From positions 1-32,083 of the forward strand of contig JASJCJ010000084.1 of assembly GCA_030066045.1 (NCBI GenBank): a stretch of DNA of 32,083 nucleotides. The letters run 5' to 3'. Made by a program: the position numbers and the translations under genes. Source of the DNA: Calothrix sp. MO_167.B12 (GTDB lineage: Bacteria > Cyanobacteriota > Cyanobacteriia > Cyanobacteriales > Nostocaceae). Of the stretch, positions 1-32,083 are shown piece after piece. The first letter of the stretch is position 1. Each line of letters begins with the position of its first letter. The notes under the pieces were generated by a model. That model did no database searches. It saw only the letters and a list, made by a program, of their open reading frames with translations, and was not told the DNA's origin.

Positions 1-155
1 CACGGCTGAGCCGTCCGCGTTTTCAGATATTAAATTATTTGCGGATCTCTCGATCAGTGCTTGGTTTTTGCATATTCATCAAGAGATTATTCGCTAATGA
101 ATCAGGTTGATTTTAGCAAAAATTATGCATAAAACACATGAAAAAACGTTGACAA

Positions 156-185
156 TTGTCTACAACTTTTAAGTCTTGTCTACAA
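156..185. promoter_or_regulatory. pair of operator-like palindromes, 20 bp apart
   Basis: The palindrome TTGTCTACAA (TTGT-N2-ACAA) occurs exactly at 156-165 and again at 176-185, so the copies are two helical turns apart. The first overlaps another palindrome, GACAATTGTC (151-160), which sits within a TTGACA-like -35 hexamer (149-154). Such spacing suits a dimeric repressor bound on one DNA face. The controlled gene is unknown and may lie left of the window. This is inferred from pattern only. Confidence 0.3.
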
Positions 186-220
186 AAACAGTACCTAGGT
201 CAAAGCTCTCAGGGTTCACA

Positions 221-251
221 GATCCCCGACTTCTTTAAGAAGTCGGGGATC
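221..251. repeat. 15-bp-arm inverted repeat (hairpin)
   Basis: Arms GATCCCCGACTTCTT (221-235) and its exact complement (237-251) are separated by one base, so the real loop would open to a few bases. No T-tract follows, so it is not a convincing terminator. It looks like one of the interspersed palindromes common in cyanobacterial spacers. Confidence 0.7.
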
Positions 252-473
252 GCTCACACCGCGACTTGTCAGTTTTATCAGTATTCATCCGCACATGATA
301 TAAGAATTTGGGCATTAATTTGACACCAACGTCTCGTACCTTCTGCCTTTTGCTGAAACTTCCCAAGGTTAATTCCCCTGCACAACTTGCAAATTTTATA
401 ACCCTTATATAGCAAGGTTTTTAGCCAAGCAATAAAAATGTGCTAGTTTCATCCGTTGGGAGGGGATTTAATA

Positions 474-505
474 ATGCGTGAATGCGTGAATGCGTGAATG
501 CGTGA
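474..505. repeat. tandem octamer array, ATGCGTGA x4
   Basis: Four exact copies of ATGCGTGA occupy 474-505. This is a short tandemly repeated repetitive (STRR) array of the type described in heterocystous cyanobacteria. It is not next to a recognised gene. Confidence 0.85.
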
Positions 506-1444
506 CTTCCCCTCTTGGGGCGCTCATGGCTAACAAAGTGAAATTACGAAAATGATTAATTTTGCTCATTTCTGACAACAAAGCTTTGTTAGAATTTCAC
601 TCCAACAGTATTGTGGTCTTTTTGTCTATGTTTAAGCAGATAACTACATCCGTTAGTAGTGAAGCAGATGGCTCCCAGCACTTGAACCAAATATTGATGC
701 TGTATTTATAGCACCAAGTTTTTGGCTGAGGAAATTTTTCCCTTTCTCCTTGACTTTGGGCAAAACATGATCCCCACTTCCTGTATGCTTACTGCCATAT
801 TAATATTCCTTTGCCATATTTTAGAGTTCACAAATCTGATGGCAAAATAATGGCTTCATTGATATTGTGTATGTAATTGCCATTGCCATTGATGGAGGAA
901 TGAAAACCGCTTACTAACAATCAGTGCCTGTGTAATTGCGATCAAGGGCTATCACCCCTAAAATGCCATTTCCTCAAACGGTGAAACCCCCAAAGCCCAA
1001 GTCTATCAATAGTTGTACAGGCAACTTGACAAAATGTCTTCGTATGTAGTATTTTTTCTGCCTAAAGATATATGATTTAATAATTGATTTAATCAAATTA
1101 TCAATCATATTTATTGGTTGAAATTTTGAAAGCATACTCAGACTCAAAAGCTTGTGATACAAGCTTTACAAGTCAAAAATGTTTCAATTCGTTCAACAAG
1201 ATCGCCATCGAAGTCTGTAATATCAAAATCCTAGGAGCAGTTTAAAAATCTAATCCTCAAAATCCTGAATATATTGATGCCATCAACTTTAACCGGAGTA
1301 TGGCAAACTATCAACAGTGAGATATTACGTCTTTCCACCCTTGCTAAACAGATAAATTTGTCCCAATATTGTTTAGCTATCATCCTAACCAGGAGCGATT
1401 AGCGATCGAAAATTTAGTGTAGCTATATTAAGAGTAAAATACCA

Positions 1445-2839
1445 GTGCCTGTGTCTCAAGTGCCATCTCAACCTACTGATAGTAATAGTAGCGGTGCTAA
1501 CGATGTGACTCCCATCGTAGCACTCAAAGAATTAGTGGCGCGATTGCACCGAGAACAAAATAAGATTCAGGATTTACTTAGCTCTTTGGGATTTGCCCTG
1601 AGAAGTTTTAATAATTTAAATCAGTTCTTAGAACTAATTCCATTGATGGCAACTAGGGTAACAGATGCAGATGGCAGTGCCCTATTTCTCTACAAACCAA
1701 ATGGTCAAGTCAGATTAGAACAATTGCATTGGCAAGATGCCCGCCAAAGAAAAAATATTCGCAAAGCCCTAGAAACTGCTAGCAGCCAAATCAAATTTTT
1801 ACCCAAAGATAATGCATCTACACCTAACCATACTGGTATTCTAGATGACCAGATGCACCGTTATTTGGGACCAGATATGCAAATATTTGGTACTGCTATT
1901 TTAGTCAAACATCATGAACGGGGATGGCTCTATGTATTAAGTAGCGATCCAGAATACACTTGGACAGAAACACGGCAAAAGTTAGTACGGTTGGTGGCAG
2001 ATCAGACTGCTGTTGCCATTGAAAATGATGAATTGGCTGTAGAATTACGTAAAAAAGAACGCCTAGACCAAGAATTAGAAATTGGTGCCGAAATTCAACG
2101 GCGATTGTTACCCCGTCAATGCCCTTCCATTCCCAGCATTACCATTGCTGCCCGTTGTCAACCAGCTAATCGGGTTGGTGGCGACTATTATGACTTTATT
2201 CCTACCAATCACAATCAAATGCAGTCAACCATCCCAGGAGATAAGGATAGTGGACGGTGGGCTTTAGTGATTGGGGATGTCATGGGTAAAGGAGTGCCAG
2301 CAGGGCTAATTATGACCATGATGCGAGGAATGTTGCGGGGAGAGGTACTACACAGCCACACTCCAGCTCAGATTCTGCAAAATTTAAATCGAGTCATGTA
2401 CGCGGATTTAGAAAATTCCCACCGCTTTGTGACTCTTTTTTATTCAGAATATGAACCCCAAACCCAAACTTTGCACTATAGCAATGCAGCTCATAATCCC
2501 CCTCTGTGGTGGCACGCTAGTACAAAAAATGTCACCCGTTTGGATACCTTGGGAATGTTGATTGGTTTAGATGTTCACAGTCAATATGAGGATGCCCAGG
2601 CACGTTTAGAGCCTGGAGATACAATTATTTATTATACAGATGGTTTAACAGATGCAGCAGCAGCAGGTGGCGATCGCTTTGATGAAGAAAATTTAATTGC
2701 CCATTTCAGTGTTGCTTGTAGATATTGTACTAGTCCCCAGGAAATTTTAGATTATCTATTCGACCAAGTTCATGACTTCATTGGTGCAGATAAGCAAAAT
2801 ACTGATGATATGACGTTGGTTGTTTTACAGGTTAGTTAG
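1445..2839 (+). CDS. GAF domain plus SpoIIE/PP2C-type serine phosphatase (RsbU-like)
   Basis: This 464-residue protein has a short polar N-terminus, a GAF-like sensor region at about residues 45-195, a short helical linker (about 196-220) and a C-terminal PP2C/SpoIIE phosphatase domain (about 215-463). Metal-binding acidic residues are visible: GGDYYD (D247, D250), IGDVMGKG (D278), the YYTDGLTDA segment and NTDDMTL near the C-terminus. RsbU/SpoIIE-family enzymes dephosphorylate anti-sigma-factor antagonists or other phosphoserine partners, so a signalling role is expected, probably cytoplasmic since no membrane segment or signal peptide is seen. The start is GTG at 1445 with a weak AAGAG upstream. 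No partner anti-sigma or antagonist gene is in the window. The family is clear; the ligand sensed and the substrate are unknown. Confidence 0.9.
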   Translation: MPVSQVPSQPTDSNSSGANDVTPIVALKELVARLHREQNKIQDLLSSLGFALRSFNNLNQFLELIPLMATRVTDADGSALFLYKPNGQVRLEQLHWQDARQRKNIRKALETASSQIKFLPKDNASTPNHTGILDDQMHRYLGPDMQIFGTAILVKHHERGWLYVLSSDPEYTWTETRQKLVRLVADQTAVAIENDELAVELRKKERLDQELEIGAEIQRRLLPRQCPSIPSITIAARCQPANRVGGDYYDFIPTNHNQMQSTIPGDKDSGRWALVIGDVMGKGVPAGLIMTMMRGMLRGEVLHSHTPAQILQNLNRVMYADLENSHRFVTLFYSEYEPQTQTLHYSNAAHNPPLWWHASTKNVTRLDTLGMLIGLDVHSQYEDAQARLEPGDTIIYYTDGLTDAAAAGGDRFDEENLIAHFSVACRYCTSPQEILDYLFDQVHDFIGADKQNTDDMTLVVLQVS

Positions 2840-3026
2840 TAAATTTAATGATAACCATTTGTGACAAGTTATTGATGCATTTTGTCAGTACCTCCAAGTA
2901 TAGTGACAATAGCAATTCAACCGGGAGCATGTCACCAATGCTGGAGACTTGGTTTTTTCAAAGCCTGTGAGACAACCAATTCGCACTATAATCAATAATG
3001 CTTAGCCAGATAAATATTAATCATTA

Positions 3027-3487
3027 ATGAACAAGGCAAATATTCTGTATCTTGAGAGTTACACCCAGAAATCTGCCAACAGCAATGCCAGTGACGAGGT
3101 GGGATATGGTATCACTGTCAATCAAGCCATCAAAAAACACCTGTTGTTACTAGGACACAACCTTCGAGATCTATCCTCCTACGGCATAACAGCTACCAAC
3201 AAGTTTCCACAGCTCTACATGAATCCTTTGGTATATCAACGTTAGAAGCAATGTATACCCACAATGTATGCATCCTGCCGGATCGTCAAAGTTATCCAGA
3301 AATTACCAACAACAGTAACCTCTATGCTTCCGAACCAGAATTACTAGAAATGCTGACTAACTATATTCAGAAGCCACAAGCATGTCGTCAAATGGGCGAA
3401 ATCATGCATCAAAGGAGCTTAGAATACATACCTACCAATGTGGTAAAACGTATTTCCCAAGTAATAGAATCGTCAATTCATCACTAG
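3027..3487 (+). pseudogene. remnant of a family-4-like glycosyltransferase, deleted and frameshifted
   Basis: Two open frames together look like the ends of one glycosyltransferase. The first (from ATG 3027, stop 3245) starts NILYLESY and contains DEVGYGITVNQAIKKHLLLLGH, a plausible N-terminal Rossmann start. The second frame runs without stop through 3185-3487 and encodes STALHESFGISTLEAM, then LPDRQSYPEI, the donor-binding E-x7-E region typical of GT-B transferases. The frames overlap out of phase around 3180-3245, and the whole is about 150 residues where such enzymes usually have 350-400. So most of the middle is missing and the reading frame is broken. It lies just before the inositol-phosphate synthase gene. 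The C-terminal assignment is fairly firm; that the N-terminal piece belongs to the same gene is inference. Confidence 0.6.
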
Positions 3488-3920
3488 TAATACCATGTCT
3501 TTATAGAACCCATTTGGGATCTATTTACCAATGTACAAGTCCAATACCCATCTGGGTTTCATCAATCTTACAGTCATTTCTTATGATTTTTCCGTCTCCT
3601 GAACCCCCATAGTTACTAGGCTGTTTAAAACGACTTTACTAAAGCCAAAACATTTCAAGAAAAGATACCAAATGGCTTCTATATTCAAAGCGTTTTTGTA
3701 CTTTACATAAGTTTACGTAGTTCGGTTTAATTGTGCCCACCTACTTACTCCCAAAGCCAACCAAGAACTGGTCTAAATTCCAGAAGAAGAAAATTGTGAC
3801 TAATTAATCAGGTATCCATAATTTTGTTCTCTGTGAACTTTCAAGTAAACTAAAAAGTTATTGAATGACAAATACTATTCATAGGAGTGTATTGCATCAA
3901 ATATATATACAGACATAAAT

Positions 3921-4006
3921 TAGACTTCTTGCGAAAGTTAGGGAAAAGGGATAAAGATAGAAGAATAGATGAAAGCACCATCACAAAAAGTTTTGTCAGA
4001 GGTCTA
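3921..4006. repeat. 86-bp MITE-like element with degenerate terminal inverted repeats
   Basis: The left end TAGACTTCTTGCGAAAGTT and the complement of the right end, TAGACCTCTGACAAAACTT, agree at 14 of 19 positions, and both outer ends are TA. The same left-end motif, TAGACTTCTTGC, begins the element at 5261. TA-bounded ends of this kind fit non-autonomous derivatives of IS630/Tc1-type transposons; that assignment is inference. Confidence 0.45.
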
Positions 4007-4042
4007 CCATAGCATTTCCCATTCTGGTGAAGTACACATCAA

Positions 4043-4083
4043 AACCTCACCCCGATAAAGCTATGCTTTATCGGGGTGAGGTT
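4043..4083 (+). promoter_or_regulatory. 19-bp perfect hairpin upstream of inositol-phosphate synthase
   Basis: Arms of 19 bases (4043-4061 and 4065-4083) are exactly complementary around a three-base loop, TAT. No T-run follows, so a Rho-independent terminator is unlikely. It ends 69 bases before the preferred ATG. It could be a leader structure affecting mRNA stability or translation, a protein-binding palindrome, or a mobile repeat. It lies inside the alternative longer reading frame from GTG 4027, one reason I reject that start. Confidence 0.6.
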
Positions 4084-4152
4084 AATCCGTATCTCACTAG
4101 GCTCAGAAACGCTATCAGGGGATATCTGTCGTCATATAAGGAAACTAATTTA

Positions 4153-5256
4153 ATGGAGAAAATTAAGCTAGCGATTGCCGGAGTTGGCAACTGTGCAAGT
4201 TCCTTAGTTCAAGGAATTGAATATTACCAAGGAAAAGATCCTGAAGCAGCAATAGGATTAATGCATTGGGATATCGGTGGCTACAAACCTTACGATCTGG
4301 AAGTTGTTGCAGCCTTTGACATTGATCGCCGTAAAGTGGGTAAGGAAATCAATGAGGCCATTTTTGCAGAGCCAAACTGTACAACGGTGTTTTGCGAGAA
4401 CCTACCTAAAACTGGAGTCAAAGTGATGATGGGTAAGGTACTCGATGGATTATCAGAGCACATGCAAAATTATGAGGACAAATATACCTTTATTCTCAGC
4501 GAAGAACCCGAACCCTCGAAAGCAGATATTGTCAAGATTTTGAAAGAATCAGGCACGGAAATCTTAGTTAATTATCTACCAGTGGGTTCTGAGGAAGCAA
4601 CGAGCTTTTATGCAGAATGTGCATTGGATGCAGGAGTAGCATTCATCAATTGTATCCCTGTGTTTATTGCTAGCAATCCTCTTTGGGCGGAGAAATTTCA
4701 ACGGAAAAACATCCCTATCATTGGGGATGATATCAAAGCGCAACTAGGTGCCACCATTACTCACCGTACCCTGTCTGATTTATTTAAGAAGCGGGGGGTG
4801 AAAATTGAGCGTACTTACCAAATTAATACTGGTGGTAATACTGACTTCCTCAATATGCTCAATCGCAGTCGCCTGTCATCGAAAAAAGAGTCCAAAACTG
4901 AAGCTGTGCAAGCAGTGATGTCAGAGCGCCTGGATGCAGAGAACATTCATGTGGGCCCTAGCGATTACGTACCCTGGCAACAAGATAACAAAGTGGCTTT
5001 TATTCGTATGGAAGGCAAGTTGTTTGGGGATGTACCCATGAATCTGGAAATGCGTCTTTCTGTAGAAGATTCACCAAATTCTGCGGGGGTTTCAATTGAT
5101 GCCATACGCTGTTGCAAGCTAGCCCTTAATGCTAAGAAGGGTGGAATTCTTTATTCACCCTCCGCCTATTTTATGAAGCATCCGCCCCAACAGTTTCCAG
5201 ATGATCTAGCTTATCAGATGGTGGAGGACTTTATTGCGGGCAAACGTGCTGATTAG
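4153..5256 (+). CDS. ino1: inositol-1-phosphate synthase (Ino1-like)
   Basis: This 367-residue protein matches the short archaeal/bacterial type of myo-inositol-1-phosphate synthase, which converts glucose-6-phosphate to inositol-1-phosphate with bound NAD. The N-terminal nucleotide-binding loop AGVGNCASS is at residues 9-17, and the family signature NTGGNTDFLNM is at 225-235. PIIGDDIKAQLGATITHR and a conserved C-terminal segment are also visible. I chose ATG 4153 because the family begins with K-L-A-I-A-G directly after it; the in-frame GTG at 4027 would add 42 residues translated partly from a perfect hairpin. The neighbours are a broken glycosyltransferase and a truncated methyltransferase, so it may be the survivor of a sugar or polyol biosynthesis cluster. 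MITE-like ends lie on both sides. The function is confident; the end product is unknown. Confidence 0.9.
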   Translation: MEKIKLAIAGVGNCASSLVQGIEYYQGKDPEAAIGLMHWDIGGYKPYDLEVVAAFDIDRRKVGKEINEAIFAEPNCTTVFCENLPKTGVKVMMGKVLDGLSEHMQNYEDKYTFILSEEPEPSKADIVKILKESGTEILVNYLPVGSEEATSFYAECALDAGVAFINCIPVFIASNPLWAEKFQRKNIPIIGDDIKAQLGATITHRTLSDLFKKRGVKIERTYQINTGGNTDFLNMLNRSRLSSKKESKTEAVQAVMSERLDAENIHVGPSDYVPWQQDNKVAFIRMEGKLFGDVPMNLEMRLSVEDSPNSAGVSIDAIRCCKLALNAKKGGILYSPSAYFMKHPPQQFPDDLAYQMVEDFIAGKRAD

Positions 5257-5260
5257 ATAG

Positions 5261-5520
5261 TAGACTTCTTGCATAAGTAAAGAGACAGGAGACAGAAAAC
5301 AATAATTTAGGACTTATGTATAGTACTTATGTACTATAAACATTTGGTTATTTCAGCCATTCATAGCACCTAAGACAGCCAAGGAAGCGAGTGAATTAGG
5401 GTTATACAAAGCGCGTGAAACGCCATAATTGCGTAATACACATTATGGCTAATTTGTACAGTGCGTAACTCCTATAATTGACTAAAACAGTATCAAAAAA
5501 ATACTTTTGCAAGAGGTCTA
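5261..5520. mobile_element. 260-bp MITE-like element with 19-bp terminal inverted repeats
   Basis: The left end TAGACTTCTTGCATAAGTA (5261-5279) and the complement of the right end, TAGACCTCTTGCAAAAGTA (5502-5520), match at 17 of 19 positions. Both ends are TA, consistent with a TA target duplication. There is no transposase inside; the interior is AT-rich with small palindromes. It begins four bases after the stop of the inositol-phosphate synthase gene and ends directly before the truncated methyltransferase frame. The IS630/Tc1-type origin is inferred from the TA ends. Confidence 0.6.
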
Positions 5521-5521
5521 A

Positions 5522-5986
5522 TGTAATAATAGTGTGGTTGCCATTGAACTGCTTCATGTCCTGGAACATCTGGGACAACAGACACAAGTCTATCTCACAA
5601 TCATTCAAGAGATATATCGTATTTGTCAACCAGGGGCAAAGGTGCATATCGTTGTTCCTCACCATCGTCATGACGACTTGCTCCACGATCCCACCCACGT
5701 TCGAGCAATCACGCCCTTTGGCTTGAGTATGTTTTCCCAAAAACTGAATAAGAAGTGGCAGGCTAATGGAGATGCAACCACACCATTGGGGCTGTATTTA
5801 AATGTTGATTTCGAGTTGGTGGAAACGCACTATATACCCAGCAAAATTTGGTATGAACAGGAGCAAGATAGGGCTGATGACACTGATTATCTTCTGCAAC
5901 AGAGTTCTCTTTATAATAATATAGCCAAATATAGCAAAAATCCCCCATCAATGATGGGGGATTTGATTAATTGCCTAAATTACTAG
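5522..5986 (+). pseudogene. C-terminal remnant of a class I SAM-dependent methyltransferase
   Basis: The open frame starts immediately after the MITE-like element and its first possible start is GTG 5534, giving about 150 residues. HVLEHL, then IIQEIYRICQPGAKVHIVVP and HDDLLHDPTHVRAITPFG, are typical of the second half of a methyltransferase Rossmann fold, downstream of the SAM-binding glycine motif. The first half with that motif is absent, so the fragment cannot bind SAM in the usual way. The last residues are encoded by the hairpin that acts as the psaB-side terminator (5938-5964), so the 3' end may also be eroded. I infer a broken gene whose N-terminal part was lost with insertion of the element. 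It converges on psaB. Confidence 0.65.
5932..5964 (-). terminator. Rho-independent terminator of psaAB
   Basis: On the minus strand a 12-bp perfect stem (5964-5953 with 5949-5938), containing five consecutive G-C pairs and a three-base loop, is followed by TTTTT. It lies 32 bases beyond the psaB stop codon. This is a good intrinsic terminator for leftward transcription. It overlaps the 3' end of the methyltransferase remnant on the other strand. Confidence 0.75.
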
Positions 5987-5995
5987 CAATCTGGG

Positions 5996-8197
5996 TTAAC
6001 CAAACTTACCAGCAGTAGAAGCAATCAGGAATGCTGCGTAGGTAAGAACGTAGCCGACGGTGAAGTGAGCCAGACCTACCAAACGAGCTTGAACAATGGA
6101 GAGAGCAACGGGCTTGTCCTTCCAGCGAACCAAGTTAGCTAGAGGAGTGCGCTCGTGTGCCCAAACCAGGGTTTCAATCAATTCTTGCCAGTAACCTCTC
6201 CAAGAGATGAGGAACATGAAGCCAGTAGCCCAAACTAGGTGCCCGAAGAGGAACATCCAAGCCCAGACGGACAGGTTATTCATGCCATAGGGGTTGTAAC
6301 CGTTGATTAACTGAGCGGAGTTAGCCCACAGATAATCGCGGAACCAGCCCATTAAGTAAGTAGAGTTTTCGTTAAACTGGGCAACGTTGCCTTGCCAAAT
6401 ACCTAGATGCTTCCAGTGCCAGTAGAAGGTTACCCAACCAATGGTGTTGAGCATCCAGAACATAGCTAGGTAGAAGGAGTCCCAAGCGGAGATATCACAA
6501 GTACCGCCACGTCCAGGACCATCACAAGGGAATGCATAACCAAAGTCCTTCTTGTCGGGCATCAACTTAGAACCACGGGCATCCAAAGCACCTTTAATTA
6601 GTACTAGAGCAGTGGTGTGAATTGCCAGAGCAAAGGCATGGTGTACTAGGAAGTCTCCAGGCCCAATGGTTAAGAACAAGGAGTTAGTTCCAGAGTTAAT
6701 TGCTTCAGACCAACCAGGCAACCAAGCAGCACCAGCACTAGCAGGAAGACTGCTGGCATTAGATAACAGTACATCCATACCGTATAGCACTTTACCGTGA
6801 GCAGCTTGGATGTATTGAGCAAATACTGGCTCAATCAGAATTTGCTTTTCTGGTGTACCAAAAGCAACTACTACGTCGTTGTGAACGTATAGACCCAAGG
6901 TGTGGAAACCAAGGAACAGAGTTACCCAGCTTAAGTGGGAGATAATCGCTTCTTTGTGATCCAGAATCCGAGCGAGAACGTTGTTCTTGTTCTGTTCTGG
7001 GTCATAGTCACGGACAAAGAAGATTGCACCGTGGGCAAAAGCACCAACCATCAAGAAGCCAGCAATGTATTGGTGGTGGGTGTATAACGCTGCCATTGTT
7101 GTGTAATCCTTGGCAATAAATGCGTAAGGAGGCAACGCGTACATATGCTGTGCTACCAAGGATGTGATCACACCCAAGCTAGCTAAAGCTAAACCTAGTT
7201 GGAAGTGGAGAGAGTTGTTAACGGTGTCATAAAGATTTTTGTGACCATCACCCAACTTACCAGAAGGTGGTTTGTGAGCATTGAGAATTTCTCTAATACT
7301 GTGACCAATTCCGAAGTTGGTGCGGTACATATGACCCGCAATAATGAAAATAACTGCGATCGCTAGGTGGTGGTGAGCCATATCGGTCAACCACAGCGAT
7401 TCAGTTTGGGGATGGAAACCACCTAAAAAGGTAAGGATTGCAGTACCAGCGCCTTGGGAAGTACCAAACACATGGCTAGCAGTGTCTGGGTTCTGAGCGT
7501 AAACACCCCAGTTGCCGGTAAAGAAAGGTTGTAAACCAGCTGGGTGGGGAGCGGTACTTAAGAAGTTATCCCAACCTACGTGCTGTCCGCGAGATTCGGG
7601 GATCGCAACGTGTACCAAGTGACCAGTCCAAGCTAAGGAACTCACACCAAACAAACCAGCTAAGTGGTGGTTAAGGCGAGATTCAGCATTTTTGAACCAA
7701 GCTAGGCTGGGGCGGAACTTGGGTTGTAAGTGCAACCAACCAGCAAACAATAACAAAGCTGCAAACAGTAGCAGGAACACTGCACCCATATACAGGTCAT
7801 TGTTCGTCCGCATACCGATGGTGTACCACCAGTGGTAAACACCAGAATAAGCAATGTTTACGGGATTAGAAGCACCAGCTTGGGTAAAAGCATCTATTGC
7901 AGGCTTACCAAAGTGGGGGTCCCAAATCGCATGGGCGATGGGACGGATATGCAGAGGATCTGTAATCCACTGTTCAAAGTTACCTTGCCAGGCTACATGG
8001 AAAAGGTTGCCGGATGCCCACAAGAAAATGATTGCCAGATGACCAAAGTGAGTGGCGAAAATCTTTTGGTAAAGACTTTCTTCAGTCATGCCATCGTGAC
8101 TTTCAAAATCGTTGGCCATCGCCATTGCATACCAAATCCGACGCGTAGTCGGATCTTGTGCAAGATCCTGGCTAAATTTGGGAAATTTTGTTGCCAT
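5996..8197 (-). CDS. psaB: photosystem I core protein B (P700 apoprotein A2)
   Basis: This 733-residue polytopic protein matches cyanobacterial PsaB along its length, from [20 protein letters not shown] to a C-terminus rich in hydrophobic helices. PsaB pairs with PsaA in thylakoid membranes to hold P700, most antenna chlorophyll and the early electron carriers. The FX iron-sulfur cluster loop [12 protein letters not shown] is intact, with cysteines at C558 and C567. Many helix-embedded histidines for chlorophyll are visible. It is the second gene of the psaA-psaB operon, 192 bases after psaA, and is followed by a terminator. The start ATG at 8197 has a GAGGA motif upstream at a rather long spacing. 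Nothing suggests truncation. Confidence 0.99.
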
Positions 8198-8253
8198 GGG
8201 TTTTGATAATTCCTCTGACCTTTAGCCATCAGGTATCAACAGCTGAAGTTATG

Positions 8254-8309
8254 AGTTTAGAGTTAGGAGTTCGGAGTTCGGAGTTAGGAGTTCGGAGTTC
8301 GGAGTTCTG
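8254..8309. repeat. heptad STRR array between psaA and psaB, AGTTCGG-type x8
   Basis: Eight consecutive 7-base units, variants of AGTT(C/A)GG, run from 8254 to 8309 in the psaA-psaB spacer. Four are exactly AGTTCGG, two are AGTTAGG and the outer two are degenerate. It will be transcribed (as the complement) in the psaAB mRNA. Confidence 0.85.
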
Positions 8310-8315
8310 ATTGTC

Positions 8316-8371
8316 ACTCATCACCCATCATTCATAACTCATTACCCATCATTCATAACTCATCACCCATA
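8316..8371. repeat. 21-bp tandem repeat between psaA and psaB, 2.7 copies
   Basis: A 21-base unit starts at 8316, 8337 and 8358 (third copy partial). It is itself three related heptads, ACTCATC, ACCCATC and ATTCATA. It directly follows the other heptad array, so about 60% of the spacer is tandem repeat. Confidence 0.8.
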
Positions 8372-8389
8372 ACTAAATTAGGCTTATTA

Positions 8390-10651
8390 CTAGCCTATTG
8401 AAAGAATGTGTGCGTGGAAGAATGCCCAAGTAACGACAATTCCTCCTAAGAGGTAGTGAGCTACCCCTACAGCGCGACCCTGAATAATGCTCAGAGCGCG
8501 AGGCTGAATCGCAGGTGCAACTTTCAGCTTGTTATGTGCCCAAACAATGGACTCAATCAATTCTTGCCAGTAGCCACGACCACTGAACAAGAACATTAAG
8601 CTGAATGCCCAAATAAAGTGACCAGCCAAGAACATCAAACCATAAGCAGACAGTTCACTGCCATAGGAGTTGATAACTTGTGTCGCTTGTGCCCATAAGA
8701 AGTCGCGCAACCAGCCATTGATAGTGATGGCACTTTGGGCAAAGTTACCACCAGTGATGTGAGACACATTACCCGCTGCGTCTACGGTTCCCCACACATC
8801 AGATTGCATCTTCCAACTGAAGTGGAAAATCACAACTGATAGGGAGTTATACATCCAGAATAGACCGAGGAAAACGTGATCCCAACCAGATACTTGACAG
8901 GTACCACCACGTCCGGGACCGTCACAGGGGAAGCGGAAGCCTAAGTTAGCTTTGTCTGGGATCAGACGAGAGCTACGGGCAAACAGCAGACCCTTGAGCA
9001 GGATCAATACGGTTACGTGAATAGTAAAAGCATGGATATGGTGAACCATGAAGTCGGCTGTACCCAAAACCATGGGCATCATTGCCACTTTTCCACCAAC
9101 AGCAACTACATCGCCACCAAAGACAGGGCTAACAGATGCTAAGGCATTGGGTGCAGTACCGCTAGTGGGAGCTATGGTGTGTACATTTTGTATCCACTGA
9201 GCAAATACAGGCTGCAACTTAATAGCTGTATCCGAGAACATATCTTGGGGTCTACCCAAGGCACGCATTGTATCGTTGTGGATATATAGTCCAAAGCTAT
9301 GGAAGCCGAGGAAAATACATACCCAGTTCAGGTGAGAGATAATTGCATCGCGGTGACGAATTACCCGATCCAAAAGGTTGTTTTGGTTAACCACAGGATC
9401 GTAATCCCGCACCATAAAGATGGCACCGTGAGCACCTGCACCAACAATTAAGAAGCCACCAATCCACATATGGTGGGTAAAGATGCACAATTGGGTAGCA
9501 TAATCAGTTGCCAAGTATGGATATGGAGGCATAGCATACATATGCTGTGCCACAATGATGCTCAAAGAACCCATCATTGCCAAGTTAATTGCCAACTGAG
9601 CATGCCAAGAGGTGGTCAAAATTTCATACAGACCTTTGTGACCTTCACCTGTGAACGGTCCTCTATGTGCCTCTAAAATTTCTTTCATACTGCTGCCAAT
9701 ACCCCAGTTGGTGCGGTATTGGTGACCAGCAATGATGAATAATACTGCGATCGCTAAGTGGTGATGAGCAATGTCAGTCATCCACAAGCCACCTGTTACT
9801 GGGTTTAAGCCGCCTTTGAAGGTGAGGAAGTCAGCATAAACACCCCAATTTAACGTAAAGAAGGGAGCTAAACCCTGAGCAAAGCTCGGATAAAACTCTG
9901 CCATCTTGTCAGCGTTAAATAGCAGTTCATGGGGCAGGGGAATATCTTTCGCTGCTACCCCTGCATCCAACAACTTGTTAATGGGCGCAGAAACGTGGAT
10001 CAAGTGACCAGTCCAACCCAAGGAACCACAACCAAGCAATACTGCCAAGTGGTGATTCATCATGGACTCCACATTCTGGAACCATTCCAGCTTCGGAGCT
10101 TTTTTGTGGTAATGGAACCAGCCAGCGAACAGGAATAAACCTGCTAACACTAAACCGCCAATGGCAGTGCAGTAAAGCTGGAAGGAGTTAGTGATACCCC
10201 AGCCGCGCCACACTTGGAACAAACCAGAGGTGATTTGAATTCCTTGGAAGCCGCCGCCGACATCACCATTTAAAATATCTTGGCCAACAATAGACCATAC
10301 AACTTGAGCACTTGGCTTTACTCCCATGGGGTCGTTTAACCAAGCTTCATAGTTGGAAAATTTCGCGCCGTGAAATATCATCCCACTCAACCACAGGGTC
10401 ACTACGGCTAAGTGACCGAAGTGGGCGGAGAAGATTTTGCGGGATATATCTTCTAAGTCGCTTGTATGTGTATCAAAATCGTGGGCGAGAGCGTGGAGGT
10501 TCCAAATCCATGTGGTGGTTTTGGGACCTCTGGCTAGAGTTCTGTCAAAGTGTCCTGGTTTTGCCCATTTCTCAAAAGAAGTAGGAACCGGGTCACTATC
10601 AACTATCACTTTTGCCTTCTTTTCCTCTCGCTCCGGAGGACTTATCGTCAT
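8390..10651 (-). CDS. psaA: photosystem I core protein A (P700 apoprotein A1)
   Basis: This 753-residue membrane protein is PsaA by full-length resemblance: [20 protein letters not shown] start, long runs of helices with chlorophyll-binding histidines, and the FX loop [12 protein letters not shown] with C576 and C585. With PsaB it forms the photosystem I reaction-centre heterodimer that oxidises plastocyanin or cytochrome c6 and passes electrons towards ferredoxin. The ATG at 10651 is preceded by a strong AGGAGGG (10657-10663). It is the first gene of the operon, with a 611-base upstream region shared with the divergent lipoprotein gene. No defect is seen. Confidence 0.99.
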
Positions 10652-10656
10652 TCAGA

Positions 10657-10663
10657 CCCTCCT
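10657..10663 (-). promoter_or_regulatory. strong psaA Shine-Dalgarno sequence
   Basis: AGGAGGG on the minus strand lies five bases before the psaA ATG at 10651. Its strength fixes the start codon and fits a very highly expressed gene. Confidence 0.8.
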
Positions 10664-10798
10664 CTCTAACAAGGATTGAGGAATCATTGAAACCACCAGT
10701 TGTCTTCTTGGTTCAAATTGAACATTTATACTATCCCCAAATATTGCTTGGGGAAAAGTAGTGATGAAGACTCTTTCACCGAGAGTGCTTTCTGTTGA

Positions 10799-10804
10799 AT
10801 TATA
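10799..10804 (-). promoter_or_regulatory. candidate -10 element (TATAAT) for psaA
   Basis: A perfect TATAAT on the minus strand lies about 150 bases upstream of the psaA start. No convincing TTGACA is seen at 16-18 bases further upstream, so the assignment rests on the hexamer and position only. It would give a leader of roughly 140 bases. Confidence 0.3.
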
Positions 10805-11262
10805 AAGTCTTGTCTTCCATATTGTTAGACACATTTTAACAATAATTCAAAAACCCTGAATTATTTACCCAATACGTGTTTTCAGTTTAAAAGACTGGCA
10901 AAAAAGTCAATAGTTTCTCTATTTAATTTACAAAGGGTAATAATTCGCAAATCTAATGTTATTTTTGTATCAACACCCTAATATATTGCATCATGCCCAA
11001 AACCATTGCCTTTATCTAGTTAAAGCCAATTAATACTATGTTTATCTTGCGTGTATGAAACTAAGCAAAGAGTTAAATAAATAACTTAATGTTTAGCAGC
11101 ATTTTAAGTATAAAAGGCTGAAAATTTATTCTTTTGGTAAATTTTACTATTAATAAAAGGGTGATTTTAACAATATTTCACATTCTGAATAATGGTGAGC
11201 GATCGCAAAATTAAGTCAAAATGATGCTGTAATTTGTTTACAAAAGTTATTGGTTAAAAGTT

Positions 11263-12582
11263 ATGAAGTTATGGTTTGGGAGAATGCATTCTTTGATCAA
11301 GGTGCTGATGGTTATGATAATAATTTTGAATTTGACAGGTTGTGGGGAAAAAGTTGTCAGCCAAGAGGTATTTGAGAAATTAGCAGCGAGACCGAAAATT
11401 TCTGGACAAATTTCGGAAGTAGCTCCGCCAGTAATCATTCAAGAATTGGGTCATTTTTTGTCAGCCTACCAGCCCCAGGTAAGTATAATTACTCCTCAAC
11501 CAGAGGAAGTGTTGCAGGACAATACTGTTAAAGCGCGCTTCCAAGTTAAGGATCTACCCATATTTAAGAATTCACAATTGAATCTAGGTCCACACCTACA
11601 CGTGATATTAGATAATCAACCATATAGAGCTGTTTACGATGTCAATCAGCCCTTAACATTTTCGGATTTAGCACCAGGAACCCATACCTTGAGGGTATTT
11701 GCTTCTCGTCCTTGGCATGAAAGCTTTAAAAATGCGGGCGCTTATGCTCAGATCAAGTTTCATGTTTTTACCAAAACTGAGGATAATACACCCGATCCAT
11801 CTTTACCTTTGTTAACTTATAGTCGTCCTCAGGGTAGCTATGGTGCAGAACCGATCCTGCTCGATTTTTATCTAACTAATGCTCCCTTGCCCATACTTGC
11901 CAAAGATAACCCTGAAAATCCGATGGCAGATTGGCGTGTTCGTTGCACTATTAATGGTGAAAGCTTTGTTCTTGATCGCTGGCAATCAGTTTACCTCAAA
12001 GGCTTTAAACCTGGTAAAAATTGGATCAAACTGGAATTCCTTGATCGCCAGGGTAATCCGGTCATTAATGCTTTTAACAGTACCACAAGAACTATTACCT
12101 ACGATGCTGATGGTCAAGATACCCTAGCTCAAATTGTCAGGGGCGAATTATCAGTAGAACAAGTACGAGGGATTGTAGATCCTAACTATACTGCTAAGAT
12201 CCCCGAGCCTAAAACCACAGAAATACCTGCTTCTGTTCCTTCTCCACAGGAAATGAAACCTGCCACACCAGAGGAGACTCCAACAATTGTTCCCCAAGAG
12301 GAATCAACATCCCAGCAACCTGTTGAATCGATTCCGCCAGTTAACAATGTTCCTTCTCCTACAACTGTTCCCCCAACACCACAGGAAATTAAGCCTCCCA
12401 CACCAGAGGAGACTCCAGCAGTTGCTCCCCAAGAAAAATTAACATCTGAATCTCAGCCAGAAAATCAGCCAATTCCGCAAGTTACACCCGTTCCTTCTCC
12501 TAGCACTAATTCTCAACTACCACAGGAAATTAAACCTCCTGTATTAGAGGAGACTCCAACAATTGTTCCACAAGATAATTGA
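11263..12582 (+). CDS. proline-rich lipoprotein of unknown function
   Basis: This 439-residue protein begins with a charged N-terminus, a hydrophobic stretch and the lipobox LTGC (C27), so it is predicted to be exported and lipid-anchored. Residues about 55-300 form a likely beta-rich extracytoplasmic region, including two segments that resemble Ig-like or chitobiase-type modules (PGTHTLRVFASRPW and the following KGFKPGKNWIKLEFLD). The last 110 residues are low-complexity Pro/Glu/Thr with three copies of a PQE(I/M)KP..EETP...PQ motif. Such tails often span the periplasm or cell wall. The start at 11263 has no clear Shine-Dalgarno; ATG 11284 is an alternative that keeps the signal peptide. It is divergent from psaA. 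I do not recognise a function. Confidence 0.75.
   Translation: MKLWFGRMHSLIKVLMVMIIILNLTGCGEKVVSQEVFEKLAARPKISGQISEVAPPVIIQELGHFLSAYQPQVSIITPQPEEVLQDNTVKARFQVKDLPIFKNSQLNLGPHLHVILDNQPYRAVYDVNQPLTFSDLAPGTHTLRVFASRPWHESFKNAGAYAQIKFHVFTKTEDNTPDPSLPLLTYSRPQGSYGAEPILLDFYLTNAPLPILAKDNPENPMADWRVRCTINGESFVLDRWQSVYLKGFKPGKNWIKLEFLDRQGNPVINAFNSTTRTITYDADGQDTLAQIVRGELSVEQVRGIVDPNYTAKIPEPKTTEIPASVPSPQEMKPATPEETPTIVPQEESTSQQPVESIPPVNNVPSPTTVPPTPQEIKPPTPEETPAVAPQEKLTSESQPENQPIPQVTPVPSPSTNSQLPQEIKPPVLEETPTIVPQDN
12244..12577 (+). repeat. three degenerate repeats in the lipoprotein tail
   Basis: Segments starting near 12244, 12378 and 12521 encode the same PQE(I/M)KP..EETP...PQ unit, with strong DNA similarity over about 57 bases and spacings of about 134 and 143 bases. 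The gene tail evidently grew by internal duplication. Confidence 0.7.
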
Positions 12583-12656
12583 TCAAAAAACCGCAGAGGC
12601 GCAGAGAACGCAGAGCTGAAAGGGTAAGGTGGGCATTGCCCACCCTACTAGCCCCT
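12583..12656. repeat. interspersed repeats after the lipoprotein gene
   Basis: ACCGCAGAGGCGCAGAGAAC starts a repeat whose relative recurs at 15149-15198. It is followed by a hairpin at 12624-12648 with core GGTGGGC-ATT-GCCCACC. The same hairpin recurs near 19899. No gene is seen. Confidence 0.7.
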
Positions 12657-13123
12657 CATGTACATTTGTACACAACCAAACAGAAAATACCTCTTACCTG
12701 TTCCCTGTTCCCTGTTCCCTATTTTCTAGCTAGTCCCCCACGGGAAAATCCCACAACCTGCCTATGAAAATGCTTTGTGACTAACTCCTCAAGGGCGCAC
12801 GCAATGCGCCCCTACAAATTCTGCGCTTCTTAACTATTTTCAAGTTAGTCCCACTCTGCGAGAAGCCGCGCTTCGCGCGTCTACATGAACCTTGGCACAC
12901 AACCAAACATGAAAATAATCCCTTCACTCTGGGCGGGTCACTCTGGGCGGGGAAACCCCGCCCCTACTCCTTCACTCCTTCACTCCTTCACTCCTTCACT
13001 CCCTCACTCCTTCACTCCCTATTTTCTAGCTAGTCTCTCATGAACGTTTGTACACAACCAAGGATGAAAATACCTGTTAAGAGTTGCCTGTTGCCTGTTG
13101 CCTGTTGCCTATTTTCAAGTTAG
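12657..13123. repeat. four copies of a modular repeat with variable STRR cores
   Basis: Related flanks recur four times: a left flank resembling GTACACAACCAAACA then GAAAATA, and a right flank CTATTTTC(T/A)AG(C/T)TAGTC. Right flanks end near 12735, 12851, 13034 and 13122. Between the flanks lie different cores: CCTGTTC heptads (12697-12717), a GGGCGCA hairpin (12793-12815), TTCACTCC octamers x6 (12971-13018) plus a GGCGGGG hairpin, and GTTGCCT heptads x4 (13083-13110). The last right flank supplies the stop codon of the DUF1838 gene. No gene lies in this stretch. Confidence 0.7.
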
Positions 13124-14010
13124 ACGGAAATGCCAACTGTCATCTGCTCTACATCCTCAGGCTGATTCACCTGTTGAGTTAGTGCTTCTTCATCTTCTGA
13201 CTTGGCTGGTAAAGGAAAGGTTTTACCTGCTAAATATTCATCAAAGTGGTGTTTAAAACAAAGCCAGGAAGTCATATCTTCCACATCTAGACAAGCACGG
13301 GGTGCATCCTTATACAAGGGGACGCGATTATTTAATTGTTCTTGGAGTAATTCTGGTAACTCACTAAAACCATTCACCTTGCTACCATAACCACTATAAA
13401 TCATATAGCCGGGGCGATCGCCCATTTTCATCCAAGGTAGCCATTGACCAAATCTATCCCAACTCAGTCTCAGTTGAGAAACTGTCAGTAGTTCTGGATT
13501 TAATAAATCTGCTGTGGGTACGGTGAGTTTAAATAATTCTGCTGCTTGATAGGTGGGAAATGGACTATATTCAGCAAATTTGGGATCGTCTGCTAGGGGG
13601 TTGGGGTAAGTAGGAAATATATCAAAAGCAAAAGTTGTTTCCTCTCCGTTCACCTGTGCGGGGAATTTACCTGCGAATAAACCTTGCACAGGATTATTGG
13701 CAACGTGCATCACAGTCACAGTTTCCCCCGTCCAAGGATTTTCCCACTTGTGTAACATTTCACCAGTGCTAGGATCGAGATAGTAAGTCAGTTCCCTGGA
13801 AGTAAAGTCCCATTCTCCTTCTTTTCCTTCTACAGGGATACAGCGACTAACACTCATACCCATCATCTTAAATAGGAGCTTTCTTTTCTCTCCCGGGACA
13901 AAAGCATAAATACCACCTCTCCAGATGAGATAATTGGATTCGGTGGGATCGAGAGAAGAACGGGTTTTTACCCAATGTTGGGCATCAAATACTTGGGTGT
14001 TAGCAACCAT
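13120..14010 (-). CDS. DUF1838 family protein
   Basis: This 296-residue protein resembles the DUF1838 family: an N-terminal WRGGIYAFVPGEKRKLLFKMMGMSV segment, a Trp/Pro-rich middle with FAGKFPAQVNG and FDIFPTYPNPLADDP, and a conserved YSGYGSKVNGFSELP towards the C-terminus. No signal peptide, membrane helix or known catalytic motif is visible, and the function of the family is not established to my knowledge. The ATG at 14010 has AGGAT about ten bases upstream. The C-terminal 25 residues are acidic and look unconserved; the stop codon lies in the flank of an interspersed repeat. The family call is fairly confident. Confidence 0.75.
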   Translation of the reverse strand: MVANTQVFDAQHWVKTRSSLDPTESNYLIWRGGIYAFVPGEKRKLLFKMMGMSVSRCIPVEGKEGEWDFTSRELTYYLDPSTGEMLHKWENPWTGETVTVMHVANNPVQGLFAGKFPAQVNGEETTFAFDIFPTYPNPLADDPKFAEYSPFPTYQAAELFKLTVPTADLLNPELLTVSQLRLSWDRFGQWLPWMKMGDRPGYMIYSGYGSKVNGFSELPELLQEQLNNRVPLYKDAPRACLDVEDMTSWLCFKHHFDEYLAGKTFPLPAKSEDEEALTQQVNQPEDVEQMTVGISV

Positions 14011-14323
14011 TATGAATATCCTTTAGTGTAAATTAACAAAGTTTAGCCTTGAATAAGCGATAATGACGAGGTGCGATCGCTCCCTTGGCATTTAGGGGAT
14101 TTCAAAGTTAATGTGATGTTTTTATTTTGTTGTTGGCAAGACTGGATTATGTATATCACTTCAGTAGTTTTCTTGTACTACAACTGAATTCTGCTCGTAA
14201 ATTTATGTCAAGCAATTTAGCAACTACATATTTAACTGCTCATTAGACCTATTATACCAATACTCCTGAGAGAAGATGAAATCATCCCACCAAGGAATCA
14301 ACGCCGAATTTTGAATTGATGTA
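14011..14323. other. divergent spacer between DUF1838 and DUF938 genes
   Basis: This 313-base AT-rich spacer should hold divergent promoters. It contains a HIP1 octamer at 14073-14080. I see no gene, hairpin or tandem array of note. Confidence 0.5.
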
Positions 14324-14959
14324 ATGAACCCACCAGATACCCGCAGATACGCCCCTGCAACCCAACGCAACCGGGAACCCATCCTAGAAATAATCCAACA
14401 AGTCTTACCACCCCAAGGCACGGTTTTAGAGATATCTAGCGGTACAGGAGAACACGCCGTTTTCTTTGCCCCTCGTTTAAGTCCCCGTACTTGGCTACCA
14501 TCCGAACCCGATCCGCGATCGCGTGAAAGTGTGGTAGCTTGGATAGAACATTACCCCGCAGATAATCTCCGCCTTCCCCTGAATATTGATGTTCGAGCTA
14601 CAGTTTGGTCAGTGGAGTCAGATGTATTCTTAAAATCAGTTCCCCCAATTCATGCCATAGTCAATATTAATATGATTCATATTGCCCCATGGTCCGCTTG
14701 TTTGGGACTCATGGCAGGTGCTAATCGTATTCTCCCATCTGGCGGCATTCTATATTTATACGGTCCCTATAAGCAAGGTGGGAAACATACAGCTCCCAGT
14801 AATGCCGCTTTTGATGATTCTTTACGCGCCCAAAATTCTGAATGGGGAGTGCGGAACCTGGAAGATGTAGTAGCAGCAGCCAATGAACAAAACTTGACTT
14901 TGTTGAGTACCCATCAAATGCCAGCAAATAATCTGTCGGTGGTTTTTCAACGAGGATAA
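14324..14959 (+). CDS. DUF938-type SAM-dependent methyltransferase
   Basis: This 211-residue protein matches the DUF938 branch of class I methyltransferases. The conserved N-terminus RRYAPATQRNREPIL is followed by the SAM-binding loop LEISSGTGEHAVFFA (about residues 35-49), the acidic strand end SEPD, and NINMIHIAPW, characteristic of the family. The C-terminal YGPYKQGGKHTAPSNAAFD segment also fits. A soluble methyltransferase is expected; the substrate is unknown. The ATG at 14324 lacks a good Shine-Dalgarno. It is followed by a heptad array and no obvious partner gene. Confidence 0.85.
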   Translation: MNPPDTRRYAPATQRNREPILEIIQQVLPPQGTVLEISSGTGEHAVFFAPRLSPRTWLPSEPDPRSRESVVAWIEHYPADNLRLPLNIDVRATVWSVESDVFLKSVPPIHAIVNINMIHIAPWSACLGLMAGANRILPSGGILYLYGPYKQGGKHTAPSNAAFDDSLRAQNSEWGVRNLEDVVAAANEQNLTLLSTHQMPANNLSVVFQRG

Positions 14960-15319
14960 TACTAATTCGTAATTCGTAATTTGTAATTCGTAATTATGAA
15001 TGTCTGATTTGGTATGGGTTTACAGGTTTGTATCTGTTGCTTTATTTGAGGTAATTGGTATAATTCATATCCTATTGATGAGTGATAATTCTCGCATTTG
15101 TACAAAAACCATGCAGTATTACTCCTATCCCGCCCAAAGATTACTGATTAAAAAACCGCAGAGGAAGCAGAGAACACAGAGAACACAGAGAACACAAAGG
15201 ATAGAGAGATTAAGGAGATAGCTAATCTTACAACACCGAAGGGAGCAATTCCCAATCTTAGAGCAGGGTAGGGGAAATTTCTGGCAAGTAATCCAAAATC
15301 CAAAATCTAAAATCCAAAA
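14960..15319. repeat. repeat-filled spacer: three different short tandem arrays
   Basis: The spacer contains AATTCGT-type heptads x5 (14964-14998), AGAGAACAC nonamers x3 (15169-15195, inside a repeat shared with 12583) and ATCCAAA-type heptads x4 (15291-15318). The last array abuts the TTG start of the next gene. Short open frames here are translations of these repeats, not genes. Confidence 0.75.
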
Positions 15320-16771
15320 TTGTTTAACCCCAATGATCATCGCGTAGTCACTCCCCCAGAGTATCGCGCTCAACCAAAACTCAAATTTATCCCCCAACAA
15401 GTCAATCCTTTCATCCTACGATTGGCCGTGTTGATGTTGCCTATTTTACTTCGCCTCCGCCTTCGACCTTGGTTACCTGCGGGAATTACTGAGGTTAAAG
15501 TGAGTAATGCTGAAACATTGGCGACAGCTTATCAACAATTTCAAGCTGGAAAAACCCGCCTGTTATTTGCCTTTCGTCACTCCGAGGTAGACGACCCCCT
15601 AAGTATTATATATTTATTCACTCGAACTCTACCTAGAACTGCCCGTAAACTTGGTATTTCTTTGCAATATCCCTTCTACAGCCATTTCATGTACGATCGC
15701 GGTATGACCATGTGGGCGGGTAAATGGCTGGGTTGGGTTTTCTCTCGGTTAGGGGGTATTCCCATCCATAGAGGTAAGAAATTGGATCGGGAGGCAATCC
15801 GCACGGCGAGGGATTTGTTAATTAATGGGAAAATGCCCATGACTATTGCCCCAGAGGGAGCAACTAACGGTCATAGTGAAGTTGTGAGTCCCCTAGAACC
15901 GGGTACTGCTCAACTGGGTTTTTGGTGTGTGGAGGATTTACAAAAGGCTCATCGCAGTGAGGAAGTTTTCATTGTTCCCATTGGTATTCAGTATTATTAC
16001 GTAACTCTTCCCTGGTCAAAATTGGACTGGTTGTTAAGTAAATTAGAAGCAGATTGTGGTTTGCCAGTGCAGAGGATTGGCAAGTCTGCGGGTGAGATGC
16101 ACCAAGATATTTTCTATCAACGGCTATTGGATTTGAGTGAATATGTGATTACCCAGATGGAGGAGTTTTATCGTCACTTTTACAATTGCCAATTTCCAGA
16201 TCATCATGCATATGAATCTGACGAAGCGGTTTTAGTAATTCGCTTACAAACCTTGCTAGATAGAGCATTACAGGTGTGCGAACAATACCTGCAACTCCAA
16301 CCCCAAGGAAATGTGATCGACCGTTGTCGGCGCATAGAAGAAGCTGGTTGGAATCGCATTTATCGCCAAGATGTTGCTGATATTCAAACTTTATCTCCAT
16401 TTGAGCGAGGACTAGCTGACTGGATTGCCCATGAATCATCCATACGAATGCGACATATGCGTTTAGTAGAAAGCTTTGTGGCCGTTACAGGAACTTATAT
16501 CCAAGAAAAACCCTCCCCAGAAAGATTCGCCGAAACCACACTGATTATATTCGATGCGATCGCTCGGATTAAAGGTATAAAAGTACCCCGTCGTCCCCGT
16601 TTAGGTTGGCGCAGGTCGCAAGTAACAATAGGTACACCTATTTCCGTGACACAATATTGGTTGACTTGTAAGCGTGATTCTCATAGGGAACATCGTCAAG
16701 CTGTGAAAAAAGCAGTGAATGATTTAACTACTGAGTTGCAAATTGCTTTGGAAGGGATGATTTCTTTTTAA
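15320..16771 (+). CDS. PlsC-like glycerophospholipid acyltransferase
   Basis: This 483-residue protein has an acyltransferase domain at about residues 60-240. The catalytic HX4D box is FRHSEVDD (H87, D92), followed by the substrate-binding IPIHRGKK (147-154) and APEGATNG (E179-G180). These are the PlsC-family motifs that transfer acyl chains to lysophosphatidic acid or related acceptors at the membrane. A hydrophobic N-terminal stretch (about 30-46) could anchor it. The C-terminal 240 residues are helical and not part of the minimal domain, so the enzyme is longer than typical 200-280-residue PlsC and its acceptor is uncertain. TTG 15320 is the likely start because the upstream frame is tandem repeat and the next methionine (residue 39) is in the anchor; there is no Shine-Dalgarno sequence. 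Confidence 0.85.
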   Translation: MFNPNDHRVVTPPEYRAQPKLKFIPQQVNPFILRLAVLMLPILLRLRLRPWLPAGITEVKVSNAETLATAYQQFQAGKTRLLFAFRHSEVDDPLSIIYLFTRTLPRTARKLGISLQYPFYSHFMYDRGMTMWAGKWLGWVFSRLGGIPIHRGKKLDREAIRTARDLLINGKMPMTIAPEGATNGHSEVVSPLEPGTAQLGFWCVEDLQKAHRSEEVFIVPIGIQYYYVTLPWSKLDWLLSKLEADCGLPVQRIGKSAGEMHQDIFYQRLLDLSEYVITQMEEFYRHFYNCQFPDHHAYESDEAVLVIRLQTLLDRALQVCEQYLQLQPQGNVIDRCRRIEEAGWNRIYRQDVADIQTLSPFERGLADWIAHESSIRMRHMRLVESFVAVTGTYIQEKPSPERFAETTLIIFDAIARIKGIKVPRRPRLGWRRSQVTIGTPISVTQYWLTCKRDSHREHRQAVKKAVNDLTTELQIALEGMISF

Positions 16772-16773
16772 AC

Positions 16774-17124
16774 AGGACTTACGCAATTGTCACAATCGGG
16801 GATTGGTGCGTGACTCTAGAAGTATTATTCCTACGTTCAACCTGAGTTCGGGATAAGCTGAAACTGTTCCCTGTTTCCTGTTCCCTGTTCCCTACCCCCA
16901 CCAAAAGACTTTTTCAGCAAGCCCTAAATAAACCTTCTTAACCCGAACTGAGGTTACGTATACTTCTCACGTTAATTTTAACTCCTAACACCGAACTCCT
17001 AACACCGAACTCAGGTTACGTTCAAATATTTTCGCGCTGTCATGCAACGGCAATAATGCGGGCAGAAAATCTACACCGCATTTTGCCTCCCCTACAGGAA
17101 AAATATGCCAGTTGCGTAAGTCCT
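16774..17124. mobile_element. 351-bp MITE-like element with 13-bp terminal inverted repeats
   Basis: AGGACTTACGCAA (16774-16786) is exactly inverted at 17112-17124. The interior has no transposase. It contains nested copies of a (C)TGAGTTCGGG-type sequence in both orientations (near 16840, 16940 and 17010) and TTCCCTG heptads (near 16870-16892). A lone end-like sequence, GGGACTTACGCA, recurs near 23592. This fills most of the 382-base spacer. Confidence 0.5.
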
Positions 17125-17153
17125 AATATTATCGAAAAACTATTTATTGGAAA

Positions 17154-17969
17154 TTAGATGCCGAATTGGTCTTTGATACTTTGAATAAATGTCTTATCAT
17201 CCAATTCTTTGCGATTAGCCATCATCAATTTGGCATCTTCTCCGGCCGTATAGCGTAATTTGTCAGTGCCATCGGTTGCTGCCTCATAAATAACCTGAGC
17301 AACAACACTAGATTCAGAAGCATTGCTTATTAAAGATTCTAGAACATTGAACAGCTTACCAACTAACCCTTGATATTCAGTTAAACTTTCATCATTGTTG
17401 AAGTTCAATGAACGACCAACAAAATCAGTTTTAATCGCTCCTGGTTCGATAATTTTTACTTTGCAATCAATTGCTTCCATTTCAAAACTAAGTGCTTCAG
17501 AAATTCCCTCAACAGCAAATTTAGTACCGTGATACAACGAAACTAATGGAAAGGTAATTTTGCCGCCAATGGATGAAATATTAATCACAATACCATCCTT
17601 ATTTTTTCTGAAGTGGGGTAGGATAGCTTTGGTTACATCCAATAAACCCAGCACATTGACATCAAATTGTCTCCTAATCTTTTCGGTAGGGGTTGCTTCT
17701 AAAGGACCATAAGCACCATAACCTGCATTGTTTACTAAAACATCAATTTTGCTGAATTTTTCAATACCTAGCTGAACGGCTTTTGTAATTGAATCTTTGT
17801 CTAGTACATCTAGTCTTGTTATCAACACATTATCAAGTGTGGTTAATTCAGTTTCTTTTTCTGGGGTTCTCATGGTTGCAACCACATTCCAACCCTTTTC
17901 ATGGAACAATTTTGCAGTTGCTTTCCCAATACCACTGCTTGCTCCTGTAATTAAAATTGTTTGACTCAT
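17154..17969 (-). CDS. short-chain dehydrogenase/reductase (SDR)
   Basis: This 271-residue protein is a classical SDR: TGASSGIG nucleotide loop (residues 8-15), NNAG (80-83), catalytic Ser in INISSIGG (about 132) and YHGTK (Y146, K150). It should be a soluble NAD(P)(H)-dependent oxidoreductase; Arg34 shortly after the second beta strand slightly favours NADPH. I choose ATG 17969 because AGGAGA (minus strand, 17977-17982) lies seven bases upstream and the family starts here; a longer frame to 18032 adds an unlikely leader. It is divergent from an AraC-type regulator, which probably controls it. The substrate is unknown. Confidence 0.9.
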   Translation of the reverse strand: MSQTILITGASSGIGKATAKLFHEKGWNVVATMRTPEKETELTTLDNVLITRLDVLDKDSITKAVQLGIEKFSKIDVLVNNAGYGAYGPLEATPTEKIRRQFDVNVLGLLDVTKAILPHFRKNKDGIVINISSIGGKITFPLVSLYHGTKFAVEGISEALSFEMEAIDCKVKIIEPGAIKTDFVGRSLNFNNDESLTEYQGLVGKLFNVLESLISNASESSVVAQVIYEAATDGTDKLRYTAGEDAKLMMANRKELDDKTFIQSIKDQFGI

Positions 17970-17976
17970 TTTTGTT

Positions 17977-17982
17977 TCTCCT
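17977..17982 (-). promoter_or_regulatory. Shine-Dalgarno deciding the SDR start
   Basis: AGGAGA on the minus strand, seven bases before ATG 17969, supports this start over the upstream in-frame ATG at 18032. Confidence 0.7.
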
Positions 17983-18168
17983 GTTTGATTCAGTTTCATC
18001 CTAGAAAACCAAACTCTAAATTGCACTAGCAAATTATGCCAAAATATATGTAAAGTGCGCCAGCAAACTATTGTTCACATTATGCGATCGCCTGAGATAA
18101 TATGACTGTTGTGAAAGACGGATAATGTATACAGAGAAAGACTTTATCTTTAAAGTTATTCAAGGTTA

Positions 18169-19071
18169 ATGATGAAAACGCCAAATAAAATAGTCGAACT
18201 TCTTGATTACAGACAGGCAAAGGCATCTAAGAATTTTGTTCCTCAACCTGCTACACTTTCAAGCTTAGGATGGGATGGTATTCATTTTGAACTTCATCGA
18301 CAGCCCCAATTTGAGACAGTAGAACACCAACACACCATGCACGTAATTGCCTTTGGTTTTTCCGATTCTCCAGGGGAAAGATGGCTAGATGGAAGAAGTC
18401 AAAAAGAGAGGCGCGAACGAGGGGATATTGCGATTATTCCTGCTGGTATTGTTCATCGCTGTAACTGGAATAATTCAGCCGAATTTGGTATTTTGGCCGT
18501 TGAACCTGCGAACCTCAAACAAATAGGTCAAGATTTAGTAGATTGCGATCGCATTGAACTAATTCCACAGTTCATGAATGAGCAAGATGAACTGATAAAA
18601 GGAATTTTCTCAACCTTAAAAGATGAATTAGAGTGCCATAAAATTGGCGGTAATTTATTGATTGATAGCCTGAAAATGACATTAACAATTCATCTATTAC
18701 GAAAATATTGCGCTACAAAACCCAAACTTTCTAGCTATGAAAATGGCTTATCTAAATTGAAGCTAAGACGAGTAACTGACTATATATGCGAACATATAGG
18801 TGACAATTTAAAAGTAATTGAATTAGCTGCGATCGCTCAAGTAAGTCCCTATTACTTTATACGCTTGTTTAGAAAAAGTATAGGTCAAACACCTCACCAG
18901 TATATATTGCAGCAGCGCATTGAAAAAGCAAAATATTTGTTGCAGCATCAACAAATCAGTGTCTCAGAAATTGCAGCTATGGTTGGCTTTTGCGACCAAA
19001 GCCACTTGACTAAATACTTTAGACGCATTGTTGGTGTTACACCAAAACAATATCAAGCTAAATCGCAATAA
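18169..19071 (+). CDS. AraC-family transcriptional regulator
   Basis: This 300-residue protein has an N-terminal cupin-like effector domain, with HQHTMHVIAFG and RGDIAIIPAGIVHRC (about residues 45-105), and a C-terminal AraC double helix-turn-helix (about 203-298). The HTH region shows LAAIAQVSPYYFIRLFRKSIGQTPHQY and the hallmark ending ISVSEIAAMVGFCDQSHLTKYFRRIVGVTPKQY. It lies divergently from the SDR gene across a 199-base spacer and 82 bases before the dienelactone-hydrolase-like gene, so local control of both is the simplest inference. The double ATG at 18169 allows a start one codon later. The effector is unknown. Confidence 0.93.
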   Translation: MMKTPNKIVELLDYRQAKASKNFVPQPATLSSLGWDGIHFELHRQPQFETVEHQHTMHVIAFGFSDSPGERWLDGRSQKERRERGDIAIIPAGIVHRCNWNNSAEFGILAVEPANLKQIGQDLVDCDRIELIPQFMNEQDELIKGIFSTLKDELECHKIGGNLLIDSLKMTLTIHLLRKYCATKPKLSSYENGLSKLKLRRVTDYICEHIGDNLKVIELAAIAQVSPYYFIRLFRKSIGQTPHQYILQQRIEKAKYLLQHQQISVSEIAAMVGFCDQSHLTKYFRRIVGVTPKQYQAKSQ

Positions 19072-19153
19072 TTTTCCAAAATTTGGCAACTTTTTTCTAG
19101 AATCATAGATAGCATTTTTTCTAAAGTATCTGTAAGTTTTGAGAGATTTATAG

Positions 19154-19867
19154 ATGCAAATTGAACAGAAACAAATAATCATTTTTACTCCTGATGGAGA
19201 AATGCCAGCTTTTTTGTGTGTACCTGCTGACAATAATAGCCCCAAGGCAGCCGTTGTGGTACTAATGGAGGGGTTTGGCTTAACACAGCACATTAAAGAT
19301 GTAACAGTACGAATTGCTAACGAGGGTTATCTGGCAATCGCGCCAGACTTATACTATCGGAGCTTACCAAATAATAAGTTTGGCTATGATGAAATCACCC
19401 CAGCCAAAGCCATAAGGGATAGTCTCAACTACAGTAAGACTGTAGAAGAAGATATTAAAGCCACATTAGATTACCTGAAATCACGAGAAGATATAGTTTC
19501 AGATCGCATCGGTGTAATGGGCTTTTGTTTTGGTGGAAGTATGGCTTTTTATACTGCTACTAAATTTTCCTCAGAGATTGCGATCGCTGCACCTTTTTAC
19601 AGTATTGTTCTTGATGAGTGGTTAGAAGCCGTTACCGATATTACTATTCCCATTTATTTATTCTTTGGTGGCGCAGATCCGTTTATTCCTGAAGATCGCA
19701 TTCAACAAATAGATTCTCGCTTTCAAGAGCTGGGTAAAAATTATCGGTTGAAAGTATATCGTGATGCAGATCATGGGTTTTTCTGTCACGAACGTTCTTC
19801 CTACAACCAATTAGCAGCAGAGGATTCTTGGAGTGAACTCACAAAGTTCTTCAAAAATTATCTATAA
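19154..19867 (+). CDS. dienelactone hydrolase family protein
   Basis: This 237-residue alpha/beta hydrolase carries the DLH-type triad: nucleophile C125 in GFCFGG, D175 in FGGADPF and H207 in DADHGFF, plus E39 in MEGFG at the position that interacts with the nucleophile in known dienelactone hydrolases. The length matches the family. Such enzymes hydrolyse lactones or other small esters in the cytoplasm; the actual substrate cannot be told. It follows the AraC-type gene in the same direction with an 82-base gap, suggesting shared regulation. GAGAG upstream of ATG 19154 is a modest ribosome binding site. Confidence 0.9.
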   Translation: MQIEQKQIIIFTPDGEMPAFLCVPADNNSPKAAVVVLMEGFGLTQHIKDVTVRIANEGYLAIAPDLYYRSLPNNKFGYDEITPAKAIRDSLNYSKTVEEDIKATLDYLKSREDIVSDRIGVMGFCFGGSMAFYTATKFSSEIAIAAPFYSIVLDEWLEAVTDITIPIYLFFGGADPFIPEDRIQQIDSRFQELGKNYRLKVYRDADHGFFCHERSSYNQLAAEDSWSELTKFFKNYL

Positions 19868-20325
19868 GAAAAATATCAAAGAGCGTCGGCGTTATCCAGT
19901 AGGGTGGGCATTGCCCACCTTACCCTTATTGAGAAGGTGCAAGATATGTGTAAGAAAAAGAGCATCGGCGTTATGCTAAAAGCGCTCCGCACCGAGCCAT
20001 ATTACTGGATGGTGCGTTACACTTTGCGGTAACACACCCTACGTGTTTTTCAAAAATCAAATAGTAATCCTATCCAATTAAGGGAAAGGGCACGGCGTGG
20101 GTCAGATTATTGCACATGGGAAAATATTGTAGATGCCGTGCCCCTACAGGATAATTTATTTTTTGGTATTCCTTGGGGAAAAACTCCGGTTCTCCAGACG
20201 GATTAGCTTAAAATCACCTGCCAATTCGTATATTTACCTTCCTCACAAGTTCCTCAAATTTTTGACCTATAAATGACGTTGGGGTCAAAGCAAGTCCTCG
20301 AACAACGTCATTAAAGCAGGTGAAT
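19868..20325. other. repeat-rich spacer before the diaphorase operon
   Basis: No gene is seen. The stretch holds a hairpin at 19899-19923 (core GGTGGGC-ATT-GCCCACC), two copies of AGAGC(G/A)TCGGCGTTAT (near 19880 and 19958), a palindromic repeat ending in ACACACCCTAC near 20040, a long-spaced inverted repeat GGGCACGGC / GCCGTGCCC (about 20088-20141), and a perfect 10-bp inverted repeat just before the operon (20272-20312). Confidence 0.6.
20272..20312 (+). promoter_or_regulatory. 10-bp inverted repeat upstream of the diaphorase operon
   Basis: AATGACGTTG (20272-20281) and CAACGTCATT (20303-20312) are perfect inverted repeats with 21 bases between, ending 13 bases before the ATG. They could form a leader hairpin that would sit against the ribosome binding site, or serve as two half-operators about three helical turns apart. 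No regulator is identified. Confidence 0.4.
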
Positions 20326-21477
20326 ATGACGGTAAAAAACTTACAAATCAAAGATAAGGTAATCGTTGACCGTCAAGATTTTCAACAATTATTTGATGTT
20401 TTGCAGCAACAGGAGTATGAATTAGTTGGTCCTACCATTGTAGAGGGTGCGATCGCCTATGAGACTATCTCTGCGGTGGAAGACTTGCCCATTGGTTGGA
20501 CGGACGAACAAGATGGCGGTACTTATCGCCTCAAACCAAGGTCAGATAAGGCACTATTTGGTTATGCCGTTGGTCCACATTCCTGGAAAAAATACCTGTT
20601 TCCGCCACGGTTACAACTGTGGAAAGCAGAACGCCAGGGTCAGGAGATGAAAATTACCACACCTGAACCGGAAATTCCCAAACGAGCATTTATCGGGGTG
20701 CGTGCTTGTGAATTAAATGCGATCGCTATTCAAGATCGGGTATTTCTCCAAGGAGAAGCTGTGGATTTCCACTACCAAACAAGGCGCGATCGGGTATTTA
20801 TTGTTGCCGTCAATTGCTCCCAAGCTGGAGGAACTTGTTTTTGTGTGTCTATGAATACAGGTCCCCAAGTAAAGACGGGTTTTGATTTAGGGGTAACGGA
20901 AATTATTGATGGGGATCAACACTACTTTGTGGTGGAAGTTGGGAGTGAGTCAGGTGCAGAGATACTGGGTAAAATTGCCCATAAGTCTGCCACAGAGCAG
21001 CAACAACAGCAAGCAATGGAAGTTGTGGCTGCAACTGCCAAGCAGATGGGGCGTACTATGGATACCCAGAATATTAAAGAACTTTTATACAATAATATTG
21101 AACATTCCCGTTGGGATGATGTGGCAAATCGCTGTCTTACCTGTGCTAACTGCACTATGGTTTGTCCCACCTGCTTTTGCTCTACCGTAGAAGATACCAC
21201 CGATTTAACTGGGGACAATGCCGAACGCTGGCGACATTGGGATTCCTGCTTCACTATGGATTTTTCCTACTTACACGGTGGTAGTGTACGTTCCAGTGCC
21301 AAATCCCGTTACCGTCAATGGATGACCCATAAATTGGCTAGTTGGATGGATCAGTTTGGTACATCTGGCTGTGTGGGTTGTGGACGTTGTATTACTTGGT
21401 GTCCCGTGGGAATAGATATTACCGCAGAAGTTAAGGCAATTCAGGACAGTCAACCGCTGCGCGGAAGTCAAAAGTGA
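20326..21477 (+). CDS. sulfhydrogenase/hydrogenase-type beta subunit, 4Fe-4S (HyhB/AsrA-like)
   Basis: This 383-residue soluble iron-sulfur protein matches beta subunits of group 3b hydrogenases (sulfhydrogenases) and the related anaerobic sulfite reductase subunit A. The conserved IGVRACELNAI motif (about 124-134) and CFCVSMNTGP (171-180) lie in the core domain. Two C-terminal 4Fe-4S motifs follow, C270-x2-C273-x2-C276-x3-C280 and C349-x2-C352-x2-C355-x3-C359. It should relay electrons between the flavin subunit and a catalytic partner. ATG 20326 is preferred over GTG 20320 because AGCAGG lies five bases before it. It heads a probable operon with a cyclic-nucleotide-fold gene and the gamma subunit. 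The stop codon lies where a small repeat is inserted. No catalytic hydrogenase or sulfite reductase gene is in the window. Confidence 0.85.
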   Translation: MTVKNLQIKDKVIVDRQDFQQLFDVLQQQEYELVGPTIVEGAIAYETISAVEDLPIGWTDEQDGGTYRLKPRSDKALFGYAVGPHSWKKYLFPPRLQLWKAERQGQEMKITTPEPEIPKRAFIGVRACELNAIAIQDRVFLQGEAVDFHYQTRRDRVFIVAVNCSQAGGTCFCVSMNTGPQVKTGFDLGVTEIIDGDQHYFVVEVGSESGAEILGKIAHKSATEQQQQQAMEVVAATAKQMGRTMDTQNIKELLYNNIEHSRWDDVANRCLTCANCTMVCPTCFCSTVEDTTDLTGDNAERWRHWDSCFTMDFSYLHGGSVRSSAKSRYRQWMTHKLASWMDQFGTSGCVGCGRCITWCPVGIDITAEVKAIQDSQPLRGSQK

Positions 21478-21530
21478 GCCATTGCGGTGGACGGGTTCCC
21501 CGGCATAAAGCAAATGGCGAACTCCGAAGG
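21477..21530. repeat. 54-bp repeat insertion at the 3' end of the beta-subunit gene
   Basis: The direct repeat AGTCAAAAGT flanks this segment (21467-21476 and 21531-21540). Inside are inverted arms GCCATTGC and GCAAATGGC. The insertion begins within the TGA stop codon of the upstream gene, so it helps define the C-terminus. Confidence 0.45.
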
Positions 21531-21554
21531 AGTCAAAAGTCAAAAGTCAAAAGT
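21531..21554. repeat. AGTCAAA heptad array, 3.4 copies
   Basis: Three exact copies of AGTCAAA and part of a fourth follow the 54-bp insertion in the first spacer of the diaphorase operon. Confidence 0.75.
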
Positions 21555-21708
21555 AGGTCAAATTTAGATCAACAAATCAAAACTATGACCAAACATTAAT
21601 CGGTATCAAGCCCCCAAATTCTATTTGTGGAGGTGGAAAAGATTTTCCCCTTAACCCTTGCCTCTCGATTTATCAATGGGGAAATTGTTAGCACAGCACA
21701 AAAGTGCA

Positions 21709-21713
21709 GGAGG
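21709..21713 (+). promoter_or_regulatory. stranded Shine-Dalgarno (GGAGG)
   Basis: GGAGG, within AGGAGG-like sequence, lies 72 bases before ATG 21786 and has no start codon at normal distance. Removing nine of the ten heptads that follow would place it about nine bases from the ATG. It is therefore probably the original ribosome binding site of the downstream gene. Confidence 0.45.
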
Positions 21714-21714
21714 C

Positions 21715-21784
21715 TAACTGATAACTGATAACTGATAACTGATAACTGATAACTGATAACTGATAACTGATAACTGATAACTGA
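21715..21784. repeat. STRR array: ten exact copies of TAACTGA
   Basis: Seventy bases are exactly ten copies of TAACTGA, ending one base before ATG 21786. The heptad contains TAA and TGA, so stops occur in every frame and translation cannot enter from upstream. The perfect identity of all ten copies suggests a recent or unstable expansion. Confidence 0.95.
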
Positions 21785-21785
21785 A

Positions 21786-22262
21786 ATGGCTACACCTACC
21801 CCTACCCTTGCTCCCGTATTGAGAGAACACAGTTTCTTTCAAGGTTTAAAACCAGAATATATCGACCTATTAATTGAATGTGCTGCCAATGTTCGTTTTA
21901 ATGCCGGAGAATTTATTTTCCGCCAAGGAGAGCCAGCGAATAGATTTTATTTGATTCGTCATGGCAAGGTTGCAGTAGAAATTAGTAAACCCGCTCAACA
22001 ATCCATTGTGATTAAAACTCTGACAGATAATGACGTTTTGGGCTGGTCTTGGTTATTCCCCCCCTATGAATGGCATTATGACGCACAGGCATTGGAATTG
22101 ACAAGAGCGATCGCTCTTAATGCTCAATGTCTGCGGGGAAAATGCGATCGCGATCCTGCATTGGGTTATGAGTTGATGCAACGCTTCTCTTATGTAATGT
22201 TAGATACCCTGCAAGCAACTCGATTGCAACTTTTGGATCTCTATGGCTTACCTAATAGATAA
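21786..22262 (+). CDS. cyclic-nucleotide-binding-fold protein without DNA-binding domain
   Basis: This 158-residue protein is a single cNMP-binding-type beta barrel: HSFFQGLKPEYIDLL, AGEFIFRQGEPANRFYLIRHGKVAVEI (about 40-66) and a C-terminal helix. There is no helix-turn-helix, so it is not a CRP-type transcription factor. The usual phosphate-binding cassette with its conserved Arg is replaced by LGWSWLFPPYEWHYDAQA (about 85-102), so cAMP binding is doubtful. It sits between the beta and gamma diaphorase genes on the same strand and may be an accessory or sensory subunit; that is inference. The start ATG follows directly on ten TAACTGA heptads, with the only good Shine-Dalgarno 72 bases away. 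Confidence 0.85.
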   Translation: MATPTPTLAPVLREHSFFQGLKPEYIDLLIECAANVRFNAGEFIFRQGEPANRFYLIRHGKVAVEISKPAQQSIVIKTLTDNDVLGWSWLFPPYEWHYDAQALELTRAIALNAQCLRGKCDRDPALGYELMQRFSYVMLDTLQATRLQLLDLYGLPNR

Positions 22263-22288
22263 TTCATAATTCATAATTCATAATTCAG
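22261..22288. repeat. AATTCAT heptad array x4
   Basis: Four heptads (three AATTCAT, one AATTCAG) begin within the stop codon of the cNMP-fold gene and fill part of the spacer before the gamma subunit. Confidence 0.85.
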
Positions 22289-22356
22289 AAAGTTTCAGAT
22301 TTAGTCTGGGTTTGAATTTGCATCTACCGCCTTATTTTCGGGAGTTAATATCAAGT

Positions 22357-23220
22357 ATGACAACAACTAGCAGAGTCGGGGAAGTTCTATTGCAAACAGA
22401 CCCTATGGTTCCTCATATCTATCGGGTACAGCGAAATCGTAGGGAAACCCATGACATCTTTACCTTGGAATTAGAACCAGTATCAGGGGTAGAAGCTCTA
22501 ACATTTGCCCCTGGTCAATTTAATATGCTCTATGCTTTTGGTGTGGGTGAATCTGCCATCTCTATTAGTGGTAATGCTGGTATAAAAAATAAAATTATAC
22601 ATACCATTCGCCGGGTGGGGACTGTTACAACTGCCCTGGGAAAATTGAAAAAGGGTGACACACTTGGTGTTAGAGGTGCCTTTGGTAGTTACTGGCCCAT
22701 GCAGGTAGCGGAGGGGAATGATGTCATATTTGTGGCTGGTGGTATTGGATTGGCACCACTGCGTCCGGCTATTTATCATGTGCTTGCCAACCGGGAAAAA
22801 TACGGCAAGGTAGCCATATTATTTGGAACTCGCACCCCTAATGATATTCTATTTAACCGGGACTTACACAAGTGGCGAACGCGTTGGGATACTGAAGTTT
22901 TACTCACCGTGGATCGGGCAGAACCGGGATGGAAAGGGAATGTGGGAGTAGTCACCCACCTAATTCGCCGTGCTCAATTCGATCCCCTGAATACCACCGC
23001 CATGATTTGTGGACCGGAAATTATGATGCAATTTACTACAGTAGAATTACTGAAAAAAGGCATGAGTGCAGATAATATTTATATTACTATGGAACGGAAT
23101 ATGAAATGTGCGATCGCTTTTTGTGGTCACTGTCAGCTAGGTCCGAAATTTATCTGCAAAGATGGGCCTGTATTCCGGTATGACAACATTAAGTTCTGGT
23201 TTGACCAAAGGGAATTTTGA
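22357..23220 (+). CDS. sulfhydrogenase/hydrogenase-type gamma subunit, FAD and 2Fe-2S (HyhG/AsrB/PyrK-like)
   Basis: This 287-residue flavoprotein has a ferredoxin-reductase-like FAD domain (APGQFNMLYAFGVGESAISISG, about 51-72), an NAD(P)-binding domain (FVAGGIGLAPLRP, about 125-137) and a C-terminal 2Fe-2S site, C251-x4-C256-x2-C259-x7-C267. That arrangement is shared by sulfhydrogenase gamma subunits, sulfite reductase subunit B and PyrK. It would exchange electrons between NAD(P)H and the FeS beta subunit. ATG 22357 has GGAG about twelve bases upstream and fits the family start; a TTG 15 codons earlier is less likely. It is the third gene of the probable operon. Normally delta and alpha (NiFe) subunit genes follow, but here the next gene is unrelated. 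Confidence 0.85.
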   Translation: MTTTSRVGEVLLQTDPMVPHIYRVQRNRRETHDIFTLELEPVSGVEALTFAPGQFNMLYAFGVGESAISISGNAGIKNKIIHTIRRVGTVTTALGKLKKGDTLGVRGAFGSYWPMQVAEGNDVIFVAGGIGLAPLRPAIYHVLANREKYGKVAILFGTRTPNDILFNRDLHKWRTRWDTEVLLTVDRAEPGWKGNVGVVTHLIRRAQFDPLNTTAMICGPEIMMQFTTVELLKKGMSADNIYITMERNMKCAIAFCGHCQLGPKFICKDGPVFRYDNIKFWFDQREF

Positions 23221-23342
23221 GAAACATGATTTTATCCCGTAGGGAACATCGACAATCTACTGGATTATAGAGTAATTTTAACCGTGCCGTGCCCTTGGTG
23301 CGATCGCTTGGGTTATAGAATAGACCTCTGGTGGAAAAGAAT

Positions 23343-23371
23343 GTAGAGACGTAGCAATGCTACGTCTCTAC
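23343..23371. repeat. 13-bp perfect hairpin with AAT loop
   Basis: Arms GTAGAGACGTAGC (23343-23355) and exact complement (23359-23371) close an AAT loop. It shares its outer GTAG/CTAC ends and GC-AAT-GC centre with other hairpins in the window. Confidence 0.85.
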
Positions 23372-23505
23372 AAGGGTTTTGGTGCTCCGCATATTTAATT
23401 TCCAACAGAAGTCTAATAATTATAATCGCGCCGTGCCCTTTGTGCGATCGCTTCTCTCCACCTTACACTTAGGGATTTCCAAGTTTTAAAATATCCCCAC
23501 ATTAA

Positions 23506-23528
23506 GGGCGCACGCAATGCGCCCCTAC
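23506..23528. repeat. GGGCGCA-type hairpin repeat
   Basis: GGGCGCA and TGCGCCC surround CGCAA, followed by CTAC. The same sequence is found at 12793-12815 and, inverted, three times in the tandem array at 31632-31949. Confidence 0.85.
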
Positions 23529-23663
23529 AAATGTACTGTTCTGTTTGGGATAACGTATTTTTTGGTATTCCCTTATTTAAAACTTCAGTTCGGGACTTAC
23601 GCATATGCCCATGTAATTAAAGTTCTATTACAATATCTGTAATGTGTATCTCAGTATTGGCTA

Positions 23664-26600
23664 ATGACTGAGGAAGAATTGCTACAGGTAATTGAACAAG
23701 CAGCAAGGGAGGGGGTGACAGAATTAGACCTTTCTGGTAAGAAGTTGACGGCTTTACCCCCTGAGATTGGCAAGCTGACTCAACTCAAAAAGCTGATTCT
23801 CGGTAAATATGAGTATAACGAAAAGGGAAATATCCTTAGTGCTATCGGTAACAACCTGAGAGATTTACCAAGGGAAATTGGATTACTGAATCATCTTGAA
23901 GAACTTCATATAGTCAAAAATCAACTAAGTAGTCTGCCAGAGGAAATATTCCAACTCACCAATCTGCAAGCCCTCTACCTCGGCAACAATCAATTAAGCA
24001 GTCTGCCAGAAGAAATATTCCAACTCACCAATCTGCAAGCACTCTACCTCGGTGGTAATCAACTAAATAGTCTGCCAGAAGAAATATTCCAACTCACCAA
24101 CCTGCAAGTCCTCTACCTGGAAAGTAATCAACTAAGTAGTCTGCCAGAAGAAATATTCCAACTTACCAATCTAAAAACTCTATACCTCTGGGGCAATCAA
24201 TTCAGCAGTCTGGCAGTGGAAATAGGACAACTTACTAACCTGCAAACTCTCAACCTCGGTAGTAATCAACTTAGTAGTTTGCCAGAGGAAATATTCCAAC
24301 TCACCAATCTAAAAACTCTCTACCTCTGGGGCAATCAACTCAGCAGTCTGCCAGAGGAAATAGTCCAACTTACCAATCTCCACAGTCTCTACCTCAACAA
24401 CAATCAACTCAGCAATCTGCCCAGGAAATTTGGACAACTCACCAACCTGCAACACCTCCGCCTGGGTTCCAATCAACTCAGCAGTCTGCCAGAGGAAATA
24501 TTCCAACTCAGCAATCTGCGAGTCCTCGACCTCTACAAAAATCAATTGAGTAGTTTACCAGAAGAAATAGTCCAACTAACTAAACTTGAAAATTTGGAGT
24601 TGCGTGGAAACCCAGTCCCTATTCAACCAGAGATTCTGGGTTCAAAGGATATAGATGAACATCCGGGTGATGTGAAGGAAATCCTTGATTTCTATTTTCG
24701 GGCACAAGATCCTAATGAAACTGAACCCTTCTACGAAGCAAAATTATTGATTATTGGGGAAGGAGGAGCGGGGAAAACTTCTTTAGCTAAAAAAATTGAA
24801 GATGAAAGCTACGAACTCAACTCTGATGAGAAATCAACGGAAGGTATTGATGTCATCCAGTGGAAATTCCCCCTACCCAATGGTAAAGAGTTTCGCGTTA
24901 ATATTTGGGATTTTGGTGGACAGGAAATCTACCATCAAACCCATCAATTTTTCCTCACCAAACGTTCTCTCTATGCCTTAGTTGCTGATACCCGTAACGA
25001 AAACACTGACTTTTATTGGTGGCTGAAAGTTGCCGAACTTTTAAGCGATAATAGCCCAATTTTGATTGTAAAAAACGAAAAAAAAGACCGTCAATGCGAA
25101 GTAAACGAACGCCAGTTACGGGGAGAGTTTACTAATTTAAAAGAAGTTTTAGCAACTAATTTAGCAACAAATCGCGGTTTAGCAAAAATAAAAGAAGAGA
25201 TTCAAAACTACATCACCAGACTTCCCCACGTTGGTGATAAATCACCTTTACCAAAACTCTGGGTGAGAGTCCGTTTAGCCATCGAAAATTATTCCCGCAA
25301 TTACATCGACCTTTATGAATATTACCAACTTTGTGAAACGAATAATTTAACAAACCGCAAAGATATGCTACAGCTGAGTCGCTATTTACATGACCTCGGC
25401 GTTTGTCTGCACTTCCAAGATGATGCTACACTCAAACATTATGTAATTCTCAAACCAGAATGGGCTACAACTGCGGTTTACAAGGTTTTAGATAATAAAA
25501 CCGTCAAGCAAAATTTGGGGTGTTTTAGCCAAGAGGAACTTGCAGATATTTGGCAAGATAGGGAATATGCCGATATGCGAGATGAACTGCTGCAATTAAT
25601 GATGCGGTTTAAACTCTGTTACCAAATTCCTAACCGTCCCGGTAACTACATTGCACCACAATTACTCAATATCGAACAATCCAACTACACTTGGGATAAA
25701 TCCTATAATCTCGTCTTGCGTTATGAATACAAATTCATGCCCAAAGGTATTCTCATCCGCTTCATTGTAGAAACACACCCTTGGATTGAACAGCAAAAAC
25801 TTGTTTGGAGAAGTGGCGTTATTCTTAATAAAGACCAAACTCGCGCCGAAGTCATTGAAAACTACAATCAACGGGAAATTAAAGTTAGGGTAGCCGGAAA
25901 TCGTAAAAAAGAATTACTCGCAGTTGTCACCCACGAACTAGAAAAAATTCATAGTTCTTTTGAACGCTTGCAATATCAAACTTTGGTTCCCTGTAACTGT
26001 CAAGAATGTGCAGGAAATGAAAATCCTTATACTTATCCTTTAGAAAATTTGCGTAGACGTTTAGAAAAGGGTAGATATCAGATTGAATGCGATAAAAGCT
26101 TTGAAATGGTGGATGTGCGGAGATTGATTGATGATGTGAATTTACCACTTCAGCAGGAATATGGGGAATATAAAGCCCAAGACACAGCATTACAACGGGA
26201 ACTGGAGACGAAGAGAAACGAATCTTTTAACATAAATCAAACTACTACAAATCAAACCCCTATGAAATACCAAGATTTTCAAATATTAGTTGATCACAAT
26301 CACAATATTCGCGTTTCCTCAGAACAAGGTGAGGTTTCGGGTGAATTACATTTGTCAAAGAACCAAATTAACCTGACTTTAAAATTAATTGAGTCGCAAC
26401 AAACAAATAGTGAATTGCTCAAAGCACTAGGTGGTGAACTTTACCAAGCACTTTTCCCCAACCAAATTAACGCTCGCTTCCACGCTACAATGGCAGGCGC
26501 ACAAGCAGATAATTACAATGTCCGCTTGCGGTTAATATTTGAATCTCCCGAATTAGCCGCTCTCCCTTGGGAATTTCTCTATGACGAGGGAACCAACACC

Positions 26601-27314
26601 TTTTTAGCCAACAACACCCAAACCGTACTCTCTCGCTACATTGATGTGCCCCTGCAAAAACGCGACATCAAAGCCGTTAACCTACCCCTAAAAATTCTAT
26701 TAGTCATCTCTAGTCCTACTAACTTAGATCCATTAGACACAGGGAAGGAAGAACAACTCATCCGCGAAGCACTGAAAAAACACATAGAAGCTGGTCAAAT
26801 AGAGTTAGATGTATTACAAGAAGCGACTAGGCGCGAAATTCAGCAAAAGCTGCGAGAAAAGCCTTACAATGTATTTCACTTCATCGGTCATAGTATCTTT
26901 CAAAATAATAAAGGCTACATTGCCCTTGTAGATGGAAATGGCGAAGCGAAATTATTAGACGATGAAACTTTCGCCAACTTCTTTTTAGGTAACAATAACT
27001 TAGGATTAGTGATTCTCAATTCCTGCCAAGGTGGAACCGTATCTTCCAACCAAACATTTGCAGGTATAGCACCAAACCTAGTGCGTCAGGAAATACCCGC
27101 AGTAGTCGCCATGCAATATCCTATCGAAGACGACACCGCCAAACTTTTCGCCGATGAATTTTACCGCACCCTCGCATTAGGCTATCCCGTAGATGCAGCC
27201 ATCCAGACAACCCGCAACGCTATTTCCATGGAAGTGGGATTAGATAAATGTGATTTTGCCACACCAGTACTGTATATGCGAGCTAAGGATGGAATCATTT
27301 TGAATGGATTGTAA
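23664..27314 (+). CDS. LRR-ROC-COR-CHAT protein (Roco GTPase fused to caspase-like protease)
   Basis: This intact 1216-residue protein has four parts. Residues 1-317 are about twelve leucine-rich repeats, ten of them consecutive 23-residue LSSLPEEIFQLTNLQ-type units (88-317), a probable recognition surface. Residues about 357-530 are a ROC GTPase: P-loop GEGGAGKT (365-372), DFGGQ (416-420) and an unusual NEKKD (471-475) where NKxD is expected. Residues about 540-860 are a COR-like dimerisation region ending in a C777-C779-C782-C809 cluster that may bind zinc. Residues about 867-1215 form a CHAT domain, a caspase-like cysteine protease, with HFIGHS (H1076) and LNSCQGG (C1121) as predicted catalytic pair. 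No membrane segment is seen. Roco proteins are GTP switches and CHAT proteases act in bacterial conflict or cell death, so a sensor-switch-effector role is inferred. Trigger and substrate are unknown. Confidence 0.92.
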   Translation: MTEEELLQVIEQAAREGVTELDLSGKKLTALPPEIGKLTQLKKLILGKYEYNEKGNILSAIGNNLRDLPREIGLLNHLEELHIVKNQLSSLPEEIFQLTNLQALYLGNNQLSSLPEEIFQLTNLQALYLGGNQLNSLPEEIFQLTNLQVLYLESNQLSSLPEEIFQLTNLKTLYLWGNQFSSLAVEIGQLTNLQTLNLGSNQLSSLPEEIFQLTNLKTLYLWGNQLSSLPEEIVQLTNLHSLYLNNNQLSNLPRKFGQLTNLQHLRLGSNQLSSLPEEIFQLSNLRVLDLYKNQLSSLPEEIVQLTKLENLELRGNPVPIQPEILGSKDIDEHPGDVKEILDFYFRAQDPNETEPFYEAKLLIIGEGGAGKTSLAKKIEDESYELNSDEKSTEGIDVIQWKFPLPNGKEFRVNIWDFGGQEIYHQTHQFFLTKRSLYALVADTRNENTDFYWWLKVAELLSDNSPILIVKNEKKDRQCEVNERQLRGEFTNLKEVLATNLATNRGLAKIKEEIQNYITRLPHVGDKSPLPKLWVRVRLAIENYSRNYIDLYEYYQLCETNNLTNRKDMLQLSRYLHDLGVCLHFQDDATLKHYVILKPEWATTAVYKVLDNKTVKQNLGCFSQEELADIWQDREYADMRDELLQLMMRFKLCYQIPNRPGNYIAPQLLNIEQSNYTWDKSYNLVLRYEYKFMPKGILIRFIVETHPWIEQQKLVWRSGVILNKDQTRAEVIENYNQREIKVRVAGNRKKELLAVVTHELEKIHSSFERLQYQTLVPCNCQECAGNENPYTYPLENLRRRLEKGRYQIECDKSFEMVDVRRLIDDVNLPLQQEYGEYKAQDTALQRELETKRNESFNINQTTTNQTPMKYQDFQILVDHNHNIRVSSEQGEVSGELHLSKNQINLTLKLIESQQTNSELLKALGGELYQALFPNQINARFHATMAGAQADNYNVRLRLIFESPELAALPWEFLYDEGTNTFLANNTQTVLSRYIDVPLQKRDIKAVNLPLKILLVISSPTNLDPLDTGKEEQLIREALKKHIEAGQIELDVLQEATRREIQQKLREKPYNVFHFIGHSIFQNNKGYIALVDGNGEAKLLDDETFANFFLGNNNLGLVILNSCQGGTVSSNQTFAGIAPNLVRQEIPAVVAMQYPIEDDTAKLFADEFYRTLALGYPVDAAIQTTRNAISMEVGLDKCDFATPVLYMRAKDGIILNGL
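23925..24614 (+). repeat. ten 69-bp LRR-coding tandem repeats
   Basis: Ten consecutive 69-base units encode 23-residue LRRs with almost the same protein sequence, and long stretches are identical at the DNA level, as in the repeated segment for LPEEIFQLTNL. This indicates growth by unequal recombination within the gene. Confidence 0.9.
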
Positions 27315-27654
27315 TATCAAGTCCGGATGGTTAAAAGAATTTAGGGCATTGCTCATTAAAGGGATGATTTTTATCTCACGCAAAGACGAGCCAGTGCGTT
27401 GGTGAGGCAGTACGGTCTTGGGGTCTCCCCAAGTGGAGTAACTGCCGAAAGGCTCCGCCGACTTGAAGCAACTGGCGTGCAAAGGCGCAAAGGAGCGATG
27501 TTTATTTTGGATGAAAAATCTAAATTCATCCCGCATTTATGCAACGCCGAATTTAGAATTACGTGGGAGCAACGGGGATTTGACCCCGACGCAAAACACA
27601 CTGCTTGTAGAAACAGGGGAATTTACAGCGATTTTCAGGTAAATAGACCACACC

Positions 27655-27683
27655 GTAGGGGTTTAGCATTGCTAAACCCCTAC
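27655..27683. repeat. 13-bp perfect hairpin with ATT loop
   Basis: Arms GTAGGGGTTTAGC (27655-27667) and exact complement (27671-27683) close an ATT loop. The stem differs from the hairpin at 23343 but the geometry, outer GTAG/CTAC and inner GC/GC are the same. Confidence 0.85.
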
Positions 27684-27796
27684 ATGAAGATGTGGTTCAA
27701 ATAGATGAAAACTGCTGTAATCCCCAAAGTTGGTTAAAAAATTGGGATGCTCCGGCAAAAATTGGATAATTTATTTTCAGCCCTGGAAGTGATGAA

Positions 27797-27849
27797 CTAC
27801 CCCTGGCTAATTTCGTTTGAGCCAGGAGTTTATACATCCTCTAGGGTAG
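27797..27849. other. nested inverted repeats, possible structured RNA
   Basis: CTGGCT / AGCCAG (27803-27808 with 27820-27825) is nested within CTACCC / GGGTAG (27797-27802 with 27844-27849). The arrangement could fold as a small stem with an internal bulge. No known RNA family is recognised and the coding strand is unknown. Confidence 0.2.
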
Positions 27850-28537
27850 CCTGAGAGACCTATACCACCGTGTTATTACTGTTATAGCACTACGCACTGG
27901 GGAAGAGGGAACAGCAGCCTGTTAAGGGGTTTCAGGATTTATAAATGTCCTAATACCAAATCAAAAAATGTTTGCAACATATCTAATTCTAATCCCACCG
28001 TAACCCCGCCCCTACCAATCAATCATGTGAGTTATAGATAAGGCTGCTGTTGAGTGTGTAGAACCATTGTTACCACCAAAGTGACCTAGACGCTATTTCC
28101 AAATCCAGTTTTGATGAGGATGAGGATTTACGCGCAATTGGCATATTGATAATGTCTGTAGTAAGTGTTTTAACGCTACGAGAAGCCGCTGTTACGTCTA
28201 TGTACGTGTAGCCACACCCTTCTAGGATACTGTTGGCGAATAGTAGGTATGAACCCTGATTATGCTAAAAGCTGGGGATTGCTGTCATAATTTGGGCTGG
28301 GTTTTTTCTGCCCCCACTCCCCCACTCTCCCACTCCCCCACTCCTAAGAGGGTGATACCCCTGATTCGCCAACAACACCCTTCTAGGGTGTCGGCGACTT
28401 TGAAAACACGCCCTACGGGCTGTACTAAGAACCAAAAATTAACTCTCTTCGTGTGATACTTACTCTCATATCAATTCTGCAAAATCAGGCGTAAAAATCC
28501 AAGCTACATCCGAACTTTCACAAATTATCAACAGAAA

Positions 28538-29536
28538 ATGGTACAAATATCAAAATCTGCAAGTCTTTTTTCATTCTTCTTTCCTAATGGATTTATGGAT
28601 ACCATCACTGGTGGAGATGGCAATGATACCCTGGTGGGGACTAATGTTGACGAGCTGATTGAAGGTAAAGGTGGAAACGATATACTCAAGGGTGAAGGGG
28701 GTAACGATGCCCTCATAGGTGATACTGGGCAAGATACCCTTGAGGGAGGGTCTGGTAATGACACGCTCTATGGTGAATCTGCTTTTGGAGGTGGTTTAGC
28801 CGTCACCGGGGATTCTTTCGTGTATGCTTCAGGCAGCACTTATGGAAGACAAAGCGATAATTATTTAGATGGTGGCAAGGGAAATGATAAACTCGACGGT
28901 GGGAATGGGAATGATACTCTCATCGGTGGGGATGGCGATGATACGATGTTTGGAGGTTCAGTGGCTTCCTTAGTCGAGACACATGTCTATGACCCATATG
29001 GTGAAATTAATTGGTCTACTTCTGGTAATGATGTCCTTGACGGTGGGAATGGAAATGATGTCCTTGTAGGCGCAGCAGACAACGATACCTTGATAGGTGG
29101 ACAGGGAAATGATATCCTCAACGGTGGTTTTGGCAATGATTCTCTTCTAGGTGGGGATGGAAATGATTCTCTTCGAGGTGGAACTGACAATGACACTCTC
29201 AGAGGGGGTAATGGAGCAGATGTCTTTAGTTTCTCAATTCTTTTCCCACGTGATAGTGCCCCTCCTTTTAGGACCTTTGTCTTTGATCCAAACTATGATC
29301 CAAACTATGTTGCTCCAAGTTTGCCACCAAAGCCTCAACGAGGTATTGACACTATCGAGGACTTTAATTCTGCGGAGGGTGACAAGATTGTAATAGATAG
29401 TTCTGGGGAAATTTCAATCAGCCAGTTTTCCTACAATCAAGATACAGGTGCTCTCTTGTTTGAAAACACACAGTTTGCTCAGCTACAGGCTGGCCTTGAT
29501 TTCAGTGTAGAGCAAGACATTACCTTCGGAATATAG
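28538..29536 (+). CDS. RTX calcium-binding (hemolysin-type repeat) protein
   Basis: This 332-residue protein consists mostly of GGxGxDxLx nonapeptide repeats in three blocks (about residues 25-85, 108-146 and 165-230), which bind calcium and fold into a parallel beta roll outside the cell. The C-terminal part, GIDTIEDFNSAEGDKIVID followed by an FSYNQDTGALLFENTQFAQL segment, is the usual non-repeat end that carries the type I secretion signal. There is no N-terminal signal peptide, as expected for type I export, and no enzymatic domain, so it may be a surface or matrix protein. No ABC exporter or membrane-fusion gene is nearby. A 12-base direct duplication gives DPNYDPNY near residue 250. ATG 28538 lacks a clear ribosome binding site. 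Confidence 0.88.
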   Translation: MVQISKSASLFSFFFPNGFMDTITGGDGNDTLVGTNVDELIEGKGGNDILKGEGGNDALIGDTGQDTLEGGSGNDTLYGESAFGGGLAVTGDSFVYASGSTYGRQSDNYLDGGKGNDKLDGGNGNDTLIGGDGDDTMFGGSVASLVETHVYDPYGEINWSTSGNDVLDGGNGNDVLVGAADNDTLIGGQGNDILNGGFGNDSLLGGDGNDSLRGGTDNDTLRGGNGADVFSFSILFPRDSAPPFRTFVFDPNYDPNYVAPSLPPKPQRGIDTIEDFNSAEGDKIVIDSSGEISISQFSYNQDTGALLFENTQFAQLQAGLDFSVEQDITFGI

Positions 29537-29630
29537 TCTTCTGGGCTACTGACTGCTCTTGACTTAAATGCACCTGTAGACATTACCTTCTAGTAGTCTG
29601 TCCCATAAATTTTGATAGTTTACCGTAGTG

Positions 29631-29726
29631 CGGGCATCTTGCCCGCTTTCTTCTGACAGTAGGGAGGATCTTGCCCGTTTCCTTCTGACAGTAGGGAGGA
29701 TCTTGCCTGCTTACTTCTGACAGCAG
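29631..29726. repeat. 32-bp tandem repeat x3
   Basis: Units start at 29631, 29663 and 29695 and share ATCTTGCC and CTTCTGACAG. The first keeps a hairpin CGGGC-ATCTT-GCCCG; in the others the left arm has become GGAGG, so the pairing is lost. Confidence 0.8.
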
Positions 29727-29757
29727 GGAGCGAGACGCTCCCACTACATTTTTTTTA
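29726..29757 (+). terminator. possible terminator downstream of the RTX gene
   Basis: GGGAGCG-AGA-CGCTCCC (29726-29742) forms a 7-bp GC-rich stem, followed after six bases by eight Ts. The gap before the T-tract is longer than ideal and the site is 190 bases beyond the RTX stop codon, so this is tentative. The hairpin may also be an interspersed repeat. Confidence 0.4.
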
Positions 29758-29902
29758 CCCTTCAGAACTAATGCGATAGACCAGTAGGAGACTTTCAGAA
29801 TTGAAATTATCAGGCGATCGCAGATTCATTGTAGGGGCACTGCGGCTTGCGCCCTGGTCATTTGCAAAAAATATTTACACGTATCACGGCTATATTACCT
29901 TA

Positions 29903-31468
29903 TTACAATACAATTGTTTCTAACTGGCGATCGCACCATTTTCCTTGCAAGCATTCCACCACAAAAGGCCTGACAATGAATTGGGGCGGATTGCCATCTT
30001 TGACATCAATCCGTACAAAGGAATAAGGTAGTTGTTTATATTCACCGTGTCCATTACGACCAACAAATAAGATTGACTCAGCAACTTTACTGATACTTTC
30101 TCCGGGAAATTGCTCTAATAATTCCTTACCTTCTTTCTTTTGGCGACGAGGGCGACGACCGCTACCACCGCTAATGATACAGTTGAGATGGGAATCACCA
30201 TGTCCTGTGTCGGTTGTGCGTAGATATTCCATACAATGGGCATGACCGTTGAAAATTAAATCTACGATGGGGCGATTCTGTGCTATATTACCCAAATTTG
30301 CGGCTACCCCATCCAATACCCAACGTAGGCGATGGCGCACGGCTAAAGTCTGGGATTGATACCATTTACTGGCTTCTGTAACGTAGGGGGGATGGTGGAA
30401 ATAAATGATTCTTCCCCGCACTTCTTCTGTGTGCCAAGATTCAATTAGTCTTTGTTTCAGCCATTCTAATTGCTCCAAGTCCACATCTGGTTGTTTGTGC
30501 CACCAGTTTAGTTGTTTCTCAATGTCTATTTTCACCTCATCAATTTGATATAACTTGGCTCGCAGGGCATCGAGTTGTTCCGCGTCTTCTGGATTATCAG
30601 CATTGAGCTGGTTGCAAGCATCGAGGATTTGTAACTCTTCCCGTTCAATTTCATGGCGACGCTGTTGTAATTCTCGCCGTTGAGCTTCCCCTTCTTTAGT
30701 ATCTGGGAGGGGGGATGGTTCGTTAAAAGTGTTGGAATCTAGGGCAAAAAAGTCAATACCGCCGTAACGAAACGTATAATAACGATTGGGTAAGCGGGTG
30801 AATTTTCCCGGTTCGTAACGCAAACACCGTCCTGCATCAGTTTTGGCGGTGTAGTATTCATCGAGGTGAAATTCTAACTGTTCTGGGGAACGAAACTTTT
30901 GTAAATAATCGAGAAAAGCCTTAGCATAGGCATCTCCTTGATAAGAACCATGCCAACCAATTTCAAAATCCTTGTAGCGTAGTAGGGTGCGTATGGGCAG
31001 GGTAGTTCCGGCGAACAATCGGTACATCAACGGAACATCATAGTAATCATGGTTGCCTGGTACGGGGAGAATTGGTTTGTTGAATACCATATTGTCATAG
31101 GCAATGCGTTGGGGATTTTCTCCACCCCGGAGAAATTCTCGGTAAGGCTGGATAAAGTTTTGCGGGTAATATTCCTGGGAACCCACCACATAAATCACAT
31201 CCCCGGTATGGAGGACAAAACTGCACTCCTGTTGGTGTTTGAGCATGGCTTCAGCTACCTGGCGTTGGGGATGGTAGTGCTTATGGGGTTGAGTACCCGT
31301 ATCCCCAATTACCATAAAAGAAAACTCAGGTTCTCCATCCTTACCATCATCCAAAACCATACTAGTTTGGTCAATGCCCCTTGCCATAATACTAGGATGC
31401 TGCCATCTTACCCTTTCATTCATTTTGTGGATTTTCACCGCAATTTCTGGGTCAAATATGAGTTTCAT
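29903..31468 (-). CDS. calcineurin-like metallophosphoesterase
   Basis: This 521-residue protein has the dimetal phosphoesterase motifs: VIGDTG (D56), LHTGDVIY (D90), PGNHDYYD (N139, H140), FHHPPY and FNGHAHCMEY. These bind two metal ions and hydrolyse phosphate mono- or diesters. It is longer than the minimal fold because of an insert rich in Glu, Gln and Arg (about residues 260-325) that looks like a coiled coil. No signal peptide is seen, so a cytoplasmic location is likely. The ATG at 31468 has GGAG upstream. It converges on the RTX gene, and upstream are tandem repeats only. The substrate is unknown. Confidence 0.88.
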   Translation of the reverse strand: MKLIFDPEIAVKIHKMNERVRWQHPSIMARGIDQTSMVLDDGKDGEPEFSFMVIGDTGTQPHKHYHPQRQVAEAMLKHQQECSFVLHTGDVIYVVGSQEYYPQNFIQPYREFLRGGENPQRIAYDNMVFNKPILPVPGNHDYYDVPLMYRLFAGTTLPIRTLLRYKDFEIGWHGSYQGDAYAKAFLDYLQKFRSPEQLEFHLDEYYTAKTDAGRCLRYEPGKFTRLPNRYYTFRYGGIDFFALDSNTFNEPSPLPDTKEGEAQRRELQQRRHEIEREELQILDACNQLNADNPEDAEQLDALRAKLYQIDEVKIDIEKQLNWWHKQPDVDLEQLEWLKQRLIESWHTEEVRGRIIYFHHPPYVTEASKWYQSQTLAVRHRLRWVLDGVAANLGNIAQNRPIVDLIFNGHAHCMEYLRTTDTGHGDSHLNCIISGGSGRRPRRQKKEGKELLEQFPGESISKVAESILFVGRNGHGEYKQLPYSFVRIDVKDGNPPQFIVRPFVVECLQGKWCDRQLETIVL

Positions 31469-32083
31469 CAGCCATGACTCCGGGATGCAGATATTGTCAT
31501 ATCCTGATTGTAACTATTTGTTAACCAAATTGAAGATTTATTTTCGTGTGGTGATTTTTACCGAGAGCCAGAGGCTATGTTGGGAAGAGGGAGTGAAGGA
31601 GGGAAGGAGGGAAGGAGTGAGGGAGTGAGGGAGTGATACTAATTCACAAAAATATTGATATATATGTAGGGGCGCATTGCGTGCGCCCAAATCCATGATT
31701 CGTATCACCAATACAGTGAAACGGTATCAAGGAGTCAAGCAGTGATACTAATTCACAAAAATATTGATATATATGTAGGGGCGCATTGCGTGCGCCCAAG
31801 TCCATGATTTGTATCACCAATACAGTGAAACGGTATCAAGGAGTCAAGCAGTGATACTAATTCACAAAAATATTGATATATATGTAGGGGCGCATTGCGT
31901 GCGCCCAAGTCCATGATATGTATCACCAATAAAGTGAAACGGTATCAAGTATCTGTAGGGTGTGTTATGACGCTAGTCTTTAGCGAAGCCATGCCCGTAG
32001 ACGCGCACCGGCTTGCCGCAGGCTAGGGCTATACGCACCGAAACCCTTATATAATGGTGCGTTGCGCTACGCGACAACACACC
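31469..32083. other. repeat-rich right end of the window
   Basis: No gene is seen. GGAGGGAA / GAGTGAGG-type octamers (31590-31631) lead into three tandem 109-bp units (31632-31949). The last 130 bases are a dispersed palindromic repeat (GTAGGGTGTGTTATGACGC through to ACAACACACC), similar to sequence near 20000-20045. Confidence 0.65.
31632..31949. repeat. 109-bp tandem repeat, 2.9 copies, each with a hairpin element
   Basis: Units start at 31632, 31741 and 31850 (third copy 100 bp). Each starts with a 76-bp segment bounded by GTGATAC and GTATCAC, holding TGTAGGGGCGCATTGC then GTGCGCCC, followed by 33 bp of unrelated sequence. The copies differ by only a few substitutions. Confidence 0.9.

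Follow-up and report, generated by a model that had tools for sequence, protein, structure and literature searches.

A cyanobacterial LRR-Roc-COR protein ending in a CHAT protease domain, with exchanged output tails among its relatives

Results and Discussion

The window, a 32,083-nucleotide stretch of DNA from Calothrix sp. MO_167.B12, encodes an LRR sensor, a Roc-COR switch and a CHAT domain in a single chain. We read the protein as a probable danger receptor of the NLR type that is built on a Roco switch (probability roughly 0.6). NLRs combine an LRR sensor, a nucleotide switch and an exchangeable output. The earlier note on this DNA had likened the fusion to an NLR-type immune or cell-death receptor, and this likeness is strengthened by the exchange of effector tails, by the split form with EAD1 and by the variation in LRR number that we found in relatives. 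The switch is a Roc GTPase and not of the STAND type.

Domain architecture

The ORF has an ATG start and its translation contains no internal stops. LRR, Roc, COR-A, COR-B and CHAT follow one another, all above the curated Pfam cut-offs, so that the fusion of a Roco with CHAT in one intact frame is real. The P-loop, DFGGQ, M867, H1076 and C1121 all lie where the earlier note had placed them. The features, in window positions, are as follows.

23664..27314, + strand: LRR-Roc-COR-CHAT gene, 1216 aa (ORF and Pfam)
23706..24614, + strand: LRR sensor, about residues 15-317 (several Pfam LRR models; LRR structures matched)
23915..24577, + strand: 69-bp tandem array of 9.6 copies, the unit being one 23-aa LRR (Tandem Repeats Finder)
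24741..25079, + strand: Roc GTPase domain, residues 360-472 (PF08477, 7e-24)
24756..24779, + strand: P-loop GEGGAGKT, residues 365-372, motif intact
24909..24923, + strand: switch II DFGGQ, residues 416-420, motif intact
25074..25085, + strand: G4 position NEKK, residues 471-474, not NKxD
25251..25667, + strand: COR-A, residues 530-668 (PF16095, 1e-49)
25707..26135, + strand: COR-B, residues 682-824 (PF25497, 3e-50)
26136..26261, + strand: linker, residues 825-866, one helix, low pLDDT elsewhere; tails diverge after this junction
26262..27311, + strand: CHAT cassette, residues 867-1216, from a former start codon (PF12770; cassette boundary)
26889..26891, + strand: predicted catalytic His, H1076, invariant in the alignment
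27024..27026, + strand: predicted catalytic Cys, C1121, invariant in the alignment

Roc and COR stand in tandem above cut-off (PF08477, PF16095, PF25497), as in the Roco family. The G4 position reads NEKK, as against mostly NKxD in the more distant Rocos of our set. No STAND NTPase (NACHT or NB-ARC) was found in the protein, whose Pfam NTPase matches are solely of the Roc/Ras/Arf type. Judged by its sequence, it is an analogue of NLRs and not a STAND-type member: animal and plant NLRs work alike, with a STAND ATPase where a Roc GTPase is found here. Among solved structures, the top E-values belonged to LRR-only proteins. The best match spanning LRR, Roc and COR was PDB 8r4b/6hlu (1e-67 and 1e-65, residues 58-777), which we take to be the Chlorobium tepidum Roco. 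Prokaryotic Rocos of this kind share the order of the three parts over those residues, but the window protein differs in having an effector domain after COR. The modelled placement of its domains relative to one another is of low confidence (pTM 0.55).

A homologue search recovered the same LRR-Roc-COR-CHAT order in further genomes, and 12 of the 80 named loci hold Roc, COR and an untruncated CHAT in one ORF (one pair being identical). Against six orthologues, dN/dS of the window gene was 0.07-0.24 for Roc, COR and CHAT, values indicative of purifying selection on all three. Because the order recurs in further genomes and dN/dS is this low, the architecture is more than chance. That we are looking at a recent, decaying fusion without function is the least probable of all the readings considered here: truncated or broken relatives are common and one syntenic relative is without the Roco part, but the dN/dS across the three conserved domains and the dozen loci that keep the parts together argue against it.

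The LRR part varies in repeat number. Two Mastigocoleus loci (L175 and L177) encode proteins that are equal in 872 of 872 residues from just before Roc onwards, and their LRR regions differ in length by 161 aa, or 7 × 23, corresponding to seven LRR units.

The CHAT domain

The PF12770 match covers residues 921-1187 (2e-32), and the CHAT model has a caspase-like fold (pLDDT 80, pTM 0.79). A Foldseek search with this model gave SAVED-CHAT as the best hit (6.8e-10), then Csx29 (about 2e-9), separase (4e-9) and caspases (from 7e-5), with TM-scores that were moderate, at 0.45-0.57 over the query for most top matches. In a profile match to SAVED-CHAT (6.5e-14), the GH motif and the Cys share columns, and a His-Cys dyad is predicted at these positions. 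SAVED-CHAT is activated by a cyclic nucleotide and Csx29 by CRISPR RNA. SAVED-CHAT (PDB 8tl0) and Csx29/TPR-CHAT have the CHAT fold and the His/Cys positions in common with the window protein, and each is an effector protease controlled by a sensor, but they use other sensors and lack LRR-Roc-COR.

Each of the 49 other CHAT rows that cover both positions retains H1076 and C1121 (matches at E 1e-8 within the fetched loci; rows L055 and L088 overlap in one gene), so homologues do not routinely lack these residues. The earlier note's expectation that the two are juxtaposed was borne out in part, the fold being caspase-like and each residue following a strand. There is a small chance that CHAT is a binding or scaffold module and not an active protease. 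About 70% of effector-position caspase domains in vWA components are catalytically inactive, according to the consulted part of PMC7159879, and the window domain reads GHS at a motif that is GHG in 36 of 50 rows. GHS also occurs in 12 of the 49 other rows, however, and the retention of His and Cys throughout argues for catalysis.

CHAT as a cassette

Elsewhere in the window genome, the CHAT module occurs with the same initial Met, both alone and ahead of other domains. As these copies start at the same Met, the part from M867 onwards is a cassette that was formerly a separate module, in agreement with the fusion that the earlier note had suspected from its start-like beginning. Judged by eye, an LQxEL-type stretch precedes different tails. 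It is very improbable that M867 acts as a second start, by which one gene would yield free CHAT in addition to the fused receptor. Among 88 Rocos, Met is enriched 36-50 residues past COR-B (52 of 1200 residues, compared with 147 of 9975 at the remaining positions of the first 140 tail residues), S or T comes next after 30 of these 52, and strong SD-like stretches occur in some tails. Conversely, the window M867 has no SD-like stretch (score +2.2 kcal/mol), the SD excess across all tails is weak (p 0.044), and L175 and L177 lack a Met at that position. The enrichment is explained by captured start codons, and an internal start at M867 was rejected as the main explanation on Met position, SD strength and conservation.

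Exchange of output tails among related Rocos

We classified the tails after COR in 149 distinct closed ORFs from fetched relatives resembling the window protein, and found TIR in 49, CHAT in 13 and EAD1 in seven. The remaining tails include membrane segments or hydrophobic tails and small helical domains; these labels are clusters of our own definition, and TIR and EAD1 were Pfam-checked on representatives only. The short tails presumably bear a resemblance to amyloid. The 149 ORFs result from collapsing 153 rows at 99% (CHAT from 17 to 13), and exclude ORFs that were C-terminally cut, contained N, lacked most of Roc-COR or had identical cores (for example L201, L177 and L174; the pairs L174/L180 and L198/L199 are 100% identical).

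In a tree of 138 rows, CHAT requires at least nine changes, five of them forced by starred branches. In total there are 34 tail changes when 'other' and 'none' are counted as states and 23 when they are not. A single clade of CHAT Rocos was rejected (p-AU 1.4e-7, or 1.2e-4 without L081) on a 40-row tree, whose rows were picked from the 138 after viewing a quick tree and whose bootstrap was short of full settling. CHAT is hardly clustered on that tree (10 changes, with 134 of 500 shuffles equally low), which suggests that each fusion may be short-lived. Phylogenetically, then, the output after COR has been swapped repeatedly among related Rocos.

Calothrix PCC 7103 has a Roco-EAD1 gene closely followed by an EAD1-CHAT gene (CHAT 79% identical). 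EADs are adaptors that link effectors to the cores of conflict systems (PMC7159879, in part), and in this strain the pairing of EAD1 with EAD1, in place of fusion, appears to bring in CHAT. An EAD shared by core and effector is present there and not in the window system: Pfam finds no EAD in the window protein, and the search that finds EAD1 in two relatives finds none in the window genome. The gene pair occurs in one genome only, as two identical copies, and the loci fetched around the other EAD1 Rocos contain no EAD1 effector.

Known EAD-coupled systems, as far as the consulted parts of PMC7159879 and PMC8195603 describe them, use the same outputs (caspase-like, TIR, EAD1), fused or EAD1-coupled. 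Their Roc-like AP-GTPase, in vWA-MoxR and GAP1-GTPase systems, is an associated or effector-position domain and not the core, whereas the core here is LRR-Roc-COR. Pfam detected no vWA/MoxR/VMAP or GAP1 component among the 18 other window ORFs scanned. ROCO-peptidases of eukaryotes also carry their peptidase after the ROCO part. In the sections of PMC11378527 considered, group 3 of brown algae and other SAR ROCOs have a C-terminal peptidase, proposed to act in immune receptors with LRR diversity; EAD1 cassette exchange is not among the features described in those sections. The eukaryotic peptidase is IPR009003, which we take to be trypsin-like, as opposed to the caspase-like CHAT of the window protein.

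Proposed function and alternatives

From what is known of the families, we expect Roc-COR to exert GTP control, CHAT to be proteolytic and EAD1 to bind EAD1; the trigger, the substrate, cell death and a role in defence are what we infer beyond that. The array of LRRs, whose repeat number varies, would bind a trigger, most likely in the context of a phage or other invading element. Through Roc-COR, binding would alter shape or dimer state in a nucleotide-dependent way and thereby release or cluster CHAT. The tethered protease may then cleave at least one cell protein and cause growth stop or cell death. CHAT would be one of several swappable outputs on the same core, next to the TIR, hydrophobic tails and EAD1 of relatives.

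Interest in Rocos stems mainly from LRRK2 and its link to Parkinson's disease; the bacterial members serve as structural models, and we know of no cellular job for them. All prokaryotic Rocos identified by 2019 belonged to an LRR-RocCOR-only group, according to the part of a review considered (PMC6337361), and our search of the open-licence literature found no report of Roco-CHAT or tail-swapping prokaryotic Rocos, which is weak evidence. The window protein is a bacterial Roco with a predicted His-Cys protease output and with relatives that carry TIR or a death-adaptor-like domain. For filamentous bacteria it would represent an analogue of NLR receptors that is based on a GTPase, and its protease tail would offer a testable readout for Roc-COR signal transfer in the form of proteolysis, growth arrest or phage plating. 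Just short of even odds, we place the wider proposal that filamentous-cyanobacterial LRR-Roc-COR proteins form a large modular class of immune receptors with hypervariable LRRs, the output (CHAT, TIR, membrane tail or EAD1) being swapped as a cassette at a single junction behind COR. If true, prokaryotic Rocos would gain a function and the Roco switch of LRRK2 would be an ancient immune switch.

Two other roles are unlikely, to a similar degree. In one, the protein regulates development or division, with LRR-Roc-COR sensing an internal cue and CHAT acting on proteins of division or heterocysts in the manner of HetF. No CHAT model of NCBIfam other than HetF was matched (7.5e-35), and at 120 bits this match is far under the cut-off of 1200. 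In the part of PMC8406250 consulted, this cyanobacterial CHAT protein is a putative protease that depends on its active site and belongs to the Anabaena divisome, with a role in division and heterocysts, but it combines CHAT with TM and TPR and is without LRR-Roc-COR. Against such a regulator, distribution is patchy, one match running through both halves in at least four of 291 genomes of the order (two candidates scored per genome). In addition, the gene is plasmid-borne in Nostoc, the Roco part is missing from a relative at a syntenic locus, and TIR or EAD1 replaces the CHAT output in close relatives. The other role is element-borne addiction or inter-element conflict, in which the protein keeps its own plasmid or polices rivals instead of defending the cell against phages. 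The Roco-CHAT gene of Nostoc plasmid pNsp_j, to which L178 is nearly identical, lies 3 kb from a TIR-EAD1-CHAT protein, among PIN genes, a recombinase, a vWA protein and ParA/ParB. Across 15 Roco-CHAT loci, taken with flanks of up to 5 kb (longer for the window, and shortened in some loci where the contig ends), the sole other family in two of them (E 1e-10) is ParA-like by motif, adjoining L178 and L186. The window copy, by contrast, lies 13 kb from psaA/psaB among chromosomal-looking housekeeping genes of redox and metabolic kinds, part of them syntenic in L249. Element-borne conflict is compatible with the danger receptor that we prefer.

Genomic context and distribution

No conserved neighbour or candidate substrate was seen within about 5 kb of the compared Roco-CHAT genes. 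A defence island was rejected for the window, as neither Pfam nor PADLOC, each applied to 18 of its other ORFs, pointed to one; PADLOC gave no match of substance, its two weak ones being mad2 (4e-5) for the DUF938 protein at 14324 and PycTIR (0.0045) for the cNMP-binding protein at 21786. Among the matches listed, no phage record covers 80% of the window protein. Matches were found in 12 phage records, mostly to the LRR; one of these records, 8.7 kb long and unannotated, matches CHAT (34%, 8e-48). Truncated or broken relatives include L176, L186, L187, L226, L238, L247 and L251.

Architecture of the window protein

The gene under study is one uninterrupted ORF whose LRRs, Roc, COR-A, COR-B and CHAT, a predicted caspase-like protease domain, all pass curated Pfam thresholds. 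This bears out the earlier note, which had read LRRs, ROC, a COR-like region and CHAT in one chain, and re-reading the protein placed the P-loop, DFGGQ, M867, H1076 and C1121 where that note had put them.

Features of the LRR-Roc-COR-CHAT gene
23664-27314, + strand: LRR-Roc-COR-CHAT ORF, 1216 aa, stop-free
Residues 360-472: Roc domain (Pfam)
Residues 365-372: P-loop
Residues 416-420: DFGGQ
Residues 530-668: COR-A (Pfam)
Residues 682-824: COR-B (Pfam)
Residues 921-1187: CHAT domain (Pfam)

The LRR-Roc-COR part matches PDB 8r4b across residues 58-777 (1e-67). The Roc G4 motif reads NEKK (residues 471-474; window 25074-25085), while close relatives have NEKQ or similar and most of the more distant Rocos in the set have NKxD; given this motif, guanine specificity may be altered. 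Against six orthologues, dN/dS was 0.07-0.16 for Roc, 0.12-0.22 for COR and 0.11-0.24 for CHAT.

The LRRs are encoded by a 69-bp tandem array. Two loci in the Mastigocoleus testarum BC008 assembly (L175 and L177), probably alleles because their flanks are 99.3-99.4% identical, agree at 872 of 872 residues from a point shortly ahead of Roc through to the C-terminus; in LRR length they differ by 161 residues, or seven 23-aa units. Across the nine genes with both ends, including that of the window, the open frame ranges from 1119 to 1527 aa. Repeat number is therefore the fast part of the gene, as would fit a recognition surface.

Fold and catalytic residues of CHAT

An AlphaFold2 model of residues 820-1216, built from an alignment of 45 sequences, reached a pLDDT of 80 and a pTM of 0.79. 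Among its top 25 solved-structure matches, the best were SAVED-CHAT, Csx29 (type III-E CRISPR) and separase, with moderate TM-scores over the query (0.41-0.57), and caspases came next. The alignment profile had one match among PDB sequences, again SAVED-CHAT (6.5e-14), with GH and Cys sharing columns. In the model, H1076 and C1121 (model residues 257 and 302) follow strands 251-255 and 296-300, respectively. The catalytic dyad proposed from these two residues has not been lost in the homologues aligned: in 52 rows (the window protein, two short of the site and 49 others), both are present in all 49 others, which span the two positions, and they are invariant in alignment A1. By analogy with SAVED-CHAT, Craspase and separase, we infer that the domain is a putative protease.

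CHAT as an exchangeable output

Residues 867-1216 share 75-83% identity with other genes of the window genome. In the three complete copies, the match starts at the Met equivalent to M867: one is CHAT alone (C280), with two codons separating the preceding stop from the Met, one is CHAT followed by DUF7019 (C319) and one is CHAT followed by AAA_35 (C66). Another copy, ending at a contig edge (C233), is similar to C66. The guess that CHAT from M867 was once a separate protein was therefore right. In a set of 88 related Rocos, Met is enriched about threefold at 36-50 residues past COR-B over the remainder of the first 140 residues of the tail. Capture of several effectors along with their start codons would give such a pattern. 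M867 as an internal start was unsupported; there is no SD-like stretch at M867 of the window protein, and the Met is absent from L175 and L177. An unannotated 8.7-kb phage record (MT836801.1, 980-2071) also holds a CHAT match (34% identity, 8e-48).

Among the matches listed, similarity to the window protein ends at about residue 825-870 in most relatives. We labelled the tails (the part after COR) of closed Roco ORFs by Pfam on representatives and by hydropathy; there were 153 such ORFs, or 149 once collapsed at 99%. TIR was found in 49, CHAT in 17 (13 after collapse) and EAD1, an adaptor domain of conflict systems, in seven; the remaining tails were hydrophobic segments or small helical domains (our own clusters), with 15 unassigned and two ORFs lacking a tail. 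On a 138-row tree of the Roc-COR core, CHAT requires at least nine changes, five of them forced by starred branches, and all labels together require 34, or 23 excluding 'other' and 'none'. A more careful tree, built from 40 selected rows, needs ten changes for CHAT, which is barely clustered on it (134 of 500 shuffles were equally low). CHAT Rocos as a single clade were rejected on this tree (p-AU 1.4e-7; 1.2e-4 with the far copy L081 left out).

The clade of the window (11 rows, support 98/93) comprises six EAD1, four CHAT and one TIR Roco. In the last (L226, 5100-8586), the Roco is followed by TIR and, further on, CHAT, spread over two frames that overlap; this may be a tail with two effectors in which the frame is broken. 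By eye, the tails of two loci (L184 and L224) begin with roughly the first twelve residues of the CHAT cassette before running into EAD1, and look like junction chimeras. Roco tails of 40-60 aa at four further loci (L121, L122, L130 and L150) carry a DNxGGDxVGRDK-like motif, which also precedes helical domains in other Roco tails; we take it to recall bacterial amyloid signalling motifs.

What looks like a split form occurs at L198 of Calothrix sp. PCC 7103 and at its identical copy, L199; there, a Roco-EAD1 gene is followed after 131 bases, on the same strand, by an EAD1-CHAT gene whose CHAT is 79% identical to that of the window. Pfam confirmed EAD1 in both genes (9.9e-25 and 4.5e-23), and the two domains are 74% identical. 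The accessible text of PMC7159879 describes EADs as adaptors through which conflict systems recruit effectors to their core; the same effectors can also be fused straight onto that core. The protein of the window would represent such a direct fusion. EAD1 was not found in the window genome (7.7 Mb; 35 CHAT matches yet 0 EAD1 matches), and the identical search gives 24 and 37 in two relatives. No EAD1 effector was found inside the loci of the other EAD1 Rocos compared; the partner, if any, therefore lies elsewhere.

Distribution and proposed function

A single match spanning the Roco part through CHAT occurs in at least four of 291 genomes of the order (those of the window, G272, G152 and G187), a lower bound with two candidates scored per genome. 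Roc, COR and CHAT share one ORF in 14 of 80 named loci, with CHAT truncated in two and two being identical copies. The Roco-CHAT gene of Nostoc ATCC 53789 lies on plasmid pNsp_j; nearby are PIN genes, a recombinase gene and genes for a vWA protein and a pentapeptide-TIR-EAD1-CHAT protein. The window copy looks chromosomal.

We favour, at a probability of roughly 0.6, an NLR-like danger receptor with a Roco switch. A role in defence or cell death is suggested by the company of the core (TIR, EAD1 and CHAT), plasmid carriage and LRR variation. The main rivals are HetF-like regulation, with the protein acting as a regulator, and element-borne conflict, with the protein serving the element that carries it. 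In the receptor reading, binding at the LRRs would most likely alter Roc-COR in its nucleotide or dimer state, thereby freeing or clustering CHAT. The COR-CHAT linker is modelled as mostly unordered with one helix (domain-placement pTM 0.55).

The accessible text of a review (PMC6337361) placed all prokaryotic Rocos identified by 2019 in the LRR-RocCOR-only group. Eukaryotic ROCOs with a C-terminal peptidase are already published (PMC11378527); that peptidase differs in fold from the CHAT of the window protein. No report of Roco-CHAT or of Roco tail exchange was found in the literature searched. Both the components and the way in which they are coupled have precedents; what is new is the variant, with this receptor core and this system of exchange.

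Genomic neighbourhood

The chromosomal look of the window copy comes from its neighbours: psaA/psaB lie at 6-10.7 kb of the window, and the LRR-Roc-COR-CHAT gene is immediately preceded by redox genes. Three genes at 20320-23220 encode a 4Fe-4S dicluster protein, a cNMP-binding protein and an NAD/Fe-S oxidoreductase; by their look, they are accessory subunits of a redox or hydrogenase-type system.

Syntenic locus in Calothrix MO_192.B10
L249 4473-6044: corresponds to window 23222-27311

This locus is without window ~23480-26269, that is, without LRR-Roc-COR, and the missing segment is flanked by two similar short stretches. Its CHAT frame has no in-frame ATG, GTG or TTG ahead of it, the earliest being 28 codons inside; the frame is still open and 96% identical to that of the window. 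The spacer 5' of the gene (23209-23494) contains short interspersed repeat units with GCGATCGC, several copies of which occur in L249. Window 28538-29536 encodes a protein with RTX calcium-binding repeats.
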